From: a bacterium
Lineage (GTDB): Bacteria; Myxococcota; UBA727; JAUIJE01
Assembly (NCBI GenBank): GCA_030431455.1
Contig: JAUIJE010000004.1
Span: 62,001 to 126,000 of the forward strand
Length of the DNA stretch: 64,000 nucleotides
Reading direction: 5' to 3'
Below are positions 1 to 64,000 of this stretch, piece by piece. Position 1 is the stretch's first letter. Every line of letters begins with the position of its first letter. The position numbers and the translations under genes are program-made. Below the pieces are notes generated by a model, which was given only the letters and a program-made list of their open reading frames with translations, was not told the origin of the DNA and did not search any database.

Positions 1-1590
1 TCATACCGCCCTCGCTTTCAGCATGGTGTCCGCGCAGAGGTGCCCGGGGGCGCCCATCACCCCGCCGCCGGGGTGCGCGCCCGAGCCGCACAGCCACAGG
101 TCTTTGATCGGGGTGCGATACCGGGAAAAGCCGGGCGCGGGCCGGAAAAACGCCAGCTGCTCGACGCTGAGCTCCCCGTGGAAGATGTTGCCCTCGGTGA
201 GGCCGTACTCCTTCTCGAGGTCCCAGGGGGTGAGCACGTGCCGATGCAGGATCGAATCCTTGAACCCCGGGCAGAACTCCTCAATGGTATTGCAAACGGC
301 GTCGCCGAACGCCTCGCGCTTTTCCGGCCAATGCTCCGGCCCCTCTTTGAGTTGGTAGGGCGCGTACTGCACAAACACGCTCATCACGTGTTTGCCCGGG
401 GGGGCCACGGTGGGGTCGGTGACCGACGGCAGCACAATGTTCATGAACGGTCGCTGCGAAAAGTTCCCGTACTTGGCGTCGTCGTAGGCCCGCTCGAGGT
501 AGTCGAAGCTGGGCGCGATGGTGATGTCGCCCTGCAGGTGCTCGCCTTCGCCGGGCAGACACGTGAAGTTCGGCAACCGGTCGAGGGCGAGGTTGACCTT
601 GCCCGAGCTGCCGCGCATCTTGAAGCGTTTGATGTCGCGTACGAACTCGTCCTCGAGGTTCTTTTCCCCCACAAACCCCATGAACGTCCGCACCGGGTCG
701 CAGCACGAGACCACGGACTTGGCCATGATCTCTTCGCCCCCTTCGAGCACCACCCCGGTGGCTTGGCCGCCTTTGAGCAGCACCCGCTCGACGCTGGCCT
801 CGGTGCGAATCTCCGCCCCCAGGGCCCGGGCCGACCGCGCAATGGAATTGGAGATCTCACCGGTCCCGCCCCGGGGCAGGCCCCAGGCGCGGAAGCTTCC
901 GTCGATTTCACCCATGTAGTGGTGCAGCAGGACATAGGCCGTGCCCGGGCTCTTCACCCCCAGGAACGTGCCGATGATGCCGGACGCGCTCATCGCCGCG
1001 ATGAGCGGCTCGGCCTCGAACCACTCGGACAAAAAGTCCACCGCGCTCATGGTCATCATCTTGACCTGGGCGCTCACGAAGTCTTCGCCCCCGTCGCGGA
1101 ACAGCTTGCCCAAGCGCAACAGGCTCATGAGCTCCTTGGGGTTGAAGCTCGTGGGCTCGGGGGCCGGGGCGTCGATGATGGGCTTGACCATGCGGGACAG
1201 CTCCCCCATGGCCTGGCTGAAGCGTGACAATGTCTCTGCATCCCGCCGCGAAAACTGCGCCACGTTCTCCCGGGTCTTGGCCCCGTCCATGCCCCGCAGC
1301 AGGTACCGCCCGTCGAGCAACGGGTTGAACGTGCTCTCCAGCGGCAGGATGTGCAGCCCGTGCTTGGACAGCTCGAGGTCGCGGATGATGTGCGGCCGGA
1401 GCAGACTCACCACGTAGCTGCACGAGGAGAAGGTGAAGCCAGGAAAGATCTCCTCGCTCACCGCCGCGCCCCCGAGCACGTGCCGGCGCTCGAGCACGAG
1501 CACCTTCTTGCCCGCCTTGGCGAGATAGGCCGCACACACCAAGCCGTTGTGTCCGCCACCGATGACAATGGAATCGTAGGTCTGGGCCAC
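1..1590 (-). CDS. FAD-dependent oxidoreductase, PYROXD2 / phytoene-dehydrogenase-like
   Basis: A 529-residue flavoprotein of the amine-oxidase/phytoene-desaturase superfamily. The N-terminus carries the dinucleotide-binding motif GGGHNG (residues 11-16) and the ribose-binding Glu at about residue 34 followed by two Arg. The C-terminus has the second FAD motif, GSGAHPGGGVMGAPG. The conserved GGHNGLV.AAYLAKAG pattern resembles the PYROXD2 branch more than true carotenoid desaturases, and no carotenoid genes lie nearby. I chose the GTG start at 1588-1590 because GAGGAGG sits 7 to 8 bases upstream and the FAD motif follows at the normal distance. The Shine-Dalgarno overlaps the stop codon of the upstream GcvT-like gene, so the two are almost certainly co-transcribed and probably work on the same, unidentified substrate. 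Confidence 0.85.
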   Translation of the reverse strand: MAQTYDSIVIGGGHNGLVCAAYLAKAGKKVLVLERRHVLGGAAVSEEIFPGFTFSSCSYVVSLLRPHIIRDLELSKHGLHILPLESTFNPLLDGRYLLRGMDGAKTRENVAQFSRRDAETLSRFSQAMGELSRMVKPIIDAPAPEPTSFNPKELMSLLRLGKLFRDGGEDFVSAQVKMMTMSAVDFLSEWFEAEPLIAAMSASGIIGTFLGVKSPGTAYVLLHHYMGEIDGSFRAWGLPRGGTGEISNSIARSARALGAEIRTEASVERVLLKGGQATGVVLEGGEEIMAKSVVSCCDPVRTFMGFVGEKNLEDEFVRDIKRFKMRGSSGKVNLALDRLPNFTCLPGEGEHLQGDITIAPSFDYLERAYDDAKYGNFSQRPFMNIVLPSVTDPTVAPPGKHVMSVFVQYAPYQLKEGPEHWPEKREAFGDAVCNTIEEFCPGFKDSILHRHVLTPWDLEKEYGLTEGNIFHGELSVEQLAFFRPAPGFSRYRTPIKDLWLCGSGAHPGGGVMGAPGHLCADTMLKARAV

Positions 1591-1601
1591 GCCGCGCCTC
1601 C

Positions 1602-2810
1602 TCAGGAACTTTGCGTTTTGGGCAGCGACCGCTTGTGCGGCGGGTCGTAGAAGGGCTTGTCCACGACGGTGCAGGGCACCGTGCGGCGCTCGTAAATGAC
1701 CGTGTGTTCGATGTCGAGCACCGTGCCCCGGGCGGCGTAGGGCGTCTGCACCTGGGCGAGGGCGATCATCTTTTTGAGCAGCGGCGACCAGGTGGTGGAC
1801 GTCACCTGACCCACCTGCACGTCCTCGAAATACAGTGGCACTGCATCGCGACAGGCCTCGGGGGGCAGCGACGGGGGCAAACCGTACGACGCGTACAGGG
1901 CCTCGAGCGCGGTCCAGCTCAGCTCCACGCCCACCGTCTGCCACGCCGGTCCCCGCTCGCGTTCGGCCTTGAGCGCGGCCTGTCCGATGAAGGGGGCGCG
2001 GTCGAGCTCGAGGGCGAAGTCGAGCCCGATCTCCGACGGGGTCGACTTGCGCCGCTCGATCAAGCAGTGGGGGGCCGAGAAGTAGTCGACGTCGAGCATG
2101 ATGAAGCCGGCCTCGATGCGCACCATGTCCAGCGCATCGAGCCCGCAGGGCCGAATGTCATAGTTGCGCCCCGCGGCCATCACCGCGTCCCACAAGCGCA
2201 CGGCGTCGTCGGCCGCGGCCCACACCTCGTAGCCGAGGTCGCCGGTGTACCCGGTGCGGCTGATCACCACGTCAATGCCGTCGAGCTTGGCGTGGGCCAG
2301 GCGGAAAAAACGCAACGTATCGAGCGGGGCGTCGCTGCACGCGGTGAGCACATCGCGGGCACAAGGTCCCTGCACCGCCAGCGCGCAGAGCGTGCGGGTG
2401 GTGTCCTCGATGTGCACGTCGAAGCCCCGCGCGCACCGGGCGAGCCACCAGTAGGTGGGTTCGGCCGCGGTGAGGCGGAAGGTGTGCTCGTCGAGCCGGG
2501 ACACGGTGCCGTCGTCGATCATCTTGCCCGCGGGGTCGACCCAACAGGTGTAGGTCACGCGGCCGGGCTTGAGCTTCTGCACGTCTTTGGTGCACACCCG
2601 CGACAAGAACGCGCCCGCGTCGGGGCCGGTGATGTCGTACTTGTACAAGGGGGTCACGTCGATGACGCCGGCCGAGCGGCGGAACGCGGTGTACTCGTAG
2701 ATGTGGTTCACGTCGTAGCGAGCGGGGGCCACAAAGCCCGCCCAGTCCTTGAACCGGTGGCTGTGACACAAGGGCACGATCCGCTCGTGAAAAGGGGAGG
2801 GCGCAGGCAT
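1602..2810 (-). CDS. GcvT-like aminomethyltransferase family protein
   Basis: A 402-residue member of the glycine-cleavage T-protein family, which binds tetrahydrofolate and transfers or oxidises one-carbon units. Family features visible include the early F...FRRSAGVIDVTPLYKYDITGPDA block, the ALAVQGP block, RTGYTGDLGYEV (residues about 193-204), CGLDALDMVRIEAG, and a C-terminal barrel-like region. No H- or P-protein genes of the glycine cleavage system are near it; its only close partner is the FAD oxidoreductase 11 bases downstream. A GcvT-like domain paired with a flavoprotein is reminiscent of dimethylglycine/sarcosine-type demethylation, but the substrate here is unknown. AGGGG lies upstream of the ATG. 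Confidence 0.8.
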   Translation of the reverse strand: MPAPSPFHERIVPLCHSHRFKDWAGFVAPARYDVNHIYEYTAFRRSAGVIDVTPLYKYDITGPDAGAFLSRVCTKDVQKLKPGRVTYTCWVDPAGKMIDDGTVSRLDEHTFRLTAAEPTYWWLARCARGFDVHIEDTTRTLCALAVQGPCARDVLTACSDAPLDTLRFFRLAHAKLDGIDVVISRTGYTGDLGYEVWAAADDAVRLWDAVMAAGRNYDIRPCGLDALDMVRIEAGFIMLDVDYFSAPHCLIERRKSTPSEIGLDFALELDRAPFIGQAALKAERERGPAWQTVGVELSWTALEALYASYGLPPSLPPEACRDAVPLYFEDVQVGQVTSTTWSPLLKKMIALAQVQTPYAARGTVLDIEHTVIYERRTVPCTVVDKPFYDPPHKRSLPKTQSS

Positions 2811-2855
2811 GCCCGCCCCTTAGTCCGATTTGGTGCGCTTGCCGAGGGGGGCCGG

Positions 2856-3146
2856 TCAGGCGCCGGGCACGCCGTTGGCGCCATCGGCCACGCCCGCGTC
2901 GCCCGGGGACAGCCCCGCGTCCGGCCCCGCGTCGAACTTGAAGTCGCCTTCGAAGGCCTCGTCGTCGGTGCACACCCCCGCCCCGCCGTCGCCGCGGTTG
3001 GTCCACGCGGTACAGAACGAAATGCCCGCGTCGGTGGGGCAGTCCTGGTCGCGGTCACACGCGACCTCACCGGAGAGCAGTTGGCAGGCGCCGACACTGC
3101 ACACCCCCGCGAGCAGCAGCGCGATCCAGAATCGAGGCCGGGTCAT
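2856..3146 (-). CDS. Small predicted lipoprotein
   Basis: A 96-residue secreted protein with a type II signal peptide: a hydrophobic stretch IALLLAGVCSVGAC places the lipobox Cys near residue 21. The mature part has several Cys (CDRDQDCPTDAG) and an Asp/Gly/Ala-rich tail (DAGPDAG) of the kind common in Myxococcota lipoproteins. The ATG overlaps the stop of the upstream gene by four bases (ATGA), so it is translationally coupled to the 324-codon envelope protein. I do not recognise a domain. Confidence 0.7.
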   Translation of the reverse strand: MTRPRFWIALLLAGVCSVGACQLLSGEVACDRDQDCPTDAGISFCTAWTNRGDGGAGVCTDDEAFEGDFKFDAGPDAGLSPGDAGVADGANGVPGA

Positions 3147-4114
3147 TCGAGGCTCTCCATGACGAGGCCCGCGCCGATGCCGGCGGTGCCGAGGGCCATC
3201 ACCACCACGCCCCCCGCGGCGGCGGCGGCGCCCCAGTACCAGGTGTTGAGCGCGTCCTCTTTCAAAAACCGGTGCACGCCGGGGGTGCTGACCGCGCGCT
3301 CGGCCGCGAGCACGTGCGCGCTGCCCCCCGCGACCATAAACGCCCCCACGAACACCACCGCGACCCCGGTGACGAGGATGGGGTTGTCAAAAATGGTCGG
3401 CTCTTTTTCTTCCTTCTTCTCCCCGTCGCCTTGCTCAGGCCCGGTCGGCTTTTCCTCTTCGACCGCGGGGATCGCGCCCTGCACGAGCTGGGGAATCACC
3501 GGCAACAATGTCCGTGCATTCTGCACCGGGCTCTCGGCGTTGGTCTTGATCACGGGCTGGCCGCGGCGCGCGCTGAACACCTTCAGGTCGATCACCGCAC
3601 CTTGCGCCCCGGGGAACAGCCGCGCGTAGACCACAAACCGGGCGTCGGTGCCCTCGGCCACCACCCGCGCGCACCGCGCCTTGGCGCACGCGCCGAACTC
3701 GGGCCGGACCTCGTCGGACGTCGACGCGTAGAACGCTTTTCCCCAGCGAACGTCGAATCGCTCCTGGGTCGCGTAGGCCTCGGCGAGCCGCGCGGTGGCC
3801 TCCACCGCGATGTCCCGGTCGGACTCAGACTCGGCCACCACGGGCAGAATCACCAAACGTTCTTTGTCGTCGGGGGTCGGGGTGTCCATCGTCGCCGAGC
3901 CCCCCACGTCCGCCCACGGGTCTGTGGGCGGGGACGGCTCGGGGGCCGGGGCCGGGGCGGGTTCTTCCTCGGGAGGGGGCGCCACCGGCGCGTCGAGGTC
4001 TTCGTCCACCGCTTCGATGCGGGCCGGGGGCGAGACCCGGGGCGCATCCTGGGCCGCCGCGGCCACGCTCCAAAATGCACCCAGGCCCAACAGGGTCGAC
4101 ACGATCACGCGCAT
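3143..4114 (-). CDS. Secreted or membrane protein of unknown function
   Basis: A 323-residue protein. The start at 4112-4114 gives a clean signal peptide (MRVIVSTLLGLGAFWSVAAAAQ). A Pro/Glu-rich linker (about residues 30-75) follows, then a globular part containing RLVILPVV and two Cys in GACAKARC. The C-terminal hundred residues have two hydrophobic segments (ILVTGVAVVFVGAFMVAGG and a Gly/Ala-rich one). An in-frame ATG 72 bases upstream exists but would bury the signal peptide. The gene is coupled to the small lipoprotein downstream. The pattern (signal peptide, periplasmic domain, membrane anchor) resembles many myxobacterial PEGA/TolB-like envelope proteins, but I see no diagnostic domain. 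Confidence 0.65.
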   Translation of the reverse strand: MRVIVSTLLGLGAFWSVAAAAQDAPRVSPPARIEAVDEDLDAPVAPPPEEEPAPAPAPEPSPPTDPWADVGGSATMDTPTPDDKERLVILPVVAESESDRDIAVEATARLAEAYATQERFDVRWGKAFYASTSDEVRPEFGACAKARCARVVAEGTDARFVVYARLFPGAQGAVIDLKVFSARRGQPVIKTNAESPVQNARTLLPVIPQLVQGAIPAVEEEKPTGPEQGDGEKKEEKEPTIFDNPILVTGVAVVFVGAFMVAGGSAHVLAAERAVSTPGVHRFLKEDALNTWYWGAAAAAGGVVVMALGTAGIGAGLVMESLE

Positions 4115-4182
4115 GGCGGGACGATAGCCAACCCGCGCGCGGGTTGCATGTTCTGAGTCGGTCCTTTTGTCCCCGGCCGCGT

Positions 4183-7100
4183 TCACCGCCGCGCCACCGA
4201 CGTGACCCCCCGGATGCGCTCAAGCTCGCCGAGCAGCTCGTCGTGGGGGCGCACCCGGTGGGTGTCGCCCGCGTGCACCGACACCTGGTAGCCCCCGGGC
4301 ATGGTCAGCAGCAGCCGCACCGGGGTGTCGCCGCCGTGTTTTTGCACCGCCCGTTCGATGTCGCCCAACACCTGCTCCGCCCGCTCGGACGGCGCGTCGA
4401 TGGCCCGCAGCGCGTCGTCCCGGGGATCGAAGGCCTGCCCGTCGGGAGGCGAGGTGTTGTCGTCGGCGGCGGGGACCTCGATGGCCACGTGCAAAAACCG
4501 CGTCCTGGCGATCTGGGCCTCGGACAACGACTGCACCTCCTCGGCGCGCATCTTGGGCGTGAGCTGCTCCCCCTCGTCGTTGATGTCGTCGATGAGCGCG
4601 CGCCCGCGGATCAAGATCGGCTCTCCACTTTTCACCAACGGTTCGCATTCCTCGTACACCTTGGTGAAGGCCAAGACCTCGGCCTGGCCGAAGGTGTCCT
4701 CGACCGTGATCACCGCCCACCGGCCGTTGCCGGACTTGAGCATGCGCTCCCGCAGCCCGGCCACGATGCCCACGATCTGGACCTCGCTGTTGTGTTTTTG
4801 GCGCACGAGCTCGACGGTGGGGATCGCCCCCATGCGCTTGGCCTCGTCGACGTACCGGTCCAGGGGGTGCCCGCTGAGGTAAAAGCCGAGGCTCTCCCGT
4901 TCGTAGCCCAGGCGTTCTTTTTCGCTCCATCCATGCACATTGGCGTAGGTCTCTTGCCCCACCGAGTCGGGGTTCGTCTCCGCGAAGGTGGCGAACATGC
5001 TCGTCTGGCCCGCGAGGGCATCGCGCTTGGCCGAGCTCGCCCGGTCGAGGGCGCGCTCGATGGTGCCGAACAGCTCGGACCGTTCGCGCCCGAAGCTGTC
5101 CATCGCCCCCGACTTGACCAGCACCTCGACGATCTTCTTGTTGATCTTGGCGTGGGCCATGCGTTCGCAGAACTTGTAAAGGGACTCGAACGGCCCGTCC
5201 TTTTCCCGAATCTCCAGGATCGCCTCGAGGGCGGCGTCGCCGAGCCCCTTGATCGCCCCGAGCCCAAATCGAATCTTCCCGTACGCGGTGGCCCGATGCC
5301 GGCGCCGGCGCCGGGTGGCCATGTCGACGTTGTAGTCGACGGTGAAGCGTCGCATCGAGATGTTCACGTCCGGCGGCAGCACCTCGATGCCGTGGGTGCG
5401 GGCCTCGTGGATGTACTTCACCACGTTGTCGGTGGAGCCCGATTCGGTGGTGAGCAACGCGGCCATGAACTCGACGGGGTAGTGCGCCTTCAGGTACGCG
5501 GTCTGGTACGTGATCATCGCGTAGGCCGCGGAGTGGCTCTTGTTGAAGCCATACCCGGCGAACTTTTCGATGGTGTCGAAAATGTCACTGGCCTGCTGCT
5601 CGTCGATCTGGCGCTCTTTGGCCCCGGCCACGAACTTTTCGCGCTGGCGCTTCATCTCCTCGAACTTCTTTTTGCCCATCGCCCGGCGGAGCAAGTCCGC
5701 GCCCCCGAGGGTGTAGCCGGCGAGGACCTGGGCCGCCTGCATCACCTGCTCTTGGTAGATGATGGTGCCGTAGGTGGGCTCAAGCACCTCGGACAGCAGC
5801 GGGTGGGGATACTCGACCTTCTTGCGCCCGTGTTTGCGATCGATGAAGTCGTCGACCATGCCCGATTGCATGGGGCCGGGTCGATACAGTGCCACTGCAG
5901 CGATGATGTCCTCGAAGCAGTCGGGCTTGAGCTTTTTGCACATCTCCCGGAAGCCCTGGGATTCGACCTGGAACACCCCCAGGGTGTCCCCCGAGGCGAT
6001 GAGCTTGTAGACCTTAGGGTCGTCGGGGCGCAGCAACGCCACGCTGAGTTCGGGGATGGGGCCGCCCTCTTGGTAGGGCTCATTTCCGCCGCGACCGTGT
6101 TCGGTGCAGTGGGGGTGCTTTTTGACGATGCGCTGCCAGCGCTCGTCGGTGAGGGGGCCGTCGTCGTCGGCCCCGGCCTCGCGAAAGGCGTTCTCGCGGG
6201 CGATGCGGGCGTTGACGATGCGTTCGGCCGATTCGATGACGTCGAGGGTCTTGAGTCCCAAAAAGTCGAACTTCACCAACCCCGCGTCCTCGACCTTGTC
6301 CTTGTCGAACTGGGTGATGAGCTCGCCTTCGCGGCCGGAGAAGAGCGGGACGTACTCGACGAGGGGATTTTCCCCGATGACCACGCCCCCCGCGTGCATG
6401 CCCGCCTGGCGGAACAATCCCTCGAGGGTGCGGGCCACCCCCACGATCTTTTTGAACTTCGCGTCCGAGGCCGCGAGCTCCTTGAGCTTGGGGGCGTACT
6501 CGAGACAGGTGTCGAGGTCGGGCTTTTTGCCGTCGATGAGCAACGGCATGGGCTTGGTGAGCTCGTTGATCTCCGCGAAGGGCACGCCCAGGGTCCGGGC
6601 CACGTCCTTGATCGCGCTCTTGGGGTTCAACCCTGCATAGGTGGCGATCTGGCCCACGCGCTCGCGGCCATAGCGCTCGGCCACGTATTGGATCACGTCC
6701 CCGCGGCCGTCCTGCATGAAGTCGACGTCGAAGTCGGGCATGGAGACGCGCTCTGGGTTCAAAAAGCGCTCGAACAGCAAGTTGTAGGGGATGGGATCGA
6801 TGTCGGTGATGCGCAGGGCGTAGGCCACCAATGAGCCTGCACCCGAGCCGCGCCCGGGCCCGACCCGCACCCCGTTGCGCTTGGACCAGTTGATGAAGTC
6901 CTGCACGATGAGGAAGTAGCCAGGGAAGCCCATGGAGTTGATCACGTCGAGCTCGACGTCGAGGCGCGTCTTGTATTCCTCGTGGTCGACGGGGTAGGTG
7001 ATCTCTTTGAAGCGCTCGAGCAGCCCTTGGTGCGACAGGTGCCGCAAGAAGTCCGCCTCGTCCTTGGTGCCCTCGGGAATGGGGAAGGGCGGCAGGTAAT

Positions 7101-7953
7101 ATTTGCCGAGCTCGAGCTCGACGTTGCAGCGTTTGCCGATGAGGCACGCGTTCTCGAACGCCTCGGCGTAGTCCTTCTCGAGCAGCGCCTGCATCTCTTC
7201 GCCCGAGCGAATGTAGAACGCGTCGGTCTCGTGTTTGTGCAGGGTGGGGTCGTCCCAGCTTTTCTGCTGGCGGATGGCCATCAAGATGTTCTGCGCTTCG
7301 TGGTCCTCGCGGGTCACGTAGTGGCAGTCGTTGGTGGCGACGTTCTTGAGGCCGAGGTCCTTGGCCATCTCCTTCAGGTGTTGGTTGACCCCGACCTGGA
7401 TGTCGACCCCGTTGGGCTGCACCTCGAGGAAGAAGTGGTCCGGCCCAAAAATGTCTTTGAACACGCTGGCCGCGGCCCGGGCCCCGTCGATGTCCCCCTT
7501 GGCACATTTGCGGCCGATCTCGCCGCCCAGGCACGCGGTGGTGGCGATGATGCCCTCTTTGTGTTCGCGCAACAGATCGCGGTCGATGCGGGGGTAGTAA
7601 TACTTGCCGTCGATGAACGCCTTGGACGAGAGCTGCTTGAGGTTGTGGTAGCCGACGTTGTTCTCGGCGAGCAGCACCAAGTGGAAGTTCTCGCGGACCT
7701 TGTCGGTGTGTTTGGTCTCGCCGGTCACGGAGGTCACGTACGCCTCCATGCCCATGATCGGCTTGATGCCCTCTTTGGTCGCGCGCTTGTAGAAGTCGAG
7801 CGCGCCGAACATGTTGCCGTGATCGGTCACCGCGACCTGCTTCATGCCCAGCTCGGCGACCTTGGGGATCAGATCCTTCATCCGAATCGCCCCGTCGAGG
7901 AACGAGTACTGGGTGTGCAGGTGCAGGTGCGTAAAGTCTTCGCGCGCGCTCAT
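4183..7953 (-). CDS. dnaE: DNA polymerase III alpha subunit
   Basis: A 1256-residue replicative polymerase of the DnaE1 type. In order: PHP domain (HLHLHTQYSFLDGAIRMKDL at the start, then TDHGNMFG), the polymerase palm with PGRGSGAGSLVAY and the catalytic PDFDVDF motif, the fingers region with YEEQVM-like IIYQEQVMQ and GYTLGGADLLRRAMGKK, the helix-hairpin-helix-bearing region around IRFGLGAIKG, and a C-terminal OB-fold domain (VQIVGIVAGLRERML). Length is normal for the family. The ATG at 7951-7953 places the PHP motif at the expected N-terminus; the open frame continues upstream but into low-complexity sequence that overlaps the divergent gene. The gene stands alone, with a 68-base gap to the gene downstream. 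A short Arg-rich insertion (about eight basic residues near 5300) precedes the GKIRFGL block. Confidence 0.97.
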   Translation of the reverse strand: MSAREDFTHLHLHTQYSFLDGAIRMKDLIPKVAELGMKQVAVTDHGNMFGALDFYKRATKEGIKPIMGMEAYVTSVTGETKHTDKVRENFHLVLLAENNVGYHNLKQLSSKAFIDGKYYYPRIDRDLLREHKEGIIATTACLGGEIGRKCAKGDIDGARAAASVFKDIFGPDHFFLEVQPNGVDIQVGVNQHLKEMAKDLGLKNVATNDCHYVTREDHEAQNILMAIRQQKSWDDPTLHKHETDAFYIRSGEEMQALLEKDYAEAFENACLIGKRCNVELELGKYYLPPFPIPEGTKDEADFLRHLSHQGLLERFKEITYPVDHEEYKTRLDVELDVINSMGFPGYFLIVQDFINWSKRNGVRVGPGRGSGAGSLVAYALRITDIDPIPYNLLFERFLNPERVSMPDFDVDFMQDGRGDVIQYVAERYGRERVGQIATYAGLNPKSAIKDVARTLGVPFAEINELTKPMPLLIDGKKPDLDTCLEYAPKLKELAASDAKFKKIVGVARTLEGLFRQAGMHAGGVVIGENPLVEYVPLFSGREGELITQFDKDKVEDAGLVKFDFLGLKTLDVIESAERIVNARIARENAFREAGADDDGPLTDERWQRIVKKHPHCTEHGRGGNEPYQEGGPIPELSVALLRPDDPKVYKLIASGDTLGVFQVESQGFREMCKKLKPDCFEDIIAAVALYRPGPMQSGMVDDFIDRKHGRKKVEYPHPLLSEVLEPTYGTIIYQEQVMQAAQVLAGYTLGGADLLRRAMGKKKFEEMKRQREKFVAGAKERQIDEQQASDIFDTIEKFAGYGFNKSHSAAYAMITYQTAYLKAHYPVEFMAALLTTESGSTDNVVKYIHEARTHGIEVLPPDVNISMRRFTVDYNVDMATRRRRRHRATAYGKIRFGLGAIKGLGDAALEAILEIREKDGPFESLYKFCERMAHAKINKKIVEVLVKSGAMDSFGRERSELFGTIERALDRASSAKRDALAGQTSMFATFAETNPDSVGQETYANVHGWSEKERLGYERESLGFYLSGHPLDRYVDEAKRMGAIPTVELVRQKHNSEVQIVGIVAGLRERMLKSGNGRWAVITVEDTFGQAEVLAFTKVYEECEPLVKSGEPILIRGRALIDDINDEGEQLTPKMRAEEVQSLSEAQIARTRFLHVAIEVPAADDNTSPPDGQAFDPRDDALRAIDAPSERAEQVLGDIERAVQKHGGDTPVRLLLTMPGGYQVSVHAGDTHRVRPHDELLGELERIRGVTSVARR

Positions 7954-8077
7954 CGATCTCCCCGGCCAGGCCCTGGCTGTAGCAGCTTGGCCCCGGCACC
8001 GCCGACGCCCCCGGGCGGACTTTTTCGTCAAGGCCCGGTGATTTGACCCCGGCCCGCGCGTTGGCCAATCTCTGGCC

Positions 8078-8971
8078 ATGCGCCGCGCGTGGTGGACCGT
8101 CGTGATTGTGGGGCTTTTCGCGTCGGGCGCGTGGGCGGACGAGCCGCAGACCGCGCCGGACGAAGAGGCGTTTGTACAGGAGCTGCCCCCCCAGGGCGCG
8201 CCCCCGCCGGGCCCGGCCGATCCCGTCGAGCCGGCCGCGCCCGCCCCGGCCCCCCCCGCGGCCGCGCCGGACCCAGCCGGGCCCCCGCCGCCCGCCCCCG
8301 GTCCCGATGACACCGTGCACGCCTTTTTGGACAACTGGACCGCGTTCGCGATGCAGTACGGCACCGGCGTGGCCGCGTCGTTCGTGTGCTGTGGGGGCTC
8401 AGGCATCGTCGGCGCCGTCGTGGGCGCGGTCCTGTTCGTGATCCCGGGCGGGGTGATCTGGTCGACGCTCTGGCTGTCGGCCACCGGCTGCCCGAGCGCG
8501 CTGCTCGCCCCCGCGGGGGGCGTGTCGCTCGGGGTGTGGCTGCGCGAGTGGTGGGGCGGCCAACGCTCCGCCTGGGGGTGGTCGCTGCTCGCGGCCTACG
8601 CCACCGAGGTCGCGGCCATCGCCGTGCTCGCGGTCGGCACGTTCGCGGGCGCCCTCCTGACCACGCCGTTCTTCAGTTCGATCATCGATTTTTCCCAATC
8701 CAATCCGCTCAACCCCCCCGCCCAATGGAACTGGACGAGTCTCGCCGGCGGCGGCGCCCTCGCCATCGGCGCGTTCAGCGTCGGACTGGTCGCGGCCATC
8801 CTCGCGCCGTCGTTGTCCGCGGCCACCGTCTACACCGTGCTCGGCGAGGACAAGGCCGCCGACGACGTGGGCTTTCGCGTCCCCGGCGTGTTCTCGTCGA
8901 ACCACCCCGACCCCGAGACCCCACCGGCCCCCCAAAAGCTGGACCGGCCAGGGCGCTCGCAGCCGTACTAG
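8078..8971 (+). CDS. Pro-rich exported membrane protein, unknown function
   Basis: A 297-residue protein with a signal peptide (MRRAWWTVVIVGLFASGAWA) and then about 65 residues dominated by Pro and Ala. At least four hydrophobic segments follow (around SFVCCGGSGIVGAVVGAVLFVI, CPSALLAPAGG, EVAAIAVLAVGTFAGALL and ALAIGAFSVGLVAAILAPS), so it is probably an inner-membrane protein with a disordered periplasmic N-terminal arm. It is divergent from dnaE with about 124 bases between. No family recognised. Confidence 0.65.
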   Translation: MRRAWWTVVIVGLFASGAWADEPQTAPDEEAFVQELPPQGAPPPGPADPVEPAAPAPAPPAAAPDPAGPPPPAPGPDDTVHAFLDNWTAFAMQYGTGVAASFVCCGGSGIVGAVVGAVLFVIPGGVIWSTLWLSATGCPSALLAPAGGVSLGVWLREWWGGQRSAWGWSLLAAYATEVAAIAVLAVGTFAGALLTTPFFSSIIDFSQSNPLNPPAQWNWTSLAGGGALAIGAFSVGLVAAILAPSLSAATVYTVLGEDKAADDVGFRVPGVFSSNHPDPETPPAPQKLDRPGRSQPY

Positions 8972-8977
8972 TCATTG

Positions 8978-9000
8978 AGGGGGGCTGTCCCAGCCCCCCT
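8978..9000 (+). terminator. Perfect GC hairpin after the membrane-protein gene
   Basis: Arms AGGGGGGCTG (8978-8987) and CAGCCCCCCT (8991-9000) form a perfect 10-bp stem with a 3-base loop, starting six bases after the stop codon. There is no T tract, so it is either an atypical terminator, an mRNA 3-prime stabiliser, or the edge of the repeat element that begins at 9011. Confidence 0.45.
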
Positions 9001-9010
9001 CGAGCCTCAC

Positions 9011-9101
9011 GGCTCGCGAGGTCGCCGAGTCGGCTCTCACCCCCAATGTCGGCCCTCCAGGCGGCTGCGCCGCGTCGGGCCGGGTTGCATCCTGCGGATG
9101 C
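9011..9101 (+). repeat. 91-bp direct repeat, copy 1
   Basis: Positions 9011-9101 are repeated without a mismatch at 9144-9234 (period 133). Each copy begins GGCTCGCGAGGTCGCCGAGT and ends CATCCTGCGGATGC. The ends contain short inverted repeats (CTCGCGAG; GCATCCTGCGGATGC). The 389-base stretch between the flanking genes holds only these repeats and two hairpins; no credible coding region is present. Confidence 0.9.
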
Positions 9102-9143
9102 AACCAGCTGGGGAAGTGGTGTCGGGACCAGGCCGCTGTTCAT

Positions 9144-9234
9144 GGCTCGCGAGGTCGCCGAGTCGGCTCTCACCCCCAATGTCGGCCCTCCAGGCGGCTG
9201 CGCCGCGTCGGGCCGGGTTGCATCCTGCGGATGC
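9144..9234 (+). repeat. 91-bp direct repeat, copy 2
   Basis: Identical to 9011-9101. The 42 bases separating the copies are not repeated again after copy 2, so this is a local duplication rather than a longer array. Similar units elsewhere in the genome would make it a dispersed extragenic element; that cannot be judged here. Confidence 0.9.
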
Positions 9235-9311
9235 CACGGCTGGCGGATTGGATGTGGGATGCGCGCGGCTCCGAGGGGCGAACGGCGTCGTTTCCCGTCG
9301 GAGCGAAAGCT

Positions 9312-9337
9312 CTGGAGGGGCCTGACAGCCCCTCCAG
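9312..9337 (+). other. Perfect hairpin downstream of the repeat pair
   Basis: Arms CTGGAGGGGC (9312-9321) and GCCCCTCCAG (9328-9337) with loop CTGACA. It sits 24 bases from the stop codon of the minus-strand gene at 9361 and could end transcription arriving on the minus strand, but no T tract follows on either strand. Its composition echoes the hairpin at 8978, so both may be parts of the same repeat element. Confidence 0.5.
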
Positions 9338-9360
9338 CGCTGAACCCACCTCGACGTGCT

Positions 9361-10242
9361 CTAGAACCGCACGAGGCAGCCGGCGGCTTCTGCGGCCGGC
9401 CCCACCAGAGGCTCGACGACGACGCTGTAGCCGAGGTCGTTCTCTGCCTCGGCCACGACGTCGGTCTCGCGCACGTGCACCGTGGTCACCAACGCCGCGG
9501 GCTCGTCTGGGGTCTTCGCCTGGCGCTCGTCTTCTGCGGGCTCGTCTTCTGCGGGCTCGTCTTCTGCGGGCTCGTCGTCTGCGGGCTCGTCCTCGTCCAC
9601 GACCGTCGTGACCACGTGTTCGACCCGCATGTTGAACTGCACCGTCGCCCCCACCGCGTCGAAGTGGTCCTTCAGCGCCTGGACCGCGATGCCGCCGTCG
9701 ATCTGGAACACGCCGCTGTACACCTCTTCCTTGTCACGATTGATCGAGGGCTCCACGTCGGCGAAGGCCGGGCTCCAGACCGCGGTGGTGCCCACGTACT
9801 TCGTCACCCCGTTGGCGTTTTCGCTCTCCGGGATCGCCGCCGCCGACGTCATCAAGCTCCGTCCCAGCGAACGCAGGTTGCCGTCCACCGCCCGGGACAC
9901 CTCGAGGTCGCCGAACACGACGGGCTCGCTCGGCTCGGTCAGCCCGATGAAGGACCAGTCCGCGCTGACACGCACCTCTTCCCCGCCGAGGCTGGTGGCG
10001 GCCGCGCCGGGGAGCGGGCCGACCCGCGTGATCTGAAAGCAGCCCCAGAACTTGTCGTCCTCGACCTGGAAGGCGCCGTTCGATCCGCCACCGCCGCTGC
10101 CGCCGCCTTCGCCGAGGGTGAAGGAGTCTTCAAACCCGGTCGAGGTCGACGAGACCTCCGACGAGGCCACGCTCAACACCGCAAACGGCACCAACCCCAA
10201 CACGGCGATCCGCCGCATTCCATTCGACCACACATTCTGCAT
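9361..10242 (-). CDS. Secreted protein with Asp-Glu-Pro-Ala repeats, unknown function
   Basis: A 293-residue exported protein. The start at 10240-10242 is preceded by GGAGGGG and gives a signal peptide (MQNVWSNGMRRIAVLGLVPFAVLSVASS); an internal ATG at 10216-10218 would also leave one. A Gly-rich segment follows, then a beta-rich region. An acidic tandem repeat of about four DEPAE units occurs near residues 220-245, before a C-terminal domain with two Cys-free beta stretches. No recognised family. The DNA of the acidic repeat is a 15-bp tandem array and may vary in copy number. Confidence 0.6.
   Translation of the reverse strand: MQNVWSNGMRRIAVLGLVPFAVLSVASSEVSSTSTGFEDSFTLGEGGGSGGGGSNGAFQVEDDKFWGCFQITRVGPLPGAAATSLGGEEVRVSADWSFIGLTEPSEPVVFGDLEVSRAVDGNLRSLGRSLMTSAAAIPESENANGVTKYVGTTAVWSPAFADVEPSINRDKEEVYSGVFQIDGGIAVQALKDHFDAVGATVQFNMRVEHVVTTVVDEDEPADDEPAEDEPAEDEPAEDERQAKTPDEPAALVTTVHVRETDVVAEAENDLGYSVVVEPLVGPAAEAAGCLVRF
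9526..9585 (-). repeat. 15-bp tandem repeat, four units, inside a secreted-protein gene
   Basis: CTCGTCTTCTGCGGG at 9526, 9541 and 9556, with a one-base variant at 9571. The unit is a multiple of three and encodes DEPAE on the minus strand, so slippage would change length without breaking the frame. Confidence 0.9.
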
Positions 10243-10453
10243 CGCACCCCTCCAGCCGCGGACGGCCCGAGGGCTGCAAAGCCAATGCCGTCCGGCAAAC
10301 CGCGTGAACACGCCAGCCCTGCGGTCGCCCACGCCTCGACCGCGACATCGTTGTCAGCCCACCATCGTTTTGGGGGGGGCGGGTGTGGCGAAGATGTCGT
10401 GGCCCTGTCGAGCGCGCACGGCAGCGTTGATCTTGACACGCGCTGGATGCGTT

Positions 10454-11470
10454 TCAGAACTCGACGTCGTCGACCACCGAACGCCCGTCGCCGTCAAGCG
10501 CGCGGGTGGCGCGGTCGACGCGATCCCCCGAGGACTTGGTGGTGTGTTTCTCCGGCGTGGGGGGCGCCTTTTTGGGGGCGTTGACTTGGCCGGCTTTGCC
10601 CTCGGGGAGAATCATGTCGTCGAGCTGGCGCACGACCACCACGTCGACCTCGGCGATGTGCAGGTCGTCGCCTTTGCTCCCCAAGAACACGCTGTCGATG
10701 CGGAGCTTGATCTCTTTGATGTTGTCCTGGCCGACGCGCACGTACACAAAGCCGGGCTTGTCGGGCAGCCGTTGTTCGATCCGGGCCCCGCCGACGTCGA
10801 TGCCGAGGTCGTCGAAGTCGAGCCCAATGTCACTGTCGCCGAGATCTTGCGATGTGTTCGGCTGCACGCTGAGCCGGTGCAGGCGGTTGTTGGCGAAGAA
10901 CTGTTCTTCGGAGATGCCGTTGCCGGCGTAGACCCCGACGAACGCCACGGTGGACGCCCGGGGGAGCTCGATGGTCAAGGTCTCGCCAATGCCGGTGCCC
11001 TCTTTGCCCTCGGCCCAGCTGGTCTTGATGTCGCGGTCGAGGGCGCGGTCGGCGCGGTGAGCGGGTGATTTTTCACTCGATGCAGTGGCTTTGATCCCGG
11101 CGAGCACGTGCCGGGCGTCGCCGGCGAAGGCGAGGTCTTTGCCGTACTGCCAGACCTGTTTTTTGTCGCCGCCCTGATACTGGATGCCGAGACGGTCCTG
11201 GATGATTTTGATCTTGTCGCAGCCGCCGGCGAACTGGGTGTGGAACACCGGGCGTTCGACCCCGTCGTGTTTTTCGAGGACCAAAACGCCGCCGCGGCCG
11301 GTGACGTCGTCGACGTAACACAGCGCGTTCTCGGTGATGCCGTTCTTGTTGAGGTCGCCCTGTGCGGTGTCCACAATGGTGAACGCCTCGGACACGGCAT
11401 CGAGCCAAGGTGTTTCCGCGGCGGCTCCGTGGGAGCCCGCCAGCAACAGGACGACGGTCAGCGCCCTCAT
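10454..11470 (-). CDS. Secreted protein with a discoidin-like (NADase-type glycan-binding) domain
   Basis: A 338-residue protein with a signal peptide (MRALTVVLLLAGSHGAAA). The N-terminal half describes a value-reporting type domain (FTIVDTAQGDLNKNGITENALCYVDD). From about residue 125 there is an F5/8-type-C-like pattern: IKATASSEKSPAHRADRALDRDIKTSWAEG, then LTIELPRASTVAFVGVYAGN, then a predicted beta-sandwich ending IAEVDVVVV. This matches the glycan-binding domains found on extracellular bacterial proteins. The last 45 residues are charged and disordered. Ligand unknown. Its ATG has no properly spaced Shine-Dalgarno, and the possible promoter just upstream would give a leaderless message. 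Confidence 0.6.
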   Translation of the reverse strand: MRALTVVLLLAGSHGAAAETPWLDAVSEAFTIVDTAQGDLNKNGITENALCYVDDVTGRGGVLVLEKHDGVERPVFHTQFAGGCDKIKIIQDRLGIQYQGGDKKQVWQYGKDLAFAGDARHVLAGIKATASSEKSPAHRADRALDRDIKTSWAEGKEGTGIGETLTIELPRASTVAFVGVYAGNGISEEQFFANNRLHRLSVQPNTSQDLGDSDIGLDFDDLGIDVGGARIEQRLPDKPGFVYVRVGQDNIKEIKLRIDSVFLGSKGDDLHIAEVDVVVVRQLDDMILPEGKAGQVNAPKKAPPTPEKHTTKSSGDRVDRATRALDGDGRSVVDDVEF

Positions 11471-11474
11471 CCCT

Positions 11475-11504
11475 CTAGTATTGATCCGTCAACCGCGGAG
11501 TCAA
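11475..11504 (-). promoter_or_regulatory. Possible promoter of the discoidin-like gene
   Basis: Read on the minus strand: TTGACT (11504-11499), 18 bases, then TACTAG (11480-11475), only four bases before the ATG at 11470. If real, transcription would begin at or beside the start codon. The minus-10 match is weak. Confidence 0.25.
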
Positions 11505-11577
11505 TTTCCCAGCGAACATACTGTGATCATTGTACTTTTTCCGTGGCCGTCGCGGCTCAGATGGGTACATTGCGGCG

Positions 11578-12771
11578 GTGACCGCCCTGGTGACCTCCGG
11601 ACATCGACGCCCCGCCTTGGCTGCGGTCCGGTCCCTGGGGCGCGCGAAGGTCGCGGTGGCGGTGTGCGCGCCCCACCGGCCGGCCCTGAGTTTTTGGTCG
11701 CGGTACGCCACGAGCACGGTCCTCGTGCCGTCGGCCGAGGACAACCCGGTTCTGTTTGCCGACGCCGTGGCCTTCGAGGTCACCGGGCGAGCGGTGCGCT
11801 GTGTGCTCGCCGGCGGCGACGCCGACCTCGCGGCCCTGTCGAGCAAACGGGGGACGTTCACCGAGGAGGTCGCGCGCATGTTGCCCCGCGAGGAGGCGGT
11901 GGCCCGGGTGTTGCGGCGGGGGACGTTGCTCGACCTGGCGAGAAGTCTCGGGGTCCCGTGCGTGGCCCAGCTGCGGATCGACGCGGCCGGCGACGTCGAG
12001 CCCGCGCTTCGGGAGACGGTCAAGCTCGGCCTGCCCGCGTTGGTCCGGCCGTTGGCGGGGCCGGACGACTCGCTCGGCCGGGATGAAGACGCCATCCCCG
12101 TGCTCGACATCGCCGAGCTGCGCAAGCTGCTCTATGTCCGCGAAGACCTCGTCGAGAACGGGTGTTTGATCGAGCCCCGGTCGTCGGGCCCGGTGCGCGG
12201 ATACGGGGTGGTGTGCCGCGGGGGTGAGCCGGTGTGCGAGGTGTTCCAGCGCCGGCTGCGCGAGCGCAAGGTCCTGTCCGGGGTCAGCGCGGTGGCCGAG
12301 ACCACCGGTCCCGTCGCGCCCATCCGGGAACACGCGCGGCATTTGCTCGCGGCGTTGCGGTGGCAGGGACCGGCGCAGTTGGAGTTCATCGAGACCCCCC
12401 GCGGGCCGCAGCTGGTGCAGATGGTGGGTCGGTTGTGGGGGTCGGTGGCGTTGGCCGGCGCCGCCGGGGTCGACGTGCCGTTGATCTGTTACCGCCTCGC
12501 GGTGGGCGAGACGGTGACCCCGGGGCGGGTGGCCGCGTCGGGGCACCGGTTGCGGTGGATGATGGGCGACGTGCTGCAGGCCTGGGACAAGGTGCGGGGC
12601 TCGCGCGGCGCGCGCCACACCCGTTTGGCCGACCGCGTCGGGGCGGTGGCGCGGGTGCTGGACCCGCGTGAGTTCAAAGGCACGATGACCGATGTGTTCG
12701 CTCCCGACGATCCAATGCCGTTTGTGTACGAGCTGCAAGGCACCGGGCGGCATCTCAAAGACACGATCTGA
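11578..12771 (+). CDS. ATP-grasp domain protein (carboxylate-amine-ligase-like)
   Basis: A 397-residue protein starting at GTG 11578, the first in-frame start giving the expected Rossmann-like N-terminus (ALVTSGHRRPALAAVRSLGRAKVAVAVC). The middle contains a lid/ATP-binding pattern (GLPALVRPLAGPDDS; LIEPRSSGPVRGYGVVCRGGEPV). The C-terminal half has QLEFIETPRGPQLVQMVGRLWGS, equivalent to the metal-binding (E.N/G.R) strand of ATP-grasp enzymes. Such stand-alone enzymes ligate carboxylates to amines or modify polysaccharides or peptides. No partner gene is adjacent: it is divergent from the discoidin-like gene and 247 bases upstream of the peptidoglycan-binding gene. Substrate unknown. Confidence 0.65.
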   Translation: MTALVTSGHRRPALAAVRSLGRAKVAVAVCAPHRPALSFWSRYATSTVLVPSAEDNPVLFADAVAFEVTGRAVRCVLAGGDADLAALSSKRGTFTEEVARMLPREEAVARVLRRGTLLDLARSLGVPCVAQLRIDAAGDVEPALRETVKLGLPALVRPLAGPDDSLGRDEDAIPVLDIAELRKLLYVREDLVENGCLIEPRSSGPVRGYGVVCRGGEPVCEVFQRRLRERKVLSGVSAVAETTGPVAPIREHARHLLAALRWQGPAQLEFIETPRGPQLVQMVGRLWGSVALAGAAGVDVPLICYRLAVGETVTPGRVAASGHRLRWMMGDVLQAWDKVRGSRGARHTRLADRVGAVARVLDPREFKGTMTDVFAPDDPMPFVYELQGTGRHLKDTI

Positions 12772-13018
12772 CGACGTGACCCGCGGCTGATGTAGGCAAC
12801 GGTACGTCTCAGTGCGCGTGATCTCGGGCACGGTGGGCCGTCAGGAAGACCAAGGATGTTTCAGACGCGCCCGACGGGAAGCGTACTACCCAGTCACGAT
12901 TGACCTTTTTGTGAATACCTACATGTCGGATGGGCGATGCCGGCCCGGGCCCTGGCCGAACGGCCCGCCGCACCGCCGATACATCCCCCGTGACACACAC
13001 ACACACAGGAGCCTTCCC

Positions 13019-15541
13019 ATGACCGTCACCCGCGTCAGCCCCACCCGGACCCAGAGCACCACCCAAGCCCGCCCCGTTCAGCGCGGGGACAAGGGCGCGG
13101 CGGTTCGGTCCCTGCAACAAAACCTGCATAAACATGGCGAGGGGGCCAAGGTCGGCACCGTCGACGGAGACTTCGGTCCCAAGACCGCCGCCGGCCTCCG
13201 GTCGTTCCAGGACAAGCAGCTGTCCCAGCTCCAGACCCGCATCTCCTCGTCGTCGTCCGACAACCAAGCGATTCGCCTGAGCCAACAAGCCAACACCCTG
13301 CGGGCCGAGCGCGATCAGGGCGTGGCCGGGCCGGAGACCCAGCGTTTGTTGGCGCGGGACCCGGTGGCCGCCCCCACCCCGACCCCCGACCTCCCCGACC
13401 GCGCCGCGACCACCACCGTCGGCGGCGACCCGTCGGTGGCCGCCCCGCCGCCCCAGGTGAGCCAGGCCCCGCCGTCGCTGGCACGCGGCCTGACCAACCC
13501 CGCCGAGATCGATCGGCAATCCGGCGTGCGCTACGATGAGACCGCCGGGGCGCAGAACAATGCCATTGACACCGCCCAGCGTGCGACGGTGTCCCGGGGC
13601 TCGGCGGGGCAAGATGTGCGCGACGTCCAGACGCTGCTCAACCAGCAGGGCTACGACTCCGGCCCCGTCGACGGCCAGTTCGGGCCCAAGACCGACGCGG
13701 CGGTGCGCCGGTTCCAGACCGACAAAAACCTCGCGGTCGACGGCATCGTCGGCCCCCACACCTGGGCCGCGCTCGGGGCGGGGCAGACCCCGGCCACCAC
13801 CGCGGCCGCGCCCACGACCCCGGCCGCCCCGTCGTCGACCCCGAGCGCACTGGACGTGTCCCGGCAGCGGGCGGAAGGTCTCGAGCGGGACTTCCGGGCC
13901 GCGCAAGAGCACGAGCGCGAGCCCGACCTCACCACCGCGAAGAACAACCTGGGCGACCACCTCGAGAACGACCTGATTCCCAAGCTCGAGGCGCGGCAGA
14001 CCCAACTCGGCCAGGAGATCTTCCGCGGGGTGGAGCACGGCCAAGACGTCTCGGGGGCCCAGGCGCGCTACGATGCCAATGCCACTGAGTTGAGCGAGGC
14101 GCGCGCTCTGCTCGACGAAGCCCGGGGCAATCCCATCAACCGCAACACCGGCTCGGGCGTGCTCGATCCCGGGGCGGGCTTCGACCCCGCCCACCCGCCG
14201 GCCAACTACGAGGCGCGGGTCACCGCCCCCAACGGCACGTCCTACGATGTCAATGTGTCTGCAGCGGCGGAGACGTCCCTCGGGCCCAACGGCGAGAGCG
14301 CGGTGACCCTCGAGATCTCCCGCAGCGAGGCGCTGGGCCTCAACGGGGGGGCCGAGATCGGCGTGGGCGGCGTCGAAGGCGGCGTATTCGCAGGCGAGAA
14401 CATGACCTACAGCGTCACCATTCCCGAGGAGCACTACGAAAGAGTGCTCGCGGGCCAGGCGCCGTTCCCGGACCCGGGGAATTTGTCGACCCTGCCCAAC
14501 GGCAGTTCGGTGTTGCTCCGGTCCGAGGACTTCGCCGGCCACGAGGTCGCGGGCAGCTACGGGGCCTTCGGCATCGGCACCGACCACACCAACGCCCAGG
14601 GCACGGCTGTGGGGCTCCAGGTCAACGACGGCAACGTCCGGGTGTTGGCGGGGCCGACCGAAGCGGTGACCAACGGCGTCGAGCTCGGGCTCGGCGGCGC
14701 GATCGGGCCGGACCAGTTCCAGATCGGGGCCGAGCTCACCCTCGGGGGGTCGACCACGCTGCGCAACTCTGAGCTGGCCTTCGCGGACATCTCGTCCGCG
14801 TCGGGCCAGGCCGCCTACGAGGACTTCCTGCGCACCGGCAATGTGCCTGCAGCAGGGACCACCGGGGTGGGCACCGCGGGCACCATTCGCCAGGTGGACA
14901 TCAACTCCCAGGCGTCGGTGGGCGGGAGCATCCAGGTCGGGCCTCTCGAGGTCGGCGGCACCTTGCTCGAGGGCCGCGCGGTCAACGGCACCCACACCGA
15001 GGTGAGCTACAACGACGGCAGCCGCGAAGTGTCCGGTCTCATCGAGGAAGGCGGGGTCAGCACCTTCGCCAACGCGACCTACGACCCGTCGGGCCGCGAG
15101 ACCAGCCGCGAGTCCGGCTTGCTCCTCGACGCGGTGGACAGCAGCTACGGCGGGAGCCTTGGCGCCGCGTTTGGCGAGCCCACCCAGGACATCGCCTACG
15201 ACGCGCAGCTGCAGTTCTCTCCGCAGCAGTACGGCCAACTTCGCGACCGGGCCATCGACGGCCTCGCCGACAGCGGGCTGTATTCCGACGAGCAGATCCA
15301 GGCGCTGCGCGATGGCCCCGACGCCAACGGCAACTTCCCAGGTTTTGACCCCTTCACCGGCAACCCGGTGACCGATCAGTTGCTCAACCACACCAACGTC
15401 GACGATTTCCTCAACTCGCCGGCGATCCGCTTCGGGGGCCCGACCACCGTCGCCGACGGACTGGTGCGCATCTGGGCCGGCACCCAGGATCAAGGCCCGT
15501 TGCCCGGCAGCCTCGACGTGTACAACAACGATCGCAGCTGA
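13019..15541 (+). CDS. Double peptidoglycan-binding-domain protein with large unknown C-terminal module
   Basis: An 840-residue protein without a signal peptide. It contains two PG_binding_1 domains: residues about 20-65 (VQRGDKGAAVRSLQQNL...VDGDFGPKTAAGLRSFQ) and about 190-255 (VSRGSAGQDVRDVQTLL...VDGQFGPKTDAAVRRFQ...VDGIVGPHTWAAL). The domains are separated by Pro/Ala-rich linkers, followed by a charged helical segment (about 275-375). From about residue 379 to the end lies a module of roughly 460 residues that is clearly shared with the next gene (motifs PFPDP.(N/D)LSTLP, V(N/Q)DGNVRV.AGPTEAV, AGTIRQVDI, DQGPL.G.L). CAGGAG precedes the ATG at 13019. No catalytic motif is evident. Lack of a signal peptide suggests delivery by a specialised route, or release by lysis. 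Confidence 0.75.
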   Translation: MTVTRVSPTRTQSTTQARPVQRGDKGAAVRSLQQNLHKHGEGAKVGTVDGDFGPKTAAGLRSFQDKQLSQLQTRISSSSSDNQAIRLSQQANTLRAERDQGVAGPETQRLLARDPVAAPTPTPDLPDRAATTTVGGDPSVAAPPPQVSQAPPSLARGLTNPAEIDRQSGVRYDETAGAQNNAIDTAQRATVSRGSAGQDVRDVQTLLNQQGYDSGPVDGQFGPKTDAAVRRFQTDKNLAVDGIVGPHTWAALGAGQTPATTAAAPTTPAAPSSTPSALDVSRQRAEGLERDFRAAQEHEREPDLTTAKNNLGDHLENDLIPKLEARQTQLGQEIFRGVEHGQDVSGAQARYDANATELSEARALLDEARGNPINRNTGSGVLDPGAGFDPAHPPANYEARVTAPNGTSYDVNVSAAAETSLGPNGESAVTLEISRSEALGLNGGAEIGVGGVEGGVFAGENMTYSVTIPEEHYERVLAGQAPFPDPGNLSTLPNGSSVLLRSEDFAGHEVAGSYGAFGIGTDHTNAQGTAVGLQVNDGNVRVLAGPTEAVTNGVELGLGGAIGPDQFQIGAELTLGGSTTLRNSELAFADISSASGQAAYEDFLRTGNVPAAGTTGVGTAGTIRQVDINSQASVGGSIQVGPLEVGGTLLEGRAVNGTHTEVSYNDGSREVSGLIEEGGVSTFANATYDPSGRETSRESGLLLDAVDSSYGGSLGAAFGEPTQDIAYDAQLQFSPQQYGQLRDRAIDGLADSGLYSDEQIQALRDGPDANGNFPGFDPFTGNPVTDQLLNHTNVDDFLNSPAIRFGGPTTVADGLVRIWAGTQDQGPLPGSLDVYNNDRS

Positions 15542-15560
15542 ACGCGCCGCACCGGCCCCG

Positions 15561-15595
15561 CGCCCCGACGTGCCGCATCGCGTCGGGGCGCTTTT
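15561..15595 (+). terminator. Intrinsic terminator after the first paralogue
   Basis: Stem CGCCCCGACG (15561-15570) with CGTCGGGGCG (15581-15590), a 10-base loop, then CTTTTT. It lies 20 bases past the stop, so the two paralogues are probably transcribed separately. Confidence 0.9.
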
Positions 15596-15728
15596 TGGCG
15601 CGCGCCACCTTGGTCGACGTGTGACCTCGCCCACAGCGCGGCGTGCTCACAGCGGAGTTTCAGCGTTCGGCGCCGGGGGCTTGCCATAATGAACGACGTC
15701 ACAAGGCGCGACAGCGCGGGAGGTCTTC

Positions 15729-17540
15729 ATGTCGGTCAGCGGAGCAGGCGGTTCTTCTTCTTCTTCGTCCTCGAGCTCGTCCCGGTCATCGGGCGCGGAC
15801 CGCTCGAGCCAATCGGACCGCAGCTCTTCGACACGGGATTCCACATCCACCCGCGACGCCTCCTCGGCCCGCGACGCGTCGCCCACGCCCTCCACCTCGA
15901 CGGTGGACCAAGAAGCGCCCACGCCGGATCTGCCCTCGCGCGAGGCGGAAAAGGCGGTGGGCAAAACCGACAAGGTCTCGGCCCCGCCCGCCACCGCCAC
16001 CCCCGAGGCGATGAGCCTGAGCAAAGGCCTGCAGAACGCGCCGACCCCCGACGCGGCGCCCGCCGCGCCCGCCGCCGACGCGCCCCCCGCCACCCCCGAC
16101 GCGCCCGCGGCCCTCGACGCGCCCGCGGCCGACGCTCCCCCCGCGGTGGACGCCGCGCCGGCCGAGGCGCCCCCCGCGGGCCCGGGCGTTCTCGACGCGG
16201 GCTTTGACCCGCAAAACCCCCCCGCCGCGTTCGACGCCGAGGTCACCGTGGGGGGCGTGGGGAAATACGCGGTCACGGTCAACGCCACCAACAACGAAGC
16301 GGTGGGCATCGACGGCGAAAAGACAGTGACATTGGACATCACCCGCACCGAGATGGGCGGGGCGGCGGTGCCGGGCAAAGTCGGCGCGGTGGGCGTGGAG
16401 GGGGCCAAGCTCGAGGGCACCGAGGTCTCGTACAGCGTGACCATGCCCGCGGCGGAGTACGAAAAGGTCGTGGCCGGTGACGCGCCGTTCCCCGACCCCG
16501 CCGATCTGTCGACGTTGCCCGACGGCACCACGGTGACGATGCGGGCCGAGGACCTGGCCCAGACCCGCATGGGCGCCAGCCTCGGCCCCTTGTCGGTGGG
16601 CAACCGCCTCACCAGCATGGAGGGCACGTCGATCGGTCTGCAGGTCCAGGACGGCAACGTGCGCGTCTTCGCCGGGCCCACCGAAGCGGTGCACCAGGGC
16701 ATCGAGCTCGGGGTGGGCGGCGAAATCGGCGCTGGCGACTTCAAGGTCGGCGGCAAGTTCACCGTGGGGGCGAGCAAGACCTTGCGGGACGCGGAGATGC
16801 AGTTCGCGGACCTGTCGAAGACCGAGGGCCAAGCCGCGTACGAGTCGTTTTTGGCCTCAGGGGAAGTCCCCGCCCCCGGGACCGAGGGCGTGCTCAACGC
16901 GGGCACCATCCGCCAGGTCGACATCAGCCAATCCAACGGCATTGGGGGCTCGGTGAGCCTCGGTGCGCTCGAGCTCAACGGCAGCATCCTGCCGGGCCAA
17001 AGCGTCGATGGCAGCCTCACCGAGGTGACCTTCGCCGACGGCCGGCGCGAACTCACCGGCACCGTGGTCGAGGACGGGGTGACGTTGTTCGCGGAGACGT
17101 CGTTCAGCGCGGGGGGCCAAATGGTCGACCGCCGCACCGGCATCGTGCTCGACGGGGTCGACCAGAGCTTTGGCGGGCTGCTGGGCGAATCGTTCGGCGT
17201 GGACAGCCAAAACGTGGCGCACGACGCCCAGGTGGTGATCGGGGCCCAGGAGTTCGACCAATGGCGCGAGCGCGCCCTCGACACCCTGGGCCGGCAAGGG
17301 TTCGACCCCGCCACCGTGGACGCCATCCGCAACGGGCAAATCAGTGGCTACGACCTGCCGTCGACCGGCAACCCCGTGGTCAACTCATTGCTCGGGGCCC
17401 AAAACGTCGACGAGTTCTTGGCCGACCCGCAGCTGCGGCTGGGCAACAGCAACACCCTCGTCAACGGTCTGGTCGGCATGTACAGCATGACCAGCGACCA
17501 GGGACCGCTCGCGGGCGAGCTGTCCCTGTGGGACGACTGA
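15729..17540 (+). CDS. Paralogue of the peptidoglycan-binding protein, Ser/Asp-rich N-terminus
   Basis: A 603-residue protein. The first 60 residues are Ser/Arg/Asp-rich, then comes a Pro/Ala/Asp-rich tract to about residue 150. The remainder aligns along its whole length with the C-terminal module of the gene before it: GVLDAGFDP..PPA, SYSVTMPAAEYEKVVAGDAPFPDPADLSTLPDG, VQDGNVRVFAGPTEAV, LNAGTIRQVDIS, ending MTSDQGPLAGELSLWDD. The PG_binding domains are absent. No signal peptide or membrane segment. The tandem arrangement points to duplication followed by exchange of the N-terminal half. Function unknown. The stop is 15 bases from the convergent stop of the phosphate transporter. Confidence 0.7.
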   Translation: MSVSGAGGSSSSSSSSSSRSSGADRSSQSDRSSSTRDSTSTRDASSARDASPTPSTSTVDQEAPTPDLPSREAEKAVGKTDKVSAPPATATPEAMSLSKGLQNAPTPDAAPAAPAADAPPATPDAPAALDAPAADAPPAVDAAPAEAPPAGPGVLDAGFDPQNPPAAFDAEVTVGGVGKYAVTVNATNNEAVGIDGEKTVTLDITRTEMGGAAVPGKVGAVGVEGAKLEGTEVSYSVTMPAAEYEKVVAGDAPFPDPADLSTLPDGTTVTMRAEDLAQTRMGASLGPLSVGNRLTSMEGTSIGLQVQDGNVRVFAGPTEAVHQGIELGVGGEIGAGDFKVGGKFTVGASKTLRDAEMQFADLSKTEGQAAYESFLASGEVPAPGTEGVLNAGTIRQVDISQSNGIGGSVSLGALELNGSILPGQSVDGSLTEVTFADGRRELTGTVVEDGVTLFAETSFSAGGQMVDRRTGIVLDGVDQSFGGLLGESFGVDSQNVAHDAQVVIGAQEFDQWRERALDTLGRQGFDPATVDAIRNGQISGYDLPSTGNPVVNSLLGAQNVDEFLADPQLRLGNSNTLVNGLVGMYSMTSDQGPLAGELSLWDD

Positions 17541-17555
17541 CCCACCCGCGGCGGG

Positions 17556-18812
17556 TCAGCCCACCGGGAAGACGAGGTAGAGCACGCCGTAGATGGTCGC
17601 GGACAGCACCGCGGCCGCCGGCACGGTGACAAGCCACGACGTGGCCACGTTGCGGATGACGCGCATGTTGAGCGCGGCGATGCCCCGGGCGAAGCCGACG
17701 CCGATGACCGCGCCGACGAGCACGTGGGTCGTCGACAGCGGCAAGCCCAAGCGCGAGCCGATGAGAATCGTCAACGCCGCGCCGAACTCCGCGGAGAAGC
17801 CGCGGGTGGGCGTCATCTCGGTGATGTTTTTGCCCACGGTCTCGATCACACGTTTGCCGTAGGTGGCGAGGCCGACGACGATGCCCACCCCGCCGAGGCC
17901 GAGCACCCACAACGGCACCACGCTCTGGGCCGCGACCGCGCCGTCGCGCACGATGTTGACCACCGCGGCGAGCGGGCCGACCGCGTTGGCCACGTCGTTG
18001 CTGCCGTGCGCGAAGGCCATAAAACACGCGGTGATGATCTGCAGCCAGGCGAACACCCGCTCGACCCGTGCGTGTTGGGCGTGGCGATCGACTTCGCCGT
18101 CGCGGCTGAGCCCGCGCAAAAACCACGCGGTGATCGCGGCCATGGCGAGGCCGAGGCCGGCGGCGATGCCCGCGGTCTCGACGAGGGTGAGCTCGAGGTG
18201 GAGGTTCTTGAGGCCTTTGAAAAACAAGACCAGGCCAAGCACAAAACCGACCACCGCCATCAACCAAGGGGCGACGTGGCGCGTGGCCCCGACGGGGTCG
18301 GCGCGATCGAGAATCGTCCGGCGCACCACGAAGAAGCTGGCGAAGCCGAGCACGCCCCCGCACACCGGCGAGACGAACCACGACGCCACGATGCTGCCGA
18401 CCTTGCTCCACTCCACCGCGGAAAAGCCCATGGACACCACCGCGAACCCGATCACGGCCCCGACGATGCTGTGCGTGGTCGACACCGGGAGTCCGCGGGA
18501 GCTCGCGAGCTGAAGCCACAACGCGGCCGAGAGCAAAGCCGCGAGCATGCCCAGGGCGAGCTGGGTCGGCTCCGCCGCGTACAGGCTCGCGTCAAAGATG
18601 CCCTTGCGGATGGTGTCGGTGACGTGGCCCCCGACGATGAACGCGCCCGAGAACTCAAAGATCGCGGCCACGATCACCGCTTGCTTGATGGTCAGGGCGT
18701 GGCTGCCCACGCTGGTGCCCATCGCGTTGGCGACGTCGTTGGCCCCGATGTTCCACGCCATGTAGGCGCCGAACACGAGGGCGAGGACGAGAATGATCGT
18801 ACCTGGATCCAT
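17556..18812 (-). CDS. pit: PiT-family inorganic phosphate transporter
   Basis: A 418-residue integral membrane protein with about ten hydrophobic segments. Both copies of the family signature are present: GANDVANAMGTSVG near residue 23 and GSNDVANAVGPLAAV near residue 270, together with two LP(V/L)STTH motifs. Members take up metal-phosphate complexes with protons or phosphate with sodium. The gene starts 7 bases after the stop of the DUF47 protein, the usual arrangement in which the PhoU-like protein modulates the transporter. Confidence 0.93.
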   Translation of the reverse strand: MDPGTIILVLALVFGAYMAWNIGANDVANAMGTSVGSHALTIKQAVIVAAIFEFSGAFIVGGHVTDTIRKGIFDASLYAAEPTQLALGMLAALLSAALWLQLASSRGLPVSTTHSIVGAVIGFAVVSMGFSAVEWSKVGSIVASWFVSPVCGGVLGFASFFVVRRTILDRADPVGATRHVAPWLMAVVGFVLGLVLFFKGLKNLHLELTLVETAGIAAGLGLAMAAITAWFLRGLSRDGEVDRHAQHARVERVFAWLQIITACFMAFAHGSNDVANAVGPLAAVVNIVRDGAVAAQSVVPLWVLGLGGVGIVVGLATYGKRVIETVGKNITEMTPTRGFSAEFGAALTILIGSRLGLPLSTTHVLVGAVIGVGFARGIAALNMRVIRNVATSWLVTVPAAAVLSATIYGVLYLVFPVG

Positions 18813-18819
18813 CGGTTCC

Positions 18820-19488
18820 TCAGGGGGCGAGCATGATGCGGAGCTGGTTGACCATGCGCTCGGCGGCGTTGGCCATGTCGCCCACCTTGTTGGCGATCTT
18901 GATCCACATGAACAGGGCGGCGGGCTTCATCTCGTCTTCATGACGGAACAGCTCTTTGCCGAACTGGTCTTGGGCTTTGTCCGCCTCGTGTTCGAGCCGG
19001 CCCACCTCGTCGACCTGGGCGAGCACCCGGGCCACATCGGGATTGGAAAAGCCCCCTTCGAGCAGCGCGTCGAAGGACTTGATCACCTCGGCGGACTGGT
19101 GGACCACGTCCTGGACCCGCAGCCGCAAAATCTTGAACGGCTCGCGCAAGGGATCGGGCAGCTCCATCCAGCGCAGGGTCAGCAACACCCCGATGTCCTC
19201 GGCCTGGTCGGCGACCGCGTCGAGGTGACTGAGGATGTTGAGCACGTCGCGCCGGTCCACGGGCAAGAACACGCTGGTGGTCAGGCGGGACCGAATCTCG
19301 TGCTTGATGTTGTCCGCTTCGTGCTCGAGCCGCGACAGACGGCGCGCACATTCCGCCACCCCGTCTTTGTCCCCTTTGAGCAACAGGTCAAAGATCTCCT
19401 CGGTGGCGCTGGCGCACTCGAGGGTCTTGTCCATGTGTTCCCGCAGGGGGGTGAAGGGGTTCTTGGCAAAGAGATTGCGCAGTAACAT
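18820..19488 (-). CDS. DUF47 (PhoU-like) protein, PiT accessory
   Basis: A 222-residue all-helical protein of the DUF47/PhoU_div family (TIGR00153-like). Visible features are the start LLRNLFAKNPFTPLREHMDKTLECA, the heptad ARRLSRLEHEADNIKHEIRSRL and the second-half equivalent VDEVGRLEHEADKAQDQFGKELF. The E.EAD motifs are the metal-binding repeats of the PhoU fold. It lies between a small membrane protein and the PiT transporter with gaps of 9 and 7 bases, so the three form an operon. It likely controls phosphate flux through the transporter. GAGGAA precedes the ATG. Confidence 0.9.
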   Translation of the reverse strand: MLLRNLFAKNPFTPLREHMDKTLECASATEEIFDLLLKGDKDGVAECARRLSRLEHEADNIKHEIRSRLTTSVFLPVDRRDVLNILSHLDAVADQAEDIGVLLTLRWMELPDPLREPFKILRLRVQDVVHQSAEVIKSFDALLEGGFSNPDVARVLAQVDEVGRLEHEADKAQDQFGKELFRHEDEMKPAALFMWIKIANKVGDMANAAERMVNQLRIMLAP

Positions 19489-19497
19489 GGCAGTTCC

Positions 19498-19767
19498 TCA
19501 TCGCACCAAGGTCAAAAAGCCAACCAGCACCACCGCGAGCACCGCGCCCAGGCCGACGAGCACTTGCATCTTGTCCACCTGCACCTTGCCTTCGAGCTCG
19601 GCCCAGTCCGCGCCGGTGCCATCGGCTTGGGCGAGGAGCCGCCGCACCCCAGCGTAGCTGCCGCGTTCGTATTCTGCGTGGGCCCGGTCGAGCAGAGACA
19701 CCGTCTTTCCCTGATCGGTCGGAACTTGCGTCGAGGTCTGCTGACCCTTCTTCTTCTTCTTCGCCAC
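19498..19767 (-). CDS. Small C-tail-anchored protein, first gene of the PiT operon
   Basis: An 89-residue protein. The GTG at 19765-19767 is preceded by AGGAG at good distance. It begins with five consecutive Lys (VAKKKKKGQQ), followed by a short soluble helical part (LLDRAHAEYERGSYAGVRRLLAQ, similar to half a TPR), and ends in one membrane helix (VLVGLGAVLAVVLVGFLTLV). Its stop is 9 bases before the DUF47 start. The position suggests a role with the phosphate transporter, but nothing in the sequence proves it. Confidence 0.6.
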   Translation of the reverse strand: MAKKKKKGQQTSTQVPTDQGKTVSLLDRAHAEYERGSYAGVRRLLAQADGTGADWAELEGKVQVDKMQVLVGLGAVLAVVLVGFLTLVR

Positions 19768-19839
19768 GGCTTCTCCTGATCGACTGTGCACGTCGATCTG
19801 CACGGGTTTGGCCGGGCGTGTAAACGGCACCCTCCGATT

Positions 19840-19855
19840 TGTCACCGGCTTGACA
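19840..19855 (-). promoter_or_regulatory. Inverted repeat upstream of the PiT operon
   Basis: TGTCA-CCGGCT-TGACA, a 5-6-5 inverted repeat about 75 bases upstream of the GTG of the small membrane protein. TGTCA half-sites recall Pho boxes, but those are direct repeats in an 11-base period, so assignment to PhoB control would be speculative. Confidence 0.2.
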
Positions 19856-19900
19856 CACAAGTGTAAAAGCCGAGCAAAACCAGAGGGTTCGCGCGGTCGA

Positions 19901-21598
19901 TCAGGGGCCGGGCGGTCCCGCGGGGGCGGCCGCGCGCCACTGTCCGTCGACGACGGTGCCGCGCACCGCGACCACATCCCATACGTCATCGTGGCGCAAA
20001 TCGTGGCTGAACACGCTCGCGTCGAAGCGTTGCCCAGGCCCGAAGCCCCCGAGGTCTTGTTCGCGGTGCACGGCAAAGGCGGCCCCGGCCGAGAACGCGC
20101 GCAGGGCCTCGTCGAGGCTCACGCGCTGCGCGGGCCGCCAGCCCCCCGGGGGCTCGCCTTGCGCGTCGGTGCGGGTGACGGCCGCGAACAGGCCGCCGAG
20201 CACGCGCTCACTCTCCACCGGGGCGTCCGAGCCGAACGCGAGGGGAATCTTGTTGTCGAGCATCGTGCGCCACGCGTAGGCGGTCTGGATGCGGTCGGGG
20301 CCCACCCGCTGTTCAGCCCAGCGCATGTCGCTGGTGGCGTGGGTGGGCTGCATCGAGGCGATCACGCCCAGCGTCACAAAGCCCGCGAAGTCGTCGGGGT
20401 CGACAAGTTGGGCGTGTTCGACCCGATGCCGCACGGTCCGGGCGTCGGCCTCGGCGCCGCCGATGGCGGACAACGCTTCGCGCACCCCGCGATCCCCGAT
20501 GGCGTGGATCGCGACCTGCTTGCCCGCTTGGTGGGCGCGGCGCGCGCGTTCTTCGAGGAGCTTGGGCTCGGTCACCATCGAGCCGCGGTGATCGGGCCGG
20601 TCGCTGTAGGGGGCGAGCAGCGCCGCTCCCCGGCTGCCCATCGCCCCGTCGGCGTAGAGCTTGACCCCCCGCACCGCCACCCGCCGGCCTGGGGGGGTGG
20701 CGAGAAGCGGATAGGACGCCTCTTGGGTGCCGTCGAGGTAGACGAACACCCGCGCCGGCAGCAATGTTTTTGCATCCATCTGTTGCAGCACCGCGAAGCT
20801 CTCGGGGCTCATGCCCATGTCGTGCACCGCGACCAGGCCGGCGTCGGCGCAGGCTTGGAGCCCGTTTTGCAGCCACCGGGCCCGGTCCTCGTCCGAGGTG
20901 GGGGGGAGCTTCTCGGCCAGCGCGGCCTTGAACGTTTCCTCGGCGTTGTCGACGAGAATGCCGGTGGGAACCCCTGCGGTGTCGCGCAGGATTTCGCCCC
21001 CGTCGATGTCGGGGATGGCGGCGGCGGCGAAACCAGCGCGCTCCAATGCCAGTGCATTGACCCAGATGGCGTGGCCGTCGACCCGGGACAGCACCACCGG
21101 GCGATCGGGGGCGGCGGTGAGGTCGGCCGCGGTGGGGAACGCTTGCCCGTCGAACAGGCTTTGGTCCCAACCCCGCCCGTAGATCACGGGCACGTCGGGG
21201 TGGGCGGCGGCGAAGGCGGCGACCTTGCGGTTGACCTCCTGGGGCGAACCGGCGCCCAACAGTTGCACCGTCTCGGCCCGCCGGCCGATGCCCTCGACGT
21301 GGAGGTGCGCGTCGTGCAGCCCGGGCACCGCGAAGGTGCCGGCGAGCACGGTCTGGGGCACGTCGGGGACGGGCTGATCGGCGTCCCAGGCGCGCACGAT
21401 CACGCCGGCGCCATCGACGAGCAGCCCGGGGCTGGGGCCGCGTTGGGGGTCGTAGAACACCGGGCCCACATACAGCGTGGTTCCCGGGGGCAGGGCCGGG
21501 GCCGCGGTCTCGGTGCGGCGCCAGGCCGGGGCGGGCGCGGGGGTGGAGCCGCAGGCGGTGAGCAGGAGCAGGGCAGACAGGGATGCAACGGTACGCAT
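19901..21598 (-). CDS. Lipoprotein amidohydrolase (YtcJ-like, amidohydrolase_3)
   Basis: A 565-residue metal-dependent hydrolase. The start at 21596-21598 gives a lipoprotein signal (LSALLLLTAC, Cys near residue 16). The TIM-barrel features are TFAVPGLHDAHLHVEG (HxH, metal site), VIYGRGWDQSLFDG, the VDGHAIWVN motif typical of YtcJ, VAIHAIGDRGV, HRVEHAQL and LAFGSDAPVE (catalytic Asp). Family members hydrolyse N-substituted amides or similar bonds; the substrate is not predictable. It is probably anchored on the periplasmic side or outer membrane. It lies upstream of the PiT operon on the same strand, with 133 bases between. Confidence 0.85.
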   Translation of the reverse strand: MRTVASLSALLLLTACGSTPAPAPAWRRTETAAPALPPGTTLYVGPVFYDPQRGPSPGLLVDGAGVIVRAWDADQPVPDVPQTVLAGTFAVPGLHDAHLHVEGIGRRAETVQLLGAGSPQEVNRKVAAFAAAHPDVPVIYGRGWDQSLFDGQAFPTAADLTAAPDRPVVLSRVDGHAIWVNALALERAGFAAAAIPDIDGGEILRDTAGVPTGILVDNAEETFKAALAEKLPPTSDEDRARWLQNGLQACADAGLVAVHDMGMSPESFAVLQQMDAKTLLPARVFVYLDGTQEASYPLLATPPGRRVAVRGVKLYADGAMGSRGAALLAPYSDRPDHRGSMVTEPKLLEERARRAHQAGKQVAIHAIGDRGVREALSAIGGAEADARTVRHRVEHAQLVDPDDFAGFVTLGVIASMQPTHATSDMRWAEQRVGPDRIQTAYAWRTMLDNKIPLAFGSDAPVESERVLGGLFAAVTRTDAQGEPPGGWRPAQRVSLDEALRAFSAGAAFAVHREQDLGGFGPGQRFDASVFSHDLRHDDVWDVVAVRGTVVDGQWRAAAPAGPPGP

Positions 21599-21680
21599 GG
21601 GCCGCCCATAGGCCGGCGCCGCCAAAACCAAAACCCGTGTCCGGCTCCCGCCCCCGTCGCGGGTGTGCTACGTCGACGAC

Positions 21681-22697
21681 GTGGCCACGGAAAAGCTCGA
21701 CACATTTTTCAAAAAGCTCGAAGGCGCGACCTTGCCCCCGGTGATCGCGATGGGCGGGCCGGAGCGGGTGTTTGTGCACGACGCGCTCGATTTGATCCGG
21801 GCCAAGACGTTGGTCGCGGGCTTGAGCGACTTCAACCACGATCGCCTGGACGCGAAATCCCACAGCGCCGGCCAGATCAAAAGCTGCGCCGAGACCCTGC
21901 CGATGATGGCCCCCCGCCGGCTGGTCGAGGTCGACAACGCCGACGACCTGCGCGACGACGCGATCAAGACCCTGACCCCCCTGCTCGACAATCCCCCGCA
22001 GGAGACGGTGTTGGTGTTCGTGTTCGGCAAGTTCGACCAGCGCCAAAAAGCACCCAAAGCGGTGGCGAAGAAGTCCTTCGCCTGTCGCTTCGACCATCCC
22101 CGCGACCGGGAGATGCCGGCCCTGGTCAAGCGGCGGGGCAAAAAACACGGGCTGTCCTTCGACGAGGACGCGGTGGACGCGCTGGCGGTCACGGTGGGCA
22201 CCGATCTCGGCTTTTTGGAGCGCGGGCTGGAGAAGCTCGCCCTGGTGGCGGACGGACGCAATGTCACGGTATCGGACGTGTCCACGCACATTGCGGATAC
22301 CCATCTCGAGGACGCGTTCTTGTTCGCCAAGCGCGTGGCCAAGGCGGATCGCAAAGGGGCGCTCCAGACCTTGCACAACCTCGAAGTGGGCCGGGCCGCG
22401 CCGCTGTCGTTGCTCGGCCTGCTCGGCTGGCAGCTGCGCCAAGTGCTGCGCGCGCGCTCCATGCTCGACGAGGGCGTGCCCGGTCACGAGGTCACCAAAG
22501 AGCTTCGCGCGTTTGGCGATCGGGGGCGCGACCTGTTGTCGGCGGCCCAGGCCTTCGACCTCAACGCCCACGGGCGGCGCTTGGGGCGGCTCGCCTACGT
22601 CGACCAGCGCATCAAGTCCACGCCGCTGGACGGCTTTCGTCTGTTGGAGCGCTTGGTGCTCGAACTGTGCCCTACGGGGCGAGCCCGCCGTCGCTGA
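21681..22697 (+). CDS. holA: DNA polymerase III delta subunit
   Basis: About 338 residues of a HolA/DnaX-like clamp-loader delta subunit. The N-terminal strand PPVIAMGGPERVFVHDALDLIR corresponds to the degenerate P-loop region. It is followed by AETLPMMAPRRLVEVDNAD, LFVFVFGKFDQR-type and LGLLGWQLRQVLRAR blocks typical of the family, the last being the collar domain. Delta opens the beta clamp during loading. I prefer the GTG at 21681 (VATEKLDTFFKKL) to the in-frame GTG at 21663, but neither has a good Shine-Dalgarno. The 3-prime end overlaps the convergent lipoprotein gene by 26 bases. Confidence 0.85.
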   Translation: MATEKLDTFFKKLEGATLPPVIAMGGPERVFVHDALDLIRAKTLVAGLSDFNHDRLDAKSHSAGQIKSCAETLPMMAPRRLVEVDNADDLRDDAIKTLTPLLDNPPQETVLVFVFGKFDQRQKAPKAVAKKSFACRFDHPRDREMPALVKRRGKKHGLSFDEDAVDALAVTVGTDLGFLERGLEKLALVADGRNVTVSDVSTHIADTHLEDAFLFAKRVAKADRKGALQTLHNLEVGRAAPLSLLGLLGWQLRQVLRARSMLDEGVPGHEVTKELRAFGDRGRDLLSAAQAFDLNAHGRRLGRLAYVDQRIKSTPLDGFRLLERLVLELCPTGRARRR

Positions 22698-23241
22698 GCG
22701 GCCCGGGCCCGGCGTCCGGCCGGCCCTCGTCGCCACAGTCCAGGGCCGCGAGCTCGACCACGGTCACGGCTGCGCCCGCGTCCTGGCCCGGGGCGGTGGA
22801 CGCGCGCCCGATCAAACACCCGGTGGGTGTACACCGCGCCGGGGCAAAGCAGGGCAGGTCGCAGGTACACGCGGGGTCGTCGAGGTTGTCCACCACGGTG
22901 ACGCTGCCCTCGACCACCCCTTTGGCCCCGTGCTCGTCCTGGGCCACGAACACAAAGTCATAGCTCCCCGCCGCCCCGTAGCTATGCTCAAAAAGACCGT
23001 CGTCGCTGGTGCGCACCTCGGTGCCATCGCCGAACGTCATCTCATAGCGGAACACGGGCCCCTCCAGGTCGACGGTCTGGGTTCCGTCGAACGGGACCGG
23101 CTCGTGCACATCCCAGAGCTGGGGCCACACCAGCTTGGCGATGGGGGGCTGGTTGTCGTCCGGCTCCGGGAACGGGGCGCATTGCCAAAGCTCACAACCG
23201 GCGAACAACAACATTGCGCTCAGCCACCATGCACGCCTCAT
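22672..23241 (-). CDS. PKD-like-domain lipoprotein
   Basis: A 189-residue lipoprotein (MRRAWWLSAMLLFAGC, lipobox FAGC). The mature part carries one PKD-type Ig-like domain: PPIAKLVWPQLWDVHEPVPFDGTQTVD, then YEMTFGDGTE, FEHSYGAAGSYDFVFVAQDEHGA. After that comes a Cys-rich segment (CTCDLPCFAPARC) and an Asp/Gly tail. Such domains bind sugars or other surface proteins. The start overlaps the stop of the Nif3-family gene by four bases, indicating coupled translation of two functionally unrelated products. Confidence 0.75.
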   Translation of the reverse strand: MRRAWWLSAMLLFAGCELWQCAPFPEPDDNQPPIAKLVWPQLWDVHEPVPFDGTQTVDLEGPVFRYEMTFGDGTEVRTSDDGLFEHSYGAAGSYDFVFVAQDEHGAKGVVEGSVTVVDNLDDPACTCDLPCFAPARCTPTGCLIGRASTAPGQDAGAAVTVVELAALDCGDEGRPDAGPGPLSDGGLAP

Positions 23242-24002
23242 GCGGGGTTCTCCACGTCGACAAAGCTGGCGGCGAGCCCCGCGTCCTGAAGCCGGGCCGC
23301 GACCCGCCGGGCCCCGAACCGCTCGGTGGCGTGGTGCCCCAGGGCCAAGAACGCGGTGCCGGTCTCGTCGGCCACCGCCTTGACCCACTCGGTGACTTCC
23401 CCGGTCACAAACGCGTCGAGGCCCTTGTCCACCGCCTCGTGCAACAGGTCGGGGGCCCCCCCGCTGCAGATGCCCACCGTCCGGATCTGCCGCTGGGCAT
23501 CGCCGAACACCGCCAGCGGCGCCCCCACCGTTCGGCCCGCCTGGGCCGCGAACGCCTCCAGTGACATGGGGGTGCGGAGGGCGCCCTGGGTCCCGATGGA
23601 TTGGCCCTTGTAGTCGCCGAAGGCTGCGCGCTCCTCGGTGACCGCCAACGCGTCCGCCAACCCGGCGTTGTTGCCGAGCTCGGGGTGGGCGTCGAGGGGC
23701 AGGTGAAACGCAAACAGGTTGATGTCGTGCGCCAACAACAGCGCCACCCGGTCTTTGAGCCAGCCCGACAGGCGTCGCATGCCCCCGCCCCACACAATGC
23801 CATGGTGCACAAACACTGCGTCGGCTCGCTCGTCGATCGCCCGCTCGATCAACGCCCGGTTGGCGGACACCCCGCACACGACCTTTTCGACGAGGTCGGT
23901 GCCTTCGACCTGCAGGCCGTTCTCCGCCGCGTCCTTGAACCGCTCCGGGGCGAACCACGTGCGGAAGGTGTCGTCGAGGTCTTGTCTACGCCAGCTGGCC
24001 AT
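23238..24002 (-). CDS. Nif3-like dinuclear metal-centre protein (YbgI family)
   Basis: A 254-residue protein with the NIF3 metal-binding residues: VFVHHGIVWGG (His-His), DINLFAFHLPLDAH (His and Asp), and the C-terminal LALGHHATERFGAR (His and Glu). Members form toroidal hexamers with a dinuclear metal site; they are annotated as GTP cyclohydrolase I type 2, although the cellular role is not settled. Length is that of the short YbgI form. The start at 24000-24002 gives MASWRRQDLDD; an in-frame start six codons earlier is possible. Confidence 0.88.
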   Translation of the reverse strand: MASWRRQDLDDTFRTWFAPERFKDAAENGLQVEGTDLVEKVVCGVSANRALIERAIDERADAVFVHHGIVWGGGMRRLSGWLKDRVALLLAHDINLFAFHLPLDAHPELGNNAGLADALAVTEERAAFGDYKGQSIGTQGALRTPMSLEAFAAQAGRTVGAPLAVFGDAQRQIRTVGICSGGAPDLLHEAVDKGLDAFVTGEVTEWVKAVADETGTAFLALGHHATERFGARRVAARLQDAGLAASFVDVENPA

Positions 24003-24026
24003 AGCCTGCTTGTAACACAAGCGCGA

Positions 24027-26015
24027 TCAGGGGCACGCCCCCGCAGGATCGATTTCCGTGACCCCGGGGGTGACCGCCCCGAAGCTGAACACCCCCGAGG
24101 CCCGCGTCACGGAGACGAACGCGCTGCTGTCGCCGCTTTGTTGCAGCGTGCGGCAGAACGCGCGCTGCTCTTCCACCGAGCCGTCGGCGTTCTTGATCGT
24201 GACCAACGCTTTGACCCGGTTGGGCCCGCGCTGCAGGCAGTCTTGGCTGGTGGCCCCGCTGGCCAGGTATTGGCAGGTGGTCGAACAGATGGGCGAGGGC
24301 GGGAAGTTGTAGCAGGACTGGGTCCCGGCCCCGTCGTCGTAACCAAACTCGCCGCAGTCGACGAGACAGCACGCTTGGTTGGTGGAGTAGTCGGTGCTGC
24401 CGGGGATGGCGATGCAATCGTCGAGGAGGGTGGCGGAGATTTCGAAGGTGCCGTCTTGGCCCGCGCCCTCGTGGTGCACGGCTTCGTTGACCACCCAGTC
24501 ATCGCCGCGCACGTTCTCGAAGCGCTCGGCGTACCAGCTCACGTCGCCATACGCGTCGAGGGCCGCGCAGTCGCAGGGCACCCCGTTGGTGCCACAGTAC
24601 AGGCTGGGCGGCTTGGTGCAGCTTTGGCCGGTGGCGGTGTTTTTGTATTGGATGTCGACGTTGGCCGCGGGGATGTCGAGCGAGGCCGCGCACAGGCAAC
24701 TCGGGGGCAGGGTGTCCTGGGGAGCGACCACGACGTCGAGCACGGTGCCGCCGACCGGTGCGTAGCTCTCGCCTTGCAGGGTCAAGGTGGGGGTGACGCC
24801 CGAGGCCTGGTCGTTGAGGGCGGTGAGGGTGGTCTGGCTGGCCTGGCCGGAGAGCGCGCTGTAGTCGACGATCACGTCGAGGGCATCGCCCCCGAGGAGC
24901 AGCCGCGGGAACGAGACCTGCACCCCGCCGGACAGGGCGGTGAAGCTGTACTCCACCGGCGACTGGGCCCCGAGCACAAGGTCCTGGACGGTGACGGCCA
25001 CGGTGCCGGTGTTGACGAGTTGGGCCGAAAGCTGGGCCCCTTGTCCCACATTGAGCTCGGGGAAGGTGAGGGACGGCGGCGTCCACGCAAGGGCATTGGT
25101 GGCCTCGCTGCGCCCGGTGAAGACCGCGCCCAACGACGTCGACCCGGGGGTGTCGCTGTTGGCGCCCACCGCGAAGGTGAGGGTGTGGGTGGCCGCGACC
25201 GCGGTGGGGGCGTAGCTCACGGGGACGGTGGCCGACTCCCCGGGGGCGAGGAACAGCGGGAGGTCGGGGACCGCGTACTCGAACTGGTCGGTGTCGCCGG
25301 CGGGGGTGATGTTCTCGACGGTGAGGATCTTGTCCAGGGTGCCGGTGTTGGAGATGAACAACGTGGTCGGGGCCGAGGTGCTGCCGGGCGCGGCGTACCC
25401 AAAGTCGTAGGTCGAGGGGGTCACGTCGAGCACCCGGGTGCCAGAGAAGTCGCTGGTGAGAGGGACCTCGATGGCGGCGGGGTTGGTGCACCCAGCGCCG
25501 CAGGCGGTGGCGTCGGTGGCGAACTCCAATGTGCCTTGATCGGCTTCGCCGTCGGCGAGGGTGTAGGTCACGATCAGCGAGCGGCTCTCCCCCGCGGGGA
25601 TGGCCATCGGCAGGGTGCCGGGCAGGGTGAGTACAAACTCGTCGCTGGTGGTGGACGAGAGCGCGGCCGCGGTGAGGGTGATGGGGCCGGGGCCGGCGTT
25701 GTGCACCGCCACGGTGGCGTCGAGACCCACGCCGAGCGCGGGGGCGCCGAAGTCGAGCCCGTCGGCGGGGTCGAGGCTCACGGTGCCTTCCCCGTCGGTG
25801 GGCAGCGACGTGATGCAGGCGCCCATGTTGCAGACCTGGCCACCGGGGCAGTCGGTGTCGATCACGCAGTCTGCGGGGTCGGGCTGGACGCACTCGCCGT
25901 CCAAGCAGGTGGCGCCGCCGCTGCAGTCGGCGTCGCTCACGCACCCCGTGTCGAGTTGACCGGGACAGCCGGCGCCGAGCAGAAGCACAAACAGGGGAAG
26001 AGCTAGATGACGCAC
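24027..26015 (-). CDS. Large choice-of-anchor-like lipoprotein
   Basis: A 662-residue lipoprotein (MRHLALPLFVLLLGAGC, Cys 17). The first 70 residues hold Cys-rich knots (CVSDADCSGGATCLDGEC and a similar one). Several ASPM/choice-of-anchor-D-type beta domains follow, recognisable by LDFG.PALGVGLDATVAVHNAG, YDFGYAAPGSTSAPTTLFISNTG and LTFPELNVGQGAQLSAQLVNTG. The last third contains many Cys (SCLCAASLD, LYCGTNGVPCDC, ACCLVDCGEFGY), probably a disulphide-rich binding domain. It is likely displayed on the outer membrane. It lies 87 bases downstream of another large lipoprotein on the same strand. Confidence 0.75.
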   Translation of the reverse strand: MRHLALPLFVLLLGAGCPGQLDTGCVSDADCSGGATCLDGECVQPDPADCVIDTDCPGGQVCNMGACITSLPTDGEGTVSLDPADGLDFGAPALGVGLDATVAVHNAGPGPITLTAAALSSTTSDEFVLTLPGTLPMAIPAGESRSLIVTYTLADGEADQGTLEFATDATACGAGCTNPAAIEVPLTSDFSGTRVLDVTPSTYDFGYAAPGSTSAPTTLFISNTGTLDKILTVENITPAGDTDQFEYAVPDLPLFLAPGESATVPVSYAPTAVAATHTLTFAVGANSDTPGSTSLGAVFTGRSEATNALAWTPPSLTFPELNVGQGAQLSAQLVNTGTVAVTVQDLVLGAQSPVEYSFTALSGGVQVSFPRLLLGGDALDVIVDYSALSGQASQTTLTALNDQASGVTPTLTLQGESYAPVGGTVLDVVVAPQDTLPPSCLCAASLDIPAANVDIQYKNTATGQSCTKPPSLYCGTNGVPCDCAALDAYGDVSWYAERFENVRGDDWVVNEAVHHEGAGQDGTFEISATLLDDCIAIPGSTDYSTNQACCLVDCGEFGYDDGAGTQSCYNFPPSPICSTTCQYLASGATSQDCLQRGPNRVKALVTIKNADGSVEEQRAFCRTLQQSGDSSAFVSVTRASGVFSFGAVTPGVTEIDPAGACP

Positions 26016-26102
26016 TGCGGCCTCCTCACGGAGGGTATCGGCGCTTTCCCTACATCGGTTGCCTGCTCAGATCCGTGCACGGAATCCTGTAACGGCTTGA
26101 TT

Positions 26103-28913
26103 CTAAAGCCTTTTCCGGCGGCGCAACAGGCTGACGAAAGCCGCCAGACCAAACAAGCTCAGCCCGGGCACGCTGGCGCAGCCGCCGCGCTCGGGCAGGT
26201 CAACGCGCCGCTGGACGGCCCAGGGGGCGCGGTCGTGCCGCGGGCTGCGCGCGAGGTCGTCGAGGTCCACGGTGGCCACCCGCGAGAGGTTGCCGGCCTC
26301 GTCTTGCACCTGGACGCGCGCCAGCCGGGCGCCCTCGTACCAGCCGAGGTCCATGCTGTCGGTGCCGGTGAAGGGGCCGAGGGCTTCGTCGTCTTTGCCC
26401 CAGGCGAAGCGCAAGCCGGCGGGGTCGCTGCCCACGTCGGTGGCCTCGGCCACGAGCACGCCGTCGGTGACGCGCAACCGCACTTTGGGGGGCACGGGGT
26501 CGACGAAGAAGCTGACCACGTCCGCTTCGGGCTGCAGCTGGTCGTGCAGGCCGGGGGGCCGGCCGCGCAGGTACAGGGTGTGGCGGCCGAGCAGGCGCAG
26601 GCGCGCGTCGCGGACGGTGAGCACACCCTCGTCGTCGACGACAAACGGGCCGCGGAGCATGCCGAAGTCGATGGTCACGAAGTACTCGGTGCCCGGGACG
26701 AGGTCGAAGGGTGTGCCCGAGAGGCGCACTTCACCCGTGGGCAATGCCACTGGATTGTCGTCCCGCTCCTGGTAGATGCCGGGGGTGTCGGCGAGCGCGG
26801 GCCGAACCGGGGTGGCCGCGGTGCGCATCTCCGGCATCGCCGGCGGGGTGTCGGTGAGCGAGAGGTACATGTTGAGATACTCGGGGTCGGACGCGGGCAG
26901 GGTCTCGATGCCATGGAAGTCGAGGTAGAGCGGGACCCCGAGGGCGCCGGACAAGGCATCCGCGAAGTCGAGCTCAAACTCGAGGCCGTTGCCGAGCGCG
27001 GCGTCGAACACGAGACCAACCAGCGACTCGAGGACCTCGACGAAGGAGACGTTGGGGAGCAGCTCGTTGTAGGTCTGGGTGAAGTTGCCGACGTCCGGGC
27101 CCTGCACAATGGAGAGCTTCAGCGTGTCGGTGGCCGGGTCTTTGAGCACCGAGGCCCCCATGGTGAGGTCGGCGGTCACGGCGAAGATGCGGGCGAAACG
27201 TTCTTGGGACAGCACGTAGAAGCTGATCTCGACTTGTTCCCAATCGAAGATGAGGTGGCCCTCGTCCTCGGTGCCCGCGCCCATCGTCGCCACCGGCGGC
27301 TGGTAGGGGGTGACGGTGATGATCGCCGGCGCGGAAGGATCCGCGAACTGGCGAAGCTTGCCTTCGGTGAGCAGGTCGATGGTGCCCGCGGCAAGGGGGA
27401 ATGCACCGCCGGTGAGGTTGAACACGGTGTCGGAGCTGACCTCGAGGCAGAGCACCCCCGAGTTGTAGACGCCGAACAGCGCCTGACGAACCATGCCCTC
27501 GGCGATGGACGCGCCGATGTGGTAGGGCGCGCCGTTGTACAGCCCGTCGAGCGGAATGTTGCTGGAGGTGGTGAACTGGGTGCCGCCGAACAAGGCCACG
27601 AAGTCTTGGCCCTCGACGGGGGTGACGCAGGGGTGGGGCACGGGGGTCGCGCCCATGTCGTCGGGCGCGGCCTCGAACCCGCTGCGCATGATGAGGTCCA
27701 TGCCTTTGGTCTGGGCGCAGTTGATGCCGCTGGGGCAGTTGACGTCGAAAGCATTGCCCGACGGGTTGATGGAGTAGCCGAGGTCGAGGGTGTCGCCGGG
27801 GGCGATGGGACCGACGGTGTCGGAGAGGCCGAAGCGGGAGGCCGCGGCGAGGGGGGCGCCGTCGAAGTCGTCGAGGGCGTTGGCGATGGCGTTTTCGAGG
27901 AGGTCGTCGAGGAACGAGTCGAGCAGGGGCTCGATGAAGCCGGCGATGTTGGCCACGAAGTCGATGGAGAACTCGCCCACCGCGCAGAACACATCGCATT
28001 CCCAGTCCGCGCCCAAGCCCACCGCGGCCTCGGCGAAGTTCTGGTCGGAGCACTCCGGCGAGCAGTTGAAGGGTGGGTTGACGCTGTTGCAGTCCTGGTT
28101 GTCGTGGGGCGGGGTGGAGATGTCGAAGTAGTCGCTCACCTGATCGCCCATCAAGTCGAGGAAGTCGGCTTTGACCACGTCGACGTTGATCTTGAGGCAC
28201 TCGACGTTCTGCACGTCACAGTCCGCGCCCACCGCCACGTCGGGGTAGACGAGGATGCCGAGGTTGAGCCCGGTGAACAGCCCGCACTCCGGGTTGCCGG
28301 GGGGGCAGTAATTGGGATTGGTGCCGTCGAGATCGCAGCCGGCGTTGGCCTCAAAGCCAAAGCCCGACACCCGGCCGAAGATGCGGGCGTCGATGCCCAC
28401 CGGCAGGTCCACCACGTCGAGAAGAATGCCATCGTCGGTCACGGTGACCATGTCGCCGCCGATGTCCACGGTGTCGCCGGCCTCGACGAACTGCATGTTG
28501 AGGTTGTCGCTCAAGGTGGCCGCGTCGATGAGCACGGTGGTGGGATAGGTCTCGTTGGAGCCTTGGCCCACGGTGATCTGGCCGATGGACCCACCGTCTC
28601 CAGCCACATTGAAGGTGCCGACATTCAACGCGATGGTGTCGGGGTCGGCGAGGTTGCTGCCGAGGGCCCCGAGGAGAATGTCCTTCAGGTACAGGTCGAG
28701 GAAGTCGAGCGCGGCCTGCGTCATCCTCATCCGGGCGCCGTTGTCGACGGCGTTGGTGCCGTTGGGCAGACCGCTCTGGGGATAGACGTAGCCGTTGACG
28801 CAGCCACCCCCTTGGCCTCCACAGGACAGGCCGCCGGAGCAGCCGTAGAGCATCGCGCTCAGCGCACAGATCGAAACAATGCGGCCGCCGCGGGACCGAA
28901 TGGGATTCTTCAT
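26103..28913 (-). CDS. Large lipoprotein with MYXO-CTERM-like C-terminal anchor
   Basis: A 936-residue exported protein. The start at 28911-28913 (GGGGAC upstream) gives KNPIRSRGGRIVSICALSAMLYGC with a lipobox-like LYGC. The mature protein is rich in Asp-Gly loops and Cys pairs (GLSCGGQGGGC; CDLDGTNPNYCPPGNPECG; CSPECSDQ), suggesting many calcium or disulphide-stabilised loops. A late domain (RLLGRHTLYLRGRPPGLHDQ, then PPKVRLRVTDGVLVAEATDVGS) looks beta-rich. The C-terminus, GGCASVPGLSLFGLAAFVSLLRRRKRL, has the Gly-Cys / hydrophobic / Arg cluster of MYXO-CTERM sorting tails. An in-frame ATG 13 codons upstream exists, but the chosen start has the better signal sequence. Confidence 0.72.
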   Translation of the reverse strand: MKNPIRSRGGRIVSICALSAMLYGCSGGLSCGGQGGGCVNGYVYPQSGLPNGTNAVDNGARMRMTQAALDFLDLYLKDILLGALGSNLADPDTIALNVGTFNVAGDGGSIGQITVGQGSNETYPTTVLIDAATLSDNLNMQFVEAGDTVDIGGDMVTVTDDGILLDVVDLPVGIDARIFGRVSGFGFEANAGCDLDGTNPNYCPPGNPECGLFTGLNLGILVYPDVAVGADCDVQNVECLKINVDVVKADFLDLMGDQVSDYFDISTPPHDNQDCNSVNPPFNCSPECSDQNFAEAAVGLGADWECDVFCAVGEFSIDFVANIAGFIEPLLDSFLDDLLENAIANALDDFDGAPLAAASRFGLSDTVGPIAPGDTLDLGYSINPSGNAFDVNCPSGINCAQTKGMDLIMRSGFEAAPDDMGATPVPHPCVTPVEGQDFVALFGGTQFTTSSNIPLDGLYNGAPYHIGASIAEGMVRQALFGVYNSGVLCLEVSSDTVFNLTGGAFPLAAGTIDLLTEGKLRQFADPSAPAIITVTPYQPPVATMGAGTEDEGHLIFDWEQVEISFYVLSQERFARIFAVTADLTMGASVLKDPATDTLKLSIVQGPDVGNFTQTYNELLPNVSFVEVLESLVGLVFDAALGNGLEFELDFADALSGALGVPLYLDFHGIETLPASDPEYLNMYLSLTDTPPAMPEMRTAATPVRPALADTPGIYQERDDNPVALPTGEVRLSGTPFDLVPGTEYFVTIDFGMLRGPFVVDDEGVLTVRDARLRLLGRHTLYLRGRPPGLHDQLQPEADVVSFFVDPVPPKVRLRVTDGVLVAEATDVGSDPAGLRFAWGKDDEALGPFTGTDSMDLGWYEGARLARVQVQDEAGNLSRVATVDLDDLARSPRHDRAPWAVQRRVDLPERGGCASVPGLSLFGLAAFVSLLRRRKRL

Positions 28914-29059
28914 GTCCCCAACATCACACCAGGTTTTGAAAGCCGATGCCACTGACGCGAATGACGCTGCGCGTCAGCTTCCCCCGCGGTCTTCGCCCGC
29001 CGCCGGCCCGGGCGGGGGCCGCGGGGCTGGCGTCCAGCGACGAGACGCCCGATCGGGCG

Positions 29060-29269
29060 CTACAGCCGGGACAAAAACGCCTCGGCGGTCAGGCGCTCGG
29101 CCTCGTCCGGCACCCAGCGGAAGCCCGCGAAGAACGCCGCGACCGGGCGTTCGGCGTCCTCTTGCCCCAGCCCGACGAGGGAGGCGTGGGCCGGCACCGC
29201 GACCGCGGCCAAAGGGCCGCCGACCGGGCCGGGGATCGAACGGTGCACGGGCGGGGCGCCATCAGGCAT
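29060..29269 (-). CDS. Small protein coupled to the PYP-V4R gene
   Basis: A 69-residue soluble protein (starts MPDGAPPVHRS, ends TAEAFLSRL). Its ATG overlaps the end of the V4R reading frame by eight bases, so it would be translated by coupling. The central segment (PLAAVAVPAHASLVGLGQEDAERPVAAFFAGFRWVPDEAERL) has the look of a short folded domain. I do not recognise it. Only the coupling and codon pattern support it. Confidence 0.45.
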   Translation of the reverse strand: MPDGAPPVHRSIPGPVGGPLAAVAVPAHASLVGLGQEDAERPVAAFFAGFRWVPDEAERLTAEAFLSRL

Positions 29270-30345
29270 GGCGATCTTCTTTCAGCCCGGCCAGGGTCCG
29301 GGCCACGTCCCCGTCGTTTTCGGCCAGCAGCTTGCCGAGCACCTGCTTGCGCGGCGCGGCCACGGCCACGAATTGACATTGGGCGAAGCCTTGGGTCTTA
29401 CAGCAGACCTCGCGCACCACGATGACCTTGTACGCGAGGTGGGAAAACACCGCGGCAAAGAAGCCCGCAAGCAGTTCGCACCGGGGGACCTCCGACGTCC
29501 CCACCGCCTCGGCCAGGCCGTTGCGCGCGAGCCCGATCACAAATGCCCCTGCATCGTCCGCGGGGCTGAAGTCCACCTGCAGCCGCCCCCAACCGTGGCG
29601 GGTGAGGTAGTCGGCGATGAACGACACCGCGTCGCGCATGGACAGATCCCGCATGGTCTTGCCCGTCGCTTCCAATGCCTCGGTCTCGAGGTCCACCACC
29701 GCGAGCCGGCCCCACTTGGTGCCCCACTCCCGGCAGAACAGGTTCCACGCTTTGGGCGCCATCTTGTCCCAGGTGTGGCGGAGCGACGCGAAGAACATCG
29801 GGGATGCCATCACCGACCGCCGCGCGCCGGCGTCGCGCAAGATGCCAAACGCCGCCTCGTCGGGCGCGAGTTCGGCTTGGAGGGGGGCGAGGAGTTCTTC
29901 CTTTTGGTCCGCGCGCCGGTCCATGAACCGGGTGCGGTTGATGCAAAGGTAGAGCCGGTCGGGCCGGCTGCCCCGCACGATGTCGACCTCGACCTCCTGG
30001 GCGCCAAAACTTGAAGTCGAAGACGTAGCTGAAGCGCACCGGGCGCTCGGAGGGGGCGGCGGCAAACGCGCGAACCCGGCCCTCGAACGCCTCGGTGGCG
30101 GTGCACGGGGCGACCTGTCGGAAGAAGTGCAACCCGACGACCTGGTTGCGGTCGAGCCTGGCCAAGCGCGCTTCCGCGAGGTTGTACCGCTCGACGTGGC
30201 CGGTCTGGTTCAGGCCGATGACGCCGAACGGGAGCCGATCGAGCGCTTCGTCGCTCAGCTCGTCGAGGCGGCGGATGTCGACGTCGGCCCCCGGGCGGGC
30301 GGGATCGCCTTCCGCCGGTTGTTCAAGCTGCGCCAACGACACCAT
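29262..30345 (-). CDS. Photoactive-yellow-protein-like PAS domain fused to V4R domain, interrupted by an apparent frameshift
   Basis: Two overlapping frames read as one 360-residue protein if one T is removed from the T4 run (minus strand) at 30009-30006. Residues 27 to about 150 align with photoactive yellow protein: LPFGVIGLNQTGHVERYNLAE, VVGLHFFRQVAPCT, FSYVFDFKF then GAQEVEVDIV and RLYLCINRT. The PYP chromophore-pocket residues Tyr42, Glu46 and Cys69 correspond to Tyr54, Glu58 and Cys81, with identical spacing (4 and 27). PYP Thr50 and Arg52 are replaced by Ala and Leu. The remainder is a V4R (4-vinyl-reductase-like) ligand domain with the terminal pattern CELLAGFFAAVF...VREVCCKTQGFAQCQF. 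The ATG at 30343-30345 has GGAGG upstream. The domain pairing suggests a small-molecule or light sensor without its own output enzyme. Whether the frameshift is real, programmed or a sequencing error is open. Confidence 0.75.
30006..30009 (-). other. Frameshift site in the PYP-V4R gene
   Basis: On the minus strand the coding sequence reads AAG TTT TGG CGC in the PAS frame. Moving one base forward after the Phe codon gives AAG TTT GGC GCC CAG GAG, which restores PYP-like residues on the other side. The T4 run allows tRNA-Phe to re-pair one base downstream, so a plus-one programmed shift is conceivable. A homopolymer miscall or a genuine inactivating insertion fits equally well. Confidence 0.8.
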
Positions 30346-30413
30346 AGAGACCTCCGCGAGGCTTGGATGTCGCCGGGTCGCGGCCGGTCACAAGCGGCGC
30401 CCAACCGCCAAAC

Positions 30414-30438
30414 AAAAAGGGCCCCGTGACGGGGCCCT
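30414..30438 (-). terminator. Intrinsic terminator after pnp
   Basis: On the minus strand: stem AGGGCCCCG / CGGGGCCCT with loop TCA (30438-30418), followed by TTTTT (30418-30414). It is 23 bases past the pnp stop and separates pnp from the PYP-V4R operon. Confidence 0.93.
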
Positions 30439-30460
30439 GATTGCGATCAAGCCGCGCGGC

Positions 30461-32638
30461 TCAGTCGACGTCCAGGATGCCGGGCTCTTTGCCCATGGCC
30501 TGGCGGCGGCTGAGGCGAATCTTGCCGTCGCGGTCGATGGACAGCACCTTGACCACCACCTCGTCCCCCTCGTCGAGGATGTCGGTGACTTGGTTGACGC
30601 GCTTGTCGGCCAGCTCCGAGATGTGCACCAGGCCGTCGGTCCCGGGGAACAGCTCGACGAAGGCCCCGAAGTCGACCACTTTGCGGACCAGACCCTTGTA
30701 GATGCGGTTGACTTCCGCTTCCCGGGTGAGGTCCTCGATGATCGAACGCGCGCCGTCGGCGGACTCTTTGCCCACCGCGTAGATGCGCACGGTGCCGTCG
30801 TCCTCGACGTCGATCTTGGCCCCGGTGCGGGCCACGATGTCGCGGATGGTCTTGCCCCCGGGGCCGATGATGTCCCGGATCTTGTCGGGGTTGATCTTCA
30901 GCGACAGGAACGTGGGCGCGTGCTCGGCGACCTCGGGGCGGTTCTCGGCGATGGTGGCGTTCATCGCTTTGAGGATGTGCAGGCGGCCGTCCTTGGCTTG
31001 GCCCAGGGCGGTGCTCATGATCTCCCGGGTGAGCCCGTCGATCTTGATGTCCATTTGGATCGCGGTGACGCCCTTTTCGGTGCCACAGACTTTGAAGTCC
31101 ATGTCGCCGATGTGGTCTTCGTCGCCCAGAATGTCACTGAGTACCGCGATCTTCTTGCCCTCTTGGATGAGGCCCATGGCGATGCCGGCCACCGGGGCCT
31201 TGATCGGCACCCCCGCGTCCATCATCGACATCGAGGCCCCACACACGCTGGCCATCGACGAGCTGCCGTTGGACTCGGTGATCTCCGAGACCACCCGCAC
31301 GGTGTAGGGGAAGTCGGCGTGGTCGGGCAGCATGCCTTCCACCGCCCGTTGGGCGAGGGCGCCGTGGCCGATCTCCCGACGCGAGGTGCCGCGGAGGAAC
31401 CGGGCCTCACCCACCGAGAACGGGGGGAAGTTGTAGTGCAGCATGAACTTCTGCCACTCGACCCCCAACAGGCCGTCGATCTTCAGTTCGTCTTCGCTGG
31501 TGCCGAGGGTGGTGGTCACCAAGGCTTGGGTCTCGCCGCGGGTGAAAATCGAGGAGCCGTGGGCGCGGGGCAACGTCGCCACCTCGCAACACAGCGGGCG
31601 GATGTCGGCGGTGCCACGACCGTCGATGCGGGTCTTGTCGTCGACCACGCGGGTGCGAATGAAGTTTGATTTCCAGTCGCCGAAGTAACCGGAGATTTCC
31701 TTCTTCTTCTCCCCGAACGCTTCCTCGCCGAGGATCTCCTTGAACTCGGCCATGGTGTCTTCCTTGGCCTTGTCGATGGAGCTGTAGCGATCGTGCTTGG
31801 TCTTGATCTGGACCGCGGTCTTGAGCCCGTGCTTCTCGGCGATCTCGCGCACCTGGTTCTTCAGGGCGGTGTCGACGACGGGGGGGGTGAACTCAAGCTT
31901 GTCCTTGCCCATCGCCTTGCGCATGTCATTGCACGCGGCCACGAGCTTTTGGCCCTCTTCATGGGCGAAGAACAGCGCGTCCACGAGCTCGTCCTCTTGG
32001 ACCTCGTCGGCGCCGCCCTCCACCATCACGATCGCGTCCTTGGACAGGGCGACGATGATGTCGAGGCCGCCCTCGTTGCGCTCTTGCACGGTGGGGTTGA
32101 TGATCAGCTTGCCGTCTTTGCGGCCCACCCGGACCCCGGCGATGGGGCCGGACTCTTCGGCAAACGGGATCTCCGAGCAGTGCAGGGCCATCGACGCCGC
32201 ACACAGGCTCATCGCGTCGGTGTCGTGCACCCCGTCGTGGCTGATCACGGTGGTGATGACCTGCACCTCGTTGCGGAACCCGTCGGGGAACAGCGGCCGA
32301 ATCGAGCGGTCGGTGATGCGCGCGTTGAGGATCTCGTGGCTGCGGGGGCGGGCCTCGCGCTTGAAGAAGCCGCCCGGGATTTTGCCCGCGGCGTAGGTCT
32401 TCTCCAGGTACTCACAGGTGAGGGGGAAGAAGTCGATGCCTTCGCGGGGGCTCGAGGCCGCGCACACCGTGGTGAGGATGATCGAGTCGCCCCAGCGGCA
32501 CAGGATCGATCCCGCGGCTTGCTTGGCGATGCGGCCGGTCTCGAAATGCATCGGCTCGGCGCCGATATCGACGGTGATGGTGTGGAACTTTTCCGAGTTG
32601 TGTTGGCCAACGATGTAGCCGGGTTTTTCTGTCGACAT
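30461..32638 (-). CDS. pnp: Polyribonucleotide nucleotidyltransferase (PNPase)
   Basis: A 725-residue 3-prime to 5-prime phosphorolytic exoribonuclease. Domains in order: first RNase PH core ([56 protein letters not shown]), helical linker, second RNase PH core ([53 protein letters not shown]; the catalytic-site segment [16 protein letters not shown]), KH domain ([24 protein letters not shown]) and S1 domain ([28 protein letters not shown]). The start at 32636-32638 is preceded by GGAG and removes an eight-codon non-homologous extension. It lies downstream of rpsO in the classical order, but a terminator stands between them. Confidence 0.97.
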
Positions 32639-32767
32639 ATTCGCTCCGCGACGGCGCAAGCGGCGCCGCCAGGGTCAGGGTGGTGTCCGGAGCGAAAAAA
32701 GAATGAGGCGAGGGCGCGGCGAAAGAGCTGTGCGGCGCGCTCGCCACATCCTGTTCTCGACCCGAAC

Positions 32768-32798
32768 AAAAAAGTGCGCCCCGACGACCGGGGCGCAC
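32768..32798 (-). terminator. Intrinsic terminator after rpsO
   Basis: On the minus strand: stem GTGCGCCCCG / CGGGGCGCAC (32798-32774) with a 5-base loop, then six T (32773-32768). It begins eight bases past the rpsO stop. The 129 bases from here to the pnp start should hold a pnp promoter, or pnp depends on read-through. Confidence 0.93.
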
Positions 32799-32806
32799 AA
32801 TGAGAC

Positions 32807-33070
32807 TTACTTCCGCAGGCCCAAGGATTCGATGAGGGCTTTGTAGCGGCCGAGGTCTTTTTTCTTCAGGTAGTTCAGCAAAGAACGACGACGGGCGACC
32901 ATCTTGAGCAGACCACGACGGCTGTGGTGGTCGTGCTTGTGGGCCTTGAAGTGGTCCATCAAGCCGTTGATGCGCTCGGTGAGGATCGCGACTTGGACCT
33001 CGGGCGAGCCGGTGTCTTTGTCGTGTTGCGCGTACTTGGAGACGATCTCCTGCTTCCGTTCGAGATACAT
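32807..33070 (-). CDS. rpsO: 30S ribosomal protein S15
   Basis: An 87-residue ribosomal protein of the central domain of 16S r[36 protein letters not shown], then [33 protein letters not shown]. Two ATGs occur (33074-33076 and 33068-33070). AGGA abuts the first but is six bases from the second, so the second is the likely start. In other bacteria S15 represses its own translation through a leader structure; the short leader here was not resolvable. Confidence 0.96.
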
Positions 33071-33239
33071 ATTCATTCCTGTGCGCCCGTGGGGGCGCGC
33101 CGTGCGGCGAAGCCGCGGTCACCGCGACCCCAGCGAGCGGCGCCCTGTGCGCCGGGCCGGGGAAGGGTCCGAGCGGTCCCGGGTGGGACCGCCACGCACA
33201 TCGCTAAGGAGGGGAACGAACCGTGTCAATCCGGGGTCT

Positions 33240-33269
33240 TTGGCATCGCCCCGGTGCGGTGGCTATGCC
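33240..33269 (+). promoter_or_regulatory. Possible promoter of the site-2 protease gene
   Basis: TTGGCA (33240-33245), 18 bases, TATGCC (33264-33269), about 58 bases before the TTG start. It has a good minus-35 match and a moderate minus-10 match. It lies in the 256-base gap divergent to rpsO, which otherwise shows nothing I can name. Confidence 0.3.
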
Positions 33270-33326
33270 ACACTGCGGCTTCCGGCGCGGCAGACGCCCA
33301 CGGCGCCCCGGCCGAAGGAGCATGGC

Positions 33327-34361
33327 TTGAACAGCTGGTCAGCGACAGACCTCATCGTGGCGATTTTGGGCCTCAGCGCCATCATCGCCTGGCACGAACT
33401 CGGTCATTTCTGGCTGGCTCTGCGCTTCAAGATGAAGGTGCTCCGCTACTCGGTGGGCATGGGGCCCAAGCTGTGGGGCTTCACCAAAAACGGCATCGAA
33501 TACCAGCTCTCGGCCATCCCCTTCGGCGGCTTTGTGCAGGTGTACGGTATGACCCCGCTCGAGGAAGAAGCGGTCCACGACCCCGACGCCTTCATGAACA
33601 AGCCGCGCTGGCAGCGCATCATCTTTTACGCCGCCGGCCCAGGCTTCAACTACGCGATGGCGGTGGCGCTCTATTTCTTCGTGGGCATGGCGTTCCCCGG
33701 GGGCAACGTCGAGATCAACCAGGTGGTCGACGGCTCGGCGGCGGCCACCGCGGGGCTTCAGACCGGCGACCTCATCACCCGCATCGACGGCGAGGTGATG
33801 CGCAACGAGAACGACTTCCTCCGGGCCATCGCGGAGAACGAGGAGCTGACGTTGTCGGTGCAGCGCGGCGAGGCGCCGGCCCAGACCGTGGTGGTGACCC
33901 CGCAGGTGGTCGACGACCGGGCGATGCTGGGGGTGGGGTACGACTTCCGGTACGACGCGAGCCTGCGGTCGGCCAACCCCCTGGAGGTCCTGGTGGTCAG
34001 CGTGGCCTACTGCGGGCAGATCAGCGTGGGCATGGTCAGCGGGTTGGTGCGCAAGATCGGCGGCGACGACAGCATCAAGATGCAGGGGCCGGTGGCGGTG
34101 ACCAAGCGGCTGAGCGCGGCGGTGCGGCGGGGCTTGCCCGAGTTGATCGCGTTTTTGGCGTTTTTGTCCGTGGCCTTGGGCCTGATGAACCTCCTGCCCA
34201 TCCCCGCCTTGGACGGCAGTAAGATGCTGATTTTACTGGTGGAATCGGTCGCGCGGCGCGACCTGAAGCCGCGCCTGCAGGCCTACGTTCACGGCTTTGG
34301 CTTTTTGGGGCTGATGCTGATGATTTTGGTGTTGTCGGTGGGGGAGGTGGGCGGCTCCTGA
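33327..34361 (+). CDS. rseP: RIP metalloprotease, RseP/site-2 protease family
   Basis: A 344-residue intramembrane protease that cuts transmembrane anti-sigma factors and similar substrates. It has the zinc motif HELGH in the first membrane helix (about residues 20-24), a second-helix FYAAGPGFNYAMAVALYFF, one PDZ domain (VVDGSAAATAGLQTGDLITRIDGE, about residues 130-200), and the C-terminal NLLPIPALDGSKML motif carrying the third metal ligand Asp. The start is TTG at 33327-33329, with AAGGAG six bases upstream. A nearby ATG at 33322 is out of frame and stops at once. With one PDZ domain the protein is shorter than E. coli RseP. A terminator follows the stop. Confidence 0.93.
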   Translation: MNSWSATDLIVAILGLSAIIAWHELGHFWLALRFKMKVLRYSVGMGPKLWGFTKNGIEYQLSAIPFGGFVQVYGMTPLEEEAVHDPDAFMNKPRWQRIIFYAAGPGFNYAMAVALYFFVGMAFPGGNVEINQVVDGSAAATAGLQTGDLITRIDGEVMRNENDFLRAIAENEELTLSVQRGEAPAQTVVVTPQVVDDRAMLGVGYDFRYDASLRSANPLEVLVVSVAYCGQISVGMVSGLVRKIGGDDSIKMQGPVAVTKRLSAAVRRGLPELIAFLAFLSVALGLMNLLPIPALDGSKMLILLVESVARRDLKPRLQAYVHGFGFLGLMLMILVLSVGEVGGS

Positions 34362-34393
34362 GGCCCGTCCTCGCGCAGCCGCGGTGTTGCTCG

Positions 34394-34420
34394 CCGGGAC
34401 AGCCACGTCCCGGTTTTTCT
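34394..34420 (+). terminator. Intrinsic terminator after the site-2 protease gene
   Basis: Stem CCGGGAC (34394-34400) with GTCCCGG (34407-34413), loop AGCCAC, then TTTTTCTTTT. Confidence 0.9.
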
Positions 34421-34526
34421 TTTGGTTTTGGACGCCTGCTACGGTCAAAACGCCGCGAACCGGTTGCGCGATCACCCTGTTCCGTCGGGCTGAGGCCCGC
34501 TCGCGCACAGCGGCATTGGGGTCTGT

Positions 34527-37500
34527 ATGCGTGTTGGTGTCATTTTTCTGACGCTCTTGTCGACTGGTCTGGCGTCCGGGGGCGCGGCCGCCCAAGAGGC
34601 GGAGTTCGGCCGGGTCACATTTGTGGAGACCGTCGACCGGGACGGCGCGGACCTGACCGGCAACGGCTGGCAAACAGTGACATTCCAGGGCACGTACGGC
34701 GCGACCCCGGTCATCGTGTTCGGGCCCGTGGCCTCGACCACCAGCTATTCCCTCGCGGTCCGGGTGCGCAACTGCACCACCACCTCCTGCGAGGTGGCGG
34801 TGGTCCGGCCCGAGCGCGGGAGCCTCGATCTGCGCAACGGGTGCGACCTCACCGACACCACCGCCCCCACCTGCGTGACCCCCGGGGGCCAGACCACACG
34901 CCGGTTCGCCCCCCGCGCCCTCCCCGCGAACACCGACGCCAGCTACCTCGTGGTCCCCGCCGGCAACTGGACCTTCGGGACCGGGGCGAGCGCGATCCGG
35001 GTCGAGGCCGGCCACCACCTGACCCGGGCGGTGCGCTCGGGGGTGGGCAGCACCAGCGGCTCGACCACGGTGGGGTTCACCACGCCCTTCGACAACGAGC
35101 CCGGCGTGCTGCACACGGTGAACAGCTACAATGCCACTGAGTTCATCATCTCCACCGCGACCGGGGTGAGCGCGCGGGGTACGCCCCCGGGCACGAGCAG
35201 CTTCTACTTGACCCTCGAGGGGTTGGAGGTGGCGGGCATTCACCCCTCGAGCGCGGCCAACGCCGCCGCGGCCACCGACGAGAGCATCGGCTGGGTGGCG
35301 TTCGACGTGGGGGCCACCGGGGCCCGCACGGGACAGTTCGTCGACGACGATGGGGACACCGTGCCCTACGCGGTGGGCCGGACCGGCTCGGCCCAAATCG
35401 ACCGCCAAGAGGACGGTTGCTTCGCGCTCCCGGACCCCACCGACGAGGGCGTCGGCTTCGGGGCGGGCATGACCAACCTCCCCTATGCCCTGTCTGCGCA
35501 CAACTCGATGAACGGCCAGAACGGCTCGTACAACCGACGCTGCAATTGCACCACCGCGGGCAACGGGGGCGCGTGCCCGGCCCCGGGGGTGAGCGCGGAT
35601 CTGTCGGTGGACAACCTCTACATCCACCAGCAGGAAGACCAAGTGAACGACACCGAGCGCACCGGCCTCGAGGAGTTCTCCGCGTGGTTCGTCGTCGACG
35701 GGGACGCGCAGGTGGTGGTCCCGGTCCAGGCCTATGAGGCGCTGCCGGTGGTGCAAAAGTCCATCGAGACCGTGGGCGGCGTGGCCTACACCCCGGGCAC
35801 GTTGATCATGCCCGGCGACGTGGTCGGCTACCGCATCGACATGTGGAATCTCGGTGTGCTTCCCGCTGGCACCGCGGGGGACAGCAACATTGACCTGGTG
35901 GACAACCTCCCCGGCTCGACCGTGCCGAGCGGAACCCCGACGTTGCTCGCGGGCGCGGGCACGGTGCAGTTCTCGGGTACGCAGCTGCAGTTCGACGGGA
36001 GCGTGCCCCCCACCGGGCCGGTGACGGGCCCACCGGGGGTGAGCATCGCCTTCTCCGTCCAGGTGGCCGACGGCGTGGCGCACAACACGTTGGTGCAAAA
36101 CACCGCCTCGCTCCTGTACGACTCCAACGGGGACGGCGGGGTGGACGCCACCGCGGAGAACAACCCGTCCACCGACTTCACCGTCACCGCGATCTCGGAT
36201 GCCACCTCGTCGCTGAGCGCGGCGGACGCGCAGATCGTGGCCGACCCGGGTGCGTCGACGACGCTGACCCTCACCCTGCGCGATCCCTTCGGCACCCAGG
36301 TCACCGACGTGGCGCCGGCGGACATCGCGTTTTTTACCTCGGCGGGAACGTTGTCCGGGGTGGTCACCCAAAACGGCGACGGGACCTATTCGACCACGCT
36401 CAGCGGCGCCGCGGTGCTCACCACCGCCACCGTGAGCGTCGAGGTGTACGGCGACTTGCTGCCCAGCGTGGCGGTGGACGTGGACTTCGTGGGAGGGCCA
36501 CCGGTGGCCGCGAACAGCAGCATTGCGGTCTCGCCCACCGCGCTCACCGCCGACGGCAGCAGCCAGGCCACGGTGAGCGTCACGCTGCGGGACGCGAACA
36601 ACTTCCCCGCGCTCTACCTGCCGAACGGCGCCCGCCACGTCGTCGCGGTGGCGCTGGATGTGCCCGGGCTGGGCTCGCTGGTGCCCTCGGCCAATGCCAC
36701 TGACGTGGACCTCGACGGGGTGTACACCACCACGTTCGTCACCGGGACCACCGCTGGGGTCGTGACCCTCGGCTACACCGTCGACGGGGCCGCCTTCCCC
36801 GACGCCGCGAGCATCACCCTCAACCCCGGCGGCATCGACGCCACCGAGTCCACCATCACCGCGGTGCCCGACGACGTCGTGGTGGGGGGCAACACCGCGC
36901 AGGTCACCATCACCCTGGTCGACACCTTCAACAACCCCGTCTCGGGCCTGGCCAACGTCGGCGTCGACATCCTCGGCGCCACCCCCGGCCAGACCGGCAG
37001 CATCACCGCCCCCGTCGAGACCGCCCCGGGGTCGGGCATCTACACCGCCACCCTGAGCTCGCCGACCCTGGCCCAAAACGGTGTGGTCCTCGACGTCACC
37101 GTGGCCGCGGCCTCCATCGGCTTGACCGAGCTTGTGGACTACGTGCCCGCGGCCCCCGACCTCACCACCTCCACCGTGGCGGTGGTCCCCTCCAGCGTCA
37201 CCGAGCGGGGCAGCACCGAGGCGGTGATCACGGTGCGCGACGCGTTCGGCAACCTCGTGCCCAATCTGTCCGTGGCCCGTCTCGATGTCGACGTGAGCAA
37301 CCCCGCCCTCGCCGGCACCACCGGCGTGATCTCCAACAACGGGGACGGGACCTACAACCAAACCATCAACACCATCGCCGACGGCATGGTCACGGTGAGC
37401 TTCGACATCGACGGCGCGACCTCGGGCAACACCGCCACCCTCACCGTGTTGCCCGACACCGGGGTCGATCCCGCCAACAGCGACATTGTGGCCAATCCCG

Positions 37501-40500
37501 CCGGCATCGTGGCCGACGGGGCGTCGACCTCGACCGTCACCGTCACCTTGCGCAACAGCGCCAACCAGCCGGTCGAGATCGCGGGGGTGGTTGTCTCCGT
37601 GCTCAGCGGTCCGGGGGGCGCGACCATCTCCGCCACCACCGCGTCGGCCACGCCCAACGACGGGGTCTACACCGCGACCTTCACCGCCGGCACCGTGGCC
37701 GGCACCGCGGTGGTCACGGTGGCCATCGACGGCGGCGCCACCCCCCTCGGCATCAGCGCGTCCATCAGCCTGACCGCCGGCGATCCCGTGCTCGTCGGGT
37801 CCGGCATCGTCGCGAACCCAGACACATTGGTGGCGAGCGGCATCGACAGCTCGACCATCACCGTGTCCCTTGTGGACCAGTTCGCCAATCCCGTGCCCGG
37901 GCGGGTGGTCACCGTCACCACCACCGCCGGGACCTTGCAGGAATCCGGCGGGGCCACCGGCGTGGAGGGCGTGGCCGACAACCACGGCGACGGGACTTAC
38001 AGCATCACCCTGATCTCGAGCACCAACTTGGAGACCGCTTCGCTCGGTTTTCGCGTTCAAGGCTTCGCCAACACTTTTTTCTCGACGCTGACCGAGACGG
38101 TTGATTTCGTCGCCGGGCCCCCCAGCCTGGTCGCGTCCACCCTCGACGTGGCCGCGGACAGTCTTTTGGCCAACGGCACCGCCAGCACCGCGTACACCGT
38201 CACCGTCACCGACGGGTTCGGTCACGCGCTGGCGGGACAAGCCGTGGCCTTGGCCGCGGACAACCCCGCGCTGGTGACCCTGAGCCCGGCCACCGACGCG
38301 GGCGCGGGGGTGTACACCGGCACCGTGACCGCCAACCTCGTGCTCGGGACCGCGACGGTCTCGTTCACCGTCGGGGGCGCGGGGCCCTCGCCCCAGACCG
38401 ACGCGGTCGAGCTCGTGGCCGGCCCCGCCGACCTGGGCGCGTCGACGGTGACGGTGACGGCTTCGCCGCTGCCGGCCAACGGGACCGCCACCACCGACAT
38501 CGTGGTGCAGGTGAGCGACGGGTTTGGCCACGACCTCGCGGGCGAGACCGTGACCCTGGCCCTCGACGACGCCGGCCTCGGGACGGTCAGCGGGCCGGTG
38601 GACAACGGGGACGGCACCTACACGTTTGTGTTCACCGCCGGGACCAGCCCGGGGAGCACCACCGTGCGGTTCGCGGTGGGGGGGGCCACCTCGACCAACA
38701 CCGCCCCCATCGAGCTGGTGGTGGGCGGGCCCAGCGACCCCGCCTCGACCATCGTGGCCAGCCCCGACACCCTGGTCGCGGATGGCGCGTCCACCGCGGT
38801 GGTCACGGTGACGCTGGGCGACGGGTTCGGCAACGGCGTGAGCGGCCAAACCGTGACATTGGACAACGGGGGCGAGGGCACTTGGCTCGAGCCCGCGGTC
38901 ACCGACCAGGGCGACGGGACGTACACCCGCACGCTGATCGCGCCGGGCACGGTGGGGGACGGGACCATCGTCGTTCGGTTCTCGGTGGGCGGCGTGCTCT
39001 ACACCGCCAGCGAGACCATCAGCTTGCTCGCGGGGGACGTTGACCTCTTGGCCTCGACCATCAGCGCCAGCCCCAGCGCGATCCCCGCGGACGGTTCGTC
39101 GACGTCGATCGTGGCCCTGCACATCGTGGACGGCAGCGGCAACCCGGTCACGGGCATCGCCAATGACATTGTGGTGGCCACCACCGGGGGCACGGTCCTG
39201 AACCCGCCGGTCGACATGGGGGGCGGCGACTACGACACCACCCTCACCGCCTCGACGGTGGCGCAGGTCGCGACGGTGTCGTTCACGGTGTCTGGCCTGT
39301 CCGCCACCGACACCGCCCAGGTTACGCTCTTGCCCGGGGCCCCCGACCCCAACCAGAGCACCATCGCCGCGACCCCCGCGTTCTTGCCCCCCGACGGGGC
39401 GAGCACATCGACCATCACCGTCACCGTGCGCGACGCCTTCGGCAACGGTGTGGCCAGCCAGACGGTGGACATTCAGATCCTGTTCGGCACCGGCGCGCTC
39501 ATCGACGCGGTGATGGACAATGGCGACGGGACCTACGACGTGACCTTGCAGGCGCCAAGCATGGAAGGCTCGGCGCTGTTGGGCTTTTCGGTGGGGGGCA
39601 CCCTCTACCCCGACGGGGTCACGGTGGTGTTCACCGATGACATGACCGACACCGACAGCGACGGGGTGGTCGATGCCGCCGACAACTGCGTGCTCGTGCC
39701 CAATCCCGGCCAGGAGGACAACGACCTCGACGGGGCGGGGGACGCGTGCGACGACGACGACGACAACGACGGTGTGCTCGATGGCAGCGACAACTGCCCG
39801 CAGCAGGCCAACGCGGACCAGGCCGACCTCGACGGTGACGGCGAAGGCGACGTGTGCGACACCGACGACGATGGCGACGGGGTGTTCGACGGCGGCGACA
39901 ACTGCCCGCGCATTCCCAACCCCGATCAGACCGACACCGACCTCGACGGCATCGGGGACGTCTGCGACGGGGACAACGACTTTGACGACGACGGGGTCGA
40001 CGACGGGGACGACAACTGCCCGTTTGTGGCCAACCCCGATCAGCTCGACACCGACGCGGACGGGCGCGGGGACGTGTGCGACGAGGACGACGACAACGAC
40101 GGCGTACTCGACGATCCCGACAACTGCCCGGTGGTGGCCAACGCCGGCCAGCTCGACACCGATGGCGATGGTCTCGGCAACGCCTGTGACGACGACGATG
40201 ACAACGACACCGTGCTCGACCCCGACGACGCGTGCCCGCTCATCCCCAATCCCTGTCCGGGCGACGGCGATCAGGACGGGGACAGCATTCCCGACAGCGT
40301 CGACAACTGCCCCAGCGTGGCCAACGTGGACCAGGCGGATCTGGACGGGGACGGTCTCGGCGATGTCTGCGACGACGACGACGACGGCGACACCGTGCCC
40401 GACGGAGAGGACAACTGCGCCCGGGTGGCCAACCTCGGTCAGGCCGACGCCGACGGCGACGGCGTCGGCGACGTGTGCGATCCGGACGATGACCAGGACG

Positions 40501-41633
40501 GGGTGCTCGACGGGGACGACAACTGTCCGCGGTCGCCCAACGCCGACCAGGCCGACATCGACGCGGACGGGGCGGGGGACGCGTGCGATCCGGACGACGA
40601 CAACGACGGGGTGCTCGACGGGGACGACAACTGCCCCCGGGTGGAAAACCCCGACCAGGCCGACGCGGACGGGGACGACGTGGGCGATGCCTGCGACACC
40701 GAGACCGACACCGACCAAGACGGCATCGAAGACGGGGTCGACAACTGCGTGCTCGTGCCCAACCTCGACCAGGCCGACCTCGACGGCGACGGGCAGGGGG
40801 ACGCGTGCGACCCAGACGATGACGGGGACGGGGTGCTCGACGGGGACGACAACTGCCCGGTGGTGGCCAATGCGGGCCAAAGCGACATCGACAGCGACGG
40901 GGCGGGCGACGCGTGTGACGAGGACATCGATGACGACGGCGTGCTCAACCCGGAGGACAACTGTCCCTTCGTGCCCAACCCGCTGCAGGACCCCGCGGCC
41001 TGCGCCGACGACGTGGACATGGACGGCATCGTCGACCCGGACGACAACTGCGTGGTCGTGCCCAACCCCGACCAAGCCGACCTCGACGGCGATGGGGTGG
41101 GCGATGCCTGTGACACCGATGTCGACGGCGACTTTGTGATCAACCCCGACGACAACTGCCGCTATGACGCCAACCCGGGCCAAGAAAACGGTGACACCGA
41201 TGCGTTCGGCGATGTGTGCGACAACTGCGACAGCACCGACAACCCCTTCCAGGAGGACTTCGACTTCGACGGGGTGGGCGATGCCTGTGACAACTGCCCC
41301 GACGTGGCCAACCCGGGCCAAGACGATGTCTGCGACCTGCCCGATGGCGGCGTGGGCGACGACGCGGGCGCGCCGGGACCGGACGCGGGGGGAGACCCCG
41401 ACGCGGGCCCGGGGCTGGACGCGGGCGCATCCCCCGACGGGGGCGCGGGCGCGGACGCAGGTCTTGTCGACGGGGGCGATCCCTTTGGCGGCATCGTCAT
41501 CAGCGGGGGCGGCTGCGGGTGCGAGACCAGCACGCCCGCCCCGGGCGCCAGCAGTCCCGCCCCGGGCGCGGGGCTGTCGGTGGCCGGCCTGGTGCTGTTG
41601 GTGGGCTGGCGCGTGCGCCGCCGCCGGCGCTGA
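34527..41633 (+). CDS. Giant surface protein: Ig-like repeats, thrombospondin type-3 repeats, MYXO-CTERM-like tail
   Basis: A 2368-residue exported protein. There is a signal peptide (residues 1-22, MRVGVIFLTLLSTGLASGGAAA), then an N-terminal region to about 550 with a beta domain and a DUF11-like segment. About eleven invasin/Big_1-type Ig repeats of roughly 100 residues follow, to about residue 1700, each opening with a pattern like STI.A.P..V.ADG.ST..VTVTLRDAFGN.V.G. About seventeen thrombospondin type-3 calcium-binding repeats run from about 1705 to 2270 (D.DGDG..D..DNCP.V.NP.Q.D.D). An Asp/Ala/Gly linker comes next and finally GGGCGCETS, a hydrophobic helix and five Arg, a MYXO-CTERM-like sorting tail. 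It is expected to be a calcium-stiffened fibrous adhesin on the cell surface. The repeats are imperfect at DNA level. Confidence 0.9.
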   Translation: MRVGVIFLTLLSTGLASGGAAAQEAEFGRVTFVETVDRDGADLTGNGWQTVTFQGTYGATPVIVFGPVASTTSYSLAVRVRNCTTTSCEVAVVRPERGSLDLRNGCDLTDTTAPTCVTPGGQTTRRFAPRALPANTDASYLVVPAGNWTFGTGASAIRVEAGHHLTRAVRSGVGSTSGSTTVGFTTPFDNEPGVLHTVNSYNATEFIISTATGVSARGTPPGTSSFYLTLEGLEVAGIHPSSAANAAAATDESIGWVAFDVGATGARTGQFVDDDGDTVPYAVGRTGSAQIDRQEDGCFALPDPTDEGVGFGAGMTNLPYALSAHNSMNGQNGSYNRRCNCTTAGNGGACPAPGVSADLSVDNLYIHQQEDQVNDTERTGLEEFSAWFVVDGDAQVVVPVQAYEALPVVQKSIETVGGVAYTPGTLIMPGDVVGYRIDMWNLGVLPAGTAGDSNIDLVDNLPGSTVPSGTPTLLAGAGTVQFSGTQLQFDGSVPPTGPVTGPPGVSIAFSVQVADGVAHNTLVQNTASLLYDSNGDGGVDATAENNPSTDFTVTAISDATSSLSAADAQIVADPGASTTLTLTLRDPFGTQVTDVAPADIAFFTSAGTLSGVVTQNGDGTYSTTLSGAAVLTTATVSVEVYGDLLPSVAVDVDFVGGPPVAANSSIAVSPTALTADGSSQATVSVTLRDANNFPALYLPNGARHVVAVALDVPGLGSLVPSANATDVDLDGVYTTTFVTGTTAGVVTLGYTVDGAAFPDAASITLNPGGIDATESTITAVPDDVVVGGNTAQVTITLVDTFNNPVSGLANVGVDILGATPGQTGSITAPVETAPGSGIYTATLSSPTLAQNGVVLDVTVAAASIGLTELVDYVPAAPDLTTSTVAVVPSSVTERGSTEAVITVRDAFGNLVPNLSVARLDVDVSNPALAGTTGVISNNGDGTYNQTINTIADGMVTVSFDIDGATSGNTATLTVLPDTGVDPANSDIVANPAGIVADGASTSTVTVTLRNSANQPVEIAGVVVSVLSGPGGATISATTASATPNDGVYTATFTAGTVAGTAVVTVAIDGGATPLGISASISLTAGDPVLVGSGIVANPDTLVASGIDSSTITVSLVDQFANPVPGRVVTVTTTAGTLQESGGATGVEGVADNHGDGTYSITLISSTNLETASLGFRVQGFANTFFSTLTETVDFVAGPPSLVASTLDVAADSLLANGTASTAYTVTVTDGFGHALAGQAVALAADNPALVTLSPATDAGAGVYTGTVTANLVLGTATVSFTVGGAGPSPQTDAVELVAGPADLGASTVTVTASPLPANGTATTDIVVQVSDGFGHDLAGETVTLALDDAGLGTVSGPVDNGDGTYTFVFTAGTSPGSTTVRFAVGGATSTNTAPIELVVGGPSDPASTIVASPDTLVADGASTAVVTVTLGDGFGNGVSGQTVTLDNGGEGTWLEPAVTDQGDGTYTRTLIAPGTVGDGTIVVRFSVGGVLYTASETISLLAGDVDLLASTISASPSAIPADGSSTSIVALHIVDGSGNPVTGIANDIVVATTGGTVLNPPVDMGGGDYDTTLTASTVAQVATVSFTVSGLSATDTAQVTLLPGAPDPNQSTIAATPAFLPPDGASTSTITVTVRDAFGNGVASQTVDIQILFGTGALIDAVMDNGDGTYDVTLQAPSMEGSALLGFSVGGTLYPDGVTVVFTDDMTDTDSDGVVDAADNCVLVPNPGQEDNDLDGAGDACDDDDDNDGVLDGSDNCPQQANADQADLDGDGEGDVCDTDDDGDGVFDGGDNCPRIPNPDQTDTDLDGIGDVCDGDNDFDDDGVDDGDDNCPFVANPDQLDTDADGRGDVCDEDDDNDGVLDDPDNCPVVANAGQLDTDGDGLGNACDDDDDNDTVLDPDDACPLIPNPCPGDGDQDGDSIPDSVDNCPSVANVDQADLDGDGLGDVCDDDDDGDTVPDGEDNCARVANLGQADADGDGVGDVCDPDDDQDGVLDGDDNCPRSPNADQADIDADGAGDACDPDDDNDGVLDGDDNCPRVENPDQADADGDDVGDACDTETDTDQDGIEDGVDNCVLVPNLDQADLDGDGQGDACDPDDDGDGVLDGDDNCPVVANAGQSDIDSDGAGDACDEDIDDDGVLNPEDNCPFVPNPLQDPAACADDVDMDGIVDPDDNCVVVPNPDQADLDGDGVGDACDTDVDGDFVINPDDNCRYDANPGQENGDTDAFGDVCDNCDSTDNPFQEDFDFDGVGDACDNCPDVANPGQDDVCDLPDGGVGDDAGAPGPDAGGDPDAGPGLDAGASPDGGAGADAGLVDGGDPFGGIVISGGGCGCETSTPAPGASSPAPGAGLSVAGLVLLVGWRVRRRRR

Positions 41634-42311
41634 TCAGCGCGGGGGGGCGAGGCGCGCCTCGAGCGCGAGGGTGCGCAGGGTGTAGAGCCCGCGCACGAGC
41701 TCGTGGCCGGCGCCGCAGGACAGGCCGCCGTCGGGTTGCTGCCCGGCCCACACCACCTCGAGGGCGGGGCGGGCGTCCGCGCCGGTGAGCACCCCCGCCT
41801 CGGCCACCGCGAGCGCGAACGTGGGCGCATCGGGGGCGGTGAGGAGGGCCTCGGCCGCCGCCCGTGCGTCGTCGTCCGTCTCGCCCAGGGCCGCGGACAG
41901 CGACCAGACCGCGGCCTGGCGGGCCGCGTCCTCCGCCGGCCCCGGGCAGGATATTGTGGATAGCCGCGCGCACAGGGGGCGGTGCCGGGACCCGTCGAGG
42001 GGGAGCGCAAACCGATCGCGGGCGTGGGCCAGAGCCCGGGCCGCGGCCACTGGCGGGGTGTCGGCCCCCAGGGGCTCGGCCACGACGTCCTCGGCCAGGG
42101 CCTTGACCGACGACGCGTGGTACAGGCCCAGCAGGCACGCGTGGCGAAAGGTCTCCCACGGGCCCAATGTTTGTGACACGGGGCCGGCGAGGTTGAGCAA
42201 CACCGGCGCGGGGTCATCGAACGTCGTCAGCCACGCGGCCGCGCTTTGCACAAACACCGAACGGCTCGCGGCCAAGAAACCCCGGGCGCGTTCTTTTCGC
42301 GCCGCGCTCAC
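41634..42311 (-). CDS. Protein of unknown function coupled to a thioesterase
   Basis: A 225-residue, Ala/Leu/Arg-rich, apparently soluble helical protein without a signal peptide. One segment, WAGQQPDGGLSCGAGHELVRGLY, faintly recalls terpene-cyclase or alpha-alpha barrel repeats (Q.DGG), but a single copy is not enough to assign it. Its ATG overlaps the stop of the acyl-CoA thioesterase by four bases. Its stop abuts the stop of the convergent giant gene with no space between. I do not recognise a family. Confidence 0.6.
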   Translation of the reverse strand: MSAARKERARGFLAASRSVFVQSAAAWLTTFDDPAPVLLNLAGPVSQTLGPWETFRHACLLGLYHASSVKALAEDVVAEPLGADTPPVAAARALAHARDRFALPLDGSRHRPLCARLSTISCPGPAEDAARQAAVWSLSAALGETDDDARAAAEALLTAPDAPTFALAVAEAGVLTGADARPALEVVWAGQQPDGGLSCGAGHELVRGLYTLRTLALEARLAPPR

Positions 42312-42820
42312 GACGCGCCCTGTTGTGCCGCCCGCAGCGCCAGCCGGGCCTGGCGCCGGGCCAGGGCGGCCTGGTGGCGGCGGCGATCCTCGTCGGTGAG
42401 CAGGGTGAGCGGGGGCACCGGCTGGGGGTGGCCGGCTTCATCGAGGCTCACGAACGTCGAGTACGCCTTGACCGCGCGCGCGCGCTCACCCGTGAGCGGG
42501 TCCTCCATCCACGCGCTCACCCCGCACTCGACGCTGGTGGAGAACGCGGCGTTGACCTGGCTCTTGAGCACCACCACATGGCCGAGCTTCACCGGGGCCA
42601 TGAAGTGCACGGCATCGATGGAGGCGGTGACCACCTGGGCGCGGCAGTGCCGCTGGGCCGCGACCGCGGCGCAGATGTCGATCCAGGACACCATCTGGCC
42701 CCCGAAGACATTGCCCAACGAGTTGGCAAACTGCGGCAGAACGACCTGCGTCATCTCCACCCGGGTGGCCGCGACGCTGCCCTTGGGCGGATTTTCTGAA
42801 TCATTTCCAATGGTTGTCAC
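42308..42820 (-). CDS. Acyl-CoA thioesterase, hotdog fold (YciA/BFIT type)
   Basis: A 170-residue single-hotdog thioesterase that hydrolyses acyl-CoA to free acid and CoA. Signatures: VLPQFANSLGNVFGGQMVSWIDICAAVAAQRH (the N.....GG..M.W.D active-site helix with catalytic Asp), ASIDAVHFMAPVKLGHVV and the third strand VECGVSAWMEDPLTGE. The GTG at 42818-42820 has GGAGG at good distance and starts 18 residues before the conserved core. It is translationally coupled to the unknown protein downstream. Confidence 0.88.
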   Translation of the reverse strand: MTTIGNDSENPPKGSVAATRVEMTQVVLPQFANSLGNVFGGQMVSWIDICAAVAAQRHCRAQVVTASIDAVHFMAPVKLGHVVVLKSQVNAAFSTSVECGVSAWMEDPLTGERARAVKAYSTFVSLDEAGHPQPVPPLTLLTDEDRRRHQAALARRQARLALRAAQQGAS

Positions 42821-42872
42821 GGCCCCTCCAACTTTCCGCGAATGGTCTTCGACTTCCCTTCGTTCCGGATAT

Positions 42873-42943
42873 GTGGTACCACGACCCACAGGGGCGATGC
42901 CCCGCGAGTTCTCTTTTTGCCCACGGCAGGTGCCGTGCGGCAC
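42873..42943 (+). promoter_or_regulatory. Cluster of short inverted repeats upstream of the RNase E/G gene
   Basis: The 356-base gap between the thioesterase and RNase E/G genes has no gene. It holds a perfect palindrome GTGGTACCAC (42873-42882), hairpin GGGGC-GAT-GCCCC (42891-42903), and two mutually exclusive hairpins sharing one arm: ACGGCA-GG-TGCCGT (42923-42936) and GTGCCG-TG-CGGCAC (42930-42943). If transcribed with the downstream gene, the last pair could switch between two folds, which would fit the known self-regulation of RNase E through its leader in enterobacteria. The role here is inferred only. Confidence 0.35.
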
Positions 42944-43176
42944 AACCACCCACTTCCGACGGGCTGTGACGAGAAAGCACGTGGATACCCAGACATCACT
43001 GGTCTTTGTCCGTGCTGTGCGCGACGCCCTGCGACCCTCTTCCCGAGGCCGTCTGCAGGTTGGCGTCGACCCGTTCTGGTTGGTTCTTCCTCGAAGGTTG
43101 AGCGGACATTGTGCGCTGAGCCGGCGGGGACACCACCCATCGTCAGGTACGTCGGTCATCCACCGTTGGGCAGACC

Positions 43177-45600
43177 ATGGCCAAACAAATGATCGTCAAC
43201 GCGACGGCTTCGGAAGAAATCCGCGTCGCCATCATCGAGAATAACAAGCTCGTCGACCTCGACTTCGAGACCAGCAAGCGCGCCAAACAGAAGGGCAACA
43301 TCTACAAAGGCATTGTCGCCAACGTCGAGGACAGCCTCGAGGCGGCATTCATCGAGTTCGGCGAGGACAAGCAGGGCTTTCTCCCGCTGTCCGAAGTCCG
43401 GCCTTCGCTCTTTCCCGACAAGCACAAGGGCAAGTCCCGCCGGAAGGTCAAAATCTCCGAGGTGCTTGAGCGCGGCCAGGAGATCATCGTCCAGGTCACC
43501 AAGGACGAGATCGGGTCCAAGGGCGCCGCGGTCACCACCTACCTCAGCCTCCCGGGCCGGTACGTGGTGTTGATGCACTCCGACGACGGCGGGGGCGGCA
43601 TCTCCCGCAAGATCGACGACGAACAAGCGCGCCGCCGCGCCCGCGACCTCTTGAGCCTGCTCGCGGTCCCGGACGGCATGGCGGTCATCATCCGCACCGC
43701 GGGCATGAATCGCCCCCGGCAGGACCTGTACCGCGACCTCAAGGCGCTGTTCCGCGTGTGGGAGACCATCGATCGCGGGGCTGAGCTCGGCCGGGCCCCC
43801 ACGCTGCTGTATCGCGAGCCCGATCTCGTGCTGCGCACCATCCGGGACTACCTCGCCCCCGACGTCGAGAAGATCGTCATCGACAGCGAGGACGAGTACG
43901 AAGAGACGCGTTCGTATTTTGAGGAGCGCATGCCCGACAGCGTGACGCTGCTCGAGCGCCACGAGGGCCGTCAGCCCATTTTTGAGTCCTACGGGATCGA
44001 GCGCGCGATCGAGGATCTGTTCCAGCGCGAGGTGAAGCTCAAGTCCGGTGGCTCCATCGTCATCGACCAGACCGAAGCGCTGGTCGCGGTCGACGTCAAC
44101 TCGGGCAAGTCCACCAAAGAAGAGGACCACGAGGCGACGGTCTACAAAACCAATCTCGAAGCGGCCAATGAAGTGGCGCGCCAGCTCCGGCTGCGCGACC
44201 TCGGCGGCATCATCGTCATCGACTTCATCGACATGGTGTCGCGCCGTCACGAGCGCGACGTCGAGCGCGCGCTGCGCGACGCGATGCGCGCGGACAAGGC
44301 CAAGGTCAAGGTCGGGCGCATCTCAGAAAACGGCACCTTGGAAATCACCCGGCAGCGGCTGCGCCAGGCCCACCGGCTGATCAGCCACGCCCCGTGTCCC
44401 CACTGCGACGGCACCGGCACCGTGCGTGACCCCGAGGGCTTGGCGGTGGCCGCGTTGCGCACCATCCAGACCCGCCTGGCCAAGACGCGCAAACGTCTGG
44501 CCAAGCTCACCGCCAAGGTCCCGGTCGACGTGGCCAACGTGCTCAACAACCGCAAACGCGCGGACTTGATCTCGCTCAGCGAGACCCACCAACTCGAGGT
44601 CGACGTTCTCGCGGACACGCGGTTGATGGGCGGCGAGATCAAGTTTGACGAGGAGACCCGCGGACGGGCCGGCCTCGAGGCCGCGCACGGCATCAAGGAT
44701 CCGCGGCTCGACGCGGACAACCGGCGGGGCCGGCGTGGTCGACGGGGCCGGCGCGACGAGTCCCCGATGCCGATGAAGACCATTCCCCCGCCGTCGATCG
44801 GTGCGGTCCCGCAGTGGTTGTTGGCCGAGGAGGAGATCCTCCGCGGCGATCCCGCGCCGGGCATGGAAGAGGAAGCCAAGCCCGCGGCCTCGGCGCCCGA
44901 GTCGTTCGACGATGCGTTGTCCGAGGCGTTGTTCGGGACGGCCCCGGACATGGCGATGGGGGAGGTCGAGCCCGGCGAGGACGAGCGTTACTACCACCCG
45001 CGCAAGAAGCGCCGTCGTCGTCGGTCGCGCCGCCGGCGGGGCCGGGATCGGCAGCCGGGCGACGAACAAGACGACGCCGCGGCGGCCGACGGCGGGGCTT
45101 CGGCCGAGACCGCGTCGGGGCAGGACGACGACGACGCGGCCCGCGAGGTCGAGGCGGCGGCCGAGGCGCCGGCTGAGGGCGAGGCCCCGGCCGAGGGCGA
45201 GGCTCCGGCGGCGGAGGCGGCCGAAGCGGAAGCCACCCCGGTGAAGAAAAAGCGCACCCGCAAGAAGCGTCCGTCGCGCAAAAAAGCCGCGGACAGCGAC
45301 GACGGCGAAGCCAAGGCGGACGCCGATGGGGCGGCCGACGACGACAAGCCAAAAAAGGCGGCCAAGGCGGAGAAAGCAGACAAAGCGGACAAAGCCGCGG
45401 CCAGCGACGACAAGGCGGAGGCGCCCGCGGAAGCCGCGCCGGAGGAAGAGGCGCCGGTGAAGAAGAAGCGCACCACCCGCCGGAAGCGGGCGCCCAAGGC
45501 GGCGGCCGCGGACAACGGCGTGCACGACGAGGACGGGGCCGCGGGCGATGTGCCCGTGCCCGAAGAGCCGGCCGCGGCCGCGCTCGGCGCCGGCGAATAA
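43177..45600 (+). CDS. Ribonuclease E/G family endoribonuclease
   Basis: An 807-residue protein whose first 500 residues form the catalytic half. An S1-type RNA-binding domain (GNIYKGIVANVEDSLEAAFIEFGEDKQGFLP) is followed by an RNase-H-like and DNase-I-like core with the metal-binding Asp in ALVAVDVNSGKS and the second in GGIIVIDFIDM, and then the Zn-link CPHCDGTG (about residue 407). The C-terminal 300 residues are disordered, with Arg-rich RNA-binding patches (RRGRRGRRGRR; RKKRRRRRSRRRRGRDR) separated by Ala/Glu/Asp-rich stretches and repeated KKKR(T)..K motifs. This resembles the scaffold region of RNase E rather than RNase G, so rne is more likely than rng. Convincing membrane or PNPase anchors were not seen. 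Confidence 0.92.
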   Translation: MAKQMIVNATASEEIRVAIIENNKLVDLDFETSKRAKQKGNIYKGIVANVEDSLEAAFIEFGEDKQGFLPLSEVRPSLFPDKHKGKSRRKVKISEVLERGQEIIVQVTKDEIGSKGAAVTTYLSLPGRYVVLMHSDDGGGGISRKIDDEQARRRARDLLSLLAVPDGMAVIIRTAGMNRPRQDLYRDLKALFRVWETIDRGAELGRAPTLLYREPDLVLRTIRDYLAPDVEKIVIDSEDEYEETRSYFEERMPDSVTLLERHEGRQPIFESYGIERAIEDLFQREVKLKSGGSIVIDQTEALVAVDVNSGKSTKEEDHEATVYKTNLEAANEVARQLRLRDLGGIIVIDFIDMVSRRHERDVERALRDAMRADKAKVKVGRISENGTLEITRQRLRQAHRLISHAPCPHCDGTGTVRDPEGLAVAALRTIQTRLAKTRKRLAKLTAKVPVDVANVLNNRKRADLISLSETHQLEVDVLADTRLMGGEIKFDEETRGRAGLEAAHGIKDPRLDADNRRGRRGRRGRRDESPMPMKTIPPPSIGAVPQWLLAEEEILRGDPAPGMEEEAKPAASAPESFDDALSEALFGTAPDMAMGEVEPGEDERYYHPRKKRRRRRSRRRRGRDRQPGDEQDDAAAADGGASAETASGQDDDDAAREVEAAAEAPAEGEAPAEGEAPAAEAAEAEATPVKKKRTRKKRPSRKKAADSDDGEAKADADGAADDDKPKKAAKAEKADKADKAAASDDKAEAPAEAAPEEEAPVKKKRTTRRKRAPKAAAADNGVHDEDGAAGDVPVPEEPAAAALGAGE

Positions 45601-45633
45601 GCGGGGATCGGTCGGTTGACCGACCCTGCGCAC

Positions 45634-45667
45634 AAAAAAAAGCGGCCCCGCGGGGCCGCTCTTTTTT
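45634..45667 (+). terminator. Bidirectional intrinsic terminator
   Basis: AGCGGCCCCG / CGGGGCCGCT (45641-45660) flanked by a run of A on the left and six T on the right, so it can stop both the RNase E/G transcript and the convergent small gene. A second hairpin, GGTCGG-TTGA-CCGACC (45610-45625), precedes it. Confidence 0.93.
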
Positions 45668-45680
45668 GGGGGGGCCGGGC

Positions 45681-46100
45681 CTACTCTTTCGACGACAAGT
45701 GCGGGGCGTCGGCCATGGTGGAGCCCGCGGTCATCGAGTTGGCCGAGGCGAGCCCGGCCGAGACTTGGGCCCGGAACTCGGGGGCCACCGTCGATTGCAG
45801 GTCGCGCGACTGGGTGCCGTCTTTGGGCACAAACATCATCGCTTCTTCGCCGAGAAGGGCGCGCTGGCGCCGCTTGCGGCTGCGTTGCTCGTCGCTCTCT
45901 TCTTCGTACCCATCGACCGCCTCGGTGAAGCCAAACGCCACCTTGAGGCCAGAGAGGCCGCCCTTGGCTTTCTTCAGGCCCTTCTTGGCGCTGCGGTTGA
46001 GTTTGGCGCCTTGGCTGTCGCCTTCGCCCGTGCGCAGACCCTTGACCTGCTGGCCCAAGTTCTGGAGGCTGCGCTGCAAAAGACCGGGAGCTGCTGCCAT
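45681..46100 (-). CDS. Small basic/acidic protein of unknown function
   Basis: A 139-residue soluble protein with AGAGG upstream of its ATG. It begins MAAAPGLLQRSLQNLGQQVKGLRTGEGD. A Lys-rich helical stretch follows (LNRSAKKGLKKAKGGLSGLKVAFGF), then an acidic/basic segment (EEESDEQRSRKRRQRALLG), and the last 45 residues are Ser/Ala/Thr-rich. No signal peptide or membrane helix. It is probably transcribed alone and ends at the bidirectional terminator. No family recognised. Confidence 0.6.
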   Translation of the reverse strand: MAAAPGLLQRSLQNLGQQVKGLRTGEGDSQGAKLNRSAKKGLKKAKGGLSGLKVAFGFTEAVDGYEEESDEQRSRKRRQRALLGEEAMMFVPKDGTQSRDLQSTVAPEFRAQVSAGLASANSMTAGSTMADAPHLSSKE

Positions 46101-46126
46101 GTGGTTCCTCTCTGACTGGGGATCAC

Positions 46127-46139
46127 TATAACGGGTTAT
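46127..46139 (-). promoter_or_regulatory. Dyad overlapping a minus-10-like box before the small gene at 45681
   Basis: ATAAC-GG-GTTAT (46128-46139) is an inverted repeat. Its edge overlaps TATAGT on the minus strand, about 26 bases before the ATG at 46100. No matching minus-35 box is visible, so an activated or repressed promoter is possible but unproven. Confidence 0.3.
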
Positions 46140-46272
46140 CGGTGGGCACGCTGGGTTGACCCGGCTTTACGCACCTACAGATCCCCACTAGACGAACCCA
46201 CCTGGCCGACTCGCCGGCCACGACTGAGCGCCACCGGGAGGCGAGTGTTCCCGGTTTGGCCGGAGCTGCAAA

Positions 46273-47322
46273 ATGGGTGATCCGACTTCTGTATTGGGTG
46301 TGGTCGCGGCGCTTCTGGCGCTGGTGTCCGCGGTGTTGTTTGTTCGCATGAAGCAGGCCGCCGACCGCGCGCGCGAGCTCGAAGAGCAGGCGCGTGAGGG
46401 CCGGGCCGCGCTGGAGAGCGCGCGCCGGGAGCTGGTCGAGAGCAAAGAAGACCTGAGCAAAAAGGACAAGAAGCTCAAAGAGGTCAAAGACGAGGCCAAA
46501 AAGAGGGCGCGTCGCGAAGGCAAAAAAGAGGCCCGCAAGGCCGAAGCCGAGGACAAAGGCCCGGTCTCCGACGACGTGGTCGAGCTGCGCGACGAGATCA
46601 AGAAGCAGAAGAAGGTCATCGCGGGCCTGCAGCAACAGGTCGAACAGGTCCAAGCCGAGGCCGAGCGCACGGTGGCGGACGCGGAGAAGATCGCCCGCGA
46701 CAATGTCACTGGTGAGCTCAACAAACAGCGTGAGCGGGCGAACCAGCTCGACGCCGACCTCAAAGAGCTGCGCGCGTCGTTGAAAAAACAGCGCGAAGCC
46801 CGTCCCGACGTGCCCGGCACCGAGATCGACCTCAAGGCCCTCGAGCCCACCGTGGTGCAGGAGCTCGCGCGCTACTACCGCAAAGGCGAGGAGTTCGAGA
46901 AGCTCTACGCGGTGGTGCAAGGCCAACTTCAGCTCGAGCGCGACAAGGTCGCCGACCTGCAGCGTCGCTACCTCGCGGTGTGCCGCGAGCTGGCGGTGGC
47001 GGCGTCCGCCGATGGCGTCGACGACAGCAAAGCCAAAGAGCTCGCCGAGGCGGTGGTGGCGCAATCCGATGCCGCCACCACGTCCGACGGGGGCGATGGC
47101 AAAAAGAAGCGCCGCCGCAACCGCCGTCGCCGGGGCAAGAAGGGCGAAGGCGAGGACGGCCAGAGCGCCGCGGGCGATGACGCCGGGGACGACGCGGGCG
47201 GGGACGACGCGTCCGATGACGCCGGGGACGCGCGTGATGGTGGCGACGACGACGTGAAGTCCGCGGTGGTGGCCGAAGCGATGAGCCAAAGCGAAGGCGC
47301 GTCGGCCTCTGCCGAGAGCTGA
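46273..47322 (+). CDS. Membrane-anchored coiled-coil protein
   Basis: A 349-residue protein with one N-terminal membrane helix (PTSVLGVVAALLALVSAVLFV, residues 4-24). A long coiled coil from about 27 to 185 is rich in Lys, Glu, Arg and Gln in heptads. A short globular part follows (EIDLKALEPTVVQELARYYRKGEEFEKLYAVVQGQLQ). After that come a strongly basic cluster (KKKRRRNRRRRGKKG) and an Asp/Gly/Ala acidic tail. The architecture resembles RmuC-like or scaffold proteins, but no catalytic motif is present. The basic patch could bind nucleic acid. Function unknown. The gene downstream starts directly after its stop. Confidence 0.7.
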   Translation: MGDPTSVLGVVAALLALVSAVLFVRMKQAADRARELEEQAREGRAALESARRELVESKEDLSKKDKKLKEVKDEAKKRARREGKKEARKAEAEDKGPVSDDVVELRDEIKKQKKVIAGLQQQVEQVQAEAERTVADAEKIARDNVTGELNKQRERANQLDADLKELRASLKKQREARPDVPGTEIDLKALEPTVVQELARYYRKGEEFEKLYAVVQGQLQLERDKVADLQRRYLAVCRELAVAASADGVDDSKAKELAEAVVAQSDAATTSDGGDGKKKRRRNRRRRGKKGEGEDGQSAAGDDAGDDAGGDDASDDAGDARDGGDDDVKSAVVAEAMSQSEGASASAES

Positions 47323-47323
47323 G

Positions 47324-47599
47324 GTGCCGCAGAGCACCGCGATGTTCGCGTTCATCGCCGCGCTGGTCGTGGTGGTGGGCGTGGGGCTGAAAAGCCGCTT
47401 GTGGGGCGCGGTGCTGTCGCTGGTGTGGTGCGTCGCGCTGACCGGCTGGGGCTATTGGCAGATCGAGCAGGGGGCGCACATCCGCCTGTTCATGTTTGAG
47501 TCCAACCCCGTGCTGCTCGGCCTCGTGATGGGCGGCTTCATTTTGTACAACGCGGCGCGGGTCGTGCTCGAGGTCAGGCGCCAGCGCCTGACCCGCTGA
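47324..47599 (+). CDS. Small inner-membrane protein
   Basis: A 91-residue protein with two to three hydrophobic helices (AMFAFIAALVVVVGVGL, LWGAVLSLVWCVALTGWGYW and PVLLGLVMGGFILYNAARVVL) and a basic C-terminus. The GTG start is one base after the stop of the coiled-coil gene; an in-frame ATG at 47342 is an alternative. The tail overlaps the convergent purN by 26 bases. No family recognised. The coupling suggests it acts with the coiled-coil membrane protein. Confidence 0.6.
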   Translation: MPQSTAMFAFIAALVVVVGVGLKSRLWGAVLSLVWCVALTGWGYWQIEQGAHIRLFMFESNPVLLGLVMGGFILYNAARVVLEVRRQRLTR

Positions 47600-48179
47600 G
47601 CCCCTCGCGCGCGAGTCGATCCAGGACCTGCGGCAGGAGCTGGTGCTCGGCCTGTTGGATGCGGGCCTGGAGCGTGGCCTCGGTGTCGCCGGGCGCGATG
47701 GGGACCTTGGCCTGGGCGAGGGCGGGGCCGGTGTCCACGCCCTCGTCGACGAGATGCACGGTGCACCCGGTTTCGGCCACCCCGGCCTCGAGGGCTTGGC
47801 GGGCGGCGTGCATCCCGGGGAACGCGGGCAACAACGCGGGATGCACGTTGATCACCGGGCGCCCGAAGCCTTGCAGAAACACTGGCGAGAGGATGCGCAT
47901 GAACCCGGCGAGCACCACCGCGTCGACGTCGTAGGCGGCGAGATGCTCGAGCAGGGCGCGCTCGAACGAGGCCCGGTCGGGGTGGGCCCGGTGGGGCTCG
48001 ATGACCACCGGCACCTTCGCGGCCTCGGCCCGGGCGATGGCGCCGGCTTCGCGCTGGTTGCACACCATCACCGCGACGTCGTACGCGCTCGCGGGTTGGG
48101 CATCGAGCACGGCCTGAAAGTTGGTCCCGCTCCCCGAGCAGAACACCGCCAGCCGCCGCAGGGGGCGCGGGCCGCTCAC
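47574..48179 (-). CDS. purN: Phosphoribosylglycinamide formyltransferase 1
   Basis: A 201-residue enzyme of purine synthesis that transfers formyl from 10-formyl-THF to GAR. Features: phosphate loop CSGSGTNFQAVLDA, active-site VLAGFMRILSP, NVHPALLPAFPGMHAARQAL (catalytic Asn and His) and VDEGVDTGPALAQAKVPI with the catalytic Asp. It overlaps purM by four bases, so the two consecutive-pathway enzymes are translated together. Confidence 0.95.
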   Translation of the reverse strand: MSGPRPLRRLAVFCSGSGTNFQAVLDAQPASAYDVAVMVCNQREAGAIARAEAAKVPVVIEPHRAHPDRASFERALLEHLAAYDVDAVVLAGFMRILSPVFLQGFGRPVINVHPALLPAFPGMHAARQALEAGVAETGCTVHLVDEGVDTGPALAQAKVPIAPGDTEATLQARIQQAEHQLLPQVLDRLAREGLSGSGAGA

Positions 48180-49222
48180 GCGTTTTTGTCCGTGTAGCGC
48201 ACGCCTGCGCCGGGGGTCACGGTCCCGATGCGCACCGCCTCGTGGCCCTGGGCCGCGAGCACGGCCAGGGCCCGCTCAGCCTCGTCGGCGGGGAGGGTGA
48301 CGCAAAGCCCGATGCCGAGGTTGAACGTGCGGCGCATCTCGTCGTCGTGTACGCCCCCCGCCGCGGCGAGGGCCCCGAACAGCGCGGGCACCGTCCAGCT
48401 GCCGACCACGAGGTCCGCGCCGAGCCCGGACGGGAAGGGACGGCAGAGGTTCTCGGTGAGGCCACCGCCGGTGATGTGCGACAAGGCGTGCACGGGCACA
48501 CCCTCGTCGAGGAGGCAGCGCACGGGCCGCTCGTACAGGGCGGTGGGCGTGCACAGGACTTCGCCCCAGGTCTGGCCCGAGGGGGCTTTTTGGGCATAGC
48601 CACCCAGGTGCTCGGTCACGATCTTGCGGGCCAGGCTGAGGCCGTTGCTGTGCACGCCGGTGGAGGGCAGGCCGAGGATGGCGTGGCCCGCGGCGACCTC
48701 GTTGCCGTCGATGAGCGCCTCGCGCTCGGCCACCCCCACACAAAACCCCGCCAAGTCGAGCCCCCCTTCGGGGTAGACCCCGGGCATCTCCGCGATCTCG
48801 CCCCCGATGAGTGCGCACCCAATGTCTTTGCACGCCTGGGCGATGCTCGCGATCACCGCCACCGCGCGTTCCTCGTCGAGTCCCGCGGTGGCGTAGTAAT
48901 CCAGAAAGAACAGCGGGCGGGCTCCGGTGCAGAGCACGTCGTTGGCGCACATCGCCACCAAGTCTTGCCCCAGGCCGTCGTAGCGCCCGGTGGCCTCGGC
49001 CACGAGCAGCTTGGTCCCCACCCCGTCGGTGCCGGACACCAGCACCGGGTCTTTCATCGGCCCTTGGGCGAACAGGCGGAACATGCCGCCAAAGCCGCCG
49101 AGCTCATCGAGCACGCCGGGGGTGCGGGTGGCGCCCACGTGGGGCTTGATGCGCTCGACGACGCGCGCGCCTTTTTCAATGTCCACGCCCGCGGCCTTGT
49201 AGGTTGCACCCTGGTCGGTCAT
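48176..49222 (-). CDS. purM: Phosphoribosylformylglycinamidine cyclo-ligase
   Basis: A 348-residue AIR synthetase that converts FGAM and ATP to AIR. Features: starts YKAAGVDIEKGARVVERIKPHV, DPVLVSGTDGVGTKLLVA (ATP/substrate loop), DLVAMCANDVLCTGARPLFFLDYYA, LIGGEIAEMPGVY, GLPSTGVHSNGLSLARKI and LSHITGGGLTENLCRP. Length is normal. It is the first gene of a purM-purN operon, divergent from the glycosyltransferase gene with 86 bases between. Confidence 0.96.
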   Translation of the reverse strand: MTDQGATYKAAGVDIEKGARVVERIKPHVGATRTPGVLDELGGFGGMFRLFAQGPMKDPVLVSGTDGVGTKLLVAEATGRYDGLGQDLVAMCANDVLCTGARPLFFLDYYATAGLDEERAVAVIASIAQACKDIGCALIGGEIAEMPGVYPEGGLDLAGFCVGVAEREALIDGNEVAAGHAILGLPSTGVHSNGLSLARKIVTEHLGGYAQKAPSGQTWGEVLCTPTALYERPVRCLLDEGVPVHALSHITGGGLTENLCRPFPSGLGADLVVGSWTVPALFGALAAAGGVHDDEMRRTFNLGIGLCVTLPADEAERALAVLAAQGHEAVRIGTVTPGAGVRYTDKNA

Positions 49223-49308
49223 GGCCGGGGCTTAGCGCGCCGTCCCCCGGGTGAGAAGGCGCGCCTCCCCCCTTCGCCCCCGCCGCGCGCGACGGTAGGC
49301 ACCCCGCG

Positions 49309-50034
49309 ATGCATGTCGCCATCGTCATCCCCGCGCTCAACGAAGCGGCCACCATCGGGACCGTGGTGCGCGAGCTGCGCGCGGCGTCGTCGTCCTCGTG
49401 CGACCAGGTCACCGTCCTGGTGGGGGACAACGGCTCGACGGACCAGACCGCGGCCGAGGCGCGGGACGCGGGCGCGGTCGTGGCCCGGGCCGACGTGCGG
49501 GGGTACGGGGCCGCGTGTCTGGCCGCGCTCGCGCAGATGCCGCCCGGGGTCGACGCGGTGCTGTTCGCCGACGGGGACGGCAGCGACGACCCCGCGGACG
49601 TGCCCGCGCTGCTCGCGCCGGTGACGGACGGTCCCGCGGACCTGGTGATCGGCTCGCGCGCCCTGGGGCAGCGGCTCGGCTGGGTCGAGCCCGGGGCGCT
49701 CACCGGTCCGCAACGGTTCGGCAACGCGCTGTCCGCGACGCTGCTGCAGGTCGGGTACGGCGTGCAGTATTCGGACCTCGGCCCCTTTCGCGCCGTCCGG
49801 CGGCCGGCGCTCGAGCGGATGGCGATGGACGACATGAACTTTGGGTGGACGGTGCAGATGCAAGCCCGGGCCGCCCGTCTCGGGCTCTGCGTGCGCGACG
49901 TGCCCGTGCACTACCGGCGGCGGGCGGCGGGGACGTCGAAGGTGAGCGGCAACCTCAAAGGCTCGGTCATGGCCGGCGCGATCATCCTGCGCACGTTGGC
50001 GCAAGAGGTGTGGTGGCGGCCGGGCCGGGGTTGA
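49309..50034 (+). CDS. Family 2 glycosyltransferase
   Basis: A 241-residue GT-A fold enzyme. It starts VAIVIPALNEAATIGTVVREL and has VLVGDNGSTDQTAAEARDAGAVV, the DxD-like AVLFADGDGSDDP, and LVIGSRALG, a pattern typical of dolichol-phosphate-mannose-synthase-like transferases. There is no C-terminal membrane domain, so it is probably cytosolic. It stands 47 bases before a TIGR04282-family transferase-like gene on the same strand; a shared pathway, perhaps lipid- or glycan-linked, is likely. Substrate unknown. Confidence 0.85.
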   Translation: MHVAIVIPALNEAATIGTVVRELRAASSSSCDQVTVLVGDNGSTDQTAAEARDAGAVVARADVRGYGAACLAALAQMPPGVDAVLFADGDGSDDPADVPALLAPVTDGPADLVIGSRALGQRLGWVEPGALTGPQRFGNALSATLLQVGYGVQYSDLGPFRAVRRPALERMAMDDMNFGWTVQMQARAARLGLCVRDVPVHYRRRAAGTSKVSGNLKGSVMAGAIILRTLAQEVWWRPGRG

Positions 50035-50081
50035 CGGCCAGGTTCGCGCGCGCGGGGGCAAAGTCCTGTAATGTCGCGGCC

Positions 50082-50795
50082 ATGGAAACACTCTTGGTGT
50101 TCGCAAAGGCCCCGACCAAAGGGGCGGTGAAGACCCGGCTCGCCAAAGAACGCGGCGAAGCCCAAGCGGTGCAGCTGTACACCGCGTTCTTGCAGGACAC
50201 CGCCACCGCGTGCGGCCAGTGGCGGGCGCAAACGGTGGCGAGCGATCCCAACCGGCGCCTTGTGTTCGCCTGCGCCCCCGACGGGGACGACCCCGTGATC
50301 GCGCGGGTGGCGCAGCAAGCGGGGGCCCGGGTGGTGGCCCAGCAGGGCGACAGCCTGGGCGAACGTTTGGCCCACGCCTTCGAGGAGGAATACAGCCGGG
50401 GGGCCCGCGCGGTGTGCGCGGTGGGGACCGACTCGCCCACGATGCCGTCCTATTTGCTCGACGACGCCTTCCGGGCGCTCCATTGGGAACAGGTGGTGCT
50501 CGGCCCCACCTTCGACGGGGGCTATTGGTTGGTGGGGGCCCAGCGACCCGCGCCCGCGATGTTCAGTGACATTCCGTGGTCGACCCCCGCGGTGTTGGCC
50601 ACCACGTTGTCCACCCTGCGTCGACAGAATGTCGCCCCCCTGCTGTTGCCCTTTTGGTACGACGTCGACGTGGCCGGCGATCTCGAGCGGTTGGTGTGGC
50701 ACGTCAAGGCCGCCCGGGCCCGGGACGCCACCGCGCTCCCCGCGACCTTTGCTGCACTCTGTGACATTGGATTGATGCGGAGGGCGGCGGCATGA
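50082..50795 (+). CDS. DUF2064 / TIGR04282-family glycosyltransferase-like protein
   Basis: A 237-residue protein of the nucleotide-sugar-transferase-like family seen in arsenosugar and other glycan clusters. It opens LLVFAKAPTKGAVKTRLAKE, has QQGDSLGERLAHAFEEEYSRG, AVCAVGTDSPTMPSYLLDDAF and VLGPTFDGGYWLVG, then FWYDVDVAGDLERL. Family members commonly follow a GT2 enzyme, as here. The last four bases overlap the start of the adenylate cyclase gene (ATGA), coupling a glycosyltransferase to a signalling enzyme. Confidence 0.85.
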   Translation: METLLVFAKAPTKGAVKTRLAKERGEAQAVQLYTAFLQDTATACGQWRAQTVASDPNRRLVFACAPDGDDPVIARVAQQAGARVVAQQGDSLGERLAHAFEEEYSRGARAVCAVGTDSPTMPSYLLDDAFRALHWEQVVLGPTFDGGYWLVGAQRPAPAMFSDIPWSTPAVLATTLSTLRRQNVAPLLLPFWYDVDVAGDLERLVWHVKAARARDATALPATFAALCDIGLMRRAAA

Positions 50796-53269
50796 ACGCC
50801 CTGCAGCGGGTTCGGGCGTGGCACATCGCCACGGTCTGTGCCTTGTTCTTTGGCGCCCTGACGTATTTTCTGCACGTGCGCGCGGACTCGTTTCGCGATT
50901 CCTTCTTCAGTTTCATTCCGCTCATCGAGTCCAAGATTCTGGACACGAAGTTTAAGGTCCGCGGGCGGGTCGACACCGAGCCTCGGGTGGTCATCGCCGC
51001 GGGCGATGAAAAGACCATCGCCGACCCCGCGTTTGGTTTGTGGGGGGCGTGGGACCGATCGGTGTACGCCGACATCGTCGAGAACCTCCTCGCCGCGGGC
51101 GCGGACGTGGTGGGCTTCGATATGACCTTCGCCGATCAGGTGGGCATCGCCCCGGTGAAGGCCGAAGAGATCATGGGCCTGCTCGACGAGGCCTCGCTGG
51201 AAGAGCGCGCCGAAGCGGCCAAGCACGGCGAAGGGGTGGCCGAGCTCGCCGACGTGGCGTTGGGGCTCGAGCAGACGATTCGCGCCGCCCGGGCCGGCAC
51301 CGAGCGGTTCGGCGAGGTCCTCGACGAACACTCGAGCCGGGTCACCCAGGGCATCATTCTCAACCCCCAGTCCGACCCCGGGGCGGTGGCGGTGGCCGGG
51401 GGGCAGGCCGCGTTCCGGGCGCTTCAGGACGAGCGCTTTGAGGCCATCGCCGACTTCGGCATCGAGCACTACAGCTTCAGTCTCGTCCAGGAGACGTTCG
51501 CCAACGCGGCCGAAGGCATGGATCAAAAGGTGGTGCGCCTGGCCGAGCCGCGTCCGGTCTCGGAGCTCACCCACGTCGAGAGCATCGACGGGGAGATGGT
51601 GATCCCGCTCGAGGCGTACCTGGAGTCGGCCGAGTACATCGGGTTCTTCAACGCCACCCCCGACGACGACGGGGTGATGCGCGCGTTGCCGGTGGTGTTT
51701 CGCTACAAGGACCGGCTGTTCCCGTCGTTGTCGTTGTCGGTGGCGACCCAGGCGGTGGGCGCGAGTCCGCTTTTGGTCGGCAACAGCTTCAGCCAACAGG
51801 GCCTGCTGCAGGTGGCGATCCCCACCGAAGACGGGGGCTTGTTGGAGATTCCCGTCGACGACCGCGGCAAGCTCCTGATCAACTACCTCGGCCCATCCAA
51901 ACCCTTCGATCTCAATGACCCTGCAGACCAGCGGGGGGTGTTCCCGCGCATCTCGTTGTCGGACATTCGTCGAAACGAGTTTGACAAAGAGCTGGTCAAA
52001 GGGCGCGTGGTGTTGGTCGCGGTCACCGCCATCGGCACGTTTGACCAACGGGTAACGCCGTTCACCTCGCTGGCCCCGGGGGTCGAGACCCACGCCGCGG
52101 CGGTGCAATCCATGCTCACCGGCAACGCGTTGCGCCGGCTGGTCGGGTACGTCCAGATCGAAATGTTACTGGCTCTGCTGGTGGCGTTGGGGGGCATCTT
52201 CGTGCTCCCCCGGGTGGGGGTGGTGCCGGGGGTGCTGCTCACATTTGGGCTCTCGGTGGGTTGGGTGCTCATCGACTTCTACGGGTTGTTTCGCGAGTCG
52301 ATGTGGTTTCATCAATTGCCCCTGCAGATGCAGATCTGGGCGTCGTGGGCGGGCATCTTTACCCTCGGGTATCTCACCGAGGGCCGCGAGAAGGCGCAGC
52401 TGAAAAAGGAGTTCTCGACGGTCTTGGCCCCCACCGTCGTCGACCAGCTGCTGAAGAACCCCGAGCTCGCCGGGCTGGGCGGGGACGAACGCGAGATGAC
52501 GGTGATGTTCTCGGACATCCGTGGCTTCACCACGATGTCGGAGAAGATGAGTCCCGAGGGCCTCACCCAGTTCCTCAACGAGTACCTCACCCCGATGACC
52601 GACATCCTGATGCAGCATCAGGGCACCCTCGACAAATACATGGGCGACGCGATCATGGCGTTCTGGGGTGCGCCGATGCGGCAACCCGATCACGCCGCCA
52701 AGGCCTGCGTCGCGGCGTTGGACATGCTCGATCGCCTCGCCGAGCTGCGCGAACGATGGAGAGCCGAGGGCAAGCCCGCGATCGACATCGGCATCGGGCT
52801 CAACACCGGGCTGATGCGCGTCGGGTTCATGGGTTCGGAGCGGATGCGCAACTACACGCTCCTCGGCGACAACGTGAACCTCGGGTCGCGGCTCGAGGGC
52901 ATCAACAAACAGTACGCGACCAACATCATCGTCAGCGAGTACACCTTCAACGCGGCCAAGGCCGAGGTGCACGGCCGGGTGGTGGATCTCGTCCGGGTCA
53001 AAGGCAAACACGAGCCGGTGACCATCTACGAACTCGTCGGCCGGGGCGCGAACCCCGCCGGCCGGCTCCTCGAGAAACTGGAGCTGTTCAACGAGGGGTT
53101 GCGCTTGTACCGCAACCGCGAGTTCGAGAAGGCCCGGGACCTGTTCACCCGGGGGGTGACCGAGTTCGCGGATGGGACCGCAGGGGTCTACGTCGACCGG
53201 TGCTCCTATTTCATGGCCGACCCCCCCGGCGAAAACTGGGACGGCGTGTACGTCATGAAGACAAAGTGA
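50792..53269 (+). CDS. Adenylate cyclase with CHASE2 extracytoplasmic sensor
   Basis: An 825-residue class III cyclase. An N-terminal membrane helix (HIATVCALFFGALTYFLHV) leads to a CHASE2 domain (residues about 35-430, including VVIAAGDEKTI, GADVVGFDMTFADQVG, RISLSDIRRNE and GVETHAAAVQSML). Three closely spaced membrane helices follow (about 450-535), then the catalytic domain from about 560. All class III residues are present: metal Asp in MFSDIRGF and GDAIMAF, adenine-selecting Lys in DKYMGD and Thr in YTLLGDNVNLGSR, and the transition-state Asn and Arg in the same segment. It should make cAMP. A C-terminal tail may form a TPR-like helix pair. The next two genes encode a cAMP-receptor-type regulator and a cAMP phosphodiesterase. 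Confidence 0.93.
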   Translation: MNALQRVRAWHIATVCALFFGALTYFLHVRADSFRDSFFSFIPLIESKILDTKFKVRGRVDTEPRVVIAAGDEKTIADPAFGLWGAWDRSVYADIVENLLAAGADVVGFDMTFADQVGIAPVKAEEIMGLLDEASLEERAEAAKHGEGVAELADVALGLEQTIRAARAGTERFGEVLDEHSSRVTQGIILNPQSDPGAVAVAGGQAAFRALQDERFEAIADFGIEHYSFSLVQETFANAAEGMDQKVVRLAEPRPVSELTHVESIDGEMVIPLEAYLESAEYIGFFNATPDDDGVMRALPVVFRYKDRLFPSLSLSVATQAVGASPLLVGNSFSQQGLLQVAIPTEDGGLLEIPVDDRGKLLINYLGPSKPFDLNDPADQRGVFPRISLSDIRRNEFDKELVKGRVVLVAVTAIGTFDQRVTPFTSLAPGVETHAAAVQSMLTGNALRRLVGYVQIEMLLALLVALGGIFVLPRVGVVPGVLLTFGLSVGWVLIDFYGLFRESMWFHQLPLQMQIWASWAGIFTLGYLTEGREKAQLKKEFSTVLAPTVVDQLLKNPELAGLGGDEREMTVMFSDIRGFTTMSEKMSPEGLTQFLNEYLTPMTDILMQHQGTLDKYMGDAIMAFWGAPMRQPDHAAKACVAALDMLDRLAELRERWRAEGKPAIDIGIGLNTGLMRVGFMGSERMRNYTLLGDNVNLGSRLEGINKQYATNIIVSEYTFNAAKAEVHGRVVDLVRVKGKHEPVTIYELVGRGANPAGRLLEKLELFNEGLRLYRNREFEKARDLFTRGVTEFADGTAGVYVDRCSYFMADPPGENWDGVYVMKTK

Positions 53270-53318
53270 CGCTATGTTGGCACCATTCCCCAATGGGGGT
53301 GGAGCGGAGGGCGCGGGC

Positions 53319-53969
53319 GTGGCCAACTTGCAGGAAAAATACGGTCTGAGCCTCCAGCGGGGCGAGGTGCTTTTTCGCGAAGGCGAGACCGGCGACACAA
53401 TGTTTGTGCTTCAGAAGGGCCGCATTCGCATCACCCGGGTCATCCGCGGGGAGGAGAAGGTGCTCACCGAGCTCGGCCCGGGGGAGTTCTTTGGGGAGAT
53501 GGCGATCCTCAACAACAAAGCCCGTTCCGCCACCGCCACCGCGGTCGAGGACGCGACCCTGCTGCGGCTCGACATGCGCACCTTCACCGCGATGATCAAA
53601 GCCAACACCGAGATCGCGGTGCGCATGATCAAAAAGCTCGCCGGCCGCCTCGACGCCGCCAACGAACAGATCGAGACCTTGTTGTTGCGCGACGCCAACA
53701 GCCGCGTGGTCCACGCCCTGATCACGCTCTGCAAGACCCAGGGCGAGCCGGGGGACAACGGCGTTCGCGTCCACCTGTCCGCGGCCGAGCTGGGGGCCCG
53801 GGTGGGCCTCGAAAGCGAGATCACTTTGGGGGTGCTGTCCCGCATGCAGCGGTCCCAGCTCATCTCGGTCACCGACGACTACATTTCCGTACACGATGTG
53901 GGCAAGCTGGACGAATTCCTCGAGTTTCTCGAGATGAAAGCGCGTTTTGGCGACGCGGGCGGCCCCTGA
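53319..53969 (+). CDS. CRP/FNR-family cyclic-nucleotide-binding transcription regulator
   Basis: A 216-residue protein with an N-terminal cNMP-binding beta-roll (LQRGEVLFREGETGDTMFVLQKGRIRITR, then LGPGEFFGEMAILNNKARSATATA, containing the phosphate-binding FGEMA.L...RSA motif), the dimer helix (TFTAMIKANTEIAVRMIKKLAGRLDAANEQIETLLLRDA) and a C-terminal winged helix-turn-helix (VHLSAAELGARVGLESEITLGVLSRMQRSQLISV). The GTG at 53319 has GGAGG at eight bases; an ATG at 53274 lacks a ribosome-binding site. It lies 49 bases after the cyclase and upstream of a cAMP phosphodiesterase, so cAMP is the likely ligand. Confidence 0.9.
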   Translation: MANLQEKYGLSLQRGEVLFREGETGDTMFVLQKGRIRITRVIRGEEKVLTELGPGEFFGEMAILNNKARSATATAVEDATLLRLDMRTFTAMIKANTEIAVRMIKKLAGRLDAANEQIETLLLRDANSRVVHALITLCKTQGEPGDNGVRVHLSAAELGARVGLESEITLGVLSRMQRSQLISVTDDYISVHDVGKLDEFLEFLEMKARFGDAGGP

Positions 53970-54094
53970 CGGGGGTCTCCGGAGATGACCCAGGTCACGC
54001 TTCGGCTGCCCTCGGATGTCGCCGCGCGCGCAAATCTTGACCCACCCCCCCGCAATTGAGACCTTTTCCTCTGGATGAACAACCGACGGTCACC

Positions 54095-54916
54095 ATGCGC
54101 GTAAGGGTTCTCGGCTGCCACGGCGGTGAAACCCCCAAGCACCGCACCACCTGCTTCCTCATCGATGAACGCATCACCATCGATGCCGGAGCGGTGTGTC
54201 GCAGTCTCGACCTCGATGCCCAGACCCGCATCGACCACATGCTGATCAGCCACAGCCACATGGACCACGTCAAAGACCTGGCCCTGATGGCGGACCAGGT
54301 CATCGGTCGACGACAGACCCCGATCACGTTGCATTGTGGGCCCGAGACCGCCGAGACCCTCCGGTCGTCCTACTTCAACAACTACCTCTGGCCGGACTTC
54401 ACCCGCATCCCCACCCCGGACGCGCCGGTGATGAAAATCGTGACCCACGAGGACAACGACCTCACCTTCCTCATCGACCTCGACGAGGAGCGCGCGGGCA
54501 AAGGCTCCAACGGCAGCCTGCTGCCGGGCCAGTACCAGGTGACCTACGTGCCGGTGACCCACCCGGTCGAGTCGATGGCGATGATCATCCGCTCGGCCAC
54601 GGGCACGATCCTGTACTCATCCGACACCGGCCCCACCAAGTCGCTGTGGCACGCGGCGAACAAAGAGAACAACCTCAAGGGCCTGTTCGTCGAGCTGTCG
54701 TTCCCCAACCACATGCAGGCGCTCGCCGACGTGGCCGGTCACTTCACCCCCCAGACCCTCAAAGACGAACTCGACAAGATCGAAGGCCGGGACAAGATTC
54801 CGCTGTTCGTCTACCACCTGAAGCCGAGCTTCTACGACCAGACCAAAGACGAGCTCATGGCCCTCAAGCTCAAGAACATGCACCTGGTCGACCTCTCCGA
54901 CGAGTTTCAGTTTTAG
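54095..54916 (+). CDS. Class II 3',5'-cyclic-nucleotide phosphodiesterase
   Basis: A 273-residue metallo-beta-lactamase-fold phosphodiesterase of the PDEase_II type. It has RVLGCHGGE....HRTTCFLIDERITIDAGAV at the start, the metal motif HSHMDHVKDL (HxHxDH), VPVTHPVESMAMIIRS, ILYSSDTGPT (bridging Asp) and FVYHLKP (terminal His). Such enzymes hydrolyse cAMP. The ATG at 54095 places the first beta strand at the N-terminus; an upstream in-frame TTG at 54056 is possible. Third gene of the cyclase-regulator-phosphodiesterase set, 125 bases after the regulator. Confidence 0.9.
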   Translation: MRVRVLGCHGGETPKHRTTCFLIDERITIDAGAVCRSLDLDAQTRIDHMLISHSHMDHVKDLALMADQVIGRRQTPITLHCGPETAETLRSSYFNNYLWPDFTRIPTPDAPVMKIVTHEDNDLTFLIDLDEERAGKGSNGSLLPGQYQVTYVPVTHPVESMAMIIRSATGTILYSSDTGPTKSLWHAANKENNLKGLFVELSFPNHMQALADVAGHFTPQTLKDELDKIEGRDKIPLFVYHLKPSFYDQTKDELMALKLKNMHLVDLSDEFQF

Positions 54917-55027
54917 CGAGCTCCAAGCTCGGCTTCGCGTCACGTCGCCCGTGACTTGAACGGCGCGGTGTGAACGCGACCGTCCGGGGTCGAACGATGG
55001 TCGGCCCCAGGACAGTGGCATTGGGGG

Positions 55028-55348
55028 TTAGCCGCGGGCGAGGTGGTGCAGGGTCCCGATCACGTGGGCGAACGTGTTGACGACGTCTTGGGGAAGAGGC
55101 TCGATGTAGCCGAACGCGGACGCGACCTCGAGACAAGCCTTCGCTTCGGCCGCCGACCCGAGCGCCGTGTGGTAGCGGGCGTGGCGGTTTCGACCTCGCG
55201 AATACGATCCTTCAGCCGTGTTGAGCGGAACGCTGGACAGCGCGCGCCTGAGCTGTCGGGCCAAATCCGGGTCGTGTCGCGCAATGGTTGTGCACAGCGG
55301 TGCAACCTGATGGCAGAGCTGAATCGTGACGGAATAGATGCGAACCAT
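55028..55348 (-). CDS. Four-helix-bundle protein (23S rRNA-IVS/bAvd-like family)
   Basis: A 106-residue helical protein with AGGAGG ten bases before its ATG. The diagnostic segment is [45 protein letters not shown], matching the S.P.NIAEG..R.....(R/F)...A.GS..E....L..A...G pattern of the four-helix-bundle family. Members include proteins encoded in 23S rRNA intervening sequences and the accessory protein of diversity-generating retroelements; most are orphans of unknown function. No reverse transcriptase or rRNA is nearby, so this is an orphan. The hexanucleotide array begins about 170 bases from its start codon, divergently. Confidence 0.8.
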
Positions 55349-55520
55349 GTGACCTCCTGAAGGCGGACCGCGCTCGCGGACCGCGTGTGTCACTCCCTGA
55401 GGCATCGCGCGGAGGCGCGGTCCAGGGCGCGAAGCGCCGAGCGCAGCGAGGGCACCCTGGAGGGCGTCGAGCACGGTGCCAAACTCCCGACACGACGGGG
55501 CCCGCTCTCCCTCTCCGCAT

Positions 55521-56040
55521 GGGAACGGGAACGGGAATGGGAACGGGAACGGGAACGGGAACGGGAACGGGAATGGGAACGGGAACGGGAACGAGAACGG
55601 GAATGGGAACGGGAACGGGAACGGGAACGGGAACGGGAACGGGAACGGGAACGGGAACGGGAACGGGAACGGGAACGGGAATGGGAACGGGAACGGGAAC
55701 GGGAACGGGAACGGGAACGGGAACGGGAACGGGAACGGGAACGGGAACGGGAACGGGAACGGGAACGGGAACGGGAACGGAACGGGAACGGGAACGGGAA
55801 CGGGAACGGGAACGGGAACGGGAACGAGAACGGGAATGGGAACGGGAACGGGAACGGGAACGGGAACGGGAACGGAACGGGAACGGGAACGGGAACGGGA
55901 ACGGGAATGGGAATGGGAATGGGAATGGGAATTGGAATCCCTCTCCCTCTCCCTCTCCCTCTCCCTCTCCCTCTCCCTCTCCCTCTCCGCATGGGAACGG
56001 GAACGGGAACGGGAATGGGATCGGGAATGGGAACGGAACT
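55521..56040 (+). repeat. Hexanucleotide array (GGGAAC)n with an embedded (CCCTCT)n block
   Basis: From 55521 to 55938 about 70 units of GGGAAC with scattered GGGAAT and GAGAAC variants and two units that have lost one G (near 55777 and 55872). A block of eight CCCTCT units follows (55939-55986), then CCGCAT and about eight more GGGAAC-type units to 56040. The junction CCCTCTCCGCATGGGAAC occurs at both array starts (about 55509 and 55981), suggesting duplication. Each four GGGAAC units form a canonical G-quadruplex motif with 3-base loops on the plus strand. The 744-base gap (55349-56092) contains no convincing gene: the array is open in nearly every frame simply because of its composition. 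The first 170 bases are unique sequence with nothing I can assign. Confidence 0.97.
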
Positions 56041-56092
56041 GGACGGTCGATCCCCCTTTCCTTCCGTCCGATTATTCCCCACACCCCAACGA

Positions 56093-57391
56093 ATGCCCCT
56101 CTCCTTCCCCGCGGCCTACGAGCGCATCCTCGACGTCAAAAACTCCCCGAAAGAGGGTCTCAAGCGCATGGACGGCATGCTCGCCCCCCTTGGCCACCCC
56201 GAGCGGCGCACTCCATGCATTCACATTGCGGGCACCAACGGCAAGGGCAGCACCGCCGCGTTCTGCGACGCGGTCCTCCGCGCCCACGGCCACCGGGTGG
56301 GGCGCTCGACCAGCCCGCATCTCGCCTCCGTGCGCGAACGCATCGCCATCGATGGCGCGATGATCACCGAGGCGGAGTTTGTGCGGCACGAGGCGGCGAT
56401 CTTCGAGGCGGTCGCCCCCCTCACGGATCGGCCGACCTTCTTCGAGCGCATGTGTGCGATGACCTTCCTGTCGTTTGTCGAACACGACGTGGACCTCGGG
56501 GTGGTCGAGGTCGGACTCGGCGGCCGCCTGGACGGCACCAACGTCATCGAGCCCCGGGTCAGCGTGATCACCCCCATCTCCCTCGACCACACGCAGTTCT
56601 TGGGCGGCACCCTCGCCGCCATCGCCCGCGAGAAGGCTGGCATCATCAAACCCGGCCGCCCGGTGGTCATCGGCCGGCAGCCCGACGAGGCCCGGGCGGT
56701 GTTGCTCGAGGTCGCCCGGGAGCGCGCCGCGCCCGTGATCGCCTGGGGCGCGGGGTTGTCGATGACCGTGCAGGCCGGGGCGATCACCGCGCACCAACAG
56801 GGCCGGCTTCTCGTCGAGGACGCGCGGCCTTCGCTTCGCGGCGCACACCAAGCACACAACGCGGCGGTGGCCTGCGCGGCCTGCGCGGTGGCGCTCGGCG
56901 ACGGCTACGATCCCGTCCGGGCCCGCGCGGGTCTCGCGGCCACGACGTGGCCGGGCCGGTACGAGACCGTGGCCCAGGCACCGCGGGTGCTGCTCGATGG
57001 CGCCCACAACCCGGACGGGGCGCGCGTGCTGCGCGCCACCCTCGACGAGGACCAGGACCTGCGCGGGCGCCCCCTCGCCCTGGTGGTGGGGGCGACCCGG
57101 GGGCACGACGTGACCGCGTTTGCGCGCTCTTTGGGCCTAAGCGACACCCCGGTGTGGTGCAGCCAAGCGGGCGCGCCCCGCTCGATCCCGGCGGGGGACG
57201 TCGCAGCCGGGTACCGCGCGGCCGGGTACCGCCACCTGCGCGAGGGGGGCGTGGGGGAGGCGTTGTCGGTGGCCCAGCGCCACGTGGGGCCGGCGGGGGC
57301 GGTCCTGGTCACGGGCTCGCTCTACCTCGTGGGGGAGGTGCGACACGCGGTGTGTGGCGGCGCGAAGGACCCGGCGTTGGCGCCATTTTGA
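56093..57391 (+). CDS. folC: Folylpolyglutamate synthase / dihydrofolate synthase
   Basis: A 432-residue Mur-ligase-family enzyme that adds glutamate to folates. Features: [24 protein letters not shown] (P-loop), [19 protein letters not shown] (omega loop), [50 protein letters not shown] and [15 protein letters not shown]. The chosen ATG gives a standard N-terminus ([26 protein letters not shown]). The same frame remains open through the hexanucleotide array upstream, which would add about 200 residues of Arg/Glu, Asn/Gly and Gly/Thr repeats; I regard that as non-coding. There is no clear Shine-Dalgarno before the ATG. Expression may depend on the array 53 bases upstream. Confidence 0.93.
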
Positions 57392-57467
57392 GCCCCAGGC
57401 CGATTTTTTGGTCGGGGTGGGGCGCTCTGTTAGCGTTTTGGCCGGTCTGCTGACGCGAGGAGCGCCC

Positions 57468-58304
57468 ATGCGTGCGTACAACAAGTTGTGGATTGTTGGT
57501 GTGATGTTGGGGGCGACCCCCGCGCTGGCCAACTCATCGGTGCAGGTGGAGCGTGTCGAGGTCGCCGGGCAAGGCGACAGCTCGGAGTTGGTGCTGCACA
57601 CCTCGGCGCCGCCGACGTTTCAGAGTTTTTCACGGCGTGACCCCAACGTGCTCATCGTCGACTTGGTCGACGCGGAGAGCCTGGTCAGCGACGTGCAAAG
57701 CCCGGGCGGGGCGGTCCGCCAAGTGACCCTCAAGAACCACCGCGCGAAGAACGGGACCAGCGTGGCCCGGCTGACCGTGCAGTTCAGTGAGACCGTGCGG
57801 TACCGCGTGGGGGCGGAGAAGAAGCAGGTCCGGGTCAAGATCTTCCCCGGCGAGCAGATGATGCAGAAGCTGGCCAAGGCGGTGCCCCCGCAAGACCGGG
57901 TGAGCAGCGATGACCCGGTGATGTTGGCGCAGGAAGACGAGGTGGGGGCGTCCACCGACGACGGCAGCGGGGGCAGCGGCAACAAGATGACCTACATCGG
58001 GTTCAAGAACAGCGGCGACAAGAGCCGGGTGTTCGCCCGGATGAGTGAAAAGGGCGGGGAGTACGAGGTGAAGAAGGAGGGGGACAACCTCGTGGTGCTC
58101 GAAATCAAGAACGCCCGCATCCCCCTGCGCAACAACAAAAACCACCTCGACGCGACGTTCTTTGAAAGCCCGGTCAAGGTCATCACCCCGTCCGAGGTCG
58201 ACGATTCCCCGCCTTACATTCGCATCACCATCGAGATGAAAGAGAACGTCCCCTACGAAGCCAAAGTCGAGGGACGGGAGATCGCGGTGTATTTCCAAAA
58301 ATAG
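57468..58304 (+). CDS. AMIN-domain periplasmic protein
   Basis: A 278-residue protein with GAGGAG before its ATG and a signal peptide (MRAYNKLWIVGVMLGATPALA). Two AMIN-like repeats are visible: the first (VQVERVEVAGQGDSSELVLHTSAPPTFQSFSRRDPNVLIVDLVDAE, residues about 25-125) is the clearest, and a second from about residue 175 (MTYIGFKNSGDKSRVFARMS, then NLVVLEIKNARI) has the same strand order. An acidic linker separates them. AMIN domains target proteins to the septum or to secretin complexes by binding peptidoglycan, as in PilQ and AmiC. No secretin domain follows, so this is a stand-alone AMIN protein. It is followed by a terminator. Confidence 0.78.
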   Translation: MRAYNKLWIVGVMLGATPALANSSVQVERVEVAGQGDSSELVLHTSAPPTFQSFSRRDPNVLIVDLVDAESLVSDVQSPGGAVRQVTLKNHRAKNGTSVARLTVQFSETVRYRVGAEKKQVRVKIFPGEQMMQKLAKAVPPQDRVSSDDPVMLAQEDEVGASTDDGSGGSGNKMTYIGFKNSGDKSRVFARMSEKGGEYEVKKEGDNLVVLEIKNARIPLRNNKNHLDATFFESPVKVITPSEVDDSPPYIRITIEMKENVPYEAKVEGREIAVYFQK

Positions 58305-58342
58305 GGGAGAGCCGCCCGCCGCAGGTGGCGGCGAGAGCAACG

Positions 58343-58370
58343 AAGGCGTCGACCACGGTCGGCGCCTTTT
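58343..58370 (+). terminator. Intrinsic terminator after the AMIN-domain gene
   Basis: AAGGCGTCGAC (58343-58353) pairs with GTCGGCGCCTT (58358-58368) with one T-G wobble and a 4-base loop, followed by TTTT within and after the stem. Confidence 0.75.
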
Positions 58371-58485
58371 GCGTTCGGGGGCGACGAGATACACCTCGGG
58401 TCGTCGCCGCCATGCGCAACCATCGCCAGAGCTTGAACAACCTCCGGACAATCCGCCGGAGGGCGTGAGCAGAGCCAGATGCGCC

Positions 58486-59886
58486 CTAGTTGCAGCTCCC
58501 GCACGACGACGAGCCCGGGTCCGCGCAGGTCAAAAACGGGCAGTCCTCGCACACCACCGACCCGGGGGTGTCGCTGAAGGTGTCCTCCGGGCAGGGCATG
58601 CACTGGACCGCCCCCGGCTGCGGGCTGAACGTGCCGGCGGGACACAGCAGACATTGGGTCATCTCTTCTTGGGGGGCATAGCGACCGGGCGCGCAGGCCA
58701 CACAGCTCGCCGCCCCCCCAATGTTGCTGAAGGTGCCCGGCGTACACGCGGTGCACTCCGCGGCCCCGGCTTGGCCGGCAAAGGTACCCGGGGCGCAGAA
58801 CGCACACACGCTCTGTCCGGTCTGGCCGTCGGTGGACCGGCCCACCGCGCAGGGCGTGCAGGCCGCTTGGCCTTGGTTGGCGGCGAACGCGCCGGCGGGG
58901 CAATCGGTGCACGACGCGCTGCCGGTCTGGGCGGCATAGGTCCCGGTGGCGCAGGGCGCGCACACGGTCGCCCCCTCCGCGTCGTTGGTCGACGTGCCCG
59001 GGGCGCACGCGAAGCAACCGTCCGCGCCCTCCATGTTGGTGTACGTGCCCGCGTTGCAGTCCTGGCAGCTCTCGGCCCCGGGACCTGCGGCGAAGGTGCC
59101 GACGCTGCACGGGGTGCACGTGGTTTGGCCGGCCTGGCCATCGGTGGACGCCCCCGGCCCGCAGTCGAGACATTGGGCGGACCCCACTGTGTCGTTGTAC
59201 CGCCCGGCCGGGCAGTCAGCGCAGGCGGCCGCGCCCGACATGTCACTGTATTGGCCGGTGGGGCACAGGTCGCACGTCTCCGCCCCGCTTTGGGGTTGGG
59301 CCGTCCCGGGCGCGCACAGCGTGCACGATTCGCTGGCGGGGTTGGGCGCGATGGTGCCCGGGGCGCAGGCCGCGCAGGTGGTTCCGTCGGAGGCGGTGCC
59401 CAGCGCGCAGTCGACACAGGCCGCCCCCGCGTCGGTCAAAAATCCCCCGTCGCCCGGCTCGGCCCCCACCGGGCACACCGGGCCGGCGTCCACGGCTGCT
59501 GCGTCGGGCGGCCCCGCATCGAGGAGGGTGGCGGCGTCGGGCGGCCCTGCGTCCGATCCGCCCGCGGCGTCGGGCAACCCCGCAGCGTCGACAATCCCGG
59601 CGTCGCCATCTCCGTCGCCGTCGCCGTCACCGTCTCCGTCTCCGTCGCCGTCGCCATCTCCGTCTCCATCTCCATCGCCATCTCCGTCTCCATCTCCATC
59701 TCCATCGCCGTCGCCATCTCCATCGCCGTCGCCATCTCCATCGCCGTCGCCATCTCCATCGCCGTCGCCATCTCCATCGCCGTCGCCATCGCCGTCACCG
59801 GCGTCCGGGCGCCCCCCGTCGGGGCAGGCCACGAGCCCACACGCCAAGAACATGGACAAGAACAGATGAACAACCGCACGACGCAT
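58486..59886 (-). CDS. Cys-rich lipoprotein with an (Asp-Gly)n tract and ephrin-receptor-like repeats
   Basis: A 466-residue lipoprotein; the start at 59884-59886 gives MRRAVVHLFLSMFLACGLVAC (lipobox LVAC). Just after the Cys comes about 33 consecutive Asp-Gly pairs, then an Asp/Ala/Pro linker. About eleven Cys-rich repeats follow, in the pattern C..C..G.(Y/F)....G...C..C..G, typical of GCC2/GCC3 (ephrin-type-receptor-like) modules. Each has two or three disulphides. This makes a stiff extracellular rod on an acidic, probably calcium-binding stalk. An upstream in-frame ATG exists, but the lipobox fixes the start. It is convergent with the AMIN-domain gene. Confidence 0.82.
   Translation of the reverse strand: MRRAVVHLFLSMFLACGLVACPDGGRPDAGDGDGDGDGDGDGDGDGDGDGDGDGDGDGDGDGDGDGDGDGDGDGDGDGDGDGDGDGDGDGDGDGDAGIVDAAGLPDAAGGSDAGPPDAATLLDAGPPDAAAVDAGPVCPVGAEPGDGGFLTDAGAACVDCALGTASDGTTCAACAPGTIAPNPASESCTLCAPGTAQPQSGAETCDLCPTGQYSDMSGAAACADCPAGRYNDTVGSAQCLDCGPGASTDGQAGQTTCTPCSVGTFAAGPGAESCQDCNAGTYTNMEGADGCFACAPGTSTNDAEGATVCAPCATGTYAAQTGSASCTDCPAGAFAANQGQAACTPCAVGRSTDGQTGQSVCAFCAPGTFAGQAGAAECTACTPGTFSNIGGAASCVACAPGRYAPQEEMTQCLLCPAGTFSPQPGAVQCMPCPEDTFSDTPGSVVCEDCPFLTCADPGSSSCGSCN
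59603..59800 (-). repeat. Hexanucleotide-type tandem repeat encoding Asp-Gly pairs
   Basis: About 33 units of a degenerate hexamer (minus strand GAYGGM, for example GATGGC, GACGGC, GATGGA) encode an uninterrupted Asp-Gly run. Unlike the array upstream of folC, the sequence varies at third positions, so it is kept by protein-level selection and is less prone to slippage. Confidence 0.9.
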
Positions 59887-59987
59887 GATGATGACCCCCA
59901 GGGTGAGGGCCCACGATAAAACACGCGGCGTGTGCGTGTGCACGGGCCGCGTGTGGGTGTCGCTTTCGGATTGTGATCAGTGCACGC

Positions 59988-60320
59988 TCAGAGCGACGCC
60001 TCGACGCCGAGGTGACCGCCGACGAAGCTCTCGATGTGCGCTTTGTGGCGGGCGGTGACGTCGACAAAGGACAGCCCCACCGCGCCCGATTGATCCTGCC
60101 GCACCACTTTGCACAGGGCGGTGAACTTCGGGATGCCCGGGAGCCGGACGCCGACGGTGAGGAACGACCCCGCCTCGATGCGTTCGGCCGTGTGCAACAA
60201 CATTCCGCCACGGGAGATGTTGCTCGCGCGCACCCGCGTCGGCGTGCGCGCTTGCCAAAGCTCGACGGTGCCCTCGAAGGAACGACGTTCGAATCGACGG
60301 TAACGACGGGCGCGCAGCAT
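59988..60320 (-). CDS. PilZ-domain protein
   Basis: A 110-residue single-domain PilZ protein. The c-di-GMP-binding residues are visible: the RxxxR motif in RRYRRFERRSFEG (residues about 5-17) and the second motif NISRGGMLL (N.S..G). The barrel continues VGVRLPGIPKFTALCKVVRQDQSGAVGLSFVDV. The ATG at 60318-60320 has GGAGG at good distance; longer in-frame starts would add unrelated sequence. Stand-alone PilZ proteins act as c-di-GMP adaptors for motility, exopolysaccharide or transcription. It is divergent from the ygfZ-like gene with a 291-base gap in which I see only short GC dyads. Confidence 0.88.
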   Translation of the reverse strand: MLRARRYRRFERRSFEGTVELWQARTPTRVRASNISRGGMLLHTAERIEAGSFLTVGVRLPGIPKFTALCKVVRQDQSGAVGLSFVDVTARHKAHIESFVGGHLGVEASL

Positions 60321-60611
60321 GGGGACCTCCGGGTGCGGGTGGAAGAAGAGGGTAAAACGTTCAGTCCATTTTTCGTGCCAGGCGTTGTTGACGCTCACGG
60401 CCGCTTGGCGCGGTGGACAAGGCCGGGGTGCTGATCGCAGGTGCGGCCTCGACACCGCAGTGCGGCGGCGTCTGTCGGGGAAACGGCAGGGGGGCGCCGG
60501 CCGGACGAAATTCGGCGCCAGCGGTCAGCGCGCGGGTCGGTCCGGGGCATTTGCCCCGCCGGTGGCGCAAATGCGCCGGCACGGACGTCGAGGGGCCGCT
60601 ATAACCGGGCC

Positions 60612-61502
60612 ATGGAACAGACGAGGTGGGCGGAGACAAGCGGGGGGGTGCTGGTGGTCAGAGGACCCGACGCCCACGATTTTCTGGCCCGGGTGGGCAC
60701 GCAGGACACCAAACACCTGGTGCCGGGGCAGGGTGCGCTCAACGCGTTTCTGGACAAGCGAGGCCGGGTGCAGGCGTTGGGCCACCATGTGGTCGAGGAC
60801 GGCAACACGACGTTGTTGGTGTTGCGGGGCCAAAAGGCCTCGGGGGTGGCGGCGTTTCTCGACGGGTTTTTGTTCATGGAGGCGGTGGAGCTGGAGGCGC
60901 ACGACGAGGTGCCCATGTTTGTGCATGTCGACGCCGGGTCTGGGCTCGCTCCGTTTGCGCCCCGGGTCGAAAACCCCTTGCAAGGGACGGTGCGGACCTT
61001 TGATGGCGCCGATGAGAGCGGGCAGCCGGTGCCGCTGTTGCTGTCGTTCGGGCGGTCGCTGCCCGCCCACGCCCCCGACGCGGCCTGGGTGGACGCGGCG
61101 GAGATGGCGGCGGGGGTGCCGCACGCCCCGAGTGAAATCAACGACGGGGTGGGGCCTTTGGAGTTGGGCCTCGCCGGCGCGGTGTCGTGGACGAAGGGCT
61201 GCTACACCGGCCAAGAGGTGGTCTCGCGCATCGAGAGCAAGGACCGGTTGCCCAAGCAGCTGATGGGCCTGTGCGGCGCGGACCTCGCCGCGGGCGCGGA
61301 CGTGCGGCTCGACGACGAGACCGTGGGCACGGTCACCCGCAGCGGGGTCAAGCCGTTCGCGGGGGCGATCGCCGCGCTGGCGGTGATCAAGACCGCGGCG
61401 GTGCGGCGTGTGCAACAGGGCGACGGCACCCTCGTGGTCGGGGAGCAGACCGTGACCCTGCGGGAACGCCCCGCGGCCCAACCGTTCGACTTGTCGCGCT
61501 GA
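60612..61502 (+). CDS. ygfZ: Folate-binding protein YgfZ (iron-sulphur cluster repair/assembly)
   Basis: A 296-residue member of the YgfZ/GcvT superfamily. The signature KGCYTGQEVVSRIE (K.C(Y/F)xGQE, about residue 197-210) is intact, including the Cys that in E. coli YgfZ is functionally important. Upstream are RGPDAHDFLARVGTQDTKHL and the barrel segments. Family members use tetrahydrofolate to help maintain certain Fe-S enzymes. The ATG at 60612 gives the expected length; an in-frame GC-rich extension to the left is non-homologous. It is the second GcvT-fold protein in the window. Confidence 0.9.
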   Translation: MEQTRWAETSGGVLVVRGPDAHDFLARVGTQDTKHLVPGQGALNAFLDKRGRVQALGHHVVEDGNTTLLVLRGQKASGVAAFLDGFLFMEAVELEAHDEVPMFVHVDAGSGLAPFAPRVENPLQGTVRTFDGADESGQPVPLLLSFGRSLPAHAPDAAWVDAAEMAAGVPHAPSEINDGVGPLELGLAGAVSWTKGCYTGQEVVSRIESKDRLPKQLMGLCGADLAAGADVRLDDETVGTVTRSGVKPFAGAIAALAVIKTAAVRRVQQGDGTLVVGEQTVTLRERPAAQPFDLSR

Positions 61503-61505
61503 CGA

Positions 61506-62921
61506 TCAGGACGCTTTTTGCACCGGCCCCGCCCGGGCCGGCACGCGCACGTCCCCGACGAAGGTCACGTCGCTGACCATCATGTCGCGCTCGGCGAAGC
61601 TCTGCCGGGTCTGGTCTTTGCCGGCTTGTCCCTCGAACAGTTCGTCGAGGCGGGCCTTGGGCAACAACATTGCCTCGGTCGCGGCGCGGGCCACACACCG
61701 CGCGTCCGCGCCCCCCTCGCGCAACGAGGCGAAGAGACCCAAAAAGTGTCCCCGGGAGAGCGAGGTGGCGCGTCCGGATCCGGCCAGCACCTCGGCCGCG
61801 CCGGCGGTGATGACCCAGAGGCCGTCGCGTTCGTCCCCCTCGTAGAAAAGCTCGTCGTCTTTGCCGTAGCGCCGCTCCACAAACGACGAGGCGAGGTCAT
61901 GGCGCGCGTCGGGCGCGAGGCGTTTGACCGTGGGCATCTGCGCGAGGAGGTTGAGCACCAACCGCTCCCGGAAGAAGGCGTCGATGGCGGCGCGGAACGA
62001 AGGGTGCTCGATGGCGAGATCGACCACGTCGTCGGTGGTGAACTGGTAGGTCTCTACATCGGTGGCACACAATGCCGATGCTTGGCGCGTGCCCTCGTTC
62101 TTGAGCGCGAAGATGCCGGCTACGTCCCCTTCGCGGAGCTCGACCACCGGGATGGTGGTCCCGTCCCGGTCCTCTTTCTCGATCGAGACCCGGCCCCGCT
62201 TGATGATGTAACAAGCATTGGCGCGCTCCCCTTGGGTGAACAGCGCGTCACCCTCGCGGTGGTGCACGATCCGGAGCCGTTGGCCCAATGCCACGAACGC
62301 CTCGGCGGACAACGTCGAGAACAGCGACACCTGGGGCAACAGGAGATCGCCGGTGGTCAGGGGGCCGAGGATCTCGAAGTTGTCGCCGGTGCTGCCCTCG
62401 GTGGGCTCGGCGAACGATTCGATGTCGTCCTCGATGATCTCGGCGCCCAGCTCGTCGGGGTCGTGAATGACCTCGGTGGGTTCGGCGTGTTGGGGGCGGA
62501 TCGCGTTCCACACGCCGGTGCCGGTCTCGGGCATGCCGTGCTGGAGCGCGAAGGGGTCTTGGTGGCCGGCGAGGGCGGGTTCGGCCTCGGAGATGGGCAC
62601 CGCGATGCGCCCGGACTGGTCGGCCGAGCCCCGGGAGGTGCGCGCGTACAGCTTGGCCAAAAACAGCAACGTCTCCTCGTGCTGGGGGTCGACCTGCAAA
62701 AGCTCCTGCAACACCCCGATGGCCTGGGCGGGGTGGCCGGACAGCGCGAGGTACCGGGCCACCGCGCGGTAGTGCCCGACCGCCTTTTTGCCCTGGGCGA
62801 GCAGCCGATAGGTCCGCGCGATGCGCATCCGCGCGTCGAGGTCGAGGGGCCGCACCCCGAGGATGGTGTGTAGGGCCTTGAGGTTCTTTTTGAGCTCGGC
62901 GCGGGAGGGGGCAGGGGCCAT
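61506..62921 (-). CDS. TPR protein with two cyclic-nucleotide-binding-like domains
   Basis: A 471-residue cytosolic protein. The N-terminal 110 residues form TPR-like helices (LDARMRIARTYRLLAQGKKAVGHYRAVARYLALSGHPAQAIGVLQELL). An acidic linker runs to about 190. Then there are two cNMP-type beta-rolls: the first (VSLFSTLSAEAFVALGQRLRIVHHREGDALFTQGERANACYIIKRGRVSIEK, LREGDVAGIFALKNEGTRQASALCA) and the second (FVERRYGKDDELFYEGDERDGLWVITAGAAEVLAG, LSRGHFLGLFASLREGGADARCVA). The FGE.A...RSA phosphate motif is degenerate in both, so cyclic nucleotide binding is uncertain. No DNA-binding domain. The stop is three bases from the convergent ygfZ stop. It could be a second cAMP-responsive protein in this window. 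Confidence 0.82.
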   Translation of the reverse strand: MAPAPSRAELKKNLKALHTILGVRPLDLDARMRIARTYRLLAQGKKAVGHYRAVARYLALSGHPAQAIGVLQELLQVDPQHEETLLFLAKLYARTSRGSADQSGRIAVPISEAEPALAGHQDPFALQHGMPETGTGVWNAIRPQHAEPTEVIHDPDELGAEIIEDDIESFAEPTEGSTGDNFEILGPLTTGDLLLPQVSLFSTLSAEAFVALGQRLRIVHHREGDALFTQGERANACYIIKRGRVSIEKEDRDGTTIPVVELREGDVAGIFALKNEGTRQASALCATDVETYQFTTDDVVDLAIEHPSFRAAIDAFFRERLVLNLLAQMPTVKRLAPDARHDLASSFVERRYGKDDELFYEGDERDGLWVITAGAAEVLAGSGRATSLSRGHFLGLFASLREGGADARCVARAATEAMLLPKARLDELFEGQAGKDQTRQSFAERDMMVSDVTFVGDVRVPARAGPVQKAS

Positions 62922-63029
62922 CGGGAGTCCTTTTGCCCAGTGTGTACGACCGTTTAGGCCACTTTCAAACCCCGTTGCGGGCGCCCGGCCCGGTGCGTAC
63001 ACCCCCCGTACCCCCCCAAGAGGTGAAGC

Positions 63030-64000
63030 ATGATGTGGAGAATCGTCGTCGGCGCTTGGGCCGTCATCAGCCTGGCCGGATGCCCGGGCACGAGCAGCAC
63101 CGGGCCGGAGCCCGAGGCCGAACCCGAGGTGCAGTTTGGCGAGACCCTCGGCTTGTCCGCGTGCGACACCGCCACCGCCGACGCCCACCCGGACATGGAA
63201 TGCAAGACGTTCCGCACGCTGGCCGGGGTCTCGATGGGCGGCGGCACCGCGGCCCGGCTCGGCTTCACCTACCCCGAGCTGTTCGACGTGGTCGGCATCA
63301 TGGGCACCCCCTTCGCCGACAACGAGTTCTTCTGGGGGGTGATCAAAGAGAACTTCATGGGGGGCTTTTGTCCCCTCGACCAGCTGGAGGACCTCATCGC
63401 CAACGAGGGCCCGGAGGCGATCAACGACCGCGACAACCCCCTCGCGTTCTGCGGCACCCATGACGTGTATCCCCTCGAGGGCGGCCAACAGGTGAGCAAG
63501 GACTTCCCCGCGGTGGAAGGTTCGGAATGTTACTTCTTCCGTTCGGACTACAACCACTGGTACCGCGGGCCCGACGCGGGCCGCGGCGGCACCTTCAGCC
63601 GCAACGGGTTGATCGAAATCTTCCACGACATCGTCATGGCCTACGGCAACCCCTTCTATTACAACGAGGCCGACCCCTACTTCCCCCCCGGGGTCTCCCC
63701 GACGTGGCACGTCCCGCCGCAAGACAACGCGTTCGACCGCCAAGCGCTGTGCAACAACCCGATCACCATCTCGGGGATGTACAACCGCGAATACAACCCC
63801 GACGGCAGCTACGACGTCATCACCTATTGCGAAGGCAGTGACGGCGACAGCGGGGCCTACGACCCCGCGGGCAATGGTCGTTACCGCAACGTCATCGAAT
63901 ACACCCTCGCCGTCGACCTCAACGGCAACGGCCTGCGCGACTACGGCGAGCCGTTGGTGATCAACGACCGCGAGCGATACCTCGACTACGGCCTCGACGG
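63030..64000 (+). CDS. Lipoprotein, possible serine esterase (partial, runs off the window)
   Basis: At least 323 residues, with the 3-prime end outside the window. GAGGTGAAG precedes two adjacent ATGs. The signal (MMWRIVVGAWAVISLAGC, lipobox LAGC) makes it a lipoprotein. GVSMGGGTAARLGF near residue 70 matches the G.S.G nucleophile elbow of alpha/beta hydrolases, and GIMGTPFADNEFFW follows as expected for an esterase-D-like or tannase-like fold. Later segments include YFFRSDYNHWYRGP and a possible calcium loop DLNGNGLRDYGEP. The remaining catalytic residues cannot be seen. It is divergent from the TPR/cNMP gene with 108 bases between. Confidence 0.7.
   Translation, partial: MMWRIVVGAWAVISLAGCPGTSSTGPEPEAEPEVQFGETLGLSACDTATADAHPDMECKTFRTLAGVSMGGGTAARLGFTYPELFDVVGIMGTPFADNEFFWGVIKENFMGGFCPLDQLEDLIANEGPEAINDRDNPLAFCGTHDVYPLEGGQQVSKDFPAVEGSECYFFRSDYNHWYRGPDAGRGGTFSRNGLIEIFHDIVMAYGNPFYYNEADPYFPPGVSPTWHVPPQDNAFDRQALCNNPITISGMYNREYNPDGSYDVITYCEGSDGDSGAYDPAGNGRYRNVIEYTLAVDLNGNGLRDYGEPLVINDRERYLDYGLD

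Follow-up and report, generated by a model that had tools for sequence, protein, structure and literature searches.

The gene considered here lies on the minus strand at 29262..30345 of the window (the whole 64,000-nucleotide stretch of Myxococcota DNA that was analysed). It runs from an ATG at 30345 to a stop codon at 29262-29264 and, when read through one frame change, encodes a protein in which a photoactive yellow protein (PYP) domain is followed by a V4R-type domain. A Shine-Dalgarno-like GGAGG, recognised from the sequence, is located on the same strand at 30351..30355, 5 bases before the ATG. Further upstream, after the polynucleotide phosphorylase gene, a terminator-like hairpin with a T tail (30418..30438, minus strand) separates that gene from the PYP-V4R gene, which is thus probably transcribed on its own. 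At the other end, a 69 amino acid open frame (window 29060-29269, minus strand) overlaps with the last bases of PYP-V4R; this frame has no Pfam match and no similar frame is found beside other fusions.

As assembled, the PYP-V4R gene is made up of two overlapping frames (30345-29398 and 30065-29262, both minus strand). The frame changes by one base at a TTTT run (30006..30009, minus strand) inside the PYP domain, where the relatives are uninterrupted, and reading through this point yields a single 360 amino acid protein. GC3 is 0.90 before the run and 0.87 after it, with codon-position GC alike on both sides, and the DF-x-FGAQ motif at the site is unbroken in 13 of 13 relatives, which argues for an assembly error or else a recent lesion as the cause of the break. 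The frame change within the PYP domain might also be read as a sign that the gene is decaying in this organism, but we think this unlikely: the lesion is single and falls in a homopolymer, codon-position GC is intact either side of it, every functional residue is kept and a ribosome-binding site is present. In addition, a related gene (L005) is broken too, at a G run, which fits with errors in the assembly of draft genomes.

The PYP (PAS) domain comprises residues 24-140 (29925..30276, minus strand) and is recognised by the family model TIGR02373, by matches to PYPs in the PDB, by the fold model and by comparison with relatives. The earlier note had proposed that the PYP chromophore triad is retained with its spacing, and this stands: Tyr54 (30186-30184), Glu58 (30174-30172) and Cys81 (30105-30103, all minus strand) are the equivalents of PYP Tyr42, Glu46 and Cys69, with identical spacing of +4 and +27. 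The remaining pocket positions—Ile31, Phe62, Val66, Ala67, Pro68 and Phe96—are kept also. PYPs in the PDB match the window protein at E values of about 1e-14 to 2e-15, far beyond chance, whilst TIGR02373 (NCBIfam photoactive yellow protein) matches it over model positions 13-123 (E 3.8e-23) with 81.9 bits, short of the equivalog cut-off of 143.05 bits. This cut-off does not mark a family boundary, since it is reached by no PYP in 195 Myxococcota genomes and the model picks up only a small subset of PYPs (PMC9664959). At PYP positions 50 and 52, the Ala and Leu that the earlier note had listed as deviations are nothing of the kind, as both are the consensus of 984 PYPs (PMC12826048).

The V4R-type domain (residues 150-335; 29340..29897, minus strand) is identified by Pfam, by a PDB profile match and by the fold model. 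Its assignment, also proposed earlier, is borne out by the Pfam V4R core (PF02830; residues 275-327, 29522-29364, minus strand), which scores 41.1 bits, above its gathering score of 31. In a PDB search, a profile of the C-terminal halves of the fusions matches the sensor domains of MopR, DmpR/CapR and PoxR, together with archaeal MJ1460. The zinc ligands of the DmpR/MopR family have been described, as has the His/Trp dyad that binds phenol (PMC7264223, PMC10715001). MopR residues Cys155, Glu178, Cys181 and Cys189 align without gaps with Cys289, Glu312, Cys315 and Cys323 of the window protein, giving a predicted zinc site at 29376..29480 (minus strand), and of the 11 sequences that extend this far, 10 have all four ligands. 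In one fusion (L056, genome G108), the V4R half lacks the last two zinc cysteines after VVREAALGAQ and continues into unrelated sequence; this may be a degenerate or frame-shifted copy.

Phenol sensing by a MopR-type His/Trp dyad was considered and rejected, as the phenol-anchoring Trp is not conserved but lies opposite Arg in the window protein and in most fusions; its position was determined by profile-based comparison to five XylR/MobR-type sensor domains, in which the dyad His falls outside the aligned region. If the V4R domain has a ligand, its mode of binding thus probably differs from that of phenol in MopR. Membership of two other V4R-containing groups was likewise rejected: TIGR02019, the BchJ 4-vinyl reductase model, gives 18.7 bits against a cut-off of 74.3, and the chain ends after the V4R domain with no Pfam match to the AAA+ sigma-54 or DNA-binding domains of XylR/DmpR regulators.

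The predicted fold agrees with both assignments. An AlphaFold2 model based on a 14-row alignment has a mean pLDDT of 86.1 and a pTM of 0.75. The first Foldseek matches are PYP crystal structures, superposing at 1.2-1.4 Å rmsd over 111 columns; next, for the second half of the protein, come the sensor domains of MopR, PoxR and DmpR (E about 2e-6 to 1e-5). PYP Cys69 and Cys81 are aligned in the superposition, which suggests that Cys81 points into the PAS pocket, with the orientation of its side chain judged from the sequence alignment and the backbone superposition.

A scan of GTDB genomes and a search of the phylum identified 13 further fusions, in several Myxococcota families. Among them, L062 is truncated where its contig stops, the V4R half of L049 is broken and L005 is interrupted at the G run mentioned above. 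Genome G171 has a PYP-V4R gene (L054, contig C120) and a close copy of the N-terminal portion of this gene (L066, contig C798); in the copy, the frame is interrupted at the chromophore Cys motif, not far from a contig end. As a fragment running out of frame at this motif, L066 was excluded from the set. It had been asked of the homologues whether they retain the Cys and Glu, and in fact Tyr, Glu and Cys are present in every one of the 14 fusions, which also conserve the other pocket residues (the equivalents of Phe62, Ala67, Pro68 and Phe96). Position 42 is mostly Phe in free-standing myxobacterial PYPs. A maximum-likelihood tree built from 52 PYP domains groups the fusions into one clade with support of 97/97, and the fusion label requires one change on the tree, compared with a mean of 12.6 for shuffled labels. 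This points to a fusion that arose once and then diverged within the phylum.

We consider PYP-V4R likely to be a blue-light receptor in which the ligand-type second domain relays the signal to a partner protein. The N-terminal PYP domain of this cytoplasmic receptor would bind a p-coumaroyl thioester at Cys81 and absorb blue light, whereupon photoisomerisation of the chromophore and proton transfer from Glu58 would loosen the domain. Loosening could then alter the packing or the dimer state of the attached V4R domain with its predicted zinc site. The V4R fold is pocket-bearing and may bind a second ligand, probably a hydrophobic one. Having no kinase, cyclase or DNA-binding part, PYP-V4R must act on a separate partner, to which the signal would pass. 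Counted against a light receptor are the broken frame in this assembly, the lack of a visible tyrosine ammonia-lyase or TIGR02372 match in the host and the lack of a conserved gene neighbourhood.

The earlier note reported neither a tyrosine ammonia-lyase nor a p-coumarate-CoA ligase gene in the window, and in the host genome (96.9% complete, with one PYP) neither a tyrosine ammonia-lyase nor a PYP-type ligase was identified. Its sole aromatic lyase, and thus the only candidate for a tyrosine ammonia-lyase, scores over the cut-off for histidine ammonia-lyase and carries an SH signature, so the candidate was rejected; TIGR02372, the PYP-type 4-coumarate-CoA ligase model, has no match in the genome at E <= 1e-30. 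The absence of the ligase says little, since in 195 Myxococcota genomes, many of which have PYP, TIGR02372 never scores above its cut-off. Several other fusion hosts encode a second aromatic lyase, below the histidine ammonia-lyase cut-off. Histidine and phenylalanine ammonia-lyases are possible sources of p-coumarate (PMC9664959), and the chromophore could be supplied from free coumarate in plant matter or by another enzyme. Elsewhere in the phylum, a free-standing PYP and a divergent aromatic ammonia-lyase-like gene are separated by ~2 kb (G178:C487; L050, L118) and may form a chromophore-supply pair, and a genome with several PYPs has an aromatic ammonia-lyase ~2 kb from a 4-coumarate-CoA-ligase-like gene (G055:C17; L098, L116).

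The lack of an identified lyase or ligase would also fit a protein that works independently of light, its PYP pocket sensing thiols or redox state, for example, or accommodating some other thioester-linked or non-covalent ligand; for certain PYPs in which residues are altered, redox switching has been suggested (PMC9664959). We think this improbable. The proposed redox PYPs have lost or changed residues of the triad that every fusion keeps, p-coumarate is obtainable from the environment or from the other lyases just mentioned, and the TIGR02372 result extends to PYP-encoding genomes across the phylum.

The fusion loci have no conserved neighbourhood apart from a kinase gene at two of them. In L004 and L005, which belong to distant lineages, a kinase-only Ser/Thr kinase gene lies directly upstream of PYP-V4R on the same strand (L004:3951-4874 and L005:3877-4899), with gaps of 12 and 53 bases, respectively, and the two kinases share 46% over 276 amino acids. 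PYP-V4R might accordingly serve a soluble Ser/Thr kinase, encoded by a neighbouring or distant gene, as its regulatory subunit, with light and the V4R ligand jointly setting the activity of the kinase, as the position and similarity of these two kinases would suggest; we hold this to be quite unlikely, given that no similar kinase gene adjoins the window gene or occurs in the flanking sequence examined at the other fusion loci and that, Ser/Thr kinase genes being common in myxobacteria, two such neighbours may be due to chance. Very doubtful, too, is a more elaborate scheme in which PYP-V4R is a two-input logic receptor, reading light at the PYP domain together with a small molecule bound in the pocket of V4R, perhaps the p-coumarate-type precursor, and passing the result in trans to a kinase-only Ser/Thr kinase.

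Fusions of this kind have been described before. Dohmen et al. (J Bacteriol, December 2025; PMC12826048) list 20 PYP-V4R proteins, always with the PYP domain first, and note that such proteins bring two inputs together but have no output domain. The earlier note regarded a light or ligand sensor joined to a second ligand domain as an unusual module; the fusion itself is upheld by the family models, the predicted fold and the 13 relatives, but it was not unreported. With an N-terminal PYP and a C-terminal V4R domain in one chain and no output domain, the window protein belongs to this known group and may be among the 20; its domain order, lack of an output domain and conserved Cys69 are common to the published fusions, and no difference from them is apparent. 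The main text of that study presents the 20 cases without analysis of a zinc site, a fusion clade or kinase neighbours. To this, the present analysis adds that the predicted zinc site is intact, that the phenol Trp has been lost, that the fusions go back to a single origin and that a kinase gene adjoins them in two lineages. How PYPs relay the light signal is a long-standing gap, and a conserved single-origin Myxococcota fusion with an intact chromophore site, a predicted zinc-holding sensor domain and sometimes an adjoining kinase gene offers concrete proteins and partners with which to test such a relay.

The PYP of Halorhodospira halophila has the triad spacing, the VAPCT motif and the fold in common with the window protein (rmsd about 1.3 Å, 32% identity) but is a single domain, and its Thr50, Arg52 and Met100 are replaced by Ala, Leu and Phe in the fusion. 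The best PDB sequence match (E 2.1e-15) is the PYP domain of Rhodospirillum centenum Ppr (1mzu), likewise part of a multidomain protein; Ppr, however, runs on into a phytochrome and a histidine kinase, whereas the window protein runs on into V4R alone. With the sensor domains of MopR, PoxR and DmpR (XylR-type), the window protein shares the V4R fold and all four zinc ligands. It differs from these regulators in having no AAA+ or DNA-binding domain, in the Arg that replaces the phenol Trp in most fusions and in the MopR-type pocket, where the equivalents of Tyr161, Tyr165 and Tyr176 are Phe, Val and Val.
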